DNA of 64,000 nucleotides, from contig CATLBR010000001.1 of the NCBI GenBank assembly GCA_949879795.1, positions 62,001 to 126,000 of the forward strand. The letters run 5' to 3'. Below the pieces are notes generated by a model. It had not been told where the DNA came from. It saw only the letters and a list, made by a program, of their open reading frames with translations, and did not search any database. Positions 1 through 64,000 of the stretch are shown here, one piece after another. The stretch's first letter is position 1. Each line of letters starts with the position of its first letter. The position numbers were made by a program, and so were the translations under genes. The DNA comes from an uncultured Hungatella sp. (lineage in GTDB: Bacteria > Bacillota > Clostridia > Lachnospirales > Lachnospiraceae).

Positions 1-694
1 GCTGGATGTTCTTCATGTAGGCATTGCTGAAAAGACCGATACCGCTGAGGATGGCGAAGAGCAGCAGGAACGCGGCAACCGCCATGAGAACCCAGAACAG
101 TGTGGAATTCACTCCACCGATATTCTTGGTGTCCAGCTCATAGAAATAGAACAGGTCATATTCGGTCTCCTGCACGCCTAAGTCCAGCATGGCACTTCTA
201 AAATACCGCTCTGTCTGGGCATCCATCTTGTTCCATACTCCGGTGACAGTGACAGGCTCCGGGGGAGCGGTCTTTCCGGTCTCGTCGTTTAAGTGAGCGA
301 AAGCCTCCTCGATCTTGGCCGTCATCTCGTCCTGTTTCTGGTAGCTCATATAGATACTGTAGAAATACCAGATGGAGGAGCCCTTCTCATAGTCGTCCAC
401 CGACTGGAAAGCCACATAGCTGTACCCGTTTGTGCTGGTGGTGCTCCCGCCGTACTTTCTGGTGGTTGTAGTAGTGTGTTCTATGTAATCATACAGGATA
501 AAATCTGCGTCGACAGTTACGTATTTTCCCTCATAGGTAGCAGGATCTGCGGTGAAATCCATCTTGGCAGGTCCGGTGACCACGTCCAATATGGCAAATT
601 TGGTGACAGCCAGCAAGATAACAATACCGATGATAGAAAAGATAACCCGCATGGTGTTGGACTTTCTGGCGCTTTTTTTCAGTGTCTCTAACAT
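1..694 (-). CDS. Membrane protein of unknown function, partial (C-terminus beyond window start)
   Basis: About 231 residues are visible, starting MLETLKKSARKSNTMRVIFS at an ATG preceded by a GGGGGA purine run. There is an N-terminal membrane segment (residues about 14-33), an exported region of about 150 residues rich in Thr/Tyr, then a second hydrophobic segment (FWVLMAVAAFLLLFAILSGI). The reading frame stays open to base 1, so the C-terminus is missing. I do not recognise a named family. A long AT-rich palindrome (725-763) lies upstream of the start and may control it. The topology (two membrane segments around an extracytoplasmic domain) is seen; any function would be a guess. Confidence 0.75.
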   Translation of the reverse strand, partial: MLETLKKSARKSNTMRVIFSIIGIVILLAVTKFAILDVVTGPAKMDFTADPATYEGKYVTVDADFILYDYIEHTTTTTRKYGGSTTSTNGYSYVAFQSVDDYEKGSSIWYFYSIYMSYQKQDEMTAKIEEAFAHLNDETGKTAPPEPVTVTGVWNKMDAQTERYFRSAMLDLGVQETEYDLFYFYELDTKNIGGVNSTLFWVLMAVAAFLLLFAILSGIGLFSNAYMKNIQ

Positions 695-724
695 AGCTTT
701 TCCCCCTGGTGATTTAAAATTTTC

Positions 725-763
725 TATAAGTATATTGTCTGAACAACATACAATATACTTATA
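725..763. promoter_or_regulatory. Perfect 14-bp inverted repeat, operator-like
   Basis: TATAAGTATATTGT (725-738) and its exact reverse complement (750-763) are separated by 11 bases. The element sits 31 bases upstream of the minus-strand membrane-protein start and downstream of citXG. No T-run follows, so it looks more like a protein-binding operator than a terminator. Confidence 0.5.
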
Positions 764-827
764 CTATATTTTGTCGAATTCGTCTATATAAATTTTTAGT
801 TTTTTACGGGCAGAGAGCAGGCAGGGG

Positions 828-2252
828 TCAGTCCGTATTATCTGGACTTCTGCTCAGCCTGCGGTGCAGGGAATCGATAAAATAAGTTAATGCCAGCATG
901 TCGGCGCTTCCGCCGGGACTAATATTTTTTTCCATAAATTCCCTGTCCAGCTCACGGACCATGGAGATGTAGTCGCCCTGTTCCGGCCCGGAGTCGAGGA
1001 GGGCCTGAACCTGCCTTTGAATCTGCTTCATGGTTTCATAGTCGGAGCGGGAGATGATGTTGGTGTCCTCGGAACCTGCGATGATGTGGAGCAGAGTCAG
1101 AACCCCTGCGTCATTGTCTGACAGGCCTTGGCTCTTGTAAGCCCGGAAGGCAGGAAGCGCCACGGAAAAGACAGTGGGATACCCTTTGGCCGCTTCGCCC
1201 CGGATTCCCGTGATTCCGTGTAGGGCGTAGAGGCGCTCGCCGGCTGTTTTTGCGTTGGACAGGGTTACCCCCTGAAAATCCTCCAGAAGGCGGCAGGTCA
1301 TCTGAGAGCAGGTGTTTATGAAGGCTTTCTCCGAGAAGGGGATGTCGTTGCCGTGGAGATATCCCAGGACACAGCAGAAGATTCCCAGAGAGAAGATCAT
1401 CCCCTTGTGTGTGTTGACTCCGCCTGTGGCGGCCATCATCACCTGCTCCGCCTGGATTCCCACAGGGCGTATGAGGGAGAAAACCTGTTCCGGAGGCAGG
1501 TGGCAGTTGCGGCAGCCCAGGAGGGTGAACTCTTCGAAAAACTGATTCAGGGACACGGCGCTGGACTGGAAAGTATAGAAATCCATGTCTTTGTGGGAGC
1601 CGGAGTTGTCCCGGTCTACCAGCCCCGGTTTTGGAGTGGCCGCCACCTCGTAGAGCAGAGCCTCCATGGAGAGAGACGATATCTGCCGCGCGTACTGGAG
1701 TTGAAAGTATTCCAGCATAATCTGGCATTCCCGCTCCAGAAGCTGATCTACGGTGTGAGCTCTGGAACGGCTGCAGACAAAGGCGTCCTGATGGCAGATG
1801 AGACACTTGCGGGGAGGCATGGAGAAGGCCTGACGGGAGACTTTTGCGCCGTCGGTGCCGATCACATCCATGTCGAAAAGCCGCCCCAGGCTGATACGCT
1901 CTTCCAGCCTGCACAAAATCTCCTTTACTTTGAGGGCGTCGGCATCTACGGCGAGAAAGGCCTCATAACCGGTGAGATCCCGGATGACGGTCTCTTTTTT
2001 TACAGGGAGGCGCCAGGCGGAGCACTGGGTGCGGATAAGCCTGAGCCCTTCCTGGAAGGTGCAAACGGCCAGAGGAAAGACCTTGACAGGTCCAACTATA
2101 TTCAGTGTGAAGGAGATAACAGGGCAGTCAAAGGCCTGAATCAACTCCCTCTGGACATGCTGGCGGCGCTCTCTGGCGTCCAGCATCCGAGGCAGATCTG
2201 CATACGGGCCCATGACGATTTTTTTCAGATTGACAGATGGCGAAATATTCAT
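828..2252 (-). CDS. citXG: CitX-CitG fusion: citrate lyase holo-ACP synthase / triphosphoribosyl-dephospho-CoA synthase
   Basis: This 474-residue protein combines two steps of citrate-lyase prosthetic-group assembly. The N-terminal ~170 residues match CitX (motif LDARERRQHVQRELI), which transfers the phosphoribosyl-dephospho-CoA group to the acyl carrier protein. Residues ~195-465 match CitG, with its signature segments TPKPGLVDRDNSGSHKDMDF and GGVNTHKGMIFSLG, which makes the triphosphoribosyl-dephospho-CoA precursor from dephospho-CoA and ATP. A linker with CxxC (KCLICHQDAFVC) joins the halves. No citrate lyase subunit genes (citC/D/E/F) are visible here, so the gene is an orphan in this window. 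Divergent from the DUF1538 gene. Confidence 0.88.
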   Translation of the reverse strand: MNISPSVNLKKIVMGPYADLPRMLDARERRQHVQRELIQAFDCPVISFTLNIVGPVKVFPLAVCTFQEGLRLIRTQCSAWRLPVKKETVIRDLTGYEAFLAVDADALKVKEILCRLEERISLGRLFDMDVIGTDGAKVSRQAFSMPPRKCLICHQDAFVCSRSRAHTVDQLLERECQIMLEYFQLQYARQISSLSMEALLYEVAATPKPGLVDRDNSGSHKDMDFYTFQSSAVSLNQFFEEFTLLGCRNCHLPPEQVFSLIRPVGIQAEQVMMAATGGVNTHKGMIFSLGIFCCVLGYLHGNDIPFSEKAFINTCSQMTCRLLEDFQGVTLSNAKTAGERLYALHGITGIRGEAAKGYPTVFSVALPAFRAYKSQGLSDNDAGVLTLLHIIAGSEDTNIISRSDYETMKQIQRQVQALLDSGPEQGDYISMVRELDREFMEKNISPGGSADMLALTYFIDSLHRRLSRSPDNTD

Positions 2253-2391
2253 ACGAGAGGTCTCCCTTTTTTTATGTTTGCTGACCCGGCGGAACAGGAA
2301 ATATTTCCGGGGGCACAGCTCTGGTATTCAGTATAGCACAGAAAAGCGGCCTGTCCCACAGAGCTTAACACAATCTTAACAAAAAATTTCC

Positions 2392-2420
2392 TTGGGAAAT
2401 AAAAATGTGTCATGTATAAT
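2392..2420 (+). promoter_or_regulatory. Sigma-A-type promoter for the DUF1538 operon
   Basis: TTGGGA (2392-2397), a 17-base spacer and TATAAT (2415-2420) lie 38 bases upstream of the ATG at 2459. The -10 is perfect and the -35 matches 4 of 6. Confidence 0.6.
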
Positions 2421-2458
2421 TGATGTATTGTGATCAATGTTGGGGGAAAGGAGAATTC

Positions 2459-3997
2459 ATGAGACTGTACAAACCGAAATTACAAGAAAAACTGGAGGAG
2501 GCCTTTAAGGCAGTAGGGCCTGTGGTGTGTATTGTGTTGTTTTTGTGCTTCAGCGTGGCCCCGGTGTCTCCGGGGATCGTGATGGAGTTTTTGGTGGGGG
2601 CGGTGTTCCTCATCGTGGGAATGATGTTTTTTACTCTGGGAGCCGAGCTTTCCATGACGCCCATGGGCGAGCGGGTGGGAAGCAGCATGACCAGAAGCAG
2701 GAAACTGTGGATCATGGTGGTTCTGGGATTTATACTGGGGTTTGTGATCACCATCTCGGAGCCGGATCTTCAGGTGCTGGCAGGACAGGTGCCGTCCATC
2801 CCTTCCATGACCCTCATCATGTCCGTGGCCTGCGGCGTGGGAGGCTTTCTTGTCATCGCACTTGTCCGTATGCTGGTGGGGATTCCCCTTGCTCCCATGC
2901 TTATCTTGTTCTACATAGCGGTGCTGGGGCTGGCCTTTCTGGTTCCCGGAGATTTTCTGGCTGTGGCCTTCGACTCCGGAGGCGTGACCACGGGGCCTAT
3001 GACGGTTCCCTTTATCATGGCCATGGGCGTAGGTATCTCGTCTGTCCGAAACGACACTCACGCGGCGGACGACAGCTTCGGCCTTGTGTCTCTATGTTCT
3101 GTGGGACCTGTTCTTGCGGTGCTGCTTTTGGGGATCATCTTTAAGCCTGTCGGAGGCGATTACGCTGCGGCAGAACATATTGAGGCTGTGGATTCCGTGG
3201 TTCTCAGACAGATGTTCACCTCATCCATCCCTCACTACATGGTGGAGATCGCCATGTCCATGCTGCCGGTTCTTTTGTTTTTCGCGGCGTTTCAAGTCAT
3301 CTCCTTGAAAATGGACAGGCGGGCGCTGGGAAGGATTCTGGTGGGTCTGGCATACACCTATGTCGGCTTGGTGGTGTTTCTCACAGGAGCCAATGTGGGC
3401 TTTATGCCGGCGGGAAGTTTCCTGGGGCAGACCCTCTCCGGGCTTCGCACCCGGTGGATCATCGTGCCGGTGGGCATGGTCATCGGATATTTTATCGTTC
3501 TGGCCGAGCCGGCGGTGTATGTGCTCATGAAACAGGTGGAGGAGCTGACGGACGGGGCCGTGTCGGGGACGGCCATGAAGCTGAGTCTGTCTGTGGGTGT
3601 GGCCTGCTCCGTGGGACTGGCCATGACCAGGGTCATAACCGGGATATCCATTCTCTGGTTTGTGATCCCCGGATACGCCATGGCTCTGCTCCTGACCTTC
3701 GCAGTCCCCAAGATATTTACGGCTATCGCTTTCGATTCCGGCGGGGTGGCGTCAGGCCCCATGACGGCTGCCTTCCTTCTTCCTTTCGCCATGGGGGCGT
3801 GCCAGGCTGTAGGGGGCAACCTTGTGCGGGACGCTTTCGGGGTGGTGGCTATGGTGGCCATGACTCCTCTTATCACCATCCAGGTCCTGGGACTTATCTA
3901 TCAGCTGCGGATCAGGAAGGGAGCAATGCTGGCAGGCCCGGCACAGGCGGCCGCGGGACTGGAACTGTACGGCGATTACGATATTATTGAATTATAA
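2459..3997 (+). CDS. DUF1538 family membrane protein (two tandem DUF1538 repeats)
   Basis: 512-residue polytopic membrane protein. The ATG at 2459 has AAAGGAG five bases upstream, so the in-frame ATG at 2420 is rejected; it also overlaps the -10. The two halves are internally repeated: the segment AVAFDSGGVTTGPMTVPF in the first half recurs as AIAFDSGGVASGPMTAAFLL in the second, which is the DUF1538 hallmark. Members of this family (UmpA/UmpB) have been reported as a cation/proton antiporter in Halomonas, from memory; transport is therefore plausible but unproven here. It is followed 15 bases later by a PII-like gene, a pairing that suggests PII-type gating of the membrane protein. Confidence 0.85.
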   Translation: MRLYKPKLQEKLEEAFKAVGPVVCIVLFLCFSVAPVSPGIVMEFLVGAVFLIVGMMFFTLGAELSMTPMGERVGSSMTRSRKLWIMVVLGFILGFVITISEPDLQVLAGQVPSIPSMTLIMSVACGVGGFLVIALVRMLVGIPLAPMLILFYIAVLGLAFLVPGDFLAVAFDSGGVTTGPMTVPFIMAMGVGISSVRNDTHAADDSFGLVSLCSVGPVLAVLLLGIIFKPVGGDYAAAEHIEAVDSVVLRQMFTSSIPHYMVEIAMSMLPVLLFFAAFQVISLKMDRRALGRILVGLAYTYVGLVVFLTGANVGFMPAGSFLGQTLSGLRTRWIIVPVGMVIGYFIVLAEPAVYVLMKQVEELTDGAVSGTAMKLSLSVGVACSVGLAMTRVITGISILWFVIPGYAMALLLTFAVPKIFTAIAFDSGGVASGPMTAAFLLPFAMGACQAVGGNLVRDAFGVVAMVAMTPLITIQVLGLIYQLRIRKGAMLAGPAQAAAGLELYGDYDIIEL

Positions 3998-4012
3998 GGA
4001 GGGACCGGCAAA

Positions 4013-4702
4013 ATGAGTGAACTCTACATGATGACAACCATTGCCAACAGGAATATGCTTCCCAGGTTCCTTGGATTTTATCAGGAACAGGGGGTAAACA
4101 TCAATCTGATCACCCTGGGCCGAGGCACGGCGGCCAGCGAGGTCATGGATTATTTCGGGCTGGAGTCGGCGGAGAAGGCGGTGCTGTTCGGGGTAGTGAC
4201 GGATCAGGTCTGGCGGACTCTGAAAAAGGGATTGCAGAACCGTCTGCGCATCGACGTGCCGGGAACGGGAATCGCCTTCACGGTGCCGCTGGCCAGCATC
4301 GGAGGCGGGCGGGAACTGAAGTTTCTCACGGAGTACCAGAATTTTGTAAAAGGAGAGGAGACGACATTGAAAGACACAACCCATGAACTTTTGGTGGTCA
4401 TCGCCAACCAGGGATACAGCAATCTGATTATGGAGGCGGCAAAAGGCGCGGGGGCCGGCGGCGGCACGGTGATTCACGCCAGAGGAACGGGGATGGAGAG
4501 AGCCGAGAGCTTTTTCGGTGTGTCTCTGGCCTCGGAGAAGGAGATTATTTTTATTGTCAGCAGAACCGGTCTTCGCTCGGAGATCATGAAAGCGATCATG
4601 AAAGAGGCGGGCATGGACAGCAAGGCCAAGTCTATTATATTTTCGCTTCCCGTGACCAGCACCGCAGGTCTGCGGCTGGTGGAGGAAGAACAAGGTGAAT
4701 AA
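4013..4702 (+). CDS. Tandem PII-like (GlnB-fold) signalling protein
   Basis: 229 residues made of two PII-like halves. The first (residues ~1-105) begins ELYMMTTIANRNMLPRFLGF. The second (~120-225) begins HELLVVIANQGYSNLIMEAAKGAGAGGGTVIHARG and resembles the T-loop region of PII-related proteins. The canonical uridylylation tyrosine context is not obvious. It is translated from the same operon as the DUF1538 protein (15-base gap after RBS AGGAGGG), so it probably senses a nucleotide or ion state for that transporter. Its last 8 bases overlap the GTG start of the next gene, indicating translational coupling. Confidence 0.8.
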   Translation: MSELYMMTTIANRNMLPRFLGFYQEQGVNINLITLGRGTAASEVMDYFGLESAEKAVLFGVVTDQVWRTLKKGLQNRLRIDVPGTGIAFTVPLASIGGGRELKFLTEYQNFVKGEETTLKDTTHELLVVIANQGYSNLIMEAAKGAGAGGGTVIHARGTGMERAESFFGVSLASEKEIIFIVSRTGLRSEIMKAIMKEAGMDSKAKSIIFSLPVTSTAGLRLVEEEQGE

Positions 4703-5888
4703 CGGGTATTACACTTCAGGAGAGTTTGCCAGAAAAGCCAACGTGACCATCCGCACCATCAGGTTCTACGACAAACAGGGACTCTTAAAGCCCAGCAGGC
4801 TCAGCCCGGCAGGGTACCGATTGTACACGGACGAGGATTTCGGACGTCTGCAGAAGATCCTCTCACTGAAATATCTGGGGTTTTCTTTGGAGGAGATCAT
4901 GGCCCTGACCATCAATGACGACAGGGAAGATATGGCCAACTCTCTGAAACTCCAGAAAGAGCTGATACGGAAGAGAATCCGCCATCTGGAGATGATGGAG
5001 CAGACTCTGGAAGACACATCCCGCATGGTGGAGACCTCGGGGGTCATGGACTGGAACAGTATTCTGAATCTGATTCATATCACCAACATGGAGCATGCCA
5101 TCGTGGATCAGTACAAGACCTCCGTGAATATCGGCGCCCGCATGGAGCTGCACCGGAGATTTTCCCACAACCCGGTCCCCTGGTTTCAGTGGATCGCTTC
5201 TCTGATTCCCGTGGAAAAGATGGAAAAACTTCTGGAGGTGGGATGCGGAAACGGACAGCTGTGGAAGCAGTTTGATCCGGAGATACTCAGAGGCAGGGAG
5301 ATCCATGTGACCGATGTGTCTTCCGGGATGGTGGAAGACGCGTCGGAGCTCTTAAAAAAGAGTGGTCGGGGAAATCTGATTTTCGAGACGGAGGACTGCC
5401 AGAAATTATCCTTCGCAGAAGGAATGTTTGACGGGGTCATTGCCAACCATGTACTCTTCTATGTAAAGAACCTTCCCGTTGCCCTGGGGGAGATCCGGAG
5501 GGTTTTGAAACCCGGAGGAGTGTTCTACTGCAGTACTTACGGGAGAGAGCACATGAAGGAAATCACATGGCTGGTTCAGGAGTTTGATCCGAGAATTACC
5601 TTGTCGGAGGTAGCGCTCTATGAGCTGTTCGGTCTGGAAAACGGTCAGGAGCTTTTGGAGAGAACATTTGAACAGGTGGAGAAAGTGATGTACGACGACT
5701 ATCTTATGGTGGACGAGGCGGAGCCTCTTCTGGATTATATCATGTCCTGCCACGGCAATCAGGGGGAGATCCTGGGCAGGAGGCAGCAGGAATTTAAACG
5801 GTTTCTCAAAAGGAAGATAGAGGAGAAAGGCGGACTGAGGATCACCAAGATGGCGGGAGTGTTTGTGTGCAGGGGGATGCGGGGATGA
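4695..5888 (+). CDS. MerR-family regulator fused to a SAM-dependent methyltransferase
   Basis: 397 residues, GTG start overlapping the PII-like gene. Residues ~5-75 form a MerR winged helix (YTSGEFARKANVTIRTIRFYDKQGLLKP), followed by a dimerisation coiled coil to ~115. Residues ~165-290 carry class I methyltransferase motifs: LLEVGCGNGQLW (motif I), an acidic VTDVSSGM, and GVIANHVLFYV with LKPGGVFYCSTYG (motifs IV/V). The fusion suggests a regulator whose effector is linked to SAM or whose target is methylated; neither is shown by the sequence. It ends the DUF1538-PII operon. Confidence 0.85.
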   Translation: MNNGYYTSGEFARKANVTIRTIRFYDKQGLLKPSRLSPAGYRLYTDEDFGRLQKILSLKYLGFSLEEIMALTINDDREDMANSLKLQKELIRKRIRHLEMMEQTLEDTSRMVETSGVMDWNSILNLIHITNMEHAIVDQYKTSVNIGARMELHRRFSHNPVPWFQWIASLIPVEKMEKLLEVGCGNGQLWKQFDPEILRGREIHVTDVSSGMVEDASELLKKSGRGNLIFETEDCQKLSFAEGMFDGVIANHVLFYVKNLPVALGEIRRVLKPGGVFYCSTYGREHMKEITWLVQEFDPRITLSEVALYELFGLENGQELLERTFEQVEKVMYDDYLMVDEAEPLLDYIMSCHGNQGEILGRRQQEFKRFLKRKIEEKGGLRITKMAGVFVCRGMRG

Positions 5889-5995
5889 CCGCCGCACCGG
5901 AACGGCGCTGCTTTTTTCAGGGGGGGAACTCTGCAGCAGGGCAGAGGTATTTTGGCTTTATTACCTTACAAAAATTTGAACTTTTTGTGATTTAG

Positions 5996-6025
5996 TTGAC
6001 ATATGACCTGAAATATCCTTATAAT
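5996..6025 (+). promoter_or_regulatory. Strong sigma-A promoter for the glucosaminidase gene
   Basis: Perfect TTGACA (5996-6001), an 18-base spacer and perfect TATAAT (6020-6025), 42 bases upstream of the ATG at 6068. Confidence 0.75.
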
Positions 6026-6067
6026 GGCATAGATAAGTACATTTCGAAAAAGTACAGGAGAGAACTG

Positions 6068-8323
6068 ATGAAAAAAAGAAAGTTCAGACAGGGTCTGGCG
6101 ATTGCCTTGGCCCTGTTTATGACGATAAACTATGCCGGCAGTTATCTGGGACGGTCTCCTGTAGTCAGTATGGCCGACACGGCGGCGGTCGTGGGGGCCA
6201 CCAGCCTGAACGTGAGGAGCGGTCCGGGGACTGACTATCCGGTTGCGGGCAAGCTGGCTTACGGCGCGTCGGTCAGCGTGTCGGGCGAGACTAGGGGCGG
6301 CGACGGAAACGTCTGGTATGAGATCCGCTTTGTCAAAAACGGGAGTCAGGTCACAGGATATGTGAGATCCGATTATATTAAATTTCCCACTGCATACCAG
6401 TCCGACGAGAATTTTGAGCGGTATCTCACGAATCAGGGTTTTCCGGAGAGTTATAAGGCAGGTCTGAGGCAGGTTCACGCGGAGTATCCAAACTGGGTTT
6501 TTACGGCGCAGCACACCAATTTAGACTGGAATGAGGTCATTGCCAACGAGAGTGTGGTAGGGCGGAATCTGGTGGCGGGGAGCAGCCCGTCCTCCTGGAA
6601 ATCCACGGCCAGCGGAGCCTACAACTGGGAGACAGGGACTTGGCCGTCTTTTGACAGTGGTTCCTGGGTGGCAGCGTCTGAAGGTATTATATGCTACTAC
6701 ATGGATCCCAGAAACTTTTTAAATGAAAAATATCTGTTTCAGTTTCTGAGACATAAATATAACAGCAATATCCACACCATAGACGGGATTAAAAATATGG
6801 TTCAGGGAACATTTCTGGACAATACCGTGGATGTCAGCGGAAGCCAGTCTTCCACAAACTCCGGGGCAGCTCCGTCCGTGTCCCAGGGCCCCGGTGCGGT
6901 GGGGAACAACGGTCCCAGCGAAGGGAGTTCCGGGACAGAAGAAAACAGCGGCCCTGGCGGAGGAAGTTCGGGAACAGGAGAAAACGGAGGTTCGTACGGT
7001 GATAATCCCGGTACGGCAGGAGACAGCGGACCGAGTTCGGGAGGTTCCGGAACATCCGGCGGCGGTCCGGGTGTTTCAGAGAACCAGGGCGCGGCGGTGC
7101 AGCCGGGGGTCAGCCCCGGAGACGGCAGCCGGGGAGACAGCGGTTCGGCAGGTGCGAATCCGGGAGGCGGCTCAAATTTGGGAAACACGGGTATGGAGGC
7201 GCCAGAAGGCAGCGGCAATTCGGATGTCAGCCTTCAGGCTCCCGGTGCTTCCGTCAGCAGAAACAAGACCTGGCGGGTGGGAACAGCCGTAGGCCCCGGT
7301 ATGACCGTGGGGCCGGGGATGTCCTCATCCGGCGATAATTACTCGGCGCCTATCGCCTCTTACGCGGAGATCATCATGAATGCCGCCTCGCATTCCGGAG
7401 TGAATCCCTATGTGCTGACAGCCATGATTCTCCAGGAGCAGGGAAGTGAAGGCAGCAGAGGCGTCTCGGGAACCGTCGCGGGTTATGAGGGATATTACAA
7501 CTTTTTCAATATTGAAGCCTACAAATCAGGGAACATGGAAGCCATAGAGAGAGGGCTGTGGTATGCTTCACAGTCAGGGAGCTATGAGAGGCCGTGGAAC
7601 AGTGTGGAGAAGGCCATACTGGGCGGGGCCGTGTATTATGGGACCAACTATGTAGACGCGGGGCAGGATACGTTTTATCTGAAAAAATTCAATGTTCAGG
7701 GAACAAACCTGTACAAGCATCAGTATATGACCAATGTTCAGGCGGCCGTCTCCGAGGGAGTCAAGCTGGAGGAGGCCTACAGCAGTCAGATAAAACAGAT
7801 GGCTCTGGAGTTTAAAATTCCGGTGTACAAGAATATGCCGGACAGCCCCTGTCCTCTTCCGGGCCAGGACGGAAGTCCGAACAACAGGCTTTCCGAACTG
7901 AGTGTGGACGGTTTTGTGCTGACTCCGTCGTTTAACAGGGAGATTACAGTCTATAATCTGATTGTGGATTCGTCTGTGACCGCGCTCAACATCCGGGCAA
8001 AGGCTCTGGATTCCAAGGCCGTGATCACAGGGATCGGCAATATCCAGCTTCAGTCAGGCAATCAGGATATAACCGTGGAGGTAAAGGCACAAAACGGCGC
8101 CAGCTGTGTCTACGTGATTCATGTGTCGCGGCAAAACAGCCAAGGCGCGGGAACGGGCCAGTCTCCGGGCACGGCGGGAGGACCGGGAACCTTTGGAACG
8201 GCAGGCGGTGAGATCGGCAGCGGGGTCTCTATCGAGATCATAACCGAGGGCCCGGGCCAGGCCAGCAGCGAGAGCGGCGGCCACACGGGACCGGGAGGCA
8301 GCAACGTGACCATTGTCCAGTGA
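6068..8323 (+). CDS. Secreted SH3b-domain glucosaminidase-type peptidoglycan hydrolase with cadherin-like domain
   Basis: 751 residues; the ATG at 6068 has AGGAG upstream. A signal peptide (MKKRKFRQGLAIALALFMTI) leads into a bacterial SH3 domain (GATSLNVRSGPGTDYPVAGK, ~38-105). The catalytic glucosaminidase-like region is in two parts: YPNWVFTAQHTNLDWNEVI... up to residue ~260, and ASYAEIIMNAASHSGVNPYV... from ~425, separated by ~160 residues of Gly/Ser/Pro-rich low complexity. A cadherin-like beta-sandwich (LSELSVDGFVLTPSF) follows near 605-690, then a Gly/Ser-rich tail. It probably hydrolyses peptidoglycan outside the cell. It resembles LytD-type clostridial autolysins. The next gene carries a similar beta-sandwich. 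Confidence 0.85.
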   Translation: MKKRKFRQGLAIALALFMTINYAGSYLGRSPVVSMADTAAVVGATSLNVRSGPGTDYPVAGKLAYGASVSVSGETRGGDGNVWYEIRFVKNGSQVTGYVRSDYIKFPTAYQSDENFERYLTNQGFPESYKAGLRQVHAEYPNWVFTAQHTNLDWNEVIANESVVGRNLVAGSSPSSWKSTASGAYNWETGTWPSFDSGSWVAASEGIICYYMDPRNFLNEKYLFQFLRHKYNSNIHTIDGIKNMVQGTFLDNTVDVSGSQSSTNSGAAPSVSQGPGAVGNNGPSEGSSGTEENSGPGGGSSGTGENGGSYGDNPGTAGDSGPSSGGSGTSGGGPGVSENQGAAVQPGVSPGDGSRGDSGSAGANPGGGSNLGNTGMEAPEGSGNSDVSLQAPGASVSRNKTWRVGTAVGPGMTVGPGMSSSGDNYSAPIASYAEIIMNAASHSGVNPYVLTAMILQEQGSEGSRGVSGTVAGYEGYYNFFNIEAYKSGNMEAIERGLWYASQSGSYERPWNSVEKAILGGAVYYGTNYVDAGQDTFYLKKFNVQGTNLYKHQYMTNVQAAVSEGVKLEEAYSSQIKQMALEFKIPVYKNMPDSPCPLPGQDGSPNNRLSELSVDGFVLTPSFNREITVYNLIVDSSVTALNIRAKALDSKAVITGIGNIQLQSGNQDITVEVKAQNGASCVYVIHVSRQNSQGAGTGQSPGTAGGPGTFGTAGGEIGSGVSIEIITEGPGQASSESGGHTGPGGSNVTIVQ

Positions 8324-8387
8324 AACGCTTTACCGGCGGCAGAGGAGCATAAAAGATTGAGAATATGAAAAGAAACAGGAGACAGAG

Positions 8388-10067
8388 ATGAGACGATTAA
8401 AACCAATTCTAAGGGCGGGGGTGGCCGCGGCGGTTATGACCATAGCCATGTGCTCTCAGGTATTTGCCGCCAGAATTGCATTTTCTGACCCTTCGGCGGA
8501 GGCAGGAAGCGAAGTGACGGTGACTATGAAGATCACTGCCACAGGCAATGAGAACATCAACAGTTCCAATGTGATGCTTTCTTATGACCCCCAGGCCCTG
8601 CAGTTCCTGGAGGGAACCGGGGCCAGCGGGGATGCGGGTTCTGTCCGGGTAGTGGGAACGGCAGAGACGGCAGGCTCCACGCAGCTGTCCTTTTCCCTAA
8701 AATTCAAGGCGCTGAAGGCGGGAAGCAGTTCCATAACCATCAGCACCCAGGAGGTGTACAACGGAGACGGCCAGCTGGTGACAGTAGAACAGGAAGGAAG
8801 TTCCACGGTGACGGTTTCTGCCAGAGAAGGGGCGTCTTCCGATGCGGCTCTGGCAGATCTGCAGATTTCTCCGGGTACCTTGAGTCCTTCGTTTTCTCCG
8901 GACACAGACAGTTATACGGCGGTGGTGGGCCAGGATGTGGAGAGCATAACCGTCAGCGCCCCGGCGGCCGACAGCGGCGCCAGCGTCTCCGTATCAGGCA
9001 ATGAAAGCCTGCAGATGGGAGACAACCAGGTGGTATGTACGGTCACTGCCGCTGACGGGCAGACTATCAGAACTTACCGGATCGTGGTCACCAGAGCTGA
9101 AGGCGAGGCCTCCGGAGGAGAGGCTCCGGCGGTTTCCCAGGTGGCGCTGAAAACCCCGGAGAGAAATATTACGGTGCTGTCCGCGGAAGAAGGTATGGAG
9201 ATTCCGGAAGGCTTTGTGAGATGTTCCGTCACCATCAACGGCCAGGCAGTATACGGGTGGATATGGAATGACGAAGATAATCCGGGCGCAGACGCAGAAT
9301 ACTGTATTTTCTACGCGGCCAACGAAAGCGGTGAGAAAGGCTTTTACCGTTACGATCTGACAGAGAAAACTCTTCAGAGATATTTCCGGGATCCCACAGG
9401 CGGAGCCGACAGCCAGCCGGGCAGCGTAGGAAGCGAGGAGTATGAAGCCCTGCTCCATGATTACGAGATCCGTTTCTGGATCATTGTAGGCCTCATAGCC
9501 CTTGCTGTGATTTTGCTGATCGCCATCATCATTCTCGGTGTCAACAGAGTTCAGAAAGACGATTTTATGGAGAGAAGCGATGAGGATGACGGCTGGGAGA
9601 CGGAAAGGAAATCCAGGAATCAGAAGCTGTCCAGGGAAGAGCAGTATCTGAGGGATCTGGAAGAAGAAGAGGAGGAGGCGGAACGCCAGGAGGATCTTGC
9701 CTTTATCCGCAGAGTCCAGTCAGGACGGGAGAGCGGAGGAAGAAACCAGACGCAGGCAGCAGGCGCCAGAGGAACAGGCCCTATCCCCGGTACACGGGGA
9801 ACCGGAGGTTCGGCTTCCGCCAGAGGAACAGGTTCTGACTCCGGGATGAAAGGAACGGGTCCGGTCCCGGGAGTGAGAGGAGCGGGTTTGGCAAGTCAGG
9901 GTTCCCGGGGGAGCGGTCAGAGAGGAGCCGTAAACCCGGAAACGGGAGGAACGAGAAATGCCGGCCAGGGAGCGGCCAGAGGAACCAGGCAGGCAGGCCC
10001 TAACGGCAGACAGGGTCAGGCAGACAGCGGGGCCGACGATGACTTTGAGGTGATTGATCTGAAATAA
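8388..10067 (+). CDS. Membrane-anchored cohesin/cadherin-like surface protein
   Basis: 559 residues with an N-terminal signal peptide (MRRLKPILRAGVAAAVMTIA). Residues ~28-145 look like a cohesin domain (SDPSAEAGSEVTVTMKITA, VMLSYDPQALQFLEG). Residues ~155-235 form a cadherin-like beta-sandwich (LADLQISPGTLSPSFSPDTD) like that of the preceding hydrolase. A single transmembrane helix (FWIIVGLIALAVILLIAIII) follows at ~365-388, then a charged cytoplasmic coiled-coil segment and a tail of imperfect ARGTG/GxKGTGP repeats. RBS is AGGAG-like before ATG at 8388. No dockerin protein is seen nearby, so the cohesin partner is unknown; a wall-organising role with the upstream hydrolase is inference. Confidence 0.78.
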   Translation: MRRLKPILRAGVAAAVMTIAMCSQVFAARIAFSDPSAEAGSEVTVTMKITATGNENINSSNVMLSYDPQALQFLEGTGASGDAGSVRVVGTAETAGSTQLSFSLKFKALKAGSSSITISTQEVYNGDGQLVTVEQEGSSTVTVSAREGASSDAALADLQISPGTLSPSFSPDTDSYTAVVGQDVESITVSAPAADSGASVSVSGNESLQMGDNQVVCTVTAADGQTIRTYRIVVTRAEGEASGGEAPAVSQVALKTPERNITVLSAEEGMEIPEGFVRCSVTINGQAVYGWIWNDEDNPGADAEYCIFYAANESGEKGFYRYDLTEKTLQRYFRDPTGGADSQPGSVGSEEYEALLHDYEIRFWIIVGLIALAVILLIAIIILGVNRVQKDDFMERSDEDDGWETERKSRNQKLSREEQYLRDLEEEEEEAERQEDLAFIRRVQSGRESGGRNQTQAAGARGTGPIPGTRGTGGSASARGTGSDSGMKGTGPVPGVRGAGLASQGSRGSGQRGAVNPETGGTRNAGQGAARGTRQAGPNGRQGQADSGADDDFEVIDLK

Positions 10068-10142
10068 GCTGCGAGAAGGGGCTGTTCGTTGGGAACGGCC
10101 CTTCTTGTGTGTCCGGGGAGTCTGGCTGGCAAAGATTCCTTC

Positions 10143-10171
10143 TTGACGAAATCAGGAAAATGTTATATTAT
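10143..10171 (+). promoter_or_regulatory. Promoter of the gntR-mcsA-mcsB-clpC operon
   Basis: TTGACG (10143-10148), a 17-base spacer and TATTAT (10166-10171), 35 bases before the GntR ATG. Confidence 0.7.
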
Positions 10172-10174
10172 CCC

Positions 10175-10187
10175 TATAACAGTTATA
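10175..10187. promoter_or_regulatory. Palindromic operator TATAAC-A-GTTATA
   Basis: A perfect 6+1+6 palindrome begins three bases after the -10 box. Its position at the transcription start fits autorepression by the GntR-type regulator encoded directly downstream. No CtsR-type tandem heptad is visible. Confidence 0.55.
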
Positions 10188-10205
10188 ACGAAAGATGGTG
10201 GAGGT

Positions 10206-10592
10206 ATGATTCTAAGTATTGATTTTAACAGTGACGAGGCTTTTTACATTCAGCTCCGCAACCAGATTATCATCGGAATCGCGACTGGGAGGATCCGGGA
10301 GGGAGATTCCCTGCCGTCAGTGCGCCAGCTGGCGGATAACATCAGCATCAATATGCATACAGTAAATAAGGCCTACTCCGTTCTGAAGCAGGAAGGTTTT
10401 GTAAAGCTGGACCGGAGGAAAGGTGCCATAGTGGCTCTGGATGTGGATAAACAGCGGGTTCTGGAGGAGATGAAGGAGGAGATTGCCGTGGCCATCGCCA
10501 AAGGAATCTGCAAAGGGATCCAGAGGGAGGAGGTTCACCAGCTGGTAGACGAAATTTACGAACTGTTCGCCAACTGGGAAGAGTCTATATAG
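10206..10592 (+). CDS. GntR-family (YtrA-like) transcriptional regulator
   Basis: 128 residues. The ATG at 10206 follows GGTGGAGGT, so the upstream in-frame start at 10089 is rejected because it precedes the promoter. The N-terminal winged helix is typical (FYIQLRNQIIIGIATGRIREGDSLPSVRQLADNISINMHT), with a short C-terminal helical region instead of a large effector domain, as in YtrA-type members. It is the first gene of the clp operon, the place where Bacillus has ctsR. It probably represses the operon through the palindrome at 10175-10187; the inducing signal is unknown. Confidence 0.85.
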   Translation: MILSIDFNSDEAFYIQLRNQIIIGIATGRIREGDSLPSVRQLADNISINMHTVNKAYSVLKQEGFVKLDRRKGAIVALDVDKQRVLEEMKEEIAVAIAKGICKGIQREEVHQLVDEIYELFANWEESI

Positions 10593-10604
10593 AGGAGGAT
10601 AATT

Positions 10605-11177
10605 ATGTTGTGTGAAAGATGCAAGATCCGCGAGGCGAATATTCAATATACAGAGGTGATCAACGGAGTCAAGACGGAGCACAATTTCTGCGCCCAGTGT
10701 GCCAGGGAGATGGATTTTGGCCAGTACTCTGCCATTTTTGACGGAGGATTTCCCCTGGCACAGCTTCTGTCAGGGCTTCTTGGCGGGGAGGCGCCTGTGC
10801 AGAAGAAAGGGAATCTCAACCAGATCGCGTGCCCTTCCTGCGGCACCACCTATGAAGAATTTGTCAGGAACAGCTGCTTTGGCTGCGCCGACTGTTACAG
10901 CGTGTTCGATTTGCTGATCCAGGACAACATCAGACAGCTGCAGGGAAGCGACTGCCATAAAGGGAAACGCCCGGTTTACCAGAAGCTGTCCGGGGAGGAG
11001 GAGACCCGGGCGGAGACGGAGGCGGGAGATAATGTTCAGAGGAGTACTGCCGAAGATGAGATCCGCATGTGGGACAGGAAACTGAAAGAGGCTCTCAGGA
11101 TGGAAGAGTATGAGACCGCGGCGGTGTGCAGGGACAGGATCCGGGCGCTGAGAGAGGGGAAAGAAGCCGATGCTTAA
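10605..11177 (+). CDS. mcsA: McsA-like zinc-finger activator of protein arginine kinase
   Basis: 190 residues with paired zinc-binding CxxC motifs: LCERCKIREANI with FCAQCARE, and ACPSCGTTYEEF with CFGCADC. A C-terminal UVR motif (KLKEALRMEEYETAAVCRDR) is present. In Bacillus McsA activates McsB and is tied to ClpC-dependent proteolysis. It begins 12 bases after gntR with GAGGAGG, and its end overlaps the mcsB start by 8 bases, implying coupled translation. Confidence 0.9.
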   Translation: MLCERCKIREANIQYTEVINGVKTEHNFCAQCAREMDFGQYSAIFDGGFPLAQLLSGLLGGEAPVQKKGNLNQIACPSCGTTYEEFVRNSCFGCADCYSVFDLLIQDNIRQLQGSDCHKGKRPVYQKLSGEEETRAETEAGDNVQRSTAEDEIRMWDRKLKEALRMEEYETAAVCRDRIRALREGKEADA

Positions 11178-12210
11178 GTGGTTTGAACAGATAGAAAAAG
11201 AGAACAGTAATATTGTGTACAGTAAGGTGCGCCTGGCCCGAAACTGGTCGGAGTATGTATTCCCTTTCAGACTTTCTCCGGAGAAAAGCGGAGAGATGCT
11301 CTCCAGGCTGGCAGAGGGCCTGAAGGATCTGGGGGCGGAAGAAGAGCGCGACTATGAGTACGCCCGCCTGGAAGAACTGACAGAACTGGACCGCCGGGCA
11401 CTGAAGGAGAGAAGGATTCTCAATTCCTCGATTTTGGAGAGGAAGGCGCCTATGTCCCTTCTCATCACCAGGGAGGAAGATATCAGTGTGATCATGAACG
11501 GTGCGGACCACATCCGAATTCAGGTGCTGCTGCCGGGACTTCATCTGGCGAAGGCGCTGAAGACGGCGAACCGCATCGACGATTATATCAATGCCAGGTT
11601 TACCTATGCATTTGATGAGAAATACGGATACCTCACATCATTTCCCACCAATATGGGTACGGGCCTGAGGGCCACGGCTGTGGTTCATCTGCCCAGCCTG
11701 TCCATGGGAAAGAAATTTCCTGCCATGCTCAATGATATGGGAAGATTTGGGGTCTGTATCCGGGGAGTCTACGGAGAGGGGAGAGAAAATTACGGGGACC
11801 TCTACGAGATATCCAATCAGAAGACTTTGGGAAGGACAGAGAAGGAGCTGACCGATCTGGTGAACAAGGTAGCTCTCCAGCTCAATGACCAGGAGAACCA
11901 GATACGGGAGATGAGCTTAAAGGGGCACCGTCTGGTGCGGGAAGACGAGGTTTACAAATCATACGGAGTGTTAAAGTATGCCAGAAGGCTATCCATGAAG
12001 GATGCCATGACTTTTTTGTCTCAGATCATGTCGGGAGTCTGCGACGGCCTTGTAAAGCTGGAGGATCCCTGTCCGGTATTCCGGCTGATGCTGGGTATCC
12101 AGACAGCCAATCTCCAGAAGCTGTCAGACAGGCCTTTGGGCAAGGAGGAACTGGATATGGCCAGGGCGGCTTATCTGAGAAGCGAGCTCCCCGGTCTGGT
12201 ATCCCCATAA
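11170..12210 (+). CDS. mcsB: Protein arginine kinase McsB
   Basis: 346 residues of the phosphagen-kinase-related McsB family, which marks proteins with phospho-arginine for degradation by ClpC-ClpP. Family segments seen include KVRLARNWSEYVFPFRL, the nucleotide-site stretch PTNMGTGLRATAVVHLP and a C-terminal DEVYKSYGVLKYARRLS. The position that is Cys in the classical CPxNxGTG motif is Phe here (TSFPTNMGTG). It overlaps mcsA by 8 bases and is followed 24 bases later by clpC. All residues of the phosphoarginine-binding pocket cannot be judged by eye. Confidence 0.92.
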   Translation: MLKWFEQIEKENSNIVYSKVRLARNWSEYVFPFRLSPEKSGEMLSRLAEGLKDLGAEEERDYEYARLEELTELDRRALKERRILNSSILERKAPMSLLITREEDISVIMNGADHIRIQVLLPGLHLAKALKTANRIDDYINARFTYAFDEKYGYLTSFPTNMGTGLRATAVVHLPSLSMGKKFPAMLNDMGRFGVCIRGVYGEGRENYGDLYEISNQKTLGRTEKELTDLVNKVALQLNDQENQIREMSLKGHRLVREDEVYKSYGVLKYARRLSMKDAMTFLSQIMSGVCDGLVKLEDPCPVFRLMLGIQTANLQKLSDRPLGKEELDMARAAYLRSELPGLVSP

Positions 12211-12234
12211 AGGAAAAAAGAGGAGGAAATATTT

Positions 12235-14679
12235 ATGATAGATCGTTTCACGGAGAAGGCCAAGGAAGCCATCGGCCTGGCGGCAGACGCGGCCGAGGAT
12301 CTGGGCCACACCTATGTGGGCACGGAGCACCTGCTTATCGGTCTTCTCAAGGAGGGCACAGGCGCGGCGGCCCGTGTTCTGGATCAGTGCGGGGTGAAGG
12401 AGGAGAAGGTGACGGAGCTGGTGAGCCAGCTGATCACCCCCAACCAGACCGTGCGCATGGCGGAGAGGAGCACCTACACCCCCAGCGCCAGAAGGGTTAT
12501 CGAGAACAGCTATCGGGAGGCAGTGCGGTTTAAGGCGCCTCTTATCGGTACGGAGCATATTCTCATCGCCATTATCAGGGAGAACGACTGTGTGGCGTCC
12601 CGCCTTTTGAACACCATGGGTGTCAGCGTCCAGAAACTGTATGTGGATCTTCTGTCCTCCATGGGAGAGGACGCGGCTGCCGGGAGAGACGAGATGCCAG
12701 CGGGGAGAAATGCCAGGGGAAAGGTATCCACCGCCACTCTGGACAACTACAGCAGGGATCTGACCGCCCTGGCAAGGGAGGGAAAACTTGACCCGGTTAT
12801 CGGCAGGGAGAACGAGATTCAGAGAGTCATTCAGATACTGAGCCGCCGGACGAAAAACAATCCCTGTCTCATCGGGGAGCCGGGAGTGGGAAAGACTGCC
12901 GTGGTGGAGGGTCTGGCCCAGATGATCGCCGCCGGCAGCGTGCCGGAGACCATCGAGAACAAGCGGGTCATGACCCTGGACCTGTCAGGAATGGTGGCAG
13001 GTTCCAAGTACCGGGGAGAGTTTGAGGAGCGGATCAAACGGGTTCTGGCAGAGGTGATGGAGGACGGAGAAGTCCTGCTGTTCATCGATGAGATTCACAC
13101 CATCATCGGCGCGGGCAGCGCGGAAGGAGCCATAGACGCCTCCAACATCTTAAAACCGTCTCTGGCAAGAGGAGAGATTCAGCTCATAGGGGCTACTACC
13201 ATCGAGGAGTACCGCAAGTACATCGAGAAGGATTCCGCCCTGGAGCGGCGCTTTCAGCCGGTGACGGTGGAAGAGCCGTCGGAGGAGGAGACCTTCGAGA
13301 TACTCAAGGGGCTGAGAGGGCGGTATGAGGAACATCACAGGGTGACCATCACCGACGACGCTCTGAAGGCCGCGGTGAAGCTGTCTGCCCGGTATATCAA
13401 CGACCGGTTCCTACCGGATAAAGCTATCGACCTCATCGATGAGGCGTCCTCCAAGCTCCGCCTGACCACCTTCGTGGAGCCGCCTCAGATCAAAGACCTG
13501 GAGCAGGAGATCGAGACTCTGGAGAAGCAGAAGGAGGCGGCCATCAAGGCAGAGGCCTACGAGAAAGCGGGGGATATCAAGAGGAAGCAGCAGAAACGCA
13601 GGGAGAAGATCGAGAAGATCCGGGACAAATGGCAGAAAGAGAAAACCAGCCGCCGCCTCACCGTGGGGGACGACGAGATCGCCGACGTGGTGTCCGGCTG
13701 GACAAAGATTCCTGTGAAGAAGCTGGAGGAAGAAGAGTCGGAGCGGCTGAAAAAGCTGGAATCTATTCTTCATGAGCGGGTGGTGGGACAGGACGAGGCG
13801 GTGACCGCCGTGGCAAAGGCCATCCGCCGCGGCAGGGTGGGGCTGAAAGATCCCAAGCGCCCCATTGGTTCTTTTCTGTTTTTGGGCCCCACGGGCGTGG
13901 GGAAGACAGAGCTGTGCAAGGCTCTGGCGGAGGCCATGTTCGGGACCGAGAACGCCCTGATCCGCGTGGACATGTCGGAGTACATGGAGAAACACAGCGT
14001 ATCCAAGATGATCGGCTCCCCGCCGGGATATGTGGGGTATGACGAGGGCGGACAGCTGAGCGAGAAGGTGAGGCGGAATCCGTATTCGGTAATCTTGTTC
14101 GACGAGATTGAGAAGGCCCACCCGGATGTGTTCAACATCCTCCTGCAGGTGCTGGACGACGGTCATATCACGGATGCCCAGGGACGCAAGATCAATTTCA
14201 AGAACACCATACTGATCATGACTTCCAACGCGGGGGCGGAGAACATCATTTCTCCCAAGCGTCTGGGATTCACATCCATGGACGACGAGAAGGAGAACTA
14301 CCGTTTCATGAAAGACAGGGTTATGGATGAGGTGAAGAAAATATTCAAGCCTGAATTCATCAACCGGGTGGACGAACTCATCGTGTTCCACCCGCTGAAC
14401 AAAGAGAACATGAAAGCTATTGTCTCCATCATGCTTGGAACCATCAACAAGAGAACACGCCAGCAGATGGGGATCACCATCCATGTGACCGAGGACGGCA
14501 GAGAGTATCTCATTGAGAAGGGCTACGACCCCAAATACGGAGCTCGTCCTCTTCGGAGAACCATCCAGAGCCTGGTGGAGGACCGGCTGGCAGAGCAGAT
14601 TCTGGACGGAGCCGTGAAAGAAGGGGATGATGTGGAGGTAGCCAAAGGAGAGGACGGATTGCTGTTCGCCTCCAGGTAG
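12235..14679 (+). CDS. clpC: ATP-dependent Clp protease ATPase subunit ClpC
   Basis: 814 residues, the normal ClpC length. Order: Clp N-domain repeats ([20 protein letters not shown]), AAA1 with Walker A GEPGVGKT and [14 protein letters not shown], an M-domain with UVR-type coiled coil (~415-470), AAA2 with [22 protein letters not shown], and a C-terminal D2-small domain. It unfolds substrates for ClpP, and probably phospho-arginine-tagged proteins given its mcsAB neighbours. Good RBS GAGGAGG before the ATG. It is the last gene of the operon. Confidence 0.96.
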
Positions 14680-14697
14680 ACAGAGAGTTTTCGGGCG

Positions 14698-14715
14698 GGC
14701 CGGCGAAAGCCGGCC
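14698..14715 (+). terminator. GC-rich hairpin after clpC
   Basis: GGCCGGC-GAAA-GCCGGCC forms a tight 7-bp stem with a tetraloop, but without a U-run. It may be a partial terminator or an mRNA 3'-end stabiliser. Confidence 0.4.
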
Positions 14716-14756
14716 ATCCGCCGCGTCAGGATCAATAAATCATAGGAGGAAGACAT

Positions 14757-15491
14757 ATGATACTCGAACCAGATGAAAAGCTGAAGAAAAAGATGGCCAA
14801 GAACGGCAGTGTGCTTCAATACATGTACAGTGTGGCGGGGGCAGGCAAAGGACTGATCACCATGGGAGCCATGTTTATAGGAATCGGCGCCATGCTGGCT
14901 GCCGCCCTCCTTGGGACTTTAGGAACCGAAAAAGCCGCGCTGGTGGTGGTCGTGGCGGCCGTTCCGGGCATACTGCTGATCATACTGGGCATTTTTCTGC
15001 AGCAGAAAAGAGAAAAAGGCTGGGTGGCAGGCTATATGAAGAAAACCAGTCTGAATGAACAGGAACTGCATCAGGTTGACCAGGAATTCCGGCAGCCCGG
15101 AACCATCCTGTTTTCATTAGACAAAGGCAAGGATACCAACAACTTAAAGCGCATGGGCTTTATCACGTCCAACTACGTGAAATTTCCGGGAGTGAAGCCC
15201 TGCATATTCCGGCTGGAGGACGTAGTGGCATGTCTGTACACAAAAAAAATGCTCTGCGCCGACGGTGGCTATGAGAGGGCTCTGATCGCCTACGCGGTGG
15301 ACGGCGTGTGGGCATTTCTCTACACCAGCCCTCCGGAAAAGGCCAGCCTAGAGATCGTGAAGCTCCTCAAAGAGCACAATCCCAGGATCATCACAGATCA
15401 TCATTTTGCCTATGAAGACAGAGAATACGACACTGTCCAGCAAGTCGAAGAAGTCATCGCGCTCCATAAACGCATATACGGAAAAAAATAG
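14757..15491 (+). CDS. Conserved membrane protein of unknown function
   Basis: 244 residues; strong AGGAGGAAG before the ATG. There are two adjacent transmembrane helices (GLITMGAMFIGIGAMLAAAL at ~31-55 and a second at ~62-85) and then a ~150-residue cytoplasmic domain with no motif I recognise (for example YVKFPGVKPCIFRLEDVVAC). It is followed 26 bases later by a zinc-ribbon membrane protein, so the two probably form an operon. Function unknown. Confidence 0.75.
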   Translation: MILEPDEKLKKKMAKNGSVLQYMYSVAGAGKGLITMGAMFIGIGAMLAAALLGTLGTEKAALVVVVAAVPGILLIILGIFLQQKREKGWVAGYMKKTSLNEQELHQVDQEFRQPGTILFSLDKGKDTNNLKRMGFITSNYVKFPGVKPCIFRLEDVVACLYTKKMLCADGGYERALIAYAVDGVWAFLYTSPPEKASLEIVKLLKEHNPRIITDHHFAYEDREYDTVQQVEEVIALHKRIYGKK

Positions 15492-15517
15492 TCGAAAGAA
15501 CAAGGAGAATACAAAAC

Positions 15518-15865
15518 GTGACAGAGATAAGATGCCCATCCTGCGGAGGGAAGCTGCAGATCGACAAACAAAATCCAAAACTGGAACACTGCGTCGAATG
15601 CAATAAAACCTACACATTCCAGACAGTCCACTCCCAGGAGACAGGAGAAGAAAAGCAGCAGCTGGTACCCGTACCAGAAAGCATTACATACCGTCCCATA
15701 GAAAAAAAAGAACCCAAAAGAACCGGCTGGGAGCCCTACGGCTGGAAGAGAGGCGTAGCCCTAGTGATTTTATTTTTCGTTCTAATGGGTCTGATGTACG
15801 GCCCCAAGATATACCAACGCTACCAAATGGACCACCCCCAAACCACCACCGAATCCCACCCCTAA
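15518..15865 (+). CDS. Zinc-ribbon single-pass membrane protein
   Basis: 115 residues. The N-terminus has a zinc ribbon with CPSCGG and CVECNK (two CxxC pairs). A linker leads to one membrane helix (GVALVILFFVLMGLMYG, ~79-95) and a short tail. A GTG at 15518 is the start, with AAGGAG upstream. The role is unknown; topology suggests a cytoplasmic metal-binding head on a membrane anchor. It is likely cotranscribed with the preceding membrane protein. Confidence 0.65.
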   Translation: MTEIRCPSCGGKLQIDKQNPKLEHCVECNKTYTFQTVHSQETGEEKQQLVPVPESITYRPIEKKEPKRTGWEPYGWKRGVALVILFFVLMGLMYGPKIYQRYQMDHPQTTTESHP

Positions 15866-15947
15866 TCCGATATCAAAAAGGAGAAAAAAATACTAGTTAT
15901 TTAGAGGGGGATGGTGTATAATGTCCACGTAAGCAATGAGCAGTGCG

Positions 15948-16010
15948 AAAAAAGGCAGGCAAGAAGAGGCGTCGTGCTCGCACGTAAGCATCTTCTTGCC
16001 TGCCTTTTTT
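15948..16010. terminator. Bidirectional terminator, perfect 20-bp stem
   Basis: AAAAAAGGCAGGCAAGAAGA (15948-15967) is the exact reverse complement of 15991-16010. The A-run on one side and T-run on the other suit termination on either strand. The 23-base loop is GC-rich. Confidence 0.75.
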
Positions 16011-16095
16011 CATAGGGCGAAAGCCCGTGAGCGAGATGGAGCGAAGCGGAATCGAGCGCCGCACTGCGGCCCCCCTCCCTCCCATCCATCCCCTC

Positions 16096-16200
16096 CCAGC
16101 GAAGGCGTCAGCCGAGCCCGCCCCCCAGCAAAGGCGCCAGCCGAGCCCGCCTTCCAGCAAAGGCGTCAGCCGAGCCCGCCCCCCAAGCAAAGACGCTCAT
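16096..16200. repeat. 29-bp tandem repeats, about 3.5 copies
   Basis: Three units at 16096-16124, 16125-16153 and 16154-16182 share CCAGCAAAGGCGTCAGCCGA-like sequence with a few substitutions. A degenerate partial fourth follows. There are no spacers, so this is a minisatellite, not a CRISPR array. It lies in the leader of the 137-residue protein gene. Confidence 0.7.
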
Positions 16201-16233
16201 CCCCACAAAAAAACTCACCCAGGAGGAAAAGCC

Positions 16234-16647
16234 ATGCCGGTTATTGAAGAATTAATCCGCTCCGAAGCCGACGGCAGCATCAGTTTCGGAAACTACACAT
16301 TATCCAAGAAGTCCAAGTTAGACAATTATGAACATAAAGGCGACTTATACAAAGTCAAGACCTACAACGAGATCACCAAGTTAGAGCGCAACGGAATGTT
16401 CGTCTACGAGTCCGTGCCGGGAACCGCCGTATCCTGCTTTGTCGCCGCCGACTGGGGTGTAGAATTCCAAGTAGAAGGCGAAAAAGACGTACAGATCACG
16501 GTCCAGTTAGAAGACGACACAGAATACGCGGTGACCGTAGACGGCGTTCCCGCAGGCAACATGACCACCAATTTAAGCGGCAAGCTGAACGTAAGCGTAG
16601 AGCTGAACGAAGGCGTTCACGCCACCATACGAATCGAAAAGAGATAA
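16234..16647 (+). CDS. Conserved small acidic beta-rich protein, function unknown
   Basis: 137 residues starting MPVIEELIRSEADGSISFG at an ATG with AGGAGG upstream. An in-frame GTG-type extension to 16027 runs through the tandem repeats and is rejected. The protein is soluble, lacks a signal peptide and is mainly short beta-type segments (GVEFQVEGEKDVQITVQLED). I recall similar Lachnospiraceae proteins annotated 'endosialidase', but I see no catalytic signature that supports that. It precedes radA by 11 bases and is probably cotranscribed with it. Confidence 0.8.
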   Translation: MPVIEELIRSEADGSISFGNYTLSKKSKLDNYEHKGDLYKVKTYNEITKLERNGMFVYESVPGTAVSCFVAADWGVEFQVEGEKDVQITVQLEDDTEYAVTVDGVPAGNMTTNLSGKLNVSVELNEGVHATIRIEKR

Positions 16648-16658
16648 GATCACGATCC

Positions 16659-18026
16659 ATGGCAAAAGCGAAGACAACAGCATTTTTCTGTAAAGAATGC
16701 GGCTACGAGTCCGCGAAATGGGCGGGGCAGTGCCCCGCCTGCAAACAGTGGAACACTATGGTAGAAGAGCCCACAGCCCCCAGGACCGGTTCTTCATCCT
16801 CCCCCCGCCGCTCCCCCCTGATAAAATCCGCCCCTGCCCGCCTCTCCGACATCTCCGTAGAAGAAAAAGACCGGGTCACAACCGGCTACAGAGAGCTGGA
16901 TCAGGTATTAGGCGGAGGCGTGGTGGCAGGTTCCCTCGTCCTGGTAGGCGGCGATCCCGGCATCGGCAAATCCACCCTTCTTCTCCAGGTGTGCCGAAAT
17001 CTTGCGGCCGTGGGCCAGAAAGTTCTCTACATATCCGGCGAGGAATCCCTGAAGCAGATCAAGCTCCGGGCCAACCGCATCGGCCAGATGACAGGCGATC
17101 TGAAATTCCTGTGTGAGACCAGTCTGGACAATATTCAGGAGATCATCTCCCAGGAGAAGCCCGGCATTGTCATCATAGACTCCATCCAGACCATGTACCG
17201 AGAGGAGATATCCTCGGCGCCGGGAAGCGTCAGCCAGGTGAGAGAGTCCACCAACCTTCTGATGCAGATCGCCAAGGGAGAAGGCATCACCATCTTCATC
17301 GTAGGCCATGTAACCAAAGAAGGGGTGGTGGCAGGCCCAAGAGTGTTGGAGCACATGGTGGATACGGTGCTGTATTTTGAGGGAGACCGCCATGCCTCCT
17401 ACCGAATTCTGAGAGGCGTAAAGAACCGCTTTGGCTCCACCAACGAGATAGGAGTCTTCGAGATGAGGGAGCAGGGACTGGCGGAGGTGGAGAACCCTTC
17501 GGAGTTTATGCTGTCCGGCCGTCCGGAGGGAGCCTCCGGAGCCGTGGTAGCCTGTGCCATGGAAGGGACCAGGCCTATACTTCTGGAAGTCCAGGCTCTT
17601 GTCACCCAAAGCAATCTGGGAATTCCCAGAAGGACGGCTGCAGGAACAGACCCCAACCGGGTCAATCTCCTCATGGCGGTTCTGGAAAAACGCTGCCGCT
17701 ATGAGATGTCCCGCTACGACGCCTATGTCAACATCGCAGGCGGCATGAAGATGAACGAGCCTGCCCTTGACCTGTCTATTATCATGGCTCTGGTTTCCAG
17801 CTTGAAAGACAGACCTGTGGATGAGAAGACCATCGTGTTCGGCGAGGTGGGGCTGTCCGGCGAGGTCCGGGCCGTCTCCATGGCAGAGCAGAGAGTCAAC
17901 GAGGCCATAAAACTGGGATTTGAAGCCTGCATTCTCCCCCAGATCTGTCTGGACAAGATGAGACAGACCAAAAAGATCCGTCTCATAGGAGTCAGCAATG
18001 TGAGGGAGGCCATAGGATATCTGTAA
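16659..18026 (+). CDS. radA: DNA repair/recombination protein RadA (Sms)
   Basis: 455 residues, full length. A C4 zinc finger (FFCKECGYESAKWAGQCPAC) at the N-terminus is followed by the RecA-like core with Walker A GGDPGIGKST, the RadA-specific KNRFGSTNEIGVF motif, and a C-terminal Lon-like domain (NIAGGMKMNEPALDLSI). RadA is a DnaB-like helicase that promotes branch migration in recombination. The start is the ATG at 16659. Confidence 0.96.
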   Translation: MAKAKTTAFFCKECGYESAKWAGQCPACKQWNTMVEEPTAPRTGSSSSPRRSPLIKSAPARLSDISVEEKDRVTTGYRELDQVLGGGVVAGSLVLVGGDPGIGKSTLLLQVCRNLAAVGQKVLYISGEESLKQIKLRANRIGQMTGDLKFLCETSLDNIQEIISQEKPGIVIIDSIQTMYREEISSAPGSVSQVRESTNLLMQIAKGEGITIFIVGHVTKEGVVAGPRVLEHMVDTVLYFEGDRHASYRILRGVKNRFGSTNEIGVFEMREQGLAEVENPSEFMLSGRPEGASGAVVACAMEGTRPILLEVQALVTQSNLGIPRRTAAGTDPNRVNLLMAVLEKRCRYEMSRYDAYVNIAGGMKMNEPALDLSIIMALVSSLKDRPVDEKTIVFGEVGLSGEVRAVSMAEQRVNEAIKLGFEACILPQICLDKMRQTKKIRLIGVSNVREAIGYL

Positions 18027-18032
18027 AAGATG

Positions 18033-18061
18033 TTGACATATATAGATAATCGATATATAAT
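18033..18061 (+). promoter_or_regulatory. Consensus promoter right after radA
   Basis: Perfect TTGACA (18033-18038), 17-base spacer, perfect TATAAT (18056-18061). It begins six bases after the radA stop. A PadR-type operator fills its spacer. Transcription would meet the terminator at 18076-18110 after about 43 bases. Confidence 0.7.
18038..18058. promoter_or_regulatory. PadR-type operator, copy 1
   Basis: ATATATAGATAATCGATATAT differs by one base from the reverse complement of the palindrome at 18154-18174. It covers the -35/-10 spacer of the consensus promoter, an ideal place for repression. Confidence 0.6.
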
Positions 18062-18075
18062 CAACACATGGGAAT

Positions 18076-18110
18076 CGCATTCCCTGCCTGTCAGAGGAAT
18101 GCGGTTTTTT
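18076..18110 (+). terminator. Intrinsic terminator
   Basis: CGCATTCC (18076-18083) pairs with GGAATGCG (18096-18103), followed by GTTTTTT. It would end both radA readthrough and the short transcript from the 18033 promoter. Confidence 0.75.
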
Positions 18111-18144
18111 CCACAACCCAGCCATCACCGAAAGTCTATTTTTT

Positions 18145-18175
18145 TTTACCCATATATATAGATTATCTATATATA
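18145..18175 (+). promoter_or_regulatory. padR promoter with overlapping palindromic operator (copy 2)
   Basis: TTTACC (18145-18150), 17 bases, TATATA (18168-18173). A perfect palindrome, ATATATAGATTATCTATATAT (18154-18174, extending to 18153-18175), covers the spacer and -10. This fits autorepression by the PadR protein encoded 34 bases downstream. Confidence 0.6.
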
Positions 18176-18208
18176 GAATCCGGGACAACAGAGAAAGGAG
18201 GTTTTATC

Positions 18209-18550
18209 TTGGCATTTGACAAAAAACAGGTGTCCGGAAATACGGCCATGCTGCTCTTGCAGCTTTTGTCGGAAAAGGACATGTACGGCTACGAGATGAT
18301 CGAGACCCTTCAGAAGCGATCAGACAATGTATTTGAACTGAAGGCGGGAACTCTCTACCCCCTGCTCCACGGCATGGAGGAGAAAAACCAGCTCTTATCC
18401 TACGAAAAAGAGGCAGCTGGAAAGATCCGCAGATACTATCAAATCACCAGAGAAGGGAGAAGAGAACTGAAAAGGAAGAAGCAGGAGTGGGAGACATATC
18501 AGAACGCTGTCTCCCAGGTGATAGGAGGGGAGGCCTTTGCAAATGGGTGA
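18209..18550 (+). CDS. PadR-family transcriptional regulator
   Basis: 113 residues from a TTG start at 18209, seven bases after GGAGG. The PadR winged helix is clear (GNTAMLLLQLLSEKDMYGYEM; FELKAGTLYPLLHGMEEKNQ; YYQITREGRREL). The short length and C-terminal helix are those of the PadR-s1 group. It overlaps the next gene by 8 bases. It probably represses itself, and perhaps the short transcript after radA, through the two AT-rich operators. Confidence 0.88.
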   Translation: MAFDKKQVSGNTAMLLLQLLSEKDMYGYEMIETLQKRSDNVFELKAGTLYPLLHGMEEKNQLLSYEKEAAGKIRRYYQITREGRRELKRKKQEWETYQNAVSQVIGGEAFANG

Positions 18551-19958
18551 GCATCCGAATATGGATACATATCTGAATACGGTCTCCGCTCAGATCCGCA
18601 GCAGACGGGCCAGGGAAATGGCGGTGAATGAGATAAGAACCCACATCCAGGACCAGGCGGAAGCATATCAGGCAGGAGGGATGGAGAGAGAGAAGGCTGT
18701 GAAAGAGGCAGTCAGGCAGATGGGAGATCCGGTGAAAACGGGAGTGGAACTGGATCGGATCCACCGGCCCAAGATGGAATGGCGCCTGTTTTGGTGGATT
18801 CTGGCCTTCAGCATCGTGGGACTTACCCTCCAGTACCTTTGCCTGTACAGATTTGGGGAGACACAGGGGAGGATCGCGGGCGATTTTGGCCGCCAATGTG
18901 TGTACACAGCCATGGGCCTTCTGGTGATGGCCATCCTGTGCCTCTGGGATTACAGCATCCTGGGAACCTGCCCAAATGTTTTTGGTGTCTGTTTTCTGGG
19001 GGTCCTGACCTTCATCTGTATGTCGGGGCTTCCTCCCAGATACAACGGAGCCTACGGCTATCTGAAGTGTCTTATGTACTTCTTTGTTCCCATCTACGCA
19101 GGGATTCTGTACGGAAACCGGGGAAAAGGGCTGACAGGCCTGACAGCAGGGGCAGTGTGGATAGGCGCCGCTTTTCTGACAGGAGCAAGGGCCATAGGAG
19201 GAGGATTAAGCGTCACAGGCGATGTGATAGTGGTTTGCGGGGTGATGCTGTGCGCCGCTGCCTGGATGGAGTGGTTTGGGATCTCCAGAAGGAAAGGGCT
19301 GGCGGCTGTATTTGTTCTGTCTGCGGCGGCGGTTTTTCTCATCGCGGTCAATTTAGAGCGTTACCAGCTGGCCCGGCTTCAGGCATTTTTCCACCCGGAA
19401 GATTTTGAGGAGACTGTGGGCTATCAGATGTCTCAAATTCGGAGAATCGTCTCCGGCCTGACCATGGGAGGAGCAGGGGATGCCGTTTTGGAACGGGCAA
19501 ATCTCATCGGACGGTTCGTGCCCAGAGTGGACAGCGAATATATGATTCTTCAGTCCGCCGTGGTGCTGGGACTGTCCAGGACACTGATTCTGTGCGCAGC
19601 CTACGTGCTGTTTTTCTGGTATCTGTTTTCCATGGCAGTGAGGGAGAAAAACAGACTGGGCATGATAACCGCTGTCGGGTGCACCCTGATTCTGGCTGTG
19701 GAGACGGTGAGAAACGTGATGTTCAATTTTGGTGTGGGCGTTGTGTCCACGGCGGGAATTCCCTTTTTCTCCTTCGGAAAGATACACACCCTGGCTGTCT
19801 ACGGCATTCTTGGGGTTCTTCTGAGCATTTACCGCCACAGAAGCCTGGTGTGGGAAAAGCAGGTTTTAAAAAAAGGAGAGAAAGTAAAGGCGGAGAAGAT
19901 AAAAGAACTGCAGATCGGAAGATATGTGATTCATGTGGAGAAAGTGGAAAGAAATTGA
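18543..19958 (+). CDS. SEDS-like (FtsW/RodA-related) membrane protein with N-terminal permease-prefix domain
   Basis: About 471 residues; ATG at 18543 (an in-frame TTG six bases earlier has slightly better RBS spacing). Residues ~8-75 form a helical prefix (NTVSAQIRSRRAREMAVNEI, AVKEAVRQMGDP) typical of proteins paired with PadR regulators. About ten membrane helices follow. The C-terminal SEDS glycine/proline loop is present in altered form (VSTAGIPFFSFGKIHT in place of GIPLPFxSYGG). VDSEY near residue ~320 keeps an Asp where SEDS polymerases have a catalytic one. A cell-wall polymerase role is therefore possible but doubtful. Overlap with padR implies coupled expression. Confidence 0.78.
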   Translation: MGEHPNMDTYLNTVSAQIRSRRAREMAVNEIRTHIQDQAEAYQAGGMEREKAVKEAVRQMGDPVKTGVELDRIHRPKMEWRLFWWILAFSIVGLTLQYLCLYRFGETQGRIAGDFGRQCVYTAMGLLVMAILCLWDYSILGTCPNVFGVCFLGVLTFICMSGLPPRYNGAYGYLKCLMYFFVPIYAGILYGNRGKGLTGLTAGAVWIGAAFLTGARAIGGGLSVTGDVIVVCGVMLCAAAWMEWFGISRRKGLAAVFVLSAAAVFLIAVNLERYQLARLQAFFHPEDFEETVGYQMSQIRRIVSGLTMGGAGDAVLERANLIGRFVPRVDSEYMILQSAVVLGLSRTLILCAAYVLFFWYLFSMAVREKNRLGMITAVGCTLILAVETVRNVMFNFGVGVVSTAGIPFFSFGKIHTLAVYGILGVLLSIYRHRSLVWEKQVLKKGEKVKAEKIKELQIGRYVIHVEKVERN

Positions 19959-20130
19959 AACTTTAGAAGATTTTCATTCAGGGTATTCCATTCCCGCCCC
20001 GGATCTTTTTATAATATATGTCCCTTTTATATCCAAGTGTGTTATAATTATTCCTATAGAACAATGTACAAAAATATAAATTAAAATTTGTGATTGATAA
20101 CCTTATTCAGAATGAAACGAGGACAAGAAG

Positions 20131-20589
20131 ATGGCAGAACAAAACCGGCTGATTTTATGGGGATGGTTCAGTCCAGAAATTGTTAAAAATAAACTATTAC
20201 CAGATATGGAAAAAAACATTATGCAATATGGCGTGATTTTCCCTACTGCCTATGAAACATTTCAAAAAAATAAGTATGCAGTAAATAGTTTATATTTTCA
20301 TCATTCCTATGCGGAAAGTGATATACCAATGGGACAGAAATACACGAAAATAGCGTTAATGGAAAATTACGAAATTATAACAAATTCAATTCAAACTTGT
20401 CATTCAGAGGTTATATGTTTTTTTACCTGCGATCCTAAAATGCAACCTTCTGAATATGCAATGCGAGGACATCACGAGAACAGCTTAATACAATTTGGGC
20501 ATGGGATTCCACAAATTATTTATAATGAATTATTGGAGATAACCAAACTACCTTTTCATCCGACAAAAAAGCAAATATGTCTTTATTAA
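20131..20589 (+). CDS. Hypothetical protein, AT-rich, probably acquired
   Basis: 152 residues with RBS GAGGACAAGAAG and an ATG start. No signal peptide, membrane segment or motif that I recognise; aromatic and histidine rich (LYFHHSYAESDIPM, RGHHENSLIQFGHGIP). Base composition is clearly more AT-rich than the genes on either side and codon use is A/T-ending, which suggests horizontal acquisition. It is monocistronic between padR-seds and the rubredoxin gene. Function unknown. Confidence 0.6.
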   Translation: MAEQNRLILWGWFSPEIVKNKLLPDMEKNIMQYGVIFPTAYETFQKNKYAVNSLYFHHSYAESDIPMGQKYTKIALMENYEIITNSIQTCHSEVICFFTCDPKMQPSEYAMRGHHENSLIQFGHGIPQIIYNELLEITKLPFHPTKKQICLY

Positions 20590-20791
20590 AATGAAATAAA
20601 TAATGGACAACTCCAACATCCTATTTAAAAGGGAGTAATATATTTATCTGCCCGGCAGTCTGTCCGGTTGGAGACTCTTAAAGAGGCTGCAGACAGGCGG
20701 AGAGAAAAAGAGGCAATGGAAATCAGGCGTACAACAAGGCATAAATAAAAAATGCCATTATGGGTATAGATAAAACGAGGAGGAAAAGACT

Positions 20792-21409
20792 ATGGACAAC
20801 AAGACTATGTTCAACTTAACCTATGGGCTGTTTGTTCTCACATCCCGGGACGGGGAAAAGGACAGCGGCTGTATCATCAACACTGCAGGCCAGGTGACAT
20901 CGGAGCCCAACCGTATCAGCATCACCGTAAACAAGGCGAATTTTACCCACGACCTTGTGAAAAAGAGCGGGATATTCAACGTGTCCATCCTGAGCCAGGA
21001 GGCCTGCTTTGAGACCTTTAAGCACTTTGGCTTCCAGTCCGGCCGGAACGTAGACAAGTTCGCCGGTTTTCCCGACTGCAGACGCTCCGCAAACGGGCTT
21101 TACTATGTGACTGCGGGAACCAACGGTTTTATCAGCGGGGAGGTGGAGCTGGAGACAGACCTGGGGAGCCATACGATGTTTATCGCCTCGGTGAAAGATA
21201 TGGAAGTTTTGTCTGCGGCGCCGTCCGCCTCCTACGCCTACTATCACTCCAACATCAAACCCAGGCAGGAGAAACCGAAGGAGACTGGAAAGACCGTGTG
21301 GCGGTGCAGGATCTGCGGCTACATCTATGAGGGGGAAGAACTTCCCGCCGACTTTATCTGCCCCCTGTGCAAGCACCCTGCTTCCGATTTTGAGAAGGTG
21401 ATTTTGTAG
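20792..21409 (+). CDS. Flavin reductase-rubredoxin fusion (high-molecular-weight rubredoxin)
   Basis: 205 residues; AGGAGGAAA before the ATG. Residues ~1-155 form an FMN-binding split-barrel (TYGLFVLTSRDGEKDSGCII; GIFNVSILSQEACFETFKHF). Residues ~168-205 form a rubredoxin with WRCRICGYIYEG and FICPLCKHP, the two CxxC pairs that bind iron. Such fusions act with flavodiiron proteins in oxygen or NO detoxification in anaerobes. No flavodiiron gene is adjacent. A strong terminator follows. Confidence 0.92.
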   Translation: MDNKTMFNLTYGLFVLTSRDGEKDSGCIINTAGQVTSEPNRISITVNKANFTHDLVKKSGIFNVSILSQEACFETFKHFGFQSGRNVDKFAGFPDCRRSANGLYYVTAGTNGFISGEVELETDLGSHTMFIASVKDMEVLSAAPSASYAYYHSNIKPRQEKPKETGKTVWRCRICGYIYEGEELPADFICPLCKHPASDFEKVIL

Positions 21410-21422
21410 GGCAGTAAACAGC

Positions 21423-21467
21423 CAGGACAGACAGGCCCGGAGAGCCGGGAAGTCTGTCCTGATTTTG
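21423..21467 (+). terminator. Intrinsic terminator after the rubredoxin fusion
   Basis: CAGGACAGAC (21423-21432) pairs with GTCTGTCCTG (21452-21461) with an inner CCCGG/CCGGG stem, then ATTTTG. The phrase ATTTTGTCTGGGGAAACA is tandemly duplicated just downstream. Confidence 0.75.
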
Positions 21468-21619
21468 TCTGGGGAAACAAATTTTGTCTGGGGAAACAGA
21501 ATCTTGTCCGAAAAACACGACTGAGCAGATGAGATTTCTCCCCTGTGTCCGGAGCGGCGATAGCTTCAGGCACAAAAAAGCTGATACCTTGCAATAAGAT
21601 ATCAGCCGCTTTGTAATAC

Positions 21620-21690
21620 CAGGGGAAGAGGGGCTCGAACCCCCATCTACGGTTTTGGAGACCGCTGCTCTACCATTGAACTATTCCCCT
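21620..21690 (-). tRNA. tRNA-Trp (CCA)
   Basis: Read on the minus strand, the acceptor arm AGGGGAA pairs with TTCCCCT. The D-arm, the anticodon loop CTCCAAA with anticodon CCA, and the T-arm GGGGGTTCGAGCCCC are all in place. The 3' CCA is not encoded. Confidence 0.95.
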
Positions 21691-22133
21691 TTTGTAACTT
21701 GTCTGTCGGACACAAAACATAATATACCACAGACATGACAAAAAGTCAACTGCTATTTTTTGAAAATTAAGAAGCTATTCGGTTGATTTCAGCAAGGCTT
21801 GCTACTATCTCAGAGAGGAGACTTTACTATGATCAAGATAGTGAAGAATTGTCGCCTGCAATGATGAAGGCCTTCAAAAGAGCTGCTATCCGGCGTAACC
21901 GTAGAAAAAGAGAATAATTCAAAGAAGCTGCGTTTTTGGACGCAGCTCCAGACTGTATTTATCCAATCATCTAATTCTCTCCATGTCACCTATCGCTTCA
22001 GATGAAGTTCCCAAGAATATTTTACTCAAACTTCCCACACCATTTTGGTGTTCTGAACCATACCGCATAATGTTGAAAACGGAAATTTCAGCAATAAATC
22101 AAAAATTAGGTTTCGGATCTTTTTGAGCGCCGA
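21691..22133. other. Intergenic stretch with a possible gene remnant and a hairpin
   Basis: No complete gene. From 21774 to 21917 the plus strand is open for 48 codons without a start and ends in a basic tail (FKRAAIRRNRRKRE), which looks like the C-terminal remnant of a lost gene. A hairpin with arms AGCTGCGT/ACGCAGCT lies at about 21930-21950. Confidence 0.35.
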
Positions 22134-22973
22134 TCATCCGATAGCTTTTAGATACCTGGCCAGTGCGTCCTGCCATGGGGGCAGAGGTTCAAATCCGTTC
22201 TCCGCCAGCTTTGACTTGTCCATTCGACTGTTCATGGGGCGTTTGGCCCTGGCGGGATACTGGTCGCTGGTCACCGGGGACACCTTGACTTTGAGCCCCG
22301 CCTGCCTGAATATCTCACAGGCGAACTCGTACCAGGTGCACAGACCCTCGTTTGTGGCGTGGTAGCGGCCATACTTTTCGGTCTCGACCATATCCACCAG
22401 AAGCCTTGCCAGGTCGTAGGTGTAGGTGGGGGAGCCGATCTGGTCGTTGACCACAGTCAGGCTGTCATGAGTCTGCCCCAGATTCAGCATGGTCTTGATG
22501 AAATTTTTTCCGTTGACGCCGAAGACCCAGGCGATGCGGACGATAAAATATTTTTCCAGGGATTCCACTGACAGTTCTCCCTCGTACTTGGTCTGGCCGT
22601 AGACATTTAACGGCTCTCTCTCGTCGTCCGGCTCCCATGGGCGGGTGCCCTGGCCGTTGAACACATAGTCGGTGCTGATATACATCAGCTTGCAGTTCAG
22701 TTCCCTGCATACGGCCGCCACGTTCTCCGTTCCCGCCGCGTTGACACGGCGGCACAGCTCCACATTGTCCTCCGCAGCGTCCACCGCCGTGTAGGCGGCG
22801 CAGTGGATGACGGCGTCCGGGGCCGTTCGGGTGATCACGTCTCTCACCGCCTGACTGTCGGTGATGTCCATCTCCTGGACGTCCACGCCCACGGCGGTAT
22901 GCCCTCTCTTTTCCAGCTCATTGACTACATCATAGCCTAACTGGCCTTTCACTCCTGTCACTAATACGTTCAT
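22134..22973 (-). CDS. rfbD: dTDP-4-dehydrorhamnose reductase
   Basis: 279 residues of the extended SDR/RmlD family. NAD(P) motif TGVKGQLG at the N-terminus, catalytic YxxxK as VYGQTKYEGE, and the conserved STDYVFNG. It makes dTDP-L-rhamnose from the 4-keto sugar in the last step of the pathway. Third gene of the minus-strand operon, 136 bases after rmlB. RgpF-like rhamnan genes in the downstream glycan cluster are plausible consumers. Confidence 0.95.
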   Translation of the reverse strand: MNVLVTGVKGQLGYDVVNELEKRGHTAVGVDVQEMDITDSQAVRDVITRTAPDAVIHCAAYTAVDAAEDNVELCRRVNAAGTENVAAVCRELNCKLMYISTDYVFNGQGTRPWEPDDEREPLNVYGQTKYEGELSVESLEKYFIVRIAWVFGVNGKNFIKTMLNLGQTHDSLTVVNDQIGSPTYTYDLARLLVDMVETEKYGRYHATNEGLCTWYEFACEIFRQAGLKVKVSPVTSDQYPARAKRPMNSRMDKSKLAENGFEPLPPWQDALARYLKAIG

Positions 22974-23109
22974 TCTGATCTCTCCATACTCTGTATATGA
23001 CCTGCCGCGGAACCCCCGGCAGAGAACGGGGTCGTCTTCTGCCGCGAACCTCCCGGCGGTGATCCGGGTTCACATTCTGCCTTGGGAAACCCGACGGTTC
23101 ACCGGTGTA

Positions 23110-24132
23110 TCAGTTTACTTCTTTATACATTTTCGCGAAATAGTTTGTGTACTCTCCGGAGATAATATGCTCCCACCACTCTTTGTTGTCCAGATACCAC
23201 TGGATGGTCTGGCGGATTCCGGTGTCGAAGTTGTACTGAGGCTTCCAGCCCAGTTCCGTCTCCAGCTTTGTGGGGTCGATGGCGTAGCGCATGTCATGTC
23301 CGGGCCGGTCGGTGACGAAGCGGATCAGGCTTTCCGGCTTGTCCAAGGCGCGGAGGATGGTCTTGACCACTTCCAGGTTGGTGCGCTCGTTGTGGCCGCC
23401 GACATTGTAGATTTCTCCCACCCGCCCTTTGTGTATGATAAGATCGATGGCCGCGCAGTGATCGGACACATGAAGCCAGTCTCTGACATTTTCACCTTTT
23501 CCGTACACGGGAAGTTCCTTGTCGGCCAGGGCCCGGCTGATGATGAGAGGAATCAGTTTCTCCGGAAAATGATAGGGACCGTAGTTGTTGGAGCACCGGG
23601 AGATGGTCACCGGCAGGCCGTAGGTCCGGTAATAGGCCAGGACAAACAGATCGGCGCTGGCTTTGGAGGAGCTGTAGGGGCTGGAGGTGTGGAGAGGCGT
23701 CTCCTCGGTAAAGAACAGATCCGGTCTGTCCAGGGGCAGGTCCCCGTACACCTCGTCGGTTGACACCTGGTGATACCGCTTGACATTGTATTTCCTGGAG
23801 GCGTCCAGAAGGACTCTGGTCCCCATCACGTTGGTCTGGACGAAGATACCCGGGTCGGTGATGGACCGGTCCACATGGCTCTCTGCCGCAAAGTTCACCA
23901 CCACGTCAAACTGTTCTTTTTCAAACAGGTCCATGATAAAGGGTTCGTCCGCGATGTCGCCCTTGACAAACTTGTAGTTGGGTTTGTCCTCCACCGGCTT
24001 TAAAGTTTCCAAGTTTCCAGCATAGGTGAGAAGGTCCAGGTTTACGATCTGGTAGTCAGGGTACTTATTTACCATGTGATGGACAAAGTTGCCGCCGATA
24101 AATCCAGCGCCTCCGGTAACTAAAATTTTCAT
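23110..24132 (-). CDS. rfbB: dTDP-glucose 4,6-dehydratase
   Basis: 340 residues, full length. NAD motif TGGAGFIGGNFVHH, catalytic STDEVYGD and YSSSKASAD, and the substrate segment RCSNNYGPYHFPEKLIPL. It converts dTDP-glucose to the 4-keto-6-deoxy sugar. Middle gene of the minus-strand operon. RBS GAGGAATT before the ATG. Confidence 0.97.
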   Translation of the reverse strand: MKILVTGGAGFIGGNFVHHMVNKYPDYQIVNLDLLTYAGNLETLKPVEDKPNYKFVKGDIADEPFIMDLFEKEQFDVVVNFAAESHVDRSITDPGIFVQTNVMGTRVLLDASRKYNVKRYHQVSTDEVYGDLPLDRPDLFFTEETPLHTSSPYSSSKASADLFVLAYYRTYGLPVTISRCSNNYGPYHFPEKLIPLIISRALADKELPVYGKGENVRDWLHVSDHCAAIDLIIHKGRVGEIYNVGGHNERTNLEVVKTILRALDKPESLIRFVTDRPGHDMRYAIDPTKLETELGWKPQYNFDTGIRQTIQWYLDNKEWWEHIISGEYTNYFAKMYKEVN

Positions 24133-24229
24133 AGATAATTCCTCCGTTTCTTTGAGTGTTTTCCGATTCGGTCATCCTCCGCAGGTGTATCCCTTGCTGC
24201 GGTATATGTCCGTCCCGGAACAGTGGATA

Positions 24230-25111
24230 TCAGTTGTCGATGAATTTTCCTGCCAGAACGTCCAGGAGATACTGGCCGTACTGGTTTTTCTTTAACGGTT
24301 CGATATTCTCCAAAAGCTGGTCTCTGGTGATCCAGTGATTTAAGTAGGCGATCTCCTCCAGGCAGCCGATCTTCCGGTGCTGGTGGGATTCCACGGTGCG
24401 GACAAAGTTGGTGGCGTCTACCAGGGACTCATGGGTTCCGGTGTCCAGCCAGGTGAAGCCCTGACCCAGAAGTTCCACCTCCAGCTTGCCGTCCTCCAGG
24501 TAAATTCGGTTCAGGTCCGTGATCTCCAGCTCGCCTCTGGCGGAAGGAGCCAGATTCCTGGCGTACTCCACCACCTTGTTGTCATAGAAATAGAGACCGG
24601 TGACGCAGTAGTTGGACTTTGGCTTTGCCGGCTTCTCCTCGATGGAGATGGCCCGCCCGTCGGAGTCGAACTCCACGATGCCGAACCGTTCAGGGTCGTC
24701 CACATAGTAACCGAAGACCGTGGCGCCCTCCTGCTTGTTGGCGGCCCGAAGAAGCCGTTTTTTCAGGCCGTGCCCCGCAAAAATGTTGTCCCCCAGGATC
24801 ATGGCCACATGGTCGTCCCCGATGAAATCCGCGCCGATGATAAAAGCCTGGGCCAGGCCGTCGGGAGAAGGCTGAACGGCGTAGGACAGATTCAGGCCGA
24901 ACTGGTGCCCATTGCCCAGGAGATGTTCGAATCTTGGGGTGTCCTCGGGCGTGGAGATGATCAGGATCTCCCGGATCCCTGCAGTCATCAGCACCGACAG
25001 GGGGTAGTAGATCATGGGCTTATCATAAATAGGAAGCAGCTGTTTGGATGTGACGGTGGTCAGAGGGTAAAGCCTTGTCCCGGAACCGCCGGCTAAAATG
25101 ATACCTTTCAT
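24230..25111 (-). CDS. rfbA: Glucose-1-phosphate thymidylyltransferase
   Basis: 293 residues starting [25 protein letters not shown] lies before the ATG at 25111, so the five-residue longer reading frame (to 25126) is not used. Signature parts include the G-rich nucleotide loop, [20 protein letters not shown] and [10 protein letters not shown]. It makes dTDP-glucose, the first step to dTDP-rhamnose. First gene of the operon, with its own promoter at 25147-25177. Confidence 0.97.
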
Positions 25112-25146
25112 AGTATTTTCCTCCAAAGGTTATTTACTTTAAAGAC

Positions 25147-25177
25147 ATTATAAAGGGTTACGTTACGTCAGTGTCAA
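25147..25177 (-). promoter_or_regulatory. Promoter of the rml operon
   Basis: On the minus strand: TTGACA (25177-25172), a long 19-base spacer, TATAAT (25152-25147), 36 bases from the rfbA start. Confidence 0.6.
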
Positions 25178-25207
25178 GGGGGTTTCGTCAATTTTTGTTT
25201 TGAATAT

Positions 25208-25330
25208 CCGCCGCCGATCAGGCGGCATCAATTCAGGGTTACTGTGTGCCGGTGGCACACGTTCAGCAACGACCGAAACGGAGCGCAGATTCCAAATGTG
25301 CCCGCCAGACTTTCATGTGTGGTGGTGGGT
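25208..25330 (-). repeat. Dispersed intergenic repeat, left copy
   Basis: About 120 bases with internal hairpins CCGCC/GGCGG and GTGTGCC/GGCACAC. The reverse complement recurs at 31300-31415 with roughly 85% identity by eye. The two copies bracket the lipoprotein, glucosyltransferase and flotillin genes. Confidence 0.75.
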
Positions 25331-25402
25331 ATGACCATGTATGAAGTGTTGAGCCTGCTGTTTTTGACGGTACCTTCCTGGTTGCACTGCTTGCCTAGAT
25401 AG
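25331..25402 (+). pseudogene. Short peptide ORF resembling a truncated holin-like toxin
   Basis: A 23-codon ORF encodes MTMYEVLSLLFLTVPSWLHC and three more residues. The start MTxYExLxLL resembles the short Firmicutes holin-like toxin peptides, but the expected second half of the membrane helix is lost. It begins exactly where the dispersed repeat ends. It could be a decayed type I toxin or chance. Confidence 0.3.
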
Positions 25403-25582
25403 ATAGGAACCAACAAGCGAAAATAAATAATCGCCTTGCTGATTAGTCATGGGCCAGTACAGTTATGGGGCCAAAGCATATGTATCGTTCAATCACGGTC
25501 CAGAAAAAGACTTCACGATCGGAGGGGGATAAGGTATAATAGATGGCAGGAGATGTAAAAGCAATAGGAGGAATACAGAACT

Positions 25583-27793
25583 ATGAGAAAAAGAATTCTG
25601 CCCATACTGCTTGCGGCACTTATGGCGTTGGAACGCGTGGCGTGCGAAGGTTTTCTGGATGCCACGGCAGGAAAAGGCCGTTTTGCGGACACATCGGAGG
25701 CGGACGAGGACAAGCCTTCAAAAGAAAAGTCGGACAGCAGCAAAGACAGCGGTACGCAAGGGCCGGAAGAGGGGGACGTGTTCATCGAGAACGATATGAA
25801 GGCTTCCTATTATCATGATTTCGTGAACCTGATCCCCATGTACGAGGATATTCCCTATGTAGCGGTCAAGGGCGACAATCTCCACCCGGACCTAAGTTAT
25901 AACTGGTTCTCCATCGTGAAGAACAATTTCGGCGAGCCATATCCCTATGCCAGGCTGCGGACGGCTTATGCCTACGTGCTGTCGGATATTTATGCCCTGA
26001 ACGGGCGGCCTGACAAAGAGCTGGAGATGGCGCAGTATTTTTACTGTCAGGATTCTGTCAGCACATATAACACGATCGGCATGGAACCCGAGACATGGAA
26101 CGACTATGACGGCCTGCTGTGGTATATGACATTCCTCAATTACCACTGTGACATCGAGACGGAAGAGGATGAGTACGGGACGCTGGTACATGCCAGAGTC
26201 ACCAACACGGATATGGTGAAGCTCCTCTATGAAGAACTGGAAAATACATACAATATGGTGGCGGAGGACAATAAAGAGGCAGCAGAGAAGCGGATCAACG
26301 GCGCATTTGAACGAACACAGGAATATTTCGAGGCTGAAGAGGAAAACTACAGCCATCTGACCGGTTATACCTACTATTACAGGCCGTTGACTGATACGTG
26401 GACGTGCTATCCCAACTATGGAAGCAGTTACATTTCCAATCTGAACCTGGTGGAACTTGCAGGGGGCCTTATCTTCGAGCAGGCAAAATACCAGCTCAAC
26501 CGGCAGTTCTGGGGGAGCCTGAGTGATAACGGGATCCTGTATTATTATACCCTCTCCCAGATGCTCCTGCGGCTGATCGAAGGGGATTACGACACTGTGG
26601 AGACGGAGCTCACATTCTATGCGGAGGTTGACTCCCAGGGGAACGGCTATCTGTCTTATGAAAAGGACGGCAGCGGAAAGGCTATGGCCTGCGAAATCGA
26701 CGGGAATTTGTATGATGTTGTAGAATTTAACTACAGAAGGGACAAAAGGAGCGGAGACCGGAATATCCCTCTTGCGGCAGACCGTGAAAGGGCAGAGCAA
26801 GTCCAGGCAGGACTGCCCCTCCGCTTTGAGGCGGCTCCCTTCGGTCCTGAGATGGTGGTCGAGGCGATGTCGTCTTATGCCGCAGGCTCTCTGGAGGAAA
26901 TTTTGTCAGCATTTCCGCCTGAGATCTTGTCGAAGGACATTGTGATGGAGAGAATGGGTCTGGATTCCGAGGAAGATCTGCAGCTTTTTGGGGCAGAATT
27001 GCTGCTTTATTTAGGCGAACTGTCAAGTGAAGAGATCATCATGATCTTCTCCGAAATTGCAGGTACGGATCTGCATGAATATTTCCCTGACGGAATCAGC
27101 ATCGATATCGGGGACAACAGGAGCGGCGCAGCTGTGGCTTACATCAGGAGTCTATTGGGAGAGGATGAAAAACGCGTGATTTCCACTGATGAGATTCTGT
27201 CTGAAGACGAGAGCACATACTTCCGAACCGGCGCCGCTGCTGGCTCCTGGTGCAGGGGAGAGATGACCATCAGCAGTGAAGTCTGGCCTGTGCGCTCCAC
27301 AAAACAAGAAGATAAAAGATACTGTGAGATTGAAACGAAGAAAGATGCCAAGGGAAATCCGGTCTGTGTCCATCTGACTGACGGAGAAGATGTATTTGAA
27401 TATGTCTTCACCTATGACAGCGGGAACAGGATGGCAGGATGCTCCTATTATGAATACACGGCGGACAGAAAACGGGATCCTTCTTATGAACAGAAGACAT
27501 ACGAGTACGTCTATGAGGGACAGGGCAGGCTGGCCATGTATCGGTATACTCTTCAAGGATATAATGAATATGAGGTCAACTATGTATACGGTGAGGACGG
27601 CAGGCTGCAGCAGCAGAGTTATGTCAATCGATCTGTAAGTGGGTATGGTCTCCTCGAGATGGGCATAACAACTGCCTCGGAAACCCAGGCATATGAGTAT
27701 GGTGACGCAGGCAGGGTAAGCTGTGTGACGGGAACGGTGGAAGAGGTCTATCCCCATGAGACGTACACGTATCAGTACGCGCAGGTGGGGTGA
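25583..27793 (+). CDS. Large putative lipoprotein with C-terminal YD/RHS-like segments
   Basis: 736 residues; AGGAGGAATAC before the ATG. An N-terminal hydrophobic signal ends in a possible but unusual lipobox (ERVAC, Arg at -3). An acidic Lys/Ser linker follows, then a long region rich in Tyr/Glu without a recognised domain (YNTIGMEPETWNDYDGLLWY). The last ~150 residues have YD-type repeats (YVFTYDSGNRMAGCSYYEY, YEYVYEGQGRLAMYRY, YEYGDAGRVSCVTG), like RHS-family beta strands. Probably anchored outside the membrane. It is followed 20 bases later by a membrane glucosyltransferase. Confidence 0.75.
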   Translation: MRKRILPILLAALMALERVACEGFLDATAGKGRFADTSEADEDKPSKEKSDSSKDSGTQGPEEGDVFIENDMKASYYHDFVNLIPMYEDIPYVAVKGDNLHPDLSYNWFSIVKNNFGEPYPYARLRTAYAYVLSDIYALNGRPDKELEMAQYFYCQDSVSTYNTIGMEPETWNDYDGLLWYMTFLNYHCDIETEEDEYGTLVHARVTNTDMVKLLYEELENTYNMVAEDNKEAAEKRINGAFERTQEYFEAEEENYSHLTGYTYYYRPLTDTWTCYPNYGSSYISNLNLVELAGGLIFEQAKYQLNRQFWGSLSDNGILYYYTLSQMLLRLIEGDYDTVETELTFYAEVDSQGNGYLSYEKDGSGKAMACEIDGNLYDVVEFNYRRDKRSGDRNIPLAADRERAEQVQAGLPLRFEAAPFGPEMVVEAMSSYAAGSLEEILSAFPPEILSKDIVMERMGLDSEEDLQLFGAELLLYLGELSSEEIIMIFSEIAGTDLHEYFPDGISIDIGDNRSGAAVAYIRSLLGEDEKRVISTDEILSEDESTYFRTGAAAGSWCRGEMTISSEVWPVRSTKQEDKRYCEIETKKDAKGNPVCVHLTDGEDVFEYVFTYDSGNRMAGCSYYEYTADRKRDPSYEQKTYEYVYEGQGRLAMYRYTLQGYNEYEVNYVYGEDGRLQQQSYVNRSVSGYGLLEMGITTASETQAYEYGDAGRVSCVTGTVEEVYPHETYTYQYAQVG

Positions 27794-27813
27794 AGAATCT
27801 ATAAGGAACAGAG

Positions 27814-29544
27814 ATGGAAAGAAAATTTATAGGCCAGCTGTCTGGCGCGTGGAAAGAATTTCGGGATTTTGTCATGGAGCACAGAAGGACTGGGTGGTTT
27901 ACGGCTTTTGTGATTCTGGCATCCTGGGGGGTACTGGCGTTTCGCAGGGATATCGGGGTGGACACGGAGATCATGATCCCCTTCCCGGAGAAAATGCTCC
28001 AATCGTGGTGCGGTATCGGGCGGTGGGGGCTTGTATTTACCAAAAGGCTTTTGGGGCTGGGAACCTTCTCCCAGCCGGTGGCCGTGGCCGGCTCCATGGC
28101 CGCGCTGTGGCTGGTGTGCATGGCGGTGAATTTCGCGGTGTGTCAGTGGAGCGGGGGCGGCAGGCGGTACCGATGGTTTTACCCGGCATTCTCTGCCGTA
28201 TATGTCACTTCCCCGTGTCTGGCGGAGCAGTTCTATTTTCTGCTTCAGTCTTTTGAGGTGATCTGGGGAATCCTCATGGCGGTGACCGCCGTGTACGCCA
28301 CCAGCCGGTATGTGTACCGGGGGGAGAGTCCGGGATGGCTGGCGGTGGCTGCGTTCTGCGGCGTGTGGGCCCTGGGTTCCTACCAGGCTATGGCCTGCAT
28401 CTTTATCGGTTTGAGCGGATTTTCATTTCTGCTCCTGTATCAGAGAGGGACATCAGGAGACCAGAAGGGAAGCGCATGGAAATGGTTCCGCAGGGGGGGC
28501 TCATTCGTGGCAGTGTTCCTGGTGATGCTGGCAGGTTATATGGCAGTGTCCGCGGTGGTCAGCCGGGCCGCGGGGGAGGAGTCCGGGTATATCGGGAACA
28601 TGATTCTGTGGAGAAGAGAGCCGGTGAGAAACTGCCTCTACTATATTAAGACAGATATGCGGGACATTTATTTCGGGAAGAAGGTATTCTATTCCGCCCT
28701 CGGCCTTCCTGTGCTGATCCTTGGGACGGCGCTGTTTTTGAGAAGAGGGTGGAAGAGCGGGGAGAGGGGGCGGTTTCTCTATGTGATAGCGGGAGGCTTC
28801 TTCCTGTTTTCTCCCACCTGCATCACCATATTGACGGGGTTCTACCAGGGAGTCCGGGTGCAGATGGCGTATCCCTTTGTTCTGGCCCTCACCTGCGGGG
28901 TTCTCACCACGGTAGGTTTCGGAGAAGGGGGCGGCGCAGGGGAAGAAGACGGTGCAGGGGAGAAGACAGAAGAAGAAAGGCATGTCCTGCAGGAGAAATG
29001 CGGCGGACAGGAGAATGCTTCATGGCGGGGGAGTCATGCCGGGCGGGATAATGCCTCCTGGCGGAAGAGAGAGATGGCAGGGGCAGCGGCGGCCCTGTGC
29101 CTGTGCGGGGCTGTGGCGTGGACCCAGTGGGTCACTTCCCAGCTGCTCCTGGACACCATGCACATGGTCTCTGAGCAGGATATGAAGAAATGTGAGGACA
29201 TCTACCGGACGGCTGAAAGGCTGGCGGCGGAGGAGGGAGAGAATATCCGGGACAAATCCCTGGTGTTTGTGGGGATACAGGAGGCCGAATTAAATCCTTC
29301 GTCCCTGAGAGGGGATATGATCGGCTACTCCATGTTCCAGTGGGATCCAAACAGCATCGTGGGGGTGTCGGAGCGGGTGGGCAACCTGATGCACGCCATG
29401 GGGCTTTCCCACCAGAAGGCCACCCAGCAGCAGTACGAGGCCGCCAAGGCCAGGGCAGCCTCCATGCCCGGCTGGCCCCTGGACGGCTCCGTCGTCCTGG
29501 ACGGGGATATGGTGGTGGTCAAGCTGTCGGATCCGGTCTATTGA
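27814..29544 (+). CDS. GtrII-type glucosyltransferase domain membrane protein
   Basis: 576 residues with about ten membrane helices (TAFVILASWGVLAF; WLAVAAFCGVWALGSYQAMA). The early VDTEIMIPFPEK motif and SYQA/T segment are features of the glucosyltransferase GtrII family (PF14264), which transfers glucose from a lipid carrier to surface glycans. A charged Glu/Gly-rich insertion (~360-410) interrupts the last helices, and the exported C-terminal ~140 residues are soluble. RBS AAGGAACAGAG. A role in decorating a rhamnose-containing polymer with the upstream rml genes is inference. Confidence 0.8.
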   Translation: MERKFIGQLSGAWKEFRDFVMEHRRTGWFTAFVILASWGVLAFRRDIGVDTEIMIPFPEKMLQSWCGIGRWGLVFTKRLLGLGTFSQPVAVAGSMAALWLVCMAVNFAVCQWSGGGRRYRWFYPAFSAVYVTSPCLAEQFYFLLQSFEVIWGILMAVTAVYATSRYVYRGESPGWLAVAAFCGVWALGSYQAMACIFIGLSGFSFLLLYQRGTSGDQKGSAWKWFRRGGSFVAVFLVMLAGYMAVSAVVSRAAGEESGYIGNMILWRREPVRNCLYYIKTDMRDIYFGKKVFYSALGLPVLILGTALFLRRGWKSGERGRFLYVIAGGFFLFSPTCITILTGFYQGVRVQMAYPFVLALTCGVLTTVGFGEGGGAGEEDGAGEKTEEERHVLQEKCGGQENASWRGSHAGRDNASWRKREMAGAAAALCLCGAVAWTQWVTSQLLLDTMHMVSEQDMKKCEDIYRTAERLAAEEGENIRDKSLVFVGIQEAELNPSSLRGDMIGYSMFQWDPNSIVGVSERVGNLMHAMGLSHQKATQQQYEAAKARAASMPGWPLDGSVVLDGDMVVVKLSDPVY

Positions 29545-29640
29545 GTCAATCCGGCGGGTTTGACATCCGCTGCCGCCTGGTATCCCCCGTCCTATGAATT
29601 GAAATGAAAAGATTGTAAGAAAAATGCAAGAGAAAGGAAA

Positions 29641-29669
29641 TTGCTTTTTCATAACTGCGGTCTTAAAAT
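29641..29669 (+). promoter_or_regulatory. Promoter of the flotillin gene
   Basis: TTGCTT (29641-29646), 17-base spacer, TAAAAT (29664-29669), 39 bases before the ATG. Confidence 0.5.
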
Positions 29670-29707
29670 AGTTATTATAAGAATATTCTATTTTAAGGAG
29701 GTGCAGT

Positions 29708-31255
29708 ATGATAGAGTTTGTTTTGCCGTGGCTTATTCCGGGGATTGTGGCGGTTGTTGTGGTTCTGATCCTGGCCAGCGGGTATGTGAAAGCTCCGCCG
29801 GATCAGGCTTACATCATCTCAGGGCTTAAGAAAGAGAGCAAGGTGCTTATAGGACGGGCGGGGATCCGGATACCGTTTCTGGAGAGGATGGACCGGCTGT
29901 ATCTGGGGCAGATGACCGTGGATATCAAGACGGAGCAGCCTGTTCCCACCAACGATTTTATCAACGTGAACGTGGACGCAGTGGCCAAGGTGCGCATCTC
30001 CCTGACCAGCGACGGGATCAAGCTGGCGTCCAAGAACTTCCTGAACAAGGTTCCCACGGATATCACAAGGGATCTTCAGGATTCCCTTCAGGGCAACATG
30101 CGCGAGATCATAGGCACCTTGTCCCTGAAAGAGATCAACACGGACAGAGATTCGTTCTCCGACCAGGTTATGTCCAAAGCGTCCAAGGATATGGATAAGC
30201 TGGGTATCGAGATATTGTCCTGCAATATTCAGAACGTGACGGACGAGAACGGTCTGATCCGGGATCTGGGAGCGGACAACACTTCCAAGATCAAGAAGGA
30301 TGCGGCTATCGCCAAGGCCCAGGCGGACAGGGATATCGCCATCGCCCAGGCCGAGGCCGACAAGGCGTCCAACGACGCCAGAGTCCTGGCTCAGACGGAG
30401 ATCGCCCAGAAGAACAACGAGCTGGCCATCCGGAAAGCGGAACTGCAGAAGGAGTCTGACACCAAGAAGGCTGAGGCCGACGCGGCTTACGAGATCCAGA
30501 AGCAGGAGCAGGAGAAGACCATACAGACCGCCACGGTCAACGCTCAGATCGCCAAGGCGGAGCGAGAGGCAGAGTTGCGCAAGCAGCAGGTTGCCATCCA
30601 GCAGCAGGCACTGGAGGCGGAGATCAACAAGAGAGCAGACGCGGACCGCTACGCCGTGGAACAGAAGGCGGCGGCAGATCTGTCCAAGCGCCAGAGAGAG
30701 GCGGAGGCGAAGAAATATGAGCTGGAGATGGAAGCAGAAGCCATGAAGGCCCAGGCGGAGAAGGAGGCGGAGGCTATGAAGGCCAGAGCCTCAGCGGCCA
30801 GATACGCGGCAGAGCAGGAGGCCGCAGGTATCCGGTTCGCCGCCGAGCAGGAAGCGGCAGGAATTCAGGCCAAGGGCGCCGCGGAGGCCGCCGCCATCCA
30901 GGCCAAGCTCCTGGCGGAGGCGGAAGGTATGGAGAAGAAGGCCGAGGCCTACGCCAAGTACAACAACGCCGCGGTTATAGAGATGATGGTGAACATCATG
31001 CCTCAGATGGCGGCGGAGATCGCCAAACCTTTGGCCAGCATCGACAAGGTGAACATCTACGGAGGCGGCGAGGGCGGCGGCATCACTCAGATGTCGGGTA
31101 GCGGAGCCACGGTGATGCAGCAGGTCTTCGACACCATGTCCGAGGCCACGGGAGTGGATTTCAGGGAGATCCTGAAGGCTCAGACCTTTGACGCCAAGGT
31201 GACCAGGAACATCAATGTGACAGGGATCGGGCAGAAGGAAGAGGGGCAGGAATAG
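29708..31255 (+). CDS. Flotillin-family SPFH membrane-microdomain protein
   Basis: 515 residues; AAGGAGG before the ATG. An N-terminal membrane anchor (LPWLIPGIVAVVVVLILASG) is followed by the SPFH/band-7 domain (~30-200; PPDQAYIISGLKKESKVLIG) and a long Ala/Glu/Lys coiled coil (~205-430) with EA-rich heptads. A short Gly-rich C-terminus follows. Flotillins (FloT/YuaG) organise membrane microdomains. No NfeD partner gene is adjacent. It has its own promoter and two downstream hairpin terminators. Confidence 0.93.
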   Translation: MIEFVLPWLIPGIVAVVVVLILASGYVKAPPDQAYIISGLKKESKVLIGRAGIRIPFLERMDRLYLGQMTVDIKTEQPVPTNDFINVNVDAVAKVRISLTSDGIKLASKNFLNKVPTDITRDLQDSLQGNMREIIGTLSLKEINTDRDSFSDQVMSKASKDMDKLGIEILSCNIQNVTDENGLIRDLGADNTSKIKKDAAIAKAQADRDIAIAQAEADKASNDARVLAQTEIAQKNNELAIRKAELQKESDTKKAEADAAYEIQKQEQEKTIQTATVNAQIAKAEREAELRKQQVAIQQQALEAEINKRADADRYAVEQKAAADLSKRQREAEAKKYELEMEAEAMKAQAEKEAEAMKARASAARYAAEQEAAGIRFAAEQEAAGIQAKGAAEAAAIQAKLLAEAEGMEKKAEAYAKYNNAAVIEMMVNIMPQMAAEIAKPLASIDKVNIYGGGEGGGITQMSGSGATVMQQVFDTMSEATGVDFREILKAQTFDAKVTRNINVTGIGQKEEGQE

Positions 31256-31299
31256 GAGTTTATTAAAAGTAAACCTCCATGCGCCCGGAGGCGGACGCG

Positions 31300-31415
31300 C
31301 CACCACCCATGAAAGTCTGCGGGCGCATTTGGGGTCTACGCTCCGCTTTGGTGATTGCTGAACGTGTGCCACTGGCACACAGCAACCCTGAATTTATGCC
31401 GCCTGTTGGGCGGTG
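31300..31415 (+). repeat. Dispersed intergenic repeat, right copy (inverted relative to the left)
   Basis: Reverse complement of the element at 25208-25330, with the same GTGTGCC/GGCACAC and CCGCC/GGCGG hairpins. It begins about 45 bases after the flotillin stop. Confidence 0.75.
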
Positions 31416-31591
31416 GGATTTTTAAGTAACAGCTACCGGGTATAAGATTCGGCAGCTGTTATTTTTTAAAGAGAAAACCTATTTATTTCGATTAAATAGC
31501 ATGTTCAAAAGATGGAGTTCCTTTTAAGTGATCAGTATTAACACGCTGATTTGTGAGATTTGTGTGACTGTTGTACAGCTGTTGGAATCAC

Positions 31592-31635
31592 AGGACAGGT
31601 ATTTTACAGAGTTTGTAAGGTGCCTGTCCTTTTTG
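31592..31635 (+). terminator. Hairpin terminator
   Basis: AGGACAGG (31592-31599) pairs with CCTGTCCT (31623-31630), followed by TTTTT. Confidence 0.6.
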
Positions 31636-31731
31636 GTGGGAGCGCCATAGGTGCGGAGCAGCCGGCTTTTACAGGGCGGCCGGCTTAACATCAGCCTTGT
31701 CAAAAAAAGGATAAGATTATAGAATAGTAAG

Positions 31732-31770
31732 AAGCCAGACATGATCTGTAACAGACAGCCTGGCTTTTTT
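31732..31770 (+). terminator. Hairpin terminator
   Basis: AAGCCAG (31732-31738) pairs with CTGGCTT (31760-31766) with an inner TCTG/CAGA stem and a T-run. It and the 31592 hairpin would isolate the flotillin region from the recombinase region. Confidence 0.65.
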
Positions 31771-31934
31771 AGTGCCAAAAAACAGCGGAATTTTGAGATT
31801 TTTGCAACATAAATAACAGGCCTCCCAAAAGAAGCCTGCGCGCCGCAAATAAAATGACAGAGATTGTATAACGCAGGGAGGATGAAAGACAGCAGGGTAT
31901 AAACATGAATCCTGTAGTCTGACTGGCTGGTTTC

Positions 31935-31962
31935 TTTCGCAGAATGGCTTAATCCGCGAAAA
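31935..31962 (+). repeat. Inverted repeat, left end of the recombinase cassette
   Basis: 28 bases containing GGCTTAATCCGCGAAAA. The reverse complement of 33411-33438 matches at 27 of 28 positions. Each repeat is itself an imperfect palindrome (TTTCGC...GCGAAA), as expected of a tyrosine recombinase core site. Confidence 0.85.
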
Positions 31963-32005
31963 GGAAAACAGGCATCCTTTCTGTGTTATAAAGTATATCG
32001 GCACT

Positions 32006-32035
32006 ATTCTACCATAACTTAATGGAGATTTGCAA
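32006..32035 (-). promoter_or_regulatory. Outward-facing promoter inside the inverted-repeat cassette
   Basis: On the minus strand TTGCAA (32035-32030), 18-base spacer, TAGAAT (32011-32006). In the present orientation it reads left through the left inverted repeat into the gene-free stretch after flotillin. Confidence 0.45.
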
Positions 32036-32223
32036 TATTTTTTTCTTTGGCACAACCCTGACGCAGCTTATGGGGTGGCGGACATGATATCTTTTTAAGG
32101 CATAGGGAGCCTGGCAGAAGCAAATAATCAACTAAATGCAGGTGTAATAAAGATTTTATGGTCACTTTCATGGTCAAAATCTCCGGGTGAAACCGCCCAG
32201 GACAGACAGAGGAGGAACGAGCA

Positions 32224-33378
32224 ATGGCAAGGCATGGAGAAAACATCAGAAAAAGGAACGATGGGAGGTGGGAGGCACGCTACCCGGTAACGGATAAAGG
32301 CAGAAAAGTCTATCGATCCGTATACGGGAGCACTTACGAGGAGGCAAAGAAGAAACGGGCCGATGTGCTGGGAAACGTGGGAAAGGAACCGAATTATGGG
32401 GCGGATGCGGCGGGACTGCGGCAGGGAGATGAAACCAGCCCCTGCGTGCAGCTTCTGTTCTCACAGGTGGCCTCGGAGTGGATGGAGGAGATATCAGACA
32501 GACATAAATACTCTACCTGTGTGAAGTACGGGAGTGTGTACAGGATACATATGGAAGGGATACTGGGTTCAGTTCTGCTTTCTGGCATATGCGATCAGAG
32601 GATCCAGGAAAAGATTTCTGACCACTTATCCGGGGACGGGCTGTCAGACAGCATTCGCAGGAGCGTCTGCAGCGTGGCCAGGCAGATTCTGGAGTTTGCG
32701 GGAAGGAAGTACGCTGTCTGTGTCCCAGCATTGAAGCTGCCTTCCGGGAAGCCGGGAAAGAGACCAGTGGAGACATTTTCAAAAGCAGAACAGTCACGGC
32801 TCCTAGGGCGCATTTATGGAGAACTGGGAAAATTTGATATCGCCATGCTGTTCTGCCTGCATACGGGGATGCGTCTGGGGGAATTGTGTGCCTTAAAGTG
32901 GACGGACTTTGACTTTGGGGACGGGACGGTGACCGTGAACAGGACGGTGCAGCGTATCGCCGTAAAGGGATATATGACAAGGACGGTCCTCATGGAGACC
33001 AGCCCCAAAAGTGAAAGTTCCAGAAGGACAATTCCCCTGACAGATGAGATTATCAAGCTGCTGAAAGAATTCAGAGGGAAGGGGGACTATGTGTTCGGGG
33101 GGGATAAGCCTCTTGAGCCCAGGACCATGCAGTATCGGATGAAGAAGATTTTAAAGGAAGCGGGGGTGGACGGGAGAAACTTCCACATTCTGCGCCATAC
33201 ATTCGCCACCAACTGTGTGGAGAGCGGCGTAGATATAAAAACCTTAAGCGTGATACTGGGGCACTCTGACGTGAGGATCACCCTGAACCGCTATGTGCAT
33301 CCCACCATGGATTCCAGGAGGAGGCAGCTTGGCAGGCTGTCGGATTTTTATGGTCAGATTTGTGGTCAGGCGGCCTGA
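32224..33378 (+). CDS. Tyrosine recombinase/integrase
   Basis: 384 residues; AGGAGGAACGAGC before the ATG. An AP2-like arm-binding N-terminus (NIRKRNDGRWEARYPVTDKG) precedes a core-binding SAM-like domain and a catalytic domain. The catalytic tetrad is intact: Arg in HTGMRLGELCALKW, HxxR in FHILRHTFATN, His in ILGHSDV, and the nucleophile Tyr in NRYVHPT. It resembles ICE/Tn916-type integrases, but no excisionase, relaxase or conjugation gene is nearby. The flanking 28-bp inverted repeats suggest a local invertase role instead. Confidence 0.92.
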   Translation: MARHGENIRKRNDGRWEARYPVTDKGRKVYRSVYGSTYEEAKKKRADVLGNVGKEPNYGADAAGLRQGDETSPCVQLLFSQVASEWMEEISDRHKYSTCVKYGSVYRIHMEGILGSVLLSGICDQRIQEKISDHLSGDGLSDSIRRSVCSVARQILEFAGRKYAVCVPALKLPSGKPGKRPVETFSKAEQSRLLGRIYGELGKFDIAMLFCLHTGMRLGELCALKWTDFDFGDGTVTVNRTVQRIAVKGYMTRTVLMETSPKSESSRRTIPLTDEIIKLLKEFRGKGDYVFGGDKPLEPRTMQYRMKKILKEAGVDGRNFHILRHTFATNCVESGVDIKTLSVILGHSDVRITLNRYVHPTMDSRRRQLGRLSDFYGQICGQAA

Positions 33379-33410
33379 AAATATACTGTGTCTGCTGGGG
33401 TTTGGGCGGA

Positions 33411-33438
33411 TTTTCGCGGATTAAGCCAGTCTGCGAAA
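33411..33438 (-). repeat. Inverted repeat, right end of the recombinase cassette
   Basis: Partner of 31935-31962; 33 bases after the recombinase stop and 83 bases before the TnpB-like start. Confidence 0.85.
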
Positions 33439-33520
33439 AAGTATTCTTCCCAGATATGCCGGAATTCATCCTGGCGCTGCCGGGCTTCCGGGCTGAACCG
33501 GTGTGGCAGGCAGGGCTTGT

Positions 33521-34855
33521 ATGAAAGGGCATAAGGATACTATATATAAGACCGTTTATCAATACAATCGTGTTCCGATTTCCGCCGCTGACATGGAGCG
33601 GATGCAGGAGATCGCCAGGGATTGCAGGGAGGTCAGGAATTATGTCTATGACCGTTACAGCAGCATCCACAGCCTCTCGAAGATCTATCCGGGTTATACA
33701 GTGCAGAATGAGATGACCAGGTGCGGGCTGAGGGAAAGGCTGGGCCTTCCGTCTGTGTATTTTTATTTATCCATCTTTGATGCCCTGGGAGATATCAAAG
33801 GCCGATGGGAGAGGATAAAAAGCCAGATCGAAAAAAATATTCGTGACAATCCGAACCTGACGCCCCAGGACAGACATTACCTGCGTTTTGTGATGAAGCA
33901 GAGCCAGTGCTTCGAGTCGATTCTTGCGGGAGGGAAACCGGAACTAAAAGGAAATTGGAAAGAAAGTTATGAGACTGTCTGTATGGGTGTGGATACTCAC
34001 AGGCTGGATCAGTATCTCCGCAGACAGGTGCGCCGCCATCTGGTCAAACCTCATACCGATACGGCGGACGGATTTCCCGTTTCCCCCAAAGGATACCGAT
34101 ATGGGGATCATGGAATCTATCTTTCCATGAAGGAAAACCGAAAAAGGCTTTTTATTCCTCTGACAGATAACAATCGGTACTCAAGGCAGATTTACATCCT
34201 GCTTTATCCTGAAGAAAACAGGATTATGATTAACGTCCCTGTGGAAGTGAGACAGAGGCATCCTGCAGGGTATGACGGGGAGACAGGGCTGGCCATGGGG
34301 CTTAAGTGCATGTTTGTGACGGACCAGGGCAGGGCCTACGGGGAGAGATATCTGGAATACCAGTCGGCTCTCACAGACTATGTACGGGAAAGGCTGCCGC
34401 GCCACCAGAGAAATGCGAAAACAAATCCAGGAATGAAAAAGTATAATGCCGGGAAGGCCAGACTGGAAAAAGCGATGCATGATTATGTGAATGGGGAGAT
34501 CAACAGGCTGTTGGAAACGGAAAGACCAGGGACTGTTTATCTGCCGAAGCTGCCCGCCCAGTCAAAGGCCGGTTACAACGGCCGGGTGAACGCCACAGTG
34601 AATATGTGGCAGAAGGGATTCGTAAAACGCAGGCTGGCCCAGAAGTGCAGGGAACGTTCCATCGAGCTGGTGGAGGTGTTCGGGAAAGGGATCAGCAGCC
34701 AGTGCAGCCGGTGCGGGGCGGAGGGCGAGAAGAAAGAGGATATGTTTCGGTGTCCGGCTTGCAGATTGGAACTGAAGGAGAGAGAGAATACCGCGAGAAA
34801 TGTTCTGAAAAGGGGACAGGCGAGGCGGGAAAAAAGAGAGCGAGGTTCATTGTGA
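33521..34855 (+). CDS. Nuclease-dead TnpB-family (IS605 OrfB-like) protein
   Basis: 444 residues from the ATG at 33521 (an in-frame GTG at 33503 is possible; neither has a good RBS). The TnpB fold is recognisable: N-terminal REC-like helices, a RuvC-like region, and a C-terminal zinc finger CSRCG/CPAC (C395, C398, C411, C414). All three RuvC acidic positions are changed: GIDLG-type Asp is Ala258 (GLAMGLK), the IVxED-type Glu is Pro342 (VYLPKLP), and the DRDxNAA Asp is Arg421 (KERENTARN). Glu420/422 are nearby but the other two sites are clearly lost. It likely binds RNA/DNA without cutting, as described for TldR proteins. No TnpA is adjacent. Confidence 0.82.
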   Translation: MKGHKDTIYKTVYQYNRVPISAADMERMQEIARDCREVRNYVYDRYSSIHSLSKIYPGYTVQNEMTRCGLRERLGLPSVYFYLSIFDALGDIKGRWERIKSQIEKNIRDNPNLTPQDRHYLRFVMKQSQCFESILAGGKPELKGNWKESYETVCMGVDTHRLDQYLRRQVRRHLVKPHTDTADGFPVSPKGYRYGDHGIYLSMKENRKRLFIPLTDNNRYSRQIYILLYPEENRIMINVPVEVRQRHPAGYDGETGLAMGLKCMFVTDQGRAYGERYLEYQSALTDYVRERLPRHQRNAKTNPGMKKYNAGKARLEKAMHDYVNGEINRLLETERPGTVYLPKLPAQSKAGYNGRVNATVNMWQKGFVKRRLAQKCRERSIELVEVFGKGISSQCSRCGAEGEKKEDMFRCPACRLELKERENTARNVLKRGQARREKRERGSL

Positions 34856-34869
34856 GGGATTTTGCGGAT

Positions 34870-35031
34870 GAACGTGTCGTAAGGCGCGTTTGACCGAAAC
34901 TGCAGTGCAGGAATAGGAACGCAGGAGACTTCTTTTGATAGAAAAACAAGAACGGCGTTAGAAGCCGGTTCTTTCGGGAACCGGGTATTGGGTACGCCAA
35001 GACCTGTGGGAACTTCCAGGCGGGATTTTTT
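34870..35031 (+). ncRNA. Candidate omega-RNA/guide-RNA-like structured RNA downstream of the TnpB-like gene
   Basis: The stretch contains the GAAGCC-plus-hairpin arrangement common at the 3' end of TnpB omega-RNA scaffolds: CCGGTTC (34965-34971) pairs with GAACCGG (34978-34984) around a UUCG-type loop. GGCGT (34954-34958) and ACGCC (34994-34998) enclose it. Another small hairpin (CCTG/CAGG, 35003-35020) and a T-run end it at ~35031. A guide would be expected just after 34984. The placement follows established TnpB biology; that it is a functional guide RNA is inference. Confidence 0.35.
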
Positions 35032-35110
35032 GTGTGGGAGAAGTACCGGGAGCGAAGCGGGCGGGACGGTGACGACCTGCCGGCATCACCCTGTTGGAGT
35101 GGGTGACGAA

Positions 35111-35209
35111 ATGTGCCTTATTAAAATGATTATATCGCTTGTGGGAATTGGTTTTTCCTTAGAGTTGATGTTTGGAGGTGATTCTATCCCGATAACGGGT
35201 GGAATATAG
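35111..35209 (+). CDS. Small hydrophobic peptide ORF
   Basis: A 32-codon ORF (MCLIKMIISLVGIGFSLELM at the start) encodes one hydrophobic segment and a polar tail. It lies between the structured RNA and the membrane-anchored protein, 41 bases before the latter. A TCACCC/GGGTGA hairpin sits just before it. RBS is weak (GGGTGACGA), so it may be a leader peptide or not translated. Confidence 0.3.
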   Translation: MCLIKMIISLVGIGFSLELMFGGDSIPITGGI

Positions 35210-35250
35210 TCTCGGAAACGGAGACAAAAGCAAGATGGAGGTGTGCTGCA

Positions 35251-35781
35251 ATGGAGAAAGACACAGGGCAAAACAAGTCACTTGGGAAAGGAGGGAAAAT
35301 AGCGATTTTTGCCGGTATAGCGGTTATCATTGCCCTTCTGGGTGTGATCATCCTGTTGCTTCTTCGGGGACGAAATGAAGAAGAACCGAGACGTAATGTT
35401 GTGATTACGCCAGACAACGTGGAGGAAGTGGTTCAGGAGATGCTGACTCAGGAATTCGTGGAGCCAGGATATTATAGTGCTTCTATGACCAATATATGGC
35501 ATTTCGCGACTGGTGACGCAGTGTCGGAGGATGCGTTTGTTGAAAACAAAGAAGAAAATACAAATGATGTATATTTTGATGTTTTTCTTGCGGAAGATGA
35601 AGAAACTCCTATACTGCAGTCCCCTGTAATCCCAAGGGGAGCGGAATTAGATAATATAGCGCTTGATACCCCTCTGGAGGCTGGAACCTATGACTGTGTG
35701 ATGGTTTATCATTTGGTAGATGATGAGCAGAATACAATCAGTACACTTCGTGTAGGCATCACGATTATCGTGGAGCAGTAA
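35251..35781 (+). CDS. Single-pass membrane-anchored extracytoplasmic protein
   Basis: 176 residues; GGAGGTG before the ATG. A basic N-terminus and one transmembrane helix (IAIFAGIAVIIALLGVIILL, ~17-38) anchor an acidic extracytoplasmic beta-rich domain (EFVEPGYYSASMTNIWHFAT; PLEAGTYDCVMVYHLVDDEQ). It is followed 72 bases later by a secreted protein and probably acts as its accessory or anchor. The family is familiar from Lachnospiraceae surface loci but I know no function. Confidence 0.7.
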   Translation: MEKDTGQNKSLGKGGKIAIFAGIAVIIALLGVIILLLLRGRNEEEPRRNVVITPDNVEEVVQEMLTQEFVEPGYYSASMTNIWHFATGDAVSEDAFVENKEENTNDVYFDVFLAEDEETPILQSPVIPRGAELDNIALDTPLEAGTYDCVMVYHLVDDEQNTISTLRVGITIIVEQ

Positions 35782-35853
35782 AAAGTAGTAACCCCTGCCA
35801 GGGATGACGGGGGAGACAAAGATGATTCAATGAAAATGAGGAGGAAGAGATTT

Positions 35854-36999
35854 ATGCGCAAATTAAAAAGAGCAGTAGCAATTACAATGGCGGCTACGAT
35901 GTTGTTGGGTAGTTCTCTTACAGCTTTTGCAGCAGGTGAGACTAGCGGTGAGTCGGTAGGTACAGGTGCTTCAGAAGGGCATGTCGATAAAAAAGTGACG
36001 AATGTAGTACTTCCTACATTAGTAGAAGGAGCTGCATCTGCGTTTAATTATACGATGGACCCAGAAGGTCTTGTAAGCGGAACAGATCATGCGAAGTATG
36101 AAAATGCGATATTCCCAGCAGATGGAGATACTGGCGTTTATTTCAATAATGGTAAAAAGGGCGGTGACGGTGTTGATAAAGAGAATACCGTATATGCTAA
36201 CTCAAGTATTTCTCTGGAAGCTGTAAATAAGAGCAGTCATGCAATTAATTTAACAGTAAAGGCAGAAGCAGTGAGCGCAGATACGGATATTCCGCTTGTC
36301 GCAAAAGATGCCCTTGCAGGAGCGACCGATGCATCACTTTACCTTGGTCTGATTGTTGATACAGAAGCTGCTGTAGCTATAACAAAAGATGCGGTAGCTA
36401 CGAAAACTGTAAGCGTTGGTGGAACGGACGCTAACTTTAAGGTTGCTGCAAATGCCGATAAAGATGGATATGAGTATCGTGAACTTACGCTTACAGAGTG
36501 GCAGGGCCTTGATGGTAATACTGGTAAGACTCAAAGTGATATGGATGCAACATGGAGTAAAGCTACCTTTAAACTGGAAGGTGCCACAACCACAAATAAG
36601 GTTATCACATCAACTACAACCGCACCCAATGTTAAGGTGACTTGGAGTTGGGTGGATCCGACTGCAAATGCAGCGCCGAGTATTGCTGTGACTACATATA
36701 ATAATGTGAATATGGGCAGTGCGGAAGGTGGAGATGTAGCAGTTCAGGTTAATCTTGGAATAGGAACATTGGCGGCAACGGGTATTGCAAGCGTTAAACG
36801 AGGAAATGATGCTTTAGCAGCAAATATGTACTCATTTGACTCCACAACCAAGGTGCTTACATTGTCCAGGGCAAATGTGTTGCAATATTGGAATATGGAT
36901 TCCGTAACACTAACCGTAACATTTGAAGGGGAGGCAGCTTCAACACCAACGACAGTTAATATTATCCTGAATAAAGGTGCGGCAAGTGCAAGCGACTGA
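35854..36999 (+). CDS. Secreted surface structural protein (pilin- or S-layer-like)
   Basis: 381 residues. GAGGAGGAAG before the ATG at 35854 decides this start over the in-frame ATG at 35830. A signal peptide ending in LTAFAAG is followed by a Thr/Ala/Asn-rich, almost Cys-free beta-type protein (VTNVVLPTLVEGAASAFNYT; NTVYANSSISLEAVNKSSHA). No LPxTG sorting signal is visible, so anchoring may depend on the preceding membrane protein. Composition and high predicted secretion suggest an abundant surface layer or filament subunit. It lies downstream of the candidate DNA switch and may be phase variable. Confidence 0.72.
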   Translation: MRKLKRAVAITMAATMLLGSSLTAFAAGETSGESVGTGASEGHVDKKVTNVVLPTLVEGAASAFNYTMDPEGLVSGTDHAKYENAIFPADGDTGVYFNNGKKGGDGVDKENTVYANSSISLEAVNKSSHAINLTVKAEAVSADTDIPLVAKDALAGATDASLYLGLIVDTEAAVAITKDAVATKTVSVGGTDANFKVAANADKDGYEYRELTLTEWQGLDGNTGKTQSDMDATWSKATFKLEGATTTNKVITSTTTAPNVKVTWSWVDPTANAAPSIAVTTYNNVNMGSAEGGDVAVQVNLGIGTLAATGIASVKRGNDALAANMYSFDSTTKVLTLSRANVLQYWNMDSVTLTVTFEGEAASTPTTVNIILNKGAASASD

Positions 37000-37032
37000 T
37001 GCCGCAGAAAATAAGCTGATGAATGATTATAG

Positions 37033-37068
37033 GGCGAGGTTTTTTTATGTCGAATAGATGGCCTCGCC
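37033..37068. terminator. Hairpin between surface-protein gene and glycan cluster
   Basis: GGCGAGG (37033-37039) pairs with CCTCGCC (37062-37068); a T-run inside the loop follows the left arm. Confidence 0.4.
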
Positions 37069-37097
37069 TCTATTCTGTTTAGAGGGAAAGAAAATTT

Positions 37098-38252
37098 ATG
37101 GGAATTCAATTATTTAAACCGCATTACGAGATAGAGGAGTGCCTTAAAGAAATACGTGATTGTCTGGAAAAGGGTTGGACAGGGTTGGGGTATAAGACTG
37201 TAGAATTTGAAAAGGCATGGAAAGAATATACGAGATTACCGTTTGCGTATCATGTAAATTCTGCGACTATAGGTTTGTATTTTGCTGTTGATATCTTAAA
37301 AGAACGATATGGATGGAGCGATGGAGATGAGATTATAACAACACCATTAACTTTTGTTTCCACCAATCATGCGATTCTCAAATCAAATTTGACACCAGTT
37401 TTTGCAGATATAGATGAGACACTATGCCTTTCTCCGCATTCTGTCAGGGAGAAAGTCACAGAGAAAAGCCGTGCTGTAATGTTTGTTGGAATGGGGGGCA
37501 ATACAGGAAACTATAAAGAAATTGTGGAAATTTGTAAAGAAAATGGACTGGCATTAATCTTAGATGCAGCGCATATGGCTGGAACAAGATTGAACGGGGA
37601 AATACCTGGAAAGGAAGCAGAGGCAGTCATCTATTCATTTCAGGCAGTAAAGAATCTTCCGACAGCAGATAGTGGGATGTTATGTTTTAGAGATGGTGAT
37701 TTGGATGCCATAGCGCGTAAAAAAGGGTGGTTGGGAATTAATAAAGATACCTATACTCGCACAAGTGATGCCGGGAATTATAAGTGGAGATATGAAGTTG
37801 ATTATGTTGGGGACAAGGCTCATGGAAATTCTGTAATGGCTGCAATTGGTTTGGCACAATTAAAGTTTTTAGATCGTGACAATGCATACAGACGTCAGAT
37901 TGCCACATGGTATAGGGAGCAATTACAAGGTCATGAGGAATATATAAGGACAATACCGATTGCTAAGGGATGCGAGTCCTCTACACATCTTTTCCAAGTA
38001 CTGGTGAATAATAGAGACGAGGTAATGATGCGGTTAAATTCACAGGATATTTTTCCAGGTGTGCATTATACAAATAACCAGAAGTATTCTATGTATCGGG
38101 ATAAAGGAAAAAAGTGCCCATATGCTGAGTATGTAAGTGAACATGTCATTTCGTTGCCGATGCATATGGAGTTAACCTATGAGGATGTAATATATATTTC
38201 AAAGTTACTGGTAGAGTCAGCAGAATATAAATTAGATGGAATAGATAAATAG
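37098..38252 (+). CDS. DegT/DnrJ/EryC1/StrS-family PLP aminotransferase
   Basis: 384 residues of the sugar aminotransferase fold. Features are FVSTNHAILKSNLTPVFADI, LILDAAHMAGT (cofactor Asp), and YSFQAVKNLPTADSGML, where the Lys would bind PLP. Such enzymes aminate nucleotide keto-sugars. First gene of the AT-rich glycan cluster; RBS AGGGAAAG. It ends one base before the next gene, so the two are translationally linked. The exact sugar is unknown. Confidence 0.9.
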   Translation: MGIQLFKPHYEIEECLKEIRDCLEKGWTGLGYKTVEFEKAWKEYTRLPFAYHVNSATIGLYFAVDILKERYGWSDGDEIITTPLTFVSTNHAILKSNLTPVFADIDETLCLSPHSVREKVTEKSRAVMFVGMGGNTGNYKEIVEICKENGLALILDAAHMAGTRLNGEIPGKEAEAVIYSFQAVKNLPTADSGMLCFRDGDLDAIARKKGWLGINKDTYTRTSDAGNYKWRYEVDYVGDKAHGNSVMAAIGLAQLKFLDRDNAYRRQIATWYREQLQGHEEYIRTIPIAKGCESSTHLFQVLVNNRDEVMMRLNSQDIFPGVHYTNNQKYSMYRDKGKKCPYAEYVSEHVISLPMHMELTYEDVIYISKLLVESAEYKLDGIDK

Positions 38253-38253
38253 G

Positions 38254-39033
38254 ATGCGATTTGCGGTGATTTCAGATATTCATGGTAATTACGAAGCATT
38301 GGTAAAGGCGATGGCAGTGATAAGAAGAAGGGAAGTAGATAGGATCATCTGCCTTGGCGATGTAATTGGATATGGAGCAAATCCAAACGAGTGTCTGGAA
38401 TATATTAAAAAAAATATTGATATTGTTTTGTGCGGAAACCATGATCTTTATCAAGTAAAGAAATCAGATAGTGTTGGTAACCTATGCAGAATATCTACAG
38501 AGTGGACTAAAAAAAACCTTAACCTCGAATGGATAGATTATCTAAGATCGCTGCCAATATCATATTCATGGAAAAGATATGGCTTTTACCATACAGTAAT
38601 AACAAGTGGTGAAGAATGGCCATATCTAAATGATTTGAATGATATTTTGTCAGCTTTTTCTAGTAGGGAAAGGGTGTGTTTTTATGGGCATACGCATCGC
38701 TCACGCGTGACGATGATTGAAAATGGTAAAGTGGTGAGTGACAACTATCCTGTAAAGACAATGTCTTTCGAAATCAATTTAAAGACGCAAAGAGCATTTA
38801 TAAATCCAGGAAGCATAGGACAACAACGAGACAATAAGACGGATTTGTCGTTTGCGATATGCGAGCAGGAAAAGAATGTATTGAAGGTAAATATTGAACG
38901 GCATCGATATTGCGCGATAAAAACATATATGAAAATTAGGTTTCAAGGATGCGGTAGTGAAGTGGCTGATTATTTAATTCGTGAATATGATAAAAAGAGG
39001 CTATATGGAATGATAAGTGATTGGATCAATTAG
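38254..39033 (+). CDS. Calcineurin-like metallophosphoesterase (YfcE-type)
   Basis: 259 residues. Metal-binding motifs are intact: DIHGN near residue 8, GDVIGYG near 36, GNHD near 63 and GHTHR near 148. It hydrolyses a phosphoester; in a glycan cluster it may remove phosphate from a sugar intermediate, but the substrate cannot be read from the sequence. One base separates it from the aminotransferase. Confidence 0.9.
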   Translation: MRFAVISDIHGNYEALVKAMAVIRRREVDRIICLGDVIGYGANPNECLEYIKKNIDIVLCGNHDLYQVKKSDSVGNLCRISTEWTKKNLNLEWIDYLRSLPISYSWKRYGFYHTVITSGEEWPYLNDLNDILSAFSSRERVCFYGHTHRSRVTMIENGKVVSDNYPVKTMSFEINLKTQRAFINPGSIGQQRDNKTDLSFAICEQEKNVLKVNIERHRYCAIKTYMKIRFQGCGSEVADYLIREYDKKRLYGMISDWIN

Positions 39034-39074
39034 TTACAATAAAAATACAGGATTGAAAGAATAGGAATAATTTT

Positions 39075-39164
39075 ATGGATTATCATGTGTTATATAAAAA
39101 AATTCAAAAACATGGCAGTGGAATAAAACAGTTTTGTGATTCGCATGATAGACTTCTTTTATAA
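39075..39164 (+). pseudogene. Short remnant of a Rossmann-module protein N-terminus
   Basis: A 29-codon ORF (MDYHVLYKKIQKHGSGIKQF then CDSHDRLLL) ends where related proteins continue into the YGAG dinucleotide motif. Compare the gene at 46901, which starts with EEIVSFCHRHNSIFIYGAGE. No YGAG continuation exists in any frame after 39164, so this looks like a truncated copy. Confidence 0.4.
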
Positions 39165-39221
39165 GAGGAAGCTGCATAATAATAAAAAAATAGATTTATT
39201 TAAGAGGAAAAATAATATTTT

Positions 39222-40067
39222 ATGAATTGCTTACTGACAGGTGCAAGTGGATATATTGGGAAATATGTATGTAGTGAATTAAAACAAAGAAATATTATTT
39301 ATAAAAGCCCATCTAGGCAAGAATTGGATTTGTCAGATTATACTCAGGTATGTGATTATATAGAAACAAATAATATCAGCAATATTATTCATCTTGCGGC
39401 GAAAATTGACACAGATAATAGTTCAGATATTTTTGAAGGCAATATTCGTATGTTATATATACTTTTGAGATCCGCGATTGATAGGCAGATACAACACTTC
39501 ACATTTGTCAGCACCAATAATGTTTATGGAACAGAGTATAATGGAGTAATTAAAGAATCGGATCGCTGTGTTCCGTGTTTTTATAATGATTATGCGTTAT
39601 CGAAATACGTGGGAGAATTGATAGTAATGGATCAGATGCAAGAAAGTGCGGTGGACTATGCAATCGCCCGCGTTTCGGATGTATATGGTCCAAATCAAAA
39701 AAGAGGAGAATTAATAAAGCATATTATTCAAAATATGAGAAATGGTGTTTCGCAGGAGATATATGGGTCTGGAAAAAGGAAGAGAGATTATCTATATGTG
39801 GAAGATGCGGCCAGGGCACTGGTATATATAAGCGAACATCATCTGAATGGTATCTATAATGTGTCAACAGGAATTGGGACGAGCGTTTGTGAAGTGGTGG
39901 AATGTGCGGAACGTATTGTTAAATGTGGAATTAAGAAAATAGGGGTGAAACAAGAGAAAGAAGATAAAACTTGTATTGTACTTGATAATAGTAAGTTATC
40001 CCGTGAGGGTTATACATATACAATCAGTATAACTGATGGATTAAAGAAAATAATAAACGAAACGTAA
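39222..40067 (+). CDS. NAD-dependent epimerase/dehydratase (extended SDR)
   Basis: 281 residues. The NAD motif TGASGYIGK is at the start, and SDR catalytic residues appear as STNNVYG and YALSKYVGE (YxxxK). The segment RVSDVYGPNQKRGELIKHII is typical of nucleotide-sugar epimerases. Weak RBS (AAGAGGAAA). Probable sugar nucleotide epimerase or dehydratase for this cluster. Confidence 0.9.
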   Translation: MNCLLTGASGYIGKYVCSELKQRNIIYKSPSRQELDLSDYTQVCDYIETNNISNIIHLAAKIDTDNSSDIFEGNIRMLYILLRSAIDRQIQHFTFVSTNNVYGTEYNGVIKESDRCVPCFYNDYALSKYVGELIVMDQMQESAVDYAIARVSDVYGPNQKRGELIKHIIQNMRNGVSQEIYGSGKRKRDYLYVEDAARALVYISEHHLNGIYNVSTGIGTSVCEVVECAERIVKCGIKKIGVKQEKEDKTCIVLDNSKLSREGYTYTISITDGLKKIINET

Positions 40068-40083
40068 TAAGGTGAGTGAATCC

Positions 40084-41070
40084 ATGAATATTATGGTTAC
40101 TGGTGCGGGGAGCACGATGGGGCAGAGTGTAATAAAGGCACTTTTATTTTCTAAATATGGAAAAAGCATGAATTTATATGTGACAAATTCGGAGCCGCTT
40201 GGAGCTGGATATTTTATGACAGACCGGATTAGGGGTAGGTACATTGTACCAGTTGCAAAAGATCACGCATATGTTGACGCGATAATAAAAATATGTCGCG
40301 AACACCAGATAAGAGCGGTCTTTTCGGGAACTGAACACGAAATAAGAGCGTTGTCTGCCGCGTCAGAAAGAATATATGATGAAACAGGCGCAAAAGTAAT
40401 GCTGTCCAGATCTGAGATAGTAGAAATGGGGACTGATAAATATAAAACATATCTGTTTTTTAAAAAGCGTGGGCTTTGTTTCCCTAAAACAGCTTTATAT
40501 AAGGACTATAAAAACTTTATTCATGAGATAGGAGGCTTCCCTATTTTTATGAAGCCTAGAATTTCGTCTGCCTCAAGGAATATCTATGTGATCAGAAACG
40601 AGAAGGAACTGATTGAAAAAAAATTTGATGATGATGACAGGATTATTCTGCAAGAGTATTTGGATAGTGATATAGAATATACAGTTGAAGTGTTCTGCGA
40701 TAAGTCAGGAAAAGCAGTTGGCGTTATTCCGATGAAAAGAAAATTGGAATATGGAATGTCAATTTTTGGGGAAATTGATTGTAATGAGAACGTAATTGAT
40801 GAATGTAAAAAAATTGGAGAAGAAATCAAACCGGAAGGTGCTTTAAATATTCAACTGAAGATAGTAGGTGGAAAGATTGTGCCGTTTGAGATAAATACAC
40901 GATTTTCGTCAACGGAATGTGTGCGTGCTCATTACGGATTTAACGCGGTAGAAGCCGCGATTGATCATTATATATTAGATATGCCTGTTGAGTTAAACAA
41001 ATGGCGAACGGGTATGTTTATACGATATTGGGAAGAATGTTATTTTGAAAATGCAGATATTCCAAAATAG
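40084..41070 (+). CDS. ATP-grasp enzyme, carbamoyl-phosphate-synthase-like
   Basis: 328 residues; ATG at 40084 with AAGGTGAG upstream is preferred over the GTG at 40072. An N-terminal Rossmann-like domain (NIMVTGAGSTMGQSVIKALL) is followed by the ATP-grasp fold: FPIFMKPRISSASRNIY, IILQEYLDSDIEYTVEVFCD and the metal site VPFEINTRFSSTE. It probably ligates an amino acid or amine to a carboxylated sugar. Partner and substrate unknown. Four bases after the epimerase. Confidence 0.85.
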   Translation: MNIMVTGAGSTMGQSVIKALLFSKYGKSMNLYVTNSEPLGAGYFMTDRIRGRYIVPVAKDHAYVDAIIKICREHQIRAVFSGTEHEIRALSAASERIYDETGAKVMLSRSEIVEMGTDKYKTYLFFKKRGLCFPKTALYKDYKNFIHEIGGFPIFMKPRISSASRNIYVIRNEKELIEKKFDDDDRIILQEYLDSDIEYTVEVFCDKSGKAVGVIPMKRKLEYGMSIFGEIDCNENVIDECKKIGEEIKPEGALNIQLKIVGGKIVPFEINTRFSSTECVRAHYGFNAVEAAIDHYILDMPVELNKWRTGMFIRYWEECYFENADIPK

Positions 41071-41104
41071 ATAGAGTGAGTTTTATTGGAAAGAGGAAAC
41101 TTAT

Positions 41105-42199
41105 ATGAAACTTGGATGTATGGCTGGAGTTGAATATAAAGATAAAATAGTTTTTTCTTCAACATATCTGAATGGGCTTTTTGAATTGGATACAAAGACC
41201 AGAAAACTTCAATTTATAAAAACGATTGAAGGAGAGGCATGGGAGACACATTTATTTCGTAAAGCGTTTTTGTTTGGAGAAGAGGCCTGGTTTATCCCTC
41301 AAAGAGGTAATCATGTCATATGTGTTGACTTGAATACATATGACATAGAGTATTTTGAATTGCGATATAATAGAAAGTTCAATGAAACAGAGACATATCC
41401 ATATTATTATGCGTATATTGATGGGCTGATAGTTGATGAAAGATATTTATACTGTGTTCCAAACGGGCTTGACTCATTATTAGTGATTGATATGTGGGAG
41501 CATAGTGTCTCATCAGTTAATATTCTTAATAATCCAGAGCAAGATTTAATATATGGCGCGTATTTTTACCGGGGAAAAGTACATCTGTTGAGTCAAAAAG
41601 GTTTATTGGACAAAACAATTCTCGTAGATGGAAAAATTATTGTGGAAGACGAGGGAAACCTTGATTCCACCGGCTATTTATCTGTAGTACAGTCTGGGAT
41701 AAATTTATATTTAATTCCAGGAGGTGTAGGAACAGAAAAAACAAAGAGGCTGGCTCGAATTGATCTTACATCTGGAATAATTAATTATATCGATATGTCA
41801 GACGCTTCTGAGGAATATTATGGAGGGATCTTAGTACGCGATTGTCTGTTATTGTTGCCAGACAGTGGAACAGATATTTTAAAAATGGATATTAAAAATG
41901 GAATATCTGAAAAAGTAGCGTACCCAAAAGAATTAGAGAACTATTTTAAAAACTGCGATAATACCGCTCGTATAATAGCATCAAGAAAGAAAAAACTTAT
42001 TTCACTCATTCATACCGGATTCATAATTGAATTTGATGAAGAGGGAGATATAATAAATTATTATGATGTTAGTAAGGGTGAACACGAAGAAGTTCAAAAA
42101 GTAATATTAGAATATAAAAAGAAGAATATAAAATGTCCGCCTATTATAATGAAAGAAGATGAAGATTTATTCTTGAGTGAATATATACAGGTGGTTTAG
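41105..42199 (+). CDS. Beta-propeller-like protein of unknown function
   Basis: 364 residues with repeated short motifs spaced ~45-50 residues, such as GLFELDTKTRKLQFI, HVICVDLNTYDIEYF, SLLVIDMWEHSVSSV and DILKMDIKNGISEKV. These look like blades of a WD/NHL-type propeller. No signal peptide or membrane segment. It lies between an ATP-grasp and a Rossmann-module gene and could be a scaffold or lyase. AT-rich like its neighbours. Confidence 0.65.
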   Translation: MKLGCMAGVEYKDKIVFSSTYLNGLFELDTKTRKLQFIKTIEGEAWETHLFRKAFLFGEEAWFIPQRGNHVICVDLNTYDIEYFELRYNRKFNETETYPYYYAYIDGLIVDERYLYCVPNGLDSLLVIDMWEHSVSSVNILNNPEQDLIYGAYFYRGKVHLLSQKGLLDKTILVDGKIIVEDEGNLDSTGYLSVVQSGINLYLIPGGVGTEKTKRLARIDLTSGIINYIDMSDASEEYYGGILVRDCLLLLPDSGTDILKMDIKNGISEKVAYPKELENYFKNCDNTARIIASRKKKLISLIHTGFIIEFDEEGDIINYYDVSKGEHEEVQKVILEYKKKNIKCPPIIMKEDEDLFLSEYIQVV

Positions 42200-42238
42200 C
42201 GGATCTTATATAAAGAATGAAAAGGATAAGAAAAAATA

Positions 42239-42631
42239 ATGAAGCAATATGAACCATTACTGTATCAATGGGTAATTAATGAAAATAGGGGTTTTACAAT
42301 TGAAAAATATTTAGTGAACCTGGGTGCTCAAAAAATTTTAATATATGGTGCCGGGGTTATTGGAGAATTGCTTTTTCAGGTTTTAAGAAAAGGAGAAATA
42401 CAAGTCCTTGGATTTGTTGATCAAAATAAAGGTTTATTATTGGAGGAGCTACATGGTGTTCCAATAACAACACTTGATCAGGTGGAAAATATTTGGAATT
42501 GCGATATCATTGTAGTGACATTGGGTCATATGTATTATGAAATTAAAGATAGAATAAAAGGTTATAATAAGGAATTGCAAACAATTTCTATCGAAGATAT
42601 AGTATACGGAATGATGCGGGGTGATGAATGA
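42239..42631 (+). CDS. Stand-alone Rossmann-module protein
   Basis: 130 residues consisting almost only of the module that recurs across this cluster: ILIYGAGVIGELLFQVLR near residues 33-50, then a strand ending GFVDQNKG. The glycine motif and acidic strand end fit dinucleotide or nucleotide-sugar binding. It overlaps the next gene by 4 bases. Alone it may act as an oxidoreductase-like or adaptor subunit. Confidence 0.7.
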   Translation: MKQYEPLLYQWVINENRGFTIEKYLVNLGAQKILIYGAGVIGELLFQVLRKGEIQVLGFVDQNKGLLLEELHGVPITTLDQVENIWNCDIIVVTLGHMYYEIKDRIKGYNKELQTISIEDIVYGMMRGDE

Positions 42632-43521
42632 AATATAATTACGTTTTAATTGAGGAAAACCAAGAATACTTGCGTTATTTTTTTGGAGGATTTATTAACC
42701 ATACAGAGAGACAATTTCTTCAAATGAAAAACGAATCTTTTGTTGTGGATGTCAGAGATCTGAATATTAAAAAAAAGCGTAATGGGAAGTTATATTGCTT
42801 TATCATAGGAGGACGTATTTATGAATACTATGGAAATTATTTAATCTCTTATCTTAGGGCACATTATCCAAATTGTAAAATTATTCTTGAATTAATAGAT
42901 CTCGTGAAAAGATATGAGTTTGAAACCGGCAATTTAAAGAAATGGTTTGATCTTGTCATAGTATTTGAAGAGGGAGACGCAAAAACGTATAATTTGAGAT
43001 ATTTCCCAATGACATATGAGTATTCATCGGTAAAACCATATAATATGAAATCAGATTTCTTTTTTGTGGGTGGCGGAAATCAACAGAAAGGAAGATTTCA
43101 AGAAGTAATGAAATTATATCGGATTCTCACAGAAAAAGGGTATGAATGTGATTTCTGGTTGGCCGATGTCCCTAAGGAGTTACAGGATGCTTTATCTGGA
43201 GTTCATTATGGATATTTGCCTTTTTCTGACGTGCTGTCCCATATAGAGAGTACCAAGTGTATTGTTGAAATTGTCCAGAAAGGAATGTCATCAGCGACTA
43301 TCCGTCTGATTAATTCAATTTTATATGGAAAACATTTATTGACTAATGTAAAAACAATTGAAAATGATGAAGTGTATGGAAAATATAGTGAACATGTACA
43401 TGTAATATCCAATGATATGGATTTTAGTTTTATCAATGAGAAGACTACTTACGATGTATTAAAAGCGAGAATGTTATTCTCAAATGATTCCTTTATAAAT
43501 AATATAGAAAAAATTATATAA
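42628..43521 (+). CDS. Probable GT-B-type glycosyltransferase
   Basis: 297 residues. The C-terminal half looks like a GT-B nucleotide-sugar lobe: SDFFFVGGGNQQKGRFQEVM, then GYLPFSDVLSHIESTKCIVE and QKGMSSATIRLINSILYGK, where an acidic/SxATxR helix would hold the donor. The N-terminal half has the alternating strands of an acceptor lobe. ATGA overlap with the preceding Rossmann-module gene suggests they work as a pair. Specificity unknown. Confidence 0.65.
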   Translation: MKYNYVLIEENQEYLRYFFGGFINHTERQFLQMKNESFVVDVRDLNIKKKRNGKLYCFIIGGRIYEYYGNYLISYLRAHYPNCKIILELIDLVKRYEFETGNLKKWFDLVIVFEEGDAKTYNLRYFPMTYEYSSVKPYNMKSDFFFVGGGNQQKGRFQEVMKLYRILTEKGYECDFWLADVPKELQDALSGVHYGYLPFSDVLSHIESTKCIVEIVQKGMSSATIRLINSILYGKHLLTNVKTIENDEVYGKYSEHVHVISNDMDFSFINEKTTYDVLKARMLFSNDSFINNIEKII

Positions 43522-43525
43522 ATGT

Positions 43526-44956
43526 GTGGAAAAACAGATGATCACTACTAGATACGTTTTTGGTGCGGGTAAGATGGGAAATCAGGTTGTCGAAATTTTA
43601 AAAAGACTTCAATTAAAGGTTGCGTATATTTTTGACAATGATGAAAAAAAGTGGGGAACAGATATATTGGGGGTTTCGATTATTGGATTTGAAAAACAGT
43701 ATCTTTTAAAAGAAGGAAGCCTTATATATGTAGCGTGTGTAGATTATCAGAGAATCGTTGATCAAATGAAAAGGGAGGGTATTCCTGATAAAAAAATAAT
43801 TATTGTAGATTCAATTTTTGCAGATAACTTCTTAAGGGATATCGCGTGTCATATTATCTCCTTGATAAAGACGGAAGTGCTGGACGAAACATTACAGTAT
43901 GACGTGCTATTTGATTTGTCAGGGGGGATGGTGCTGGGAGGGGTTGAGCGATGGAACTATGGTTTGGCAGAAAAACTCAAGGAAAGAAAAATAAGTGCCT
44001 CTTATTTTGTTGTTACAAATAAGGATTGTAAGATGGAAGATATGACTTATCCATCAATTAATATAAATGAAGCGGCGGATATAATTTCTTATGTGAAAAA
44101 AATAGTTGAGGTAAGTCCAAAGGTGATTGTTTGTAATTTTCCTTTTTCTATTATGAAAGCAGCATGTATAGTAAAACATTACTACAATAGGGATTTGAAG
44201 ATTATAGCGATTATTCATAGTGATCTTAACTTATATTATAGAACATATGAATTTTGGGAAAAGGATATTGACGTTTGTATTGGGATAAGTGCCAAGATCG
44301 AAAAGATGATAAAGTCTAATCAGCGATTATCACACAAATTTATGAGATTACATTGGAAAACAAATATTCTGTTATCAAAAAAGCACATATATTCAAAAGG
44401 CAGGGAGGCGATCCGGATAGGTTATGCTGGACGTATTGTTGAATATCCGAAACGATTGGATCGAATGATTCCAATTGCCAAAGATTTGGTAAAAAGAGAT
44501 GTAAATTTCAGAATTCAAATTGCAGGAGATGGGGCATATCGCACGGAACTCGAAGATAGAATACAAAAAAATGATTTGCGGAGTTATTTCCAATTCCTTG
44601 GACAACTTGATCATGACCGGATGCAAGAATTTTGGGAGAATCAGGATATTTATCTAAATTGTTCAGATTATGAAGGGCATAGTATTGCACAGGCAGAGGC
44701 CATGGCATCAGGAGCTGTTCCGGTAATGATGGATGTATCCGGGGCTCAAGATGACATAGAAAACGGCGAAAATGGGTTTGTTACTCCTGTGGGAGATGTG
44801 AAGGCGATGGCTAAAAAAATAGACTGGCTCTATCGAAACCGAAATTTACTTCCGGTTATGGGGGAAAAGTCAAGAAGAAAGATAGAAACCAATAACAAGC
44901 TGGCAGACGATGATTTGGAAATACTAATAAATGAGATTATGAAAGCAGTGGTATAG
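43526..44956 (+). CDS. Rossmann module fused to a GT4-family glycosyltransferase
   Basis: 476 residues; GTG at 43526, or ATG at 43538 four codons later. Residues ~8-115 form the recurring module (TRYVFGAGKMGNQVVEI, VAYIFDNDEKKWG). Residues ~125-475 form a GT-B fold of family GT4: FDLSGGMVLGGVERWNYGLA, IRIGYAGRIVEYPKRLDRMI, and the donor-binding CSDYEGHSIAQAEAMASGAV with its E-x7-E-like pattern. The GT4 half should transfer a sugar to the growing glycan. Confidence 0.88.
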   Translation: MEKQMITTRYVFGAGKMGNQVVEILKRLQLKVAYIFDNDEKKWGTDILGVSIIGFEKQYLLKEGSLIYVACVDYQRIVDQMKREGIPDKKIIIVDSIFADNFLRDIACHIISLIKTEVLDETLQYDVLFDLSGGMVLGGVERWNYGLAEKLKERKISASYFVVTNKDCKMEDMTYPSININEAADIISYVKKIVEVSPKVIVCNFPFSIMKAACIVKHYYNRDLKIIAIIHSDLNLYYRTYEFWEKDIDVCIGISAKIEKMIKSNQRLSHKFMRLHWKTNILLSKKHIYSKGREAIRIGYAGRIVEYPKRLDRMIPIAKDLVKRDVNFRIQIAGDGAYRTELEDRIQKNDLRSYFQFLGQLDHDRMQEFWENQDIYLNCSDYEGHSIAQAEAMASGAVPVMMDVSGAQDDIENGENGFVTPVGDVKAMAKKIDWLYRNRNLLPVMGEKSRRKIETNNKLADDDLEILINEIMKAVV

Positions 44957-44962
44957 AAAGAT

Positions 44963-46891
44963 ATGGAGTTGGCAGATATGAAACTGGCGTTTGATGCGAA
45001 AGTATTACAGAGCAAGAAACTAGCGGTATATGGAACCGGCAGGAATGCCAGCGATTTTTTTGCTGCATATGGAGAGAAATTTGATATTGTCTGCGTTATA
45101 GACCCTGTAAAATCAGGTGGATACTTTTTCCAGAAGAAAATATTGCCCATAGAAGACGCAATAAGAACAGTGGAAGCCATAGTTATTTGCGCGTCTGTTA
45201 ACATAGAATTGATTATTTATGACAGAATAGGTTCTTTGTGTTATAAAAAGGGAATTGAACTATATGGAATAAATGGAGGAAACCTGTATCAGTTCTTCGG
45301 AACAGGATTTAATAAAAATGTGTCAAAAGAAGAATTTTTGAGACAGATAGATCTTCATGATGTAATTAGTTTTGATCTTTTTGATACACTGATTGCAAGA
45401 AGAACGTTGTATCCGGCAGATGTATATAATATTGTTCAATTAAGGATGACAAATGTCGGGGTAGAACTTGACAATTATTATTTTAATCGTGTACAAACAG
45501 AACTTTCTCTTGTAACTACAAAGGATTTTTTGTTGGACGAAATATATAATCGTTTGCAGATAGTATATGACTTAGACGAAGCAACAAAAGAGAGAGTGAA
45601 GGAGACAGAACTTCAGGTCGAAAGAGAGGTTAGTATCTCTCGCAAAGATATTTTAAATATGTTTGAGTATGCTATTTCTAAAGGTAAAAGAATTTTTATC
45701 CTGACAGATATGTACCTTCCAAAAGTGTTCCTTAAGGAGTTGTTAGATAAACAGGGGATTAAGAGATATGAGGATATTTTAATATCTGGAGAATTGCGCG
45801 TGAATAAATGTAATGGTATGTACGCTTATTTCAAAGAGCTGGTAAGAAGCACAAATATTATTCATGTTGGTGATAACTATATGTCAGATGGGTATTTCGC
45901 CAGAAAAGAAGGAATTGATGTATGTCTCATTTCATCCGCAAGGGATTTACTGATGGAGTCAGAATATCAAAGCATTATGAATTATTCTGGCAGTATCTAT
46001 GAGAACGTGATGGCAGGTATGTTTGCTGCAGAGGCATTTGGTAATACATTAATTCAACCAAAACTAAAACTAGAAGTTATGACTGAATACTCAGAGCTAT
46101 TTTTAGCCCCTCTTGTTACAGGATTTGTTATATGGATTGCTCTGGAAGCAAAAAGAAATCTTTATGAAAAGGTGTTATTTGCGGCAAGAGATGGTTTTTT
46201 GTTGCTGGATCTCTATGAAAAATTGCGGAAGTTTTATCCAGAGTATAACCTTCCGGAGGGAATATATTTGTATACTTCAAGAAAAGCCGTGTGGAATATT
46301 TATGAAAATAAATCGGATATAGATAAGAAAAAACATAATTATATTCAGTATCTGAAAAAATTGAAATTAAGAAAGAACGGAAAGTACGCATTTGTTGATC
46401 TGATTTCACGCGGAACTACACAAGCTGCACTTGAAGCGATTTTTTTTGATAAGCTGGAGGGATTATATCTGACACAATATATTAAAAATGACGGGTTTCA
46501 GAATAATATGCGTATTCATTCGTTATATAAAGAAACTCCGATTACAAATATGTATTTTACAGAGAGCTGTAATTTGATTTTGGAAACATTTTTGTCATCC
46601 ATGGAACCCTCAATCCAGGAGATTGGTGAAGATGGAAAGTTAATATTTCAGGACGAATTTCGTACAGACATACAGTTGGATATGATCCGCGGTGTTCAGC
46701 AAGCGATCTGTAATTATTTCGAAATATATAGTAAGTTGTGTGGAATGAAACCATGCAATAAAGAACTCATGAGGACAATCTGGAAATTAAGAAAAAAAGC
46801 GGATATGGAAATAATCAGACAGGTTATAAAAGATATGAAAATAGAAGATTCCCTAAATGGGGATAAGATTTTTTTTGAGAGTCAGCTTTAG
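44963..46891 (+). CDS. Rossmann module fused to a HAD-superfamily protein (COG5610 type)
   Basis: 642 residues; an in-frame ATG at 44978 has the better RBS (GGAG). Residues ~18-110 are the cluster's module (LAVYGTGRNASDFFAAYG). HAD motifs follow: DLFDT (138-142), ILTDMYLP, and HVGDNYMSDG. The C-terminal ~300 residues are characteristic of COG5610 proteins of polysaccharide clusters (FAARDGFLLLDLYEKL, FVDLISRGTTQAAL). Probably a phosphatase or phosphotransferase acting on glycan intermediates. A related gene lies at 54141. Confidence 0.85.
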   Translation: MELADMKLAFDAKVLQSKKLAVYGTGRNASDFFAAYGEKFDIVCVIDPVKSGGYFFQKKILPIEDAIRTVEAIVICASVNIELIIYDRIGSLCYKKGIELYGINGGNLYQFFGTGFNKNVSKEEFLRQIDLHDVISFDLFDTLIARRTLYPADVYNIVQLRMTNVGVELDNYYFNRVQTELSLVTTKDFLLDEIYNRLQIVYDLDEATKERVKETELQVEREVSISRKDILNMFEYAISKGKRIFILTDMYLPKVFLKELLDKQGIKRYEDILISGELRVNKCNGMYAYFKELVRSTNIIHVGDNYMSDGYFARKEGIDVCLISSARDLLMESEYQSIMNYSGSIYENVMAGMFAAEAFGNTLIQPKLKLEVMTEYSELFLAPLVTGFVIWIALEAKRNLYEKVLFAARDGFLLLDLYEKLRKFYPEYNLPEGIYLYTSRKAVWNIYENKSDIDKKKHNYIQYLKKLKLRKNGKYAFVDLISRGTTQAALEAIFFDKLEGLYLTQYIKNDGFQNNMRIHSLYKETPITNMYFTESCNLILETFLSSMEPSIQEIGEDGKLIFQDEFRTDIQLDMIRGVQQAICNYFEIYSKLCGMKPCNKELMRTIWKLRKKADMEIIRQVIKDMKIEDSLNGDKIFFESQL

Positions 46892-46900
46892 AGGTGAGAT

Positions 46901-47953
46901 ATGGAAAAAATTGAAAAAATTCTGCATAAAGATAGAGAAGAAATTGTTAGTTTTTGTCATCGACATAATTCCATATTTATTTATGGCGCTGGAGAAGTTG
47001 CGCAAAAAATGATTTTATATTTAAAAGAGGAAGAGATAGAGATCAAGGGAATTGTCGTTGGAAACGGACATAAAAAGGAAACAACATATTGTGGATGTTA
47101 TGTGACGGAAATAGATGATTGGGTATACGAAGCGTCGGATGGTATTATTCTTGGAATTGCAGAGGATAAGCAGAAACGGGTATTTGATGATTTACTCTGC
47201 GCAGGCATGGATAAAAGGAACATCTATCTTCAAAAGATTTTCGGACAACAGCTTTCCCTATGGAACAATTCCGCTATATCCATAGACGAGAATAAGGACG
47301 GGAAATTTTTTGTATCCAAAAAAGAATTGGATGAACTTGGAATACAGTATAAAACGGATAAGAGTAGTCAACATCATAATTATCTCAGAAAGTATGAATT
47401 TTTTCTGGAATCTTATAGAACTTATGAAATGAATGTCTTGGAACTGGGAGTGTTTAATGGTGGTAGTCTAAGTATGTGGGAAAAATATTTTGAAAAGGCA
47501 TTCATTTACGGCGTGGATATTAATCCGGATTGCCAAAAGTATGAGAACGCGAGAAGGAAGGTTATAATATGTGATTTATCCAAGAAGGAGTCCTATGTTA
47601 CCCTTAAGGGGCTTGAACCGATGATTATTGTAGATGATGCTTCCCATATGTGGAGCCACCAGATTAAAGCGTTGTGTTACTTATTTCCATCTCTAAAAAA
47701 CGGTGGTATTTACATCATAGAAGATCTTGGAACTAATTTTTCAGAGAGATATGTCTATAACTATGATGACGCGTCGGTTTCCTGTTATGAATTGCTGCAA
47801 GAAATTGCCAAAATAGTCACGAGTGGAGAAATGCCGGTTTTATCTGACATGAAACCGAAATCTATACCCTTTGCTGATGAGATAGTTTCTCTCGCGAAAC
47901 AGATAGAGATGATTGCGTTTATCCGAGAGTCCTGTATTATGATTAAAAAATAA
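46901..47953 (+). CDS. Rossmann module fused to a class I SAM methyltransferase
   Basis: 350 residues. The module is N-terminal (SIFIYGAGEVAQKMILYL, ~25-120). The methyltransferase half (~145-345) has motif I ELGVFNGGSLSMW, GVDINPDCQKYENA and VDDASHMWSHQI, a pattern like macrocin-type O-methyltransferases. KTDKSSQHHNYLRKYE is also family-typical. It probably O-methylates a sugar in the glycan. RBS GAGGTGAG. Confidence 0.85.
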   Translation: MEKIEKILHKDREEIVSFCHRHNSIFIYGAGEVAQKMILYLKEEEIEIKGIVVGNGHKKETTYCGCYVTEIDDWVYEASDGIILGIAEDKQKRVFDDLLCAGMDKRNIYLQKIFGQQLSLWNNSAISIDENKDGKFFVSKKELDELGIQYKTDKSSQHHNYLRKYEFFLESYRTYEMNVLELGVFNGGSLSMWEKYFEKAFIYGVDINPDCQKYENARRKVIICDLSKKESYVTLKGLEPMIIVDDASHMWSHQIKALCYLFPSLKNGGIYIIEDLGTNFSERYVYNYDDASVSCYELLQEIAKIVTSGEMPVLSDMKPKSIPFADEIVSLAKQIEMIAFIRESCIMIKK

Positions 47954-48009
47954 TCTTGAATAAATAAGGAAACACAAAAGACGTTATTCTTTTGTTATGG
48001 GATTTAAAA

Positions 48010-49134
48010 ATGGTCAGATTAGGAATCTACGTAGTTTATGATGCTGACGGAATCATAGACGAATATATCGCAAAAGTACTGGCCGGGCTGCGGCCACATC
48101 TGTCGAAGCTGATCGTTGTCTGCAATTTTACAAAGGCAGAAGGTGGGCTGGGCTACATTGAGGAATATGCCGATGAAATCAAATATCGCAGGAATCTCGG
48201 ATTTGATGCCGGCGCGTATAAAGACGTGTTCCGGGAATTATTTGCTTCAGGCGGGGTACGTAACTTTGATGAAATCCTTTTGGCGAACGATTCATTTTAT
48301 GGGCCTGTGGACAGCTTTAGCCAGGTCTTTTCATCTATGGACAAACTGGATTGTGATTACTGGGGACTTACAAAATACCCAGGCGGCATCTACGAAGGGC
48401 TGGAGATATCACCCCATATCCAGAGCTATTTTATGTGCTTTAGGCGAGATGTGGTAAGCAGCAAGGGGTTTTATGACTTTTGGCTTGGTATGGAGTACCC
48501 GGAGACATTCATTGACGCGGTATTTCATTTTGAGTTTTGTCTGAACCGTGTCCTGGCGGAGTCCGGATTTACAGGGAAGGCATATACAGAAAGAGAGACG
48601 GGCAGGCTGGAAGTGAAATACGGGGAAAATCCTTACATGAAATACCCATATGAGTTGTTAAAGGATTTTGGGATGCCTGTGATTAAAAGAAAGGCCCTTG
48701 ATTTTGAAAATGATGGGTTCAGTGATGCTATTGCCGCTTTCTCTTATATTGACAGATATAAAAAGTTTGACGTGAGCATGATCAGAAACCACCTGATGAG
48801 GACATCGCAGCGGCCAGGCACCTCCCCGGCATTTGACCTAGGTGCCCTGCAGGCTTTTTATGGACGGCACAGAAATATATACATATATGGGGCCGGTGGG
48901 TGGGGAAGAAATTTGGCTGCCTATTTCGCGTATAAAGGATGGGAATTTAAAAAATTTATTGTTTCGGACAGTAGCGGGCGGAAAGAAAATGTAATTTCCT
49001 ATGATGAAGCCGAACTGGATGAATCAGACGGAATCATTATCGCTGTGGGAAAAAAGAAAGTGATAGAAGAGATATATGGCAATGTGTCAAAGAGGCATAA
49101 CGCAGAGCATATTTTCAAGCCATCATATATCTGA
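48010..49134 (+). CDS. RgpF-like rhamnan synthesis protein with C-terminal Rossmann module
   Basis: 374 residues from the ATG at 48010; a TTG at 47992 is possible. Residues ~1-260 match the rhamnan synthesis F family (VRLGIYVVYDADGIIDEYIA; RRNLGFDAGAYKDVFREL; ILLANDSFYGPVDSF). The last ~95 residues are the module (IYIYGAGGWGRNLAAYF, KKFIVSDSSG). RgpF-type proteins elongate or modify rhamnose polymers, which fits the rml operon at 22-25 kb. Base composition starts to rise here. Confidence 0.85.
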   Translation: MVRLGIYVVYDADGIIDEYIAKVLAGLRPHLSKLIVVCNFTKAEGGLGYIEEYADEIKYRRNLGFDAGAYKDVFRELFASGGVRNFDEILLANDSFYGPVDSFSQVFSSMDKLDCDYWGLTKYPGGIYEGLEISPHIQSYFMCFRRDVVSSKGFYDFWLGMEYPETFIDAVFHFEFCLNRVLAESGFTGKAYTERETGRLEVKYGENPYMKYPYELLKDFGMPVIKRKALDFENDGFSDAIAAFSYIDRYKKFDVSMIRNHLMRTSQRPGTSPAFDLGALQAFYGRHRNIYIYGAGGWGRNLAAYFAYKGWEFKKFIVSDSSGRKENVISYDEAELDESDGIIIAVGKKKVIEEIYGNVSKRHNAEHIFKPSYI

Positions 49135-49157
49135 CGCTGTCAACGGGAATAGACACG

Positions 49158-50051
49158 ATGTGGGGGGTAAAAGTGAAGCCATTGGTTACATTGCTCTGGG
49201 GCATGGGCGGGGATTTTTCAGGCTATATAAACCTTGTTCAGGCGCTTGAATTCAGAAATGAAATAACTGTAACGGGAATTACTGCCGGGGATATCCCATA
49301 CAGAAAAGTATATGGGTACCGGACAATCCCAAAGACTGCAATAAGCAGTATGGAAATCGATTTGATTATTGTGATGACAGATAAAGCCTACCTTGAAATT
49401 GAGAATGAAATTGCGAGGCTGGGCATTGAGGCGGGAGTGATCCCATGTAAAGTGCTTTCTATCCCTGGATTCAGGGTAAAAGAATATTTGGACATAAAGA
49501 ATAGTATTCCTACATATTTCTCTGTAAACTGCTGGGCGGGGCTTTTGTACCACCGTCTGAGGCTCCCTTTCTGCTCGCCGACCGTCAATATGTTCATTGA
49601 AGGAAGGGATTATATTAGATTTTTAAAAAGTCCTAAAGCATATATGGAAGCAGACCTGGAATTTAAAGGAACCGGATATGACGAGTACTTAGGGAGAGAA
49701 TATCCAATCGCGCTTTGCAAAGATATGGAGTTGCACCTAAACCATTATGTTGATTTTACAGGGGCAAAGAGTAAATGGGAAGAAAGAAGGGCTAGAATCA
49801 ATTGGAAACGGATCATTGTGATGATGTATACGGAAGACAGGGGAATAGCAAAGGAATTTTCCATGCTGCCGTATCCGAAAAAGATGTGTTTTGTTCCTTT
49901 TGATGCGGATTTGGACGGTGTTTACAAAATTGGGCTGCCAAGGAGGGACAATATGTTTTTTGAGATTGTCAATGGAATTGTGTCCGGCAGATACCAGTAT
50001 TATAACATTTTAGGTCTCGCGAAAGGAGTGGTAGAGAAGGTTGTCGAATAG
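49158..50051 (+). CDS. DUF1919 protein with N-terminal Rossmann-like module
   Basis: 297 residues. The N-terminal ~100 residues contain a variant of the module (LLWGMGGDFSGYINLVQ, VTGITAGD). The rest matches DUF1919, with the hallmark segment NCWAGLLYHRLRLPFCSPTV and FIEGRDYIRFLKSP. DUF1919 proteins occur in capsule and exopolysaccharide clusters; the reaction is unknown. The last 11 bases overlap the next gene. Confidence 0.8.
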   Translation: MWGVKVKPLVTLLWGMGGDFSGYINLVQALEFRNEITVTGITAGDIPYRKVYGYRTIPKTAISSMEIDLIIVMTDKAYLEIENEIARLGIEAGVIPCKVLSIPGFRVKEYLDIKNSIPTYFSVNCWAGLLYHRLRLPFCSPTVNMFIEGRDYIRFLKSPKAYMEADLEFKGTGYDEYLGREYPIALCKDMELHLNHYVDFTGAKSKWEERRARINWKRIIVMMYTEDRGIAKEFSMLPYPKKMCFVPFDADLDGVYKIGLPRRDNMFFEIVNGIVSGRYQYYNILGLAKGVVEKVVE

Positions 50052-51339
50052 GGAGATTTGTAAACTGTCTATCATTGTCCCGGTGCATAACATGGAACAG
50101 TATATTGAACGATGTTTGGCCTCAATGATGCGGATTACTCACGAGGAAGTAGAGATACTCTGCATTGATGACGGGTCAACGGACAACTCCTTGAAGAAAT
50201 GCGAGAAATTTGCTTTGAGGGACAAGCGGGTAAGGGTTATCCATCAGGACAACAGAGGACTGCCGGCGGCCAGAAACAGAGGTCTCGCCGCAGCCAGGGG
50301 GGAATACATATCATTTGTTGACAGCGACGACTGGATAGACAGCCGCCTGCTGGGGGATTTCATCGGGTTCCTGGATGGCAACCTCACTGTCGATCTGTGT
50401 GTCGGCGGGGCAGTCCGGAACTATCCTGACGGTTCAGAGGTTCCCATGTTCGAGAAATCCTTGCCCAGGCTGCTAGGCCGGGATGAGGCACTGCAGGAGA
50501 TGGTCGCCGGAAGGATATTCTTCTGGTATATGTGGGGGAAGGTTTACAGGCGTAGCGTATTTGAAGGGTTTTCCGCGGATGAGGCTGTGACCACGTGTGA
50601 GGACCTGGACTCTCTGTGGCAGCTGTTCCGATCCGGCAGGATCAGGGATGTCTGGTACTCACCACAATATAAATATCACTATTACTACAATACGTGTGGG
50701 ATGACAGAGGGGAAAAACCGGATAGGGAGGCACAAAAGTGACCTGTATGTTTTTGAGAAGATATTGAAGGACAGCGGCAAAGAAAATCCAGAGGTCATGG
50801 CCCGGATCCGGGACAGAGCGCTTCAGTCCATCTACAGTATTTTAAAGGAATGCTGTTTCCTGGACGGACAGCTAAAGGATATTAGCGGCTATCTGGAAAA
50901 GGCCGCCGCGATTTTGAACGGAATGGGTTTCGGGGAAAAAAGACGATGTATGGCAGCCTGGAGGCTGGAACAGATGGTCCAGGATGAGGGTTACATCAGA
51001 GATTTTTTTGGCTCTCCGTTTTCTTCTATGTGTGATGCAGTATCAGAGGCAAAAAATTTCCCCCAAAAATATATTTATGGGATCGGAGCAGTATCTCAAT
51101 ATGTAACAGCCATGATGCTGGAGGCCGGTGATTTCGACGGCTTTGTAATCTCCGACAGCCGGCCAAGCCCGCTGACCTTCGCCGGCAAGCCGGTTTACCA
51201 TTTGTCAAACCTGCCAAGGGGAGGGAAAAAGGCGGTCATTCTGGCCGTAAACAGGAAGAACCAAAAAGAGATCATGGAAGGGCTGGACGAGGATGGGGAC
51301 ACGACGGTGCTGGCCCCAGATATCCCGGAGGATTTTTGA
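50041..51339 (+). CDS. GT2-family glycosyltransferase with C-terminal Rossmann module
   Basis: 432 residues from a TTG start overlapping the DUF1919 gene. The GT-A domain shows SIIVPVHNMEQYIERCL, CIDDGSTDNS, the acceptor motif GLPAARNRGLAAARGEYISF and the metal-binding DxD as VDSDDWID. The C-terminal ~100 residues are the module in degenerate form (YIYGIGAVSQYVTAMML, GFVISDS). It should transfer a sugar from a nucleotide donor. Confidence 0.9.
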   Translation: MSNREICKLSIIVPVHNMEQYIERCLASMMRITHEEVEILCIDDGSTDNSLKKCEKFALRDKRVRVIHQDNRGLPAARNRGLAAARGEYISFVDSDDWIDSRLLGDFIGFLDGNLTVDLCVGGAVRNYPDGSEVPMFEKSLPRLLGRDEALQEMVAGRIFFWYMWGKVYRRSVFEGFSADEAVTTCEDLDSLWQLFRSGRIRDVWYSPQYKYHYYYNTCGMTEGKNRIGRHKSDLYVFEKILKDSGKENPEVMARIRDRALQSIYSILKECCFLDGQLKDISGYLEKAAAILNGMGFGEKRRCMAAWRLEQMVQDEGYIRDFFGSPFSSMCDAVSEAKNFPQKYIYGIGAVSQYVTAMMLEAGDFDGFVISDSRPSPLTFAGKPVYHLSNLPRGGKKAVILAVNRKNQKEIMEGLDEDGDTTVLAPDIPEDF

Positions 51340-51340
51340 G

Positions 51341-52687
51341 ATGGAAAAGTACGCAGACCCAAAGGTCACAGTAATTATGTATGTAAAAAACGGGATGCCT
51401 TATTTCAGGCGTTCCCTGAACAGTGCCATCGGGCAGACGCTTCGGGACATAGAGGTGCTGGTCATTGACGGGGGGAGTACAGACGGCACATTGGAGGCCG
51501 CGAGAGAGGCATCCCAAAGGGACAGCCGTATCCGCATCCTCTCCTGCGGCCAGGGCAGCGTGGGTGCGCAGTTCAACCTGGGTGTGAGGGAGGCAAGAGG
51601 GGAATATATAGGGGTCTTGGAATCGGATGATTATATCCTCCCGGGGATGTACGAGGCAGAATACAGGTACGCGAAAGACAGGGGCTGCGATGTCCTCAGG
51701 GCGGACAACTATATTTTTTTTGAATTGGGCGGGCAGGAAATGAGGATCCGAACCAGGGTGTCCGGGGATAATTTTGTATATGGGAGAGAACTGAGAGCCG
51801 GGAGGGACGATGAGTGCATCCATATAGGCGGCAGCTATTGGACAGGCTTGTATAGGAGGGAATATCTTCTAAGCAAAGGGATCTGGATGAATGAATCCAA
51901 AGGGGCGGCTTACCAGGACTTTGGGTTTCTGTTCTTGGCATCGGCCATGGCTGAGTCCCTGTATTTCCTGGATGGAGCCTTCTACTGTTACCGGAAAGAC
52001 AATCCCGGCTCCTCATGCAACAGGCCGCAGGATATCCTCATGGTTCGTAAAGAGTATGATTTCCTGAAAAAGGAACTGATCAGCCGGAGGCTCTGGGATG
52101 AACTGAAAAAATACTACTATCTGTGGAAGATCCGGAATGAGCGGTGGTTTTACCGCAATCTGGACCGGGCAGGCCAGAAGCGTTTCCTGCCATATTTCTA
52201 TGAGGATTTGAAAAACGCCTCATTAGACCTCGCCGCCTTGGACGTAAAATGGAATATCAAAGAGAAAAGGCTTTTGGAACTGGCAGACACATCAGAACAG
52301 ATGTTCAAAAATCATCTGGAACTGCAGGGGAAGGAGTGGGAAAACGCCTGCGAAAAGATACAAAGCCTGGGCCGGGAGGACGAGCTGTACATCTTTGGGG
52401 CCGGGAATATCGGGCGGATTCTGTGCCGTTACCTGCGGGGCAGGGGGATCAACCCCAAGGCTTATATTGACAACAACCCGGCTTTTTGGGGGACAGAAGC
52501 TGAGCATGTAAGAGTACTCGCCCCAGATGATATGAAGCCGGGAGAGGGTGTTCTGTTCCTTATCTGTAGCGAGAATTATGCGGATGAGATACGGGCGGAT
52601 CTGGAGCGCAGAGGGGTTCTGGATACACAGATGGCTGTTGTGGATGACATGGATGCCTGTGTACGTTTTATCATAGGGTTGGGATGA
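51341..52687 (+). CDS. GT2-family glycosyltransferase with C-terminal Rossmann module
   Basis: 448 residues; the ATG at 51341 follows CCGGAGG and starts two bases after the previous stop, so the longer frame from 51293 is rejected. GT-A motifs: VTVIMYVKNGMPYFRRSLNS, VIDGGSTDGTLEAA, GVLESDDYILPGMYE. The module is at ~345-445 (LYIFGAGNIGRILCRYL, KAYIDNNPAFWG). It is followed by a 92-base gap before the next gene. Confidence 0.9.
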   Translation: MEKYADPKVTVIMYVKNGMPYFRRSLNSAIGQTLRDIEVLVIDGGSTDGTLEAAREASQRDSRIRILSCGQGSVGAQFNLGVREARGEYIGVLESDDYILPGMYEAEYRYAKDRGCDVLRADNYIFFELGGQEMRIRTRVSGDNFVYGRELRAGRDDECIHIGGSYWTGLYRREYLLSKGIWMNESKGAAYQDFGFLFLASAMAESLYFLDGAFYCYRKDNPGSSCNRPQDILMVRKEYDFLKKELISRRLWDELKKYYYLWKIRNERWFYRNLDRAGQKRFLPYFYEDLKNASLDLAALDVKWNIKEKRLLELADTSEQMFKNHLELQGKEWENACEKIQSLGREDELYIFGAGNIGRILCRYLRGRGINPKAYIDNNPAFWGTEAEHVRVLAPDDMKPGEGVLFLICSENYADEIRADLERRGVLDTQMAVVDDMDACVRFIIGLG

Positions 52688-52779
52688 CCAGGATCCCGAT
52701 GTGAGTTTAGAGAAGAGATTTGGGAAAGGCATGATTATGCATACTGCGACACAGGGGCGGAAAGTGAGGTGACATTTGT

Positions 52780-53592
52780 ATGGGCCATAAGAGAAAGGAA
52801 ACAGCATATGTCCTGTTCGGGACAGGGGATTACTATCAGAGGTTCCGCCATTGGTTTGACGGCAGGAATGTCCTGGCCATCCTCGATAACGACAGGAAGA
52901 AGCAGGGAACCGTACTGGACGGCCATCCGGTGATCTCGCCGGAGGGCGTCACAGGTCTTCTCTTCGATGCCGTGGTAATCTTAAGTTTTTATGTCACAGA
53001 GATGAAAGGACAGCTTATGGATCTGGGGGTTGCGGAGGACAAAATCTACCATTTTTTTGACCTCCATGACCTTTTGGGGATGGAGAATCCAGGACACATC
53101 GGCAAGGCAGGAGGCGTAAAACGTATCCTCCTCTTGTCCCACGACCTTTCCCTAGGCGGCCCGGCGCTGGCACTGTACCACGGGGCGCTGGTATTGCAGG
53201 AACATGAGTATGATGTCACTTTTGCCTCTATGCTGGACGGGGAACTGAGAGAGAAGCTGGAGGGACAGTTCATCCCGGTTATGGTCGACAGGCGGCTCCA
53301 GATAAGGACGATGCAAGAACTGCCGTGGACTCAGACGTATGACCTTATCTTCTGCAACACCATCCATTACCATATCTTCCTTTCCGACAGGGATGAGGGT
53401 ATTCCTGTTATCTGGTGGCTCCATGATTCCGCCTTTTTTTATGAAGGGATCAGGGAAGGGAAACTCGCGGGCATCAGTGGCAGAAACCTGAAATATGTAT
53501 CGGTGGGTCCGGTGCCCAGAAAGGCGATGAACCGGTACCGCCCTGATGTTCTAATTGAAGACTTGATCTATGGAGTTTCTGATGGAATATAA
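52780..53592 (+). CDS. Rossmann module plus N-terminal half of a GT4 glycosyltransferase (split gene)
   Basis: 270 residues. Residues ~8-105 are the module (AYVLFGTGDYYQRFRHWF, LAILDNDRKKQG). Residues ~110-270 are the acceptor lobe of a GT4 enzyme (LLLSHDLSLGGPALALYHGA; IFCNTIHYHIFLSD; IWWLHDSAFFYEG). The frame stops at GVSDGI just where the donor lobe would begin. The donor lobe continues in another frame at 53570, with a 23-base overlap. The most likely explanation is one gene broken by a frameshift near 53580. Confidence 0.8.
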   Translation: MGHKRKETAYVLFGTGDYYQRFRHWFDGRNVLAILDNDRKKQGTVLDGHPVISPEGVTGLLFDAVVILSFYVTEMKGQLMDLGVAEDKIYHFFDLHDLLGMENPGHIGKAGGVKRILLLSHDLSLGGPALALYHGALVLQEHEYDVTFASMLDGELREKLEGQFIPVMVDRRLQIRTMQELPWTQTYDLIFCNTIHYHIFLSDRDEGIPVIWWLHDSAFFYEGIREGKLAGISGRNLKYVSVGPVPRKAMNRYRPDVLIEDLIYGVSDGI

Positions 53593-54148
53593 GATGAGAT
53601 TTACTACGATTGGATATGTAGAATGGCGAAAAGGGCAGGATATCCTGCTGGATGCCCTGGAAGGGATCCCCGTGGAACGGTTAGAGGGCAGCGAGTTCCT
53701 GCTGGTCGGGCAGGACAGTTCCGCCATGGCCCAAGGGCTGCGTCGGCGGATAGCCGGAAGGCCCTGGATCCAGATGGTCGGCACGGTTGGCAGGGGGGAG
53801 ATACATCAGATACTGGATACCACAGATGTGCTGGTCTGCCCGTCCCGTGAAGACCCGATGCCCACAGTCTGTGCAGAGGCCATGATGCACCATGTCCCCT
53901 GTCTTTTATCCGATGCCGTGGGGACGGCAGCGTATATCACAGACGGCGTGGACGGTATGGTTTTTAAAAGCGAGGATATCCGAGAACTGCAGGAAAAGAT
54001 CCTGTGGTGTGTAGAAAACAGGGACAGATTAAGAGAGATGGGGGATCAAGCGTACAAAGTATATGAAACCATCTTTTCGGTAAATGCTTTTGAAAAAAAA
54101 CTGTTGATGTACGTGAGGGAGATGGATAGGGGGCAGGCAGATGGGTGA
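53570..54148 (+). CDS. C-terminal (donor-binding) half of the split GT4 glycosyltransferase
   Basis: 192 residues with the GT4 donor lobe: FTTIGYVEWRKGQDILLDAL, LVGQDSSAMAQGLRRRIA, and the E-x7-E region SREDPMPTVCAEAMMHHVPC followed by GTAAYITDGVDGMVF. It has no good RBS of its own, and lacks an acceptor lobe. It completes the protein started at 52780 if a single-base shift is restored. Two interacting half-proteins remain possible. Confidence 0.78.
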   Translation: MEFLMEYKMRFTTIGYVEWRKGQDILLDALEGIPVERLEGSEFLLVGQDSSAMAQGLRRRIAGRPWIQMVGTVGRGEIHQILDTTDVLVCPSREDPMPTVCAEAMMHHVPCLLSDAVGTAAYITDGVDGMVFKSEDIRELQEKILWCVENRDRLREMGDQAYKVYETIFSVNAFEKKLLMYVREMDRGQADG

Positions 54149-56201
54149 CGTGAGGGAATTGCTGGAAAAATACCAGGATAGGAAGGTGGCGGTCTACGGC
54201 CTTGGCACGGAGACGGAGAGGTTCCTGTCTGAATTCGGTGGCCGGGTTCAGGTAGTCGGCCTGCTAGACAGCTTCCGGGAAAGCGGGGAGATGTATGGAT
54301 ACCCCATCATCCCTGTCAGGGAAATCCCTTCAAAGGGAGTGCAGCTGATCTTCACCGTGGCGCGTCCAGGCTCCTGCAAAGCGATCGCTAAGAGGATCGG
54401 AGCCTTCTGCCAGAGACATGGGGTCGCCCTCTATGATGTGAGGGGGCGGGATCTGCTAGAAATCCCAACCGCCTCCTATGATTTTCGATGCTTGGACGGG
54501 AAGACACTGCAAGAGCTGCTTAGCCGGATCGACAGGGTGGATGTGGTCAGTTTTGACCTGTTCGACACCCTTGTGATAAGGAAGGTGCGCTCCTATACGG
54601 ATATCTTTGAACTGCTGGATCTGAGGCTGCGGGAGGGCGGGGTCTGCATCCCTGACTTTGCCAGGCTCCGTCTGCTAGCGGAGAAGGAACTCTCCAGGGG
54701 AAGGGCACCAAGGTTGGAGCAGATTTACGAATATGTGCTGAGGAAAGCAGGCGGGGGCTTCACCAGTGCGTCGGAGTTGGCACAGATGGAGTGGGAACTG
54801 GATCTCTCCATCATGGCTGCTAGGGAGACCGTGCGGGAAGTCTTCCACAAGGCGGTCACTGACGGAAAACAGGTGGCAGTCACGACGGACAGCTATTATT
54901 CTTTGGAGCAGATCAAGGAAATCTTGGGGCGGTTTGACCTGGCCGGCTATGACAAAGTGCTAGTTTCCTGTGAATATGGGGCCTCGAAAGTCCAGGGCCT
55001 TTTTAGGGAGTTGCGAAATAGGCAAGAGGGAGAGAGGATTCTGCACATAGGGGACGATCTGGTCTCCGACATCGAGGGGGCGGAGGCGTATGGCCTGGAC
55101 ACCTTCCGGGTTTACAGCGGGGCTGACCTGTTTGATGCGCTGGGCGGCCTGGGGGTGGAAGGGGAGGTCATGACTATGGCCGACCGTCTGAAGGCAGGCC
55201 TGTTCATCTCCCATATGTTCAACAGCCCGTTTTGGTTTGAGGACGAAAGACGCAGGCTGTCGGTGGGAGACGCGTTTGGGGTCGGATATCTGTTCTGTGC
55301 CCCGGTGATCACGGATTTTGTCTTGTGGCTGAGGGAACAGACGGAAGCCCAAGGCTTTAAGCAGATTCTGTTCTGCGCCAGAGATGGGTACCTGGTGGGA
55401 AAGATGTTCAGAAAAGCGTCCTCCCAAACAAGGTCTGTATACTTCCTGACATCCCGGACGGCGGCGATACGCGCGGGGGTGGAAGATGAAGGGGACATCT
55501 TGTATGTGGACAGCATGAGGTATTCCGGGGACCCGGAGGAGGAATTGAGGGTACGCTTCGGGATCACGGGCGATAGAGTCACAGGTGGGGACATGGGGAA
55601 TGGAGGGAGGAGCGGGGAAATCCTCATGAAGGCCGCTGTCCAGCGGAGCAATTATAAGAAATACATAAAAAAACTGGACATCCAGGACGGCAGGATGGCC
55701 ATGTTTGACTTCGTGGCCAAGGGGACTGTGCAGATGTACCTGCAGAAGCTGTTCCCGCAGCATTTGAAGGGCTTCTATTTTTTGCAGCTGGAACCTGAAT
55801 TTATGGCAGATAAAGGGCTTGACATCCAGCCCTTTTATTCGGATGTGGAAAAAAACACAAGCAAGATGTTTGACAGCTATTATATCCTGGAGACAATCCT
55901 CACATCCCCGTACCCGCAGACAGAAGAGTTCGACGGGGACGGGAACCCTGTATTTGCCGCCGAGACGAGGGGGGAGGAAGATATCCGATGCTTTGAGAGG
56001 GCGCAGGAGGGAATCCTCACTTATTTTGGAGATTATTTGAGGATCCTCCCGGAAAGTGCAAGGGAGGGGAATAAAAAAATGGATGAGGCATTTTTATCTC
56101 TCATAAATAAAATACAGATCGGGGACAAGGATTTTCTTGCATTGAAGGTGGAGGACCCCTTTTTTGGCAGAATGTCGGCTGTAACAGATGTCATTAGATA
56201 A
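54141..56201 (+). CDS. Rossmann module fused to a HAD-superfamily protein (COG5610 type)
   Basis: 686 residues, ATG start overlapping the split GT4 by 8 bases. The module is at ~14-105 (VAVYGLGTETERFLSEFG, VVGLLDSFRESGEM). HAD motifs: DLFDT (139-143), VTTDSYYS, HIGDDLVSDIEGAE. The C-terminal part (FCARDGYLVGKMFRKA; FDFVAKGTVQMYLQKLF) matches the gene at 44963, so the cluster has two paralogues of different base composition. Predicted phosphatase-like role in glycan assembly. Confidence 0.85.
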   Translation: MGDVRELLEKYQDRKVAVYGLGTETERFLSEFGGRVQVVGLLDSFRESGEMYGYPIIPVREIPSKGVQLIFTVARPGSCKAIAKRIGAFCQRHGVALYDVRGRDLLEIPTASYDFRCLDGKTLQELLSRIDRVDVVSFDLFDTLVIRKVRSYTDIFELLDLRLREGGVCIPDFARLRLLAEKELSRGRAPRLEQIYEYVLRKAGGGFTSASELAQMEWELDLSIMAARETVREVFHKAVTDGKQVAVTTDSYYSLEQIKEILGRFDLAGYDKVLVSCEYGASKVQGLFRELRNRQEGERILHIGDDLVSDIEGAEAYGLDTFRVYSGADLFDALGGLGVEGEVMTMADRLKAGLFISHMFNSPFWFEDERRRLSVGDAFGVGYLFCAPVITDFVLWLREQTEAQGFKQILFCARDGYLVGKMFRKASSQTRSVYFLTSRTAAIRAGVEDEGDILYVDSMRYSGDPEEELRVRFGITGDRVTGGDMGNGGRSGEILMKAAVQRSNYKKYIKKLDIQDGRMAMFDFVAKGTVQMYLQKLFPQHLKGFYFLQLEPEFMADKGLDIQPFYSDVEKNTSKMFDSYYILETILTSPYPQTEEFDGDGNPVFAAETRGEEDIRCFERAQEGILTYFGDYLRILPESAREGNKKMDEAFLSLINKIQIGDKDFLALKVEDPFFGRMSAVTDVIR

Positions 56202-56657
56202 AGAGATGTCAGATGAGATAACACTGATGAAAATTCTCTAGGATGATCCAGAAAAGCAATTAGAATTTTAGAAGAGATATAGTATGGGTTTAGCAAAATT
56301 CCTAGCGTTGGCCATTTGGATTGGTCGGAAAGATATTTGTTATGGAAAGCTATCTCCCAATTATAGCTGTTCCGGCCAAGGCCAGTCCTGCATATGACAT
56401 TAAGTAATTAGGCAGCCTACGGCAATTCCGGGAAACAGCTTATAGTAAGGCTTTTCCGTATATTGAGGTTTCCTGGGGTTTTCAAGAATACCAAATTAAT
56501 AAAAAAAGAAGCCAAAATATGGGGAAACTTGTTAATATACTTTCATTACTGCAAGCATATCAAATCATTGAGGATATGCTTGTTCTTTCCACTGCCGCAG
56601 ACGGCAGCCATACAAGGTTGTTTGTAAAATTAAGAGGATTTTGATGAGGAAACGATT
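56202..56657. other. Gene-poor stretch in the glycan cluster
   Basis: No long ORF. A 41-codon ORF at 56519-56644 starts MGKLVNILSLLQAYQIIEDM and ends 13 bases before the next gene; it has no clear RBS and could be a small gene or a remnant. The rest shows scattered stops in all frames and looks like decayed coding DNA. Confidence 0.4.
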
Positions 56658-57995
56658 ATGAGAAAAGCGCAGAAGGCCCAGGCCGAGAAGACCATCTCCC
56701 TGTTGGAGCAGGCCCACAGGGAGATAAGAAGGGCATTGGAGAAGAAAGAGATCGGGACAGTCCTAGGGCTGGCGGGACAGTGCCAGGAAGCCGCCATCGA
56801 GATGGGGACAATGATCGAGGCAGAGGAAGGCCAAGGCACGAAGGCCGTACATTTGCTGGAGGAGTACTGTGAGCTGCTTTACCAGCTCTACCAGGCGGCT
56901 TCCCAGGCCCAGGTGCCGAACCCGGGAAACCTTTGCAAAGCCTTACAAAAAAAGCTGATTCAGGTGGGAAACACGGTGAGGAACGATATCCGGATCCGGA
57001 CGGAAGCAGTTTTTCTCCCCTACAAAGCATCTATGTGGGATTCCCTGGAATCTGTGTGGAGGGCGGCGGATGAGGACTGTGATGCCTATGTGATCCCCAT
57101 CCCCTATTTTGACAGGAACCCGGACGGGAGTTTTGGGGAAATGCACTATGAAGGGGATTTGTACCCAAAGGATGTGCCGATAGTCAATTACGAAACGTAT
57201 GACTTCCAGGGCCGCCGTCCGGATAAGATTTTCATCCACAATCCCTATGACGACGGAAACTATGTAACCAGCGTCCATCCCTTTTTTTACTCGAAGAATC
57301 TGAAGCAGTATACGGACGACCTGATCTACATCCCCTATTTTGTCCTGCAGGAGATCGACCCTTCTGACAGCCGGGCAATCGCAGGCATGGAACATTTCTG
57401 TACCACGGCGGGGGTGGTGAATGCCGACCATGTGATCGTGCAGTCGGAGGCTATGCGCCAGATCTATGTAGATGTGCTGACAAAGCATGCGGGGGAGGCC
57501 AGCCGTCCCTATTGGGAGAAAAAAATTCTGGGGCTGGGCTCTCCGAAGCTGGATCGGGTGAGCAGGCTGAGGGGCGAGGATTTTGAGCTGCCCCGGGATT
57601 GGGAGAAGCTGATTCGGAAGGAAGACGGGGGCAGGAGAAAGGTTATTTTTTACAATACGGGCGTCAGCGCCCTCCTGCAGAACGGGGAGGCCATGCTGAA
57701 AAAGATCCGCAGGAACCTGAAGATCTTTGAGGAGAACCGGGAGGATGTGACGCTTCTGTGGAGGCCCCATCCCCTGGCCAGGACGACCCTTTCCTCCATG
57801 CTCCCCAAACTAGTGGAGGAATATGACAGCATCGTGGAGGACTACCGGGCCGCAGGCTGGGGCATCTATGACGACTCTCCCGATATGGACAGAGCCATCG
57901 CCGTGAGCGACGCCTACTATGGTGACTGGAGTTCTGTCGTGCATCTGTATCAGACTACGGGGAAACCGATTATGATACAGTTGGTGGATGTCTGA
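56658..57995 (+). CDS. CDP-glycerol glycerophosphotransferase-like protein
   Basis: 445 residues. An N-terminal coiled-coil (EKTISLLEQAHREIRRALEK) leads to a GT-B-like region with FLPYKASMWDSLESVWRAAD, YDDGNYVTSVHPFFYSKNLK, LGLGSPKLDRV, the C-terminal WRPHPLARTT and SDAYYGDWSSVVHLYQTTGK. The RPHP and D-W-SS motifs are typical of the CDP-glycerol:poly(glycerophosphate) transferase family. It probably adds glycerol- or ribitol-phosphate-type groups to the surface glycan. Confidence 0.8.
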   Translation: MRKAQKAQAEKTISLLEQAHREIRRALEKKEIGTVLGLAGQCQEAAIEMGTMIEAEEGQGTKAVHLLEEYCELLYQLYQAASQAQVPNPGNLCKALQKKLIQVGNTVRNDIRIRTEAVFLPYKASMWDSLESVWRAADEDCDAYVIPIPYFDRNPDGSFGEMHYEGDLYPKDVPIVNYETYDFQGRRPDKIFIHNPYDDGNYVTSVHPFFYSKNLKQYTDDLIYIPYFVLQEIDPSDSRAIAGMEHFCTTAGVVNADHVIVQSEAMRQIYVDVLTKHAGEASRPYWEKKILGLGSPKLDRVSRLRGEDFELPRDWEKLIRKEDGGRRKVIFYNTGVSALLQNGEAMLKKIRRNLKIFEENREDVTLLWRPHPLARTTLSSMLPKLVEEYDSIVEDYRAAGWGIYDDSPDMDRAIAVSDAYYGDWSSVVHLYQTTGKPIMIQLVDV

Positions 57996-58034
57996 TGTGG
58001 TTCCGGTCAACATATGATACAAGGAGAAAAAGCA

Positions 58035-58595
58035 ATGTGGTTTGAACTGACAGCCTCCATAATGTACGCCGATTACGGCAGTCTGGAGGGGGAGGTGAGA
58101 GAACTGGAAAAGGGAGGAATCGATTCTTTCCGCATCGATATCATGGACGGGGGATATGTGCCCAATTTTGCCATGTTCTTAAATGATATGGCCTACATCG
58201 TCTCGGCGACAAAAGCCCCTGGATGTGCACCTGATGATCGAGCACCCCAACAACAATATCGAGATATTTTTGCATAAGCTGTGCAGGGGGACACGGTCTA
58301 CATCCATCCGGAGGCGGAATACCACCCTTCCGCAACCCAGTAGAAAATTATCAACGCGGGGCAGATGTACCTTCCCTATGTGGGGAAGAAGATCGAGAGG
58401 CTGCTGCTCATGAAGGAAGAGATGGGGTTTAAGGTTTACTGGGATGGGGCCTGCGGCCCGGACAAGATACAGAAGTTTGCCCCTATGGGGATGGACGGCT
58501 TTGTGCTGGGCACCACTATGCTGTTTGGTAAAGGCAGGCCTTATGGAGAGGTGATCCGAGAGATACAGGGAATGCGGATGCCGTCGAACAGCTGA
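58035..58595 (+). pseudogene. Ribulose-phosphate 3-epimerase pseudogene
   Basis: RBS AAGGAGAAA and the ATG at 58035 start a normal Rpe N-terminus (LTASIMYADYGSLEGEVREL, FRIDIMDGGYVPNF). A frameshift near 58215 moves the frame to LDVHLMIEHPNNNIEIFLHK. A second near 58285 moves it to DTVYIHPEAEYHPSATQ, which ends in an in-frame TAG. The barrel then jumps from KIINAG to QMYLPYVGKKIERLLLMKEE, omitting about 50-60 residues. The final strands (YWDGACGPDKIQKFAPMGMD, FVLGTTMLF) are intact. It is non-functional. Confidence 0.82.
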
Positions 58596-58718
58596 GAGCA
58601 GAAATACATAATTTTGATCAGGTATCATCACCTATTCTTACCGCCAAATTAGCAGATACGTTGTCCGGTTAGTCTCCCTTTGTATGCAGGGCTACCAGTC
58701 TGTGGTCAGTAGCCATTT

Positions 58719-58817
58719 TGTGGATAACATGTGGATAACATGTGGATAATGCATAAAAATGTGGATAAATCACGACATATAGAAAACTTATACTTTAGCG
58801 AGAAAAAATGTGGATAA
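58719..58817. promoter_or_regulatory. Cluster of five perfect DnaA boxes
   Basis: TGTGGATAA, the complement of the DnaA box TTATCCACA, occurs at 58719-58727, 58730-58738, 58741-58749, 58760-58768 and 58809-58817, all in the same orientation. The first three are spaced exactly 11 bases. The surroundings are AT-rich. The last box ends five bases before the -35 element at 58823. Confidence 0.75.
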
Positions 58818-58822
58818 AGTTA

Positions 58823-58851
58823 TTGTAAAAAAAAAGATTGTCGCTTATAAT
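58823..58851 (+). promoter_or_regulatory. Promoter of the ATPase/deaminase-like operon
   Basis: TTGTAA (58823-58828), 17-base spacer, perfect TATAAT (58846-58851). The leader to the first gene is about 165 bases. Confidence 0.7.
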
Positions 58852-58903
58852 AAATAGGGAAATTGTGCATTATTTACAGGCAGAGGGGTGGCTGAATTAT
58901 GAT

Positions 58904-58962
58904 AAATAGAGACAATATAGCATTCAATCTGAAAGGGGCCTTGTTTGGGGTCTCTATTTTTA
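58904..58962 (+). terminator. Terminator-like hairpin in the leader (possible attenuator)
   Basis: AAATAGAGAC (58904-58913) pairs perfectly with GTCTCTATTT (58950-58959), followed by TT. It lies between the promoter and the first gene. A conditional terminator is likely, but the alternative fold is not obvious by eye. Confidence 0.45.
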
Positions 58963-59023
58963 GTATCACCGGCAAGGTTTCTGTATAACTTTAATAGAAA
59001 GGGATATTTAAAGGGAGAATACC

Positions 59024-60328
59024 ATGATTGATGCGGTGGGGGTATTATATCCATATGAATTGACATGCGAGTTTATCCAGATTTCAGAGTTTTTAAAGAC
59101 ATGCGGGATCTATGTTTATGAGGCTGGTATGGAATTCAATGGATGGGCTGAGAAACTGGAGAGATCCAAAATTGAATGGAGGCTCTATCTGGTCAGCAGC
59201 TATGACCAATTGGATGAAGTAAAAAAGGCTATACAGAATACAAAAAGAATTTTTTTTATTGTATATGGTTGTGATTCAATGGGCGATGGCTCTTTATCAG
59301 ATAATGTGATTTTGGAAAAAAATATGCTTTCTGTAATTGAAAAAATAGATGAGGAAAACCAGTGTGGTGGTTTCCTACCGACATTTTTTGAATATTTCAA
59401 GTCAAATGAGTTATACAGAGCCTTATTTACGATTCACAATCTTGATGATGTAGAAACTTTGCTGAATGATTCGATCGATCAGGTAGTTAAGGCAGTGACT
59501 TGGCTTGATGAGAAAGAATATACCAGTGCGGCTTACAGCTTTGTCAGTGCATATCTTCGTTACAGTTTATATAAAGGGCGCAGAGAAAGCAGCATGGAAT
59601 GTTTTAAAGAAGCTAAATCGATTACCAACTGTGCCCGTGAATTACAAGAGGATTATCCTGGAATTGATGAATTGGAAGGTGATCTCTATTTCCATTTCCA
59701 GAACAATTATATTTTTGGTCTACTTCACTATGAAAGCTGTTTTAATTCATATAATTATACGGCTCCTTATAAGCTGTCAAAATATTGGAAGAATGTTGTT
59801 AAAAGTGAAAAGGATGAGCTGGAGTGTTTAAAGGCGGCTTATAATTGTAATAAAGAAAATTATGCTGCAGCATTTGATTTGGGACGCTATTATGAGGATC
59901 GGTTTGAGACAGATATAGCGATTAAAATTTATAGTGGTATTGTAGATGATCTGGAGAAAAAGGAAAAGAATCATATATTAACCAGGTCACAATTCTCTTA
60001 TCTGTGTAGGGCGCACAAGAGAATCGGATGTGTCATTTATAAAGACGAAGAGAATCCAAGGTATTTTGAGGCTATTGAACAATATAAAATAATTTTTCAA
60101 TTATGGAATGACTGCAGGAATAATAGATTTATCTTATGTTTTCCTGAGGAATACAGAAGCGAAATAGTAAAGAGTTATAAAGAGTCTTTCAGTATTGATG
60201 GAGTATTATTTTCACTTTCTAAAATATATGATTTAATTTCCGAGAATGAAAAATCGAAAAGGGCATTAGATATGGCTTGGAGTGTAGGGGGAGAAAGTAT
60301 AGAAAAACTAAATACTGAATGGATGTAA
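59024..60328 (+). CDS. Putative TPR-repeat protein with a distinct N-terminal domain
   Basis: 434 residues; AAAGGGAG before the ATG. The first ~130 residues alternate strands and helices (MIDAVGVLYPYELTCEFIQI; IEWRLYLVSSYDQLDEVKKA; RIFFIVYGCDSMGDG) and could be a TIR-like or nucleotide-binding sensor, without certain motifs. Residues ~150-430 are helical pairs like TPR repeats (AVTWLDEKEYTSAAYSFVSA; YAAAFDLGRYYEDRFETDIA; RAHKRIGCVIYKDEENPRYF). It is the first gene of the operon with the ATPase and HxH proteins and may be their sensor or regulator. Not recognised as a known RADAR component. Confidence 0.7.
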   Translation: MIDAVGVLYPYELTCEFIQISEFLKTCGIYVYEAGMEFNGWAEKLERSKIEWRLYLVSSYDQLDEVKKAIQNTKRIFFIVYGCDSMGDGSLSDNVILEKNMLSVIEKIDEENQCGGFLPTFFEYFKSNELYRALFTIHNLDDVETLLNDSIDQVVKAVTWLDEKEYTSAAYSFVSAYLRYSLYKGRRESSMECFKEAKSITNCARELQEDYPGIDELEGDLYFHFQNNYIFGLLHYESCFNSYNYTAPYKLSKYWKNVVKSEKDELECLKAAYNCNKENYAAAFDLGRYYEDRFETDIAIKIYSGIVDDLEKKEKNHILTRSQFSYLCRAHKRIGCVIYKDEENPRYFEAIEQYKIIFQLWNDCRNNRFILCFPEEYRSEIVKSYKESFSIDGVLFSLSKIYDLISENEKSKRALDMAWSVGGESIEKLNTEWM

Positions 60329-60340
60329 GGGGGCTTTAGG

Positions 60341-62788
60341 GTGGAGAAAAAGACTTATGTGCAGTTGAATGCGCCATATCGAATAAAATATGAAGAGATT
60401 CAGGAATTTGATCAGTCGATTTTCAGATCTGCGTATCGTCAGGCGGCATCCATAACAAAAGAAATCGTCAAGAAGAATGAAGAATATCACAATAATCCGC
60501 GAAAAAGAGGCAATGTGTACCGGAACAATGAGCAGATCTACAATATCCTTTCTTTTGTAGGAGACAGAGGGTCAGGAAAAAGTTCCTGTATGCTGTCATA
60601 TGCGGAGTATTTAAAGGACTATCATCGCCTGAGGTCATCCGTGAAAGATAAGTATTATGTTGGAGAGCGGGCAGTTTTCGTAGGAATCAATGCCATAGAC
60701 GCAGGTCTTTTGGAGGATAAAGAGGATATTGTGGATGTGGTGCTGGCCAGTTTACTGGAACAGTTTCGCAGGCTGGAAGAAGAAGGCCGTCTTGTGAAGG
60801 GGGATGACTATGAATTTCGGCGCAGAGAATTCAACCGATGTTTGCAAAAATTATATAAAAGTAATCTGAGCAGAAAGACAGGCGGAGTAAACAGGGAAAG
60901 CGCATCGTTTAACGAACTGCATGACATGGCAGTCAGTGTGAATATGCGTGAAAATATAAAGGAGCTGATTAATAAGTATATATTGCTGATTAAACAGAGA
61001 TATATGGATGAATATATAAGAGAAACAGATTATTATGTACTCATACCTATTGATGATATTGATATGAATATTACCAAAGGGTATGATATGCTGGAACAAA
61101 TCCGAAGATACCTAATGGTGCCCAATGTGATTGTGATGCTGTCTTATAAATATGGTCAGCTGAAAGATATCTGTGATTTATACTATATGAATAAACTTGA
61201 AAAATTGTCAGGAATGTACAAGAACACAGAAGGGGAATTGAGCCGTAAGATCTCTAATTTGAGCGGATGTTATATGGCAAAGGCGGTTCCGGACGGCAGA
61301 AGGATTGTGCTTCCTCAGATAAATAACCAGGAGTTATTTGAGGATATTGAGATCTATATTATACCGGTCGGATCAGAAGAAACGCTGGAAACCAGAAGAA
61401 AGAATGCCCATAATATCAGGGAGACGTTTCTTCGAAAAGTTTCTCGATGCTTCTCCATACGGTATCCGGTCGGGGATGTGGGGATGAAGATTTGGGGAAC
61501 AGAAAGGCTTAGGGATTTATGCAATTTATATGATGAACTTCATATTCTGGAAGAACCTGAAAACTACGAAATTGCGGTTGAGACTAAGGCGAGAAAAAAC
61601 AGAGAGAGTGTCTATGAAGAGAATTATACATGGCTCATGGAGTATCTGGATCATAGGGCAAAAAAGGATCTGAGCGATAGGGAATATAAAAGTTTGATAC
61701 AGATTATGGATCAGCCCTTGGATGATTTGAACCATGAGATACTAAAGAGCTGTCAGTTATGGATGAAAGATGAGTGTAGGGATGAGATTACCCCGCCCAA
61801 GGTCAGAGGTCAGGAGTGTTTCGGGACGAGTTTGTACTGGTTGAATGAGATAAGCAGGAAGAATGAACGTACTATGTTTCCAGTGTTTGTCAAAGCGTAT
61901 TTGACGGCTGTAATGGGAAGAATCTGTTTTTCAGAACCGGCTAATTCAAAAGAAAAGTTGGAGAAAGTGTTTAGAAAAAATCAGATAGTGGGATATTATA
62001 ATGATAAAATTTTTCCTTCAGTTCGGATATCTGGACCTAGAGATGCGTTAAAGTTGAATTTGGGATATGTTTATCAGGTTCCATCAGTCATTTGTCCTCC
62101 GCTATTGCAAGACGATAAGATAGATATTGAGTTATTAAAAAAGGTCGAGGAATTTTTTATGTTTTTAAGTAATATAGAAAAATCTTCTTCCGATCTGCCT
62201 GGCATTTCGTATACATTGGCTATGCCAAAATGTGATTTTAATATGTTCAATTTTATATGGAATATTCCTGAGTATAAAACACATTTGGATCAACTATATA
62301 ATATATGGAAAGATTATTTAGTCAAAGAAAAAGATTGGACAAAAGAAAGAGCAGAAAAAGAGATAGAAAAAGCAAAAAAGGATAGCCTATTTGAAGAATT
62401 GCGGGTATGGTGTGAAGATAACGGGGGATACGTTTTTCCTGTGTATAATGCGGAGCTTATGTCCTATATCTTAGAAAAGTGCAGAAATCTGTATGAGGAT
62501 GCTTTTTTTGAAATAGATGAGGAGGTTAATTGGGGAGAAATTGACAACAAATTTTTTGACTATACGGTTGAGTTTATGGAGCAAATCTATGAGGTACTAA
62601 AAGAACAGGATGATTTTTACGAAAGGGCACGGCGTCAGGGGGAAGAAATTAAGTATCTGGCAGAGATTTTCAGCAGTTGTCCGGTGATTCAGTATATCAG
62701 AGAAAAAAAACCGCTGATTCCGCCGGAGATAGCCGTAGCGTTTGATCGGTCAGGTGCTATCAAAGAAGCAAAAGAACAAAGGGACTAA
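60341..62788 (+). CDS. Large P-loop ATPase, RdrA-like (RADAR-type defence)
   Basis: 815 residues from a GTG start with AAGGGGG upstream. A Walker A motif GDRGSGKS (residues 74-81) and Walker B IPIDDID (235-241) define a KAP/STAND-like ATPase core in the first ~300 residues. The long helical C-terminus has no motif I know. The pairing with a downstream HxH deaminase-like protein matches RdrA of the RADAR system, in which the ATPase oligomer works with the deaminase RdrB during phage infection. Assignment rests on architecture and context rather than a database search. Confidence 0.72.
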   Translation: MEKKTYVQLNAPYRIKYEEIQEFDQSIFRSAYRQAASITKEIVKKNEEYHNNPRKRGNVYRNNEQIYNILSFVGDRGSGKSSCMLSYAEYLKDYHRLRSSVKDKYYVGERAVFVGINAIDAGLLEDKEDIVDVVLASLLEQFRRLEEEGRLVKGDDYEFRRREFNRCLQKLYKSNLSRKTGGVNRESASFNELHDMAVSVNMRENIKELINKYILLIKQRYMDEYIRETDYYVLIPIDDIDMNITKGYDMLEQIRRYLMVPNVIVMLSYKYGQLKDICDLYYMNKLEKLSGMYKNTEGELSRKISNLSGCYMAKAVPDGRRIVLPQINNQELFEDIEIYIIPVGSEETLETRRKNAHNIRETFLRKVSRCFSIRYPVGDVGMKIWGTERLRDLCNLYDELHILEEPENYEIAVETKARKNRESVYEENYTWLMEYLDHRAKKDLSDREYKSLIQIMDQPLDDLNHEILKSCQLWMKDECRDEITPPKVRGQECFGTSLYWLNEISRKNERTMFPVFVKAYLTAVMGRICFSEPANSKEKLEKVFRKNQIVGYYNDKIFPSVRISGPRDALKLNLGYVYQVPSVICPPLLQDDKIDIELLKKVEEFFMFLSNIEKSSSDLPGISYTLAMPKCDFNMFNFIWNIPEYKTHLDQLYNIWKDYLVKEKDWTKERAEKEIEKAKKDSLFEELRVWCEDNGGYVFPVYNAELMSYILEKCRNLYEDAFFEIDEEVNWGEIDNKFFDYTVEFMEQIYEVLKEQDDFYERARRQGEEIKYLAEIFSSCPVIQYIREKKPLIPPEIAVAFDRSGAIKEAKEQRD

Positions 62789-62814
62789 CCAAATCAGATT
62801 ATGGGAGAAGTGTT

Positions 62815-64000
62815 TTGAAAAAGTATACAGAAGCACTAAACATCATGCTGAGGCATGTAGCGGTAAAAGAGATTTTAAACGGAGATGTGACCTACAATAC
62901 GTTTGGCAAGAGCGCGTTTGTGCTTCTTGCCAATTCTTATCATTCTAATTATTCCAACGATGAAATAGAAAACCTGTATACTTATTTTGTGGATGAGATG
63001 AATCTGCAGAAAAGCAGGCTGTTTGGTGCTGAATCAGCAGAAGATGCAAAGACTCTGAATGTTTTTGAACTGATTTTGCAGTTTGCGGAGAACGTGCTGT
63101 TGGAGGAGGGAGATACACCTGTTTGTGCTTACAGCAAATTGTTAAGGTGGAGGACTACGGCTCATATATTGGATGAAGACACTTTTTTGGCATCCTTTTT
63201 GGCATATCGGGACTTTCTTCGGCCGGGAAGCAGGAGGGATCTCAGGTGGAATCTGGTGACAGGGTCAAACAATATATCTCTGCGGCAGTTGATAGAAAAA
63301 GGAATTGCCGAAAATCATTTTCATTTAAAGGGTTCTTCGCCTTATTTTCATTTGTCGTGGATTTCTATGATGAATGACATTGATAATCCGCATTTTGCCT
63401 GGATATTGACACAATATGACAACCGAAGACTGAGCAGAAAGATAAACTATAATCCCAGGTATGGGGAAGATTCCCTGTGTTTTATGTGTATGCAGGCTGC
63501 TCTCATCCGGCTGACGCTTTATATGTGGCTTGATGGACAAAGATTTGTTTTAGGTAAATGTGGTGTTGATGCGGGATATGTAAAGACATTTTTTGACTAT
63601 GACATATTAAAAAAGAAAGTTTGGGAAAAGGGGGAACTTTTAGGGCGGCTGAAAGGGGAATTTGGAGATTATAAGCAGATATCTTGTTCCGATTTGCTGA
63701 TGGGCGGAACGAGAAATTTAAATATTCCAAAAAAGGAATATGAAGAGAGATATACTGCAGACCTGATTTTTAACGTACTGGGTAATTTCCAGATCCGAGA
63801 AGAGTTTTTGGGTGCTTTCCAGGATAAAATTACATTGGCAGACATTGTAGAGGCAGTGATGACAGAATACAGAGAGATACCGTTGAGATGTGTGAAAGGA
63901 CTGATTCCAGAGAAAATATATCTGGAATTTGAAGAGAGGGGAACCCTTGACGTGATACACAAGATCCTGCGCCAGCCCGATATGATGGTTAATTATCAAA
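62815..64000 (+). CDS. Adenosine-deaminase-like protein, RdrB-like, partial
   Basis: 395 residues are visible from a TTG start at 62815 with GGGAGAAG upstream; the frame is open to the window end. Residues 166-172 read ENHFHLK, an HxH motif (His168, His170) preceded by a helix (LRQLIEKGIA), as in the zinc site of adenosine deaminases. The following SSPYFHLSW is like RdrB proteins. The distal His and Glu/Asp of the active site lie beyond the window. It starts 26 bases after the ATPase gene and belongs to the same operon. Confidence 0.72.
   Translation, partial: MKKYTEALNIMLRHVAVKEILNGDVTYNTFGKSAFVLLANSYHSNYSNDEIENLYTYFVDEMNLQKSRLFGAESAEDAKTLNVFELILQFAENVLLEEGDTPVCAYSKLLRWRTTAHILDEDTFLASFLAYRDFLRPGSRRDLRWNLVTGSNNISLRQLIEKGIAENHFHLKGSSPYFHLSWISMMNDIDNPHFAWILTQYDNRRLSRKINYNPRYGEDSLCFMCMQAALIRLTLYMWLDGQRFVLGKCGVDAGYVKTFFDYDILKKKVWEKGELLGRLKGEFGDYKQISCSDLLMGGTRNLNIPKKEYEERYTADLIFNVLGNFQIREEFLGAFQDKITLADIVEAVMTEYREIPLRCVKGLIPEKIYLEFEERGTLDVIHKILRQPDMMVNYQ

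Follow-up and report, generated by a model that had tools for sequence, protein, structure and literature searches.

A nuclease-dead TnpB clade of Lachnospiraceae found with a structured RNA and putative invertible promoters at surface operons

What does a TnpB homologue do once its catalytic residues are gone, and what is such a protein doing between a DNA-inversion switch and a set of surface genes? The question is raised by a 64,000-nucleotide stretch of DNA from an uncultured Hungatella species (hereafter the window), which encodes a nuclease-dead TnpB homologue that we call dTnpB. As judged from the sequence, the locus forms a module in the order inverton, dTnpB, structured RNA and surface operon, with the following features:

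31935..31962, no strand: 28-nt left arm of the inverton's inverted repeat, with 96% complementarity to 33411-33438
32006..32035, minus strand: promoter-like site TTGCAA-N18-TAGAAT in the inverton, a consensus match only
32224..33378, plus strand: tyrosine recombinase gene inside the inverton (Pfam Phage_integrase, E 1e-30)
33411..33438, no strand: right inverted repeat of the inverton, pairing with 31935-31962
33521..34855, plus strand: dTnpB, nuclease-dead TnpB homologue, with A258, P342 and R421 replacing D, E and D and an intact CxxC/CxxC zinc finger
34866..34947, plus strand: 5' conserved part of the RNA (approximate), seen by eye in unaligned downstream sequences and lying outside the covariance model
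34948..35122, plus strand: core of the structured RNA, running from ACGGC through the conserved 3' end TGCCTTATT, defined by covariance model R1 and covariation
35123..35250, plus strand: variable sequence that continues from the RNA to the first gene as its leader, and the sole guide candidate
35251..35781, plus strand: first of the surface pair, neighbour family 4, its product having by eye a membrane segment at the N terminus
35830..36999, plus strand: secreted surface protein with a signal peptide (by eye), second of the pair, neighbour family 5
37098..38252, plus strand: DegT/DnrJ/EryC1 aminotransferase, first of the following glycan genes (Pfam E 4e-76)
39222..40067, plus strand: NAD-dependent epimerase (Pfam E 1e-37)
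40072..41070, plus strand: ATP-grasp protein (Pfam E 2e-12)

The dTnpB reading frame (33521-34855, plus strand) is open throughout and encodes 444 residues from its ATG. Its fold is that of TnpB/Cas12f, with essentially the whole chain (residues 4-440) aligning to TnpB and Cas12f structures; a protein of the NusG type, to which the leader-acting antiterminators UpxY and LoaP belong, is not among the structure matches listed, which include TnpB/Cas12f and the Cas12m/Cas12k comparison group. The protein also matches the Pfam Cas12f1-like_TNB domain (E 4e-8) and the NCBIfam model NF040570 guided_TnpB (E 7e-16), the latter below the model's cut-off. The first-pass annotation had described a full-length homologue with all three RuvC acids replaced and the zinc finger intact, and alignment with intact reference TnpBs (L125-L129), in which GIDLG, AYED and the aspartate after the zinc finger are all present, confirms that description: the three catalytic acids correspond to A258, P342 and R421, and the zinc-finger pairs are C395/C398 and C411/C414. 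The intact D-E-D triad of active TnpB from IS200/IS605 and IS607 elements is absent from dTnpB, and a search by sequence conservation for a replacement acid shows no column that is at least 85% acidic in the 5 residues on either side of A258, P342 and R421. For the stretch scanned for a neighbouring CRISPR array, window positions 31200-35900, the repeats listed include none that are array-like.

The loss of these acids is shared by an entire clade of Lachnospiraceae. Homologues of dTnpB at E 1e-10 or better are found in 18 of the 397 genomes of our family sample, the window's own genome counted, and a scan of genome contigs contributed 15 loci, including some in Schaedlerella arabinosiphila, Sporofaciens musculi and Acetatifactor muris; S. 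musculi carries seven copies and S. arabinosiphila three. We compared 44 distinct full-length loci, a set that leaves out same-place duplicates (L001-L030, with longer re-fetched loci used where possible, L032, L036 and L038-L042), the chimeric L069 and the truncated L045, L067, L068, L070 and L071. The other members of this set are 33-80% identical to the window's dTnpB, and not one of the 44 keeps any RuvC acid. The motif I position is occupied by alanine (25), serine (17) or tyrosine (2), motif II by proline (26), valine (14), alanine (3) or threonine (1), and motif III by lysine (26), arginine (16), serine (1) or alanine (1); the excluded chimeric row has I, P and R at the three positions. 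The TNB domain is matched by all 43 proteins of alignment A1. Of 13 pairs compared, the 10 with unsaturated dS have dN/dS values of 0.06-0.16, with dS above 1 in 7 of these 10. The remaining locus, L059, is counted among the 44, left out of A1, and carries one in-frame TGA in an otherwise full-length gene. Searches of phages and plasmids returned distant TnpBs only, and a search of viral contigs for relatives led nowhere. One S. arabinosiphila candidate (L112) was rejected as a member of the clade because it encodes another kind of RuvC protein, in which a GLDIG motif is retained. The earlier proposal of catalytic loss without decay is borne out by these comparisons, in which the conserved loss and the purifying selection expected of orthologues are both seen. 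On the sequence evidence, dTnpB is a TnpB whose catalytic acids have been stably lost, by neither chance nor decay.

A conserved RNA sits immediately 3' of the dTnpB stop codon. An alignment of 27 sequences supports 24 base pairs, 16 of them with compensatory changes, and the five measures used are all out of reach of the 500 shuffles; pairing stands at 95% and falls to 30-41% under sliding. The covariance model R1 matches the window at 34948-35128 (169 bits, E 6e-49, the window RNA being a training sequence) and matches 43 of the 44 loci; the 19 of these that lay outside the training set are matched at E 3e-38 to 2e-7. No match is obtained at the six other TnpB loci tested, of which two pass the TnpB family cut-off (L072 and L093) and four keep an intact triad (L125-L128). 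The RNA occurs in 17 of the 397 family genomes, all among the 18 with dTnpB, and a more sensitive search matched it in the eighteenth, G370 (L064); in a second, smaller genome set all 8 genomes that have dTnpB also have the RNA, and none of the 6 that lack dTnpB does. Identification with a known RNA family was rejected, as Rfam yields just three weak matches to unrelated families and no match at the gathering score, which tRNA-Trp alone reaches in the window.

Several loci show variations on this RNA. One hairpin is expanded to three or four tandem copies of the type GGTCATCAACC...GGTTGGTGAC in L107 and L108, and an intact-looking RNA stands behind a dTnpB fragment in L150 (8828-8970). A second motif like AAAGTATATGTGCCTTATTTA, which copies the 3' end of the RNA without the preceding hairpin, lies about 40-70 nt past the RNA end in L104-L107, L159 and L160.

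On the other side of the gene, the inversion switch that had been noticed beside dTnpB is present, with 28-nt inverted repeats of 96% complementarity at 31935-31962 and 33411-33438. Many relatives share a similar repeat, of the type TTTCGCAGA...TCTGCGAAA, and 35 of the 44 loci have an inverted repeat that ends close to the start of dTnpB, compared with 3/44, 1/42, 2/41, 1/42 and 1/22 when the same test is run at shifted control anchors. No inverton was detected in the other 9 of the 44, and loci with dTnpB and RNA in which none was found include L058, L062, L063, L116, L115, L050 and L059. Some invertons are about 1.4 kb long and contain the recombinase, while others, of about 100-115 bp or 300-400 bp, do not. 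Tyrosine recombinase homologues are found at 28 of 42 clustered loci (same-place repeats included), mostly just upstream and on either strand. L104 has an additional long inverted repeat (67 nt) around its inverton, and L049 an additional one of 30 nt after the dTnpB stop.

The invertons appear to carry promoters. A candidate outward promoter lies on the 5' side of the recombinase in 19 of 21 recombinase-holding invertons, and in six (L110, L103, L113, L053, L054 and L056) the counterpart is a perfect consensus match, TTGACA-N17-TATAAT. The window's candidate promoter points away from dTnpB, the OFF orientation. Both inverton orientations are present among related loci, with the recombinase on the plus strand in 16 of 22 and on the minus strand in 6 (L103, L033, L047, L113, L053 and L057), so that in these six the candidate promoter would face dTnpB. 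By a simple consensus scan, a candidate promoter faces in at one of the seven S. musculi loci (L103), and at the other six, which have short invertons, the away-facing site scores just 0.5-2 points above the best inward one. One in seven would fit expression of one locus at a time, a pattern that is often expected by chance too and is weak evidence.

A surface-protein or glycan operon usually comes after the RNA. The surface-protein pair reported downstream of dTnpB is indeed present, at 35251 and 35830. Neighbour family 4, to which the first gene belongs, is found at 12 of 42 clustered loci and has Pfam matches that are weak and below cut-off, and family 5, that of the second, at 11 of 42 with no Pfam match; these neighbour-family counts include repeats of one place. 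Genes downstream in relatives include glycosyltransferase 2, LicD, a cytidylyltransferase-oxidoreductase fusion, epimerases and nucleotidyltransferases, and the representative of the commonest downstream family (family 2) has no Pfam match. For some loci with no detected inverton, such as L058, it is not evident that a surface operon follows. The first ORF after the L058 RNA resembles, by eye, a PadR-type regulator rather than a surface gene. Upstream of the window's inverton lie genes for a GtrII-type glucosyltransferase (27814-29544, Pfam E 1e-32) and a flotillin/SPFH protein (29708-31255). Its genomic settings show the dTnpB clade to be linked in evolution both with a single structured RNA and with putative invertible promoter segments at surface and glycan operons, and dTnpB probably controls cell-surface genes.

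The strongest hint as to how it might do so comes from G283, a 95%-complete draft genome in which RNA and protein are uncoupled. Each of three intact RNAs (L158-L160) is preceded by an inverton of about 100-110 bp and followed by an operon that contains glycan genes by eye. No dTnpB is found near these RNAs in the fetched stretches, which for L160 extend about 1.2 kb upstream. G283 also encodes a full-length dTnpB (L052), which has no inverton found upstream and, in 15 kb searched with filters off, no RNA match better than E 0.048; the family-genome protein search scored at most four candidates per genome, and G283 may hold another dTnpB. In this genome it is the RNA, rather than the protein, that seems to stay with the operon, which suggests that the RNA acts in the operon leader and the protein in trans.

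The reading that we favour, tentatively, is that an exapted dTnpB binds a leader RNA and controls a phase-variable operon, where binding, control and its sign are what we infer. The recombinase would flip the promoter segment and, with the promoter facing in, dTnpB, the RNA and the operon would be co-transcribed. dTnpB would then bind the RNA in the 5' leader of the operon, with the RNA encoded adjacent to it or dTnpB supplied in trans, and the resulting RNP would set the level of operon transcription by an antitermination-like or gating step. A guide RNA would in this way have turned into a cis-acting leader element for which a variable guide was no longer needed. We put forward with more reserve the specific proposal that the former guide RNA is a cis-acting 5' leader with no variable guide, served in trans by dTnpB from elsewhere in the genome. 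Against the leader reading, orphan RNAs are equally compatible with distributed guide RNAs, and the RNA lies just where a guide RNA would be looked for, immediately 3' of a TnpB ORF. The nine of 44 loci in which no inverton was detected, some of them not clearly before surface operons, also fit it poorly. Intrinsic-terminator-like sites after the RNA are not enriched (7 of 49 loci, versus 5 of 49 when a control stretch is scanned), so a simple attenuation or antitermination scheme gains no support, and an intrinsic terminator next to the RNA was dropped as a candidate feature.

The first-pass annotation had instead proposed a TldR-like, RNA-guided repressor. TldRs, which include an oppF-associated group, can use short guides. 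Applied to our clade, a guide after CTTATT would direct dTnpB to matching DNA and repress, for example, other surface-operon promoters so that one stays on, a scheme that we consider rather unlikely. It does account for a dead TnpB whose RNA occupies the guide-RNA position and has a conserved end followed by variable sequence, and for several module copies per genome, seven in S. musculi with L103 alone facing in by the simple scan. There is also precedent: csrA-TldR loci carry hin and an inversion of about 120 bp at flagellin genes, with predicted flagellin cross-targeting (PMC13418256). The first positions past CTTATT, however, include a few partly conserved A/T positions, with variable sequence thereafter, and the candidate guides find no targets. 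None of five 20-nt candidates has a second match in its genome at up to 2 mismatches; with 3 mismatches they have 0, 1, 1, 3 and 0 (reversed-pattern controls 0, 0, 0, 0 and 2), and all five matches fall within ORFs with no common flanking motif. For the window, the first 20 nt have no second match at up to 3 mismatches in its own genome, a 65%-complete assembly. When 26 guides were compared with other loci and promoters of the same genome, the mean match was 7.79 nt, no better than the 7.67 nt for those of other genomes, and a guide aimed at other same-genome loci was set aside, as foreign loci are matched equally well. These tests could miss guides of 9-11 nt, and TldR guides can be short; the missing targets lower the probability of the TldR reading but leave it some weight.

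What stands of the TldR-like assignment is a TnpB-derived, nuclease-dead protein under purifying selection with an RNA in the guide-RNA position. Guided repression of a target is so far unsupported, as neither the five nor the 26 guides yielded a target and some RNAs stand alone as operon leaders. Going by the available descriptions of the fliC-, oppF- and csrA-associated TldRs, these resemble dTnpB in their TnpB origin, lost RuvC acids, adjacent RNA and position beside surface-structure genes, and csrA-TldR also in its upstream DNA inversion (PMC13418256). As far as those descriptions go, dTnpB differs in its hosts and genes, namely Lachnospiraceae with glycan and surface-protein operons, in having a tyrosine recombinase and not hin, in the lack of a guide target found, and in having solitary RNA copies at the head of operons. 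The first-pass annotation knew of no description of such a context; a dead TnpB beside a DNA inversion is already in print for csrA-TldR loci with hin (PMC13418256), the nearest case among the literature matches listed, in which the present clade is unreported.

Two further roles can be envisaged for the RNP. It is improbable that dTnpB, alone or with its RNA, acts on the inversion itself and sets the direction or frequency of recombination. dTnpB does adjoin invertons of differing repeats and sizes, but 9 of 44 loci have dTnpB with no detected inverton, and shared sequence between the RNA and the inverton region was rejected as a feature, with 41 shared 11-mers against 47 in the control. Slightly less probable again is a fixed guide, in which DNA would be recognised by the RNA's own conserved 3' end, CAATATGCCTTATT, with the second motif about 40-70 nt downstream in L104-L107, L159 and L160 among the sites. 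The motif occurs 11 times in S. musculi and 3 times in the reversed control, but 8 of the 11 lie at RNA ends or adjacent second motifs and the other 3 equal the control, which removes the case for many genomic sites beyond the RNAs, and the conserved 3' end may just belong to the RNA itself. That dTnpB is a functionless, decaying TnpB passenger is scarcely credible: fragments in some genomes (L067, L070, L071 and L150) and the in-frame stop in the full-length L059 would fit decay, but all three acids are lost in every full-length locus while the rest is conserved, dN/dS is 0.06-0.16, and the RNA co-occurs closely with the protein across genomes.

The leader reading can be set beside other known systems. 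TnpB and its omegaRNA (IS200/IS605, IS607) share with dTnpB the fold, the zinc finger and an RNA on the 3' side of the ORF; dTnpB differs in lacking catalytic acids, in having as its neighbouring recombinase a tyrosine recombinase inside an inverton, and in an RNA whose model has no match at the six other TnpB loci tested. Cas12k is a TnpB-fold protein that binds target DNA without cutting it. Cas12m is described as doing the same, and dTnpB may likewise bind without cutting; both Cas12 proteins are CRISPR-associated, whereas for dTnpB no CRISPR-like repeats are listed in 31200-35900. Bacteroides capsule loci have invertible promoters and, as first genes, UpxY and UpxZ, a NusG-like antiterminator and its inhibitor. 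They resemble the module in the invertible promoter, in the regulator gene placed first in a surface-polysaccharide operon and in the several loci per genome; the regulator in the module is instead a dead TnpB with a structured RNA, and the phylum differs. Clostridioides difficile, also of the Clostridia, has invertons (flgB, cwpV; RecV) that likewise put operons for surface or flagellar genes behind a DNA-inversion switch, and the available portion of that work mentions no dTnpB or RNA partner.

The dTnpB clade is unreported among the literature matches listed, though Wiegand 2024 and Altae-Tran 2023 may mention it. The module is directly testable, as cultured species carry up to seven copies (S. 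musculi). It raises the question of whether evolution can turn a guide RNA into a leader RNA, a step of which we know of no description. If the leader reading is true, phase-variable surface control in gut Lachnospiraceae would be another cellular use of the CRISPR ancestor, and the RNA on which this control would depend matches no Rfam family at the gathering score.
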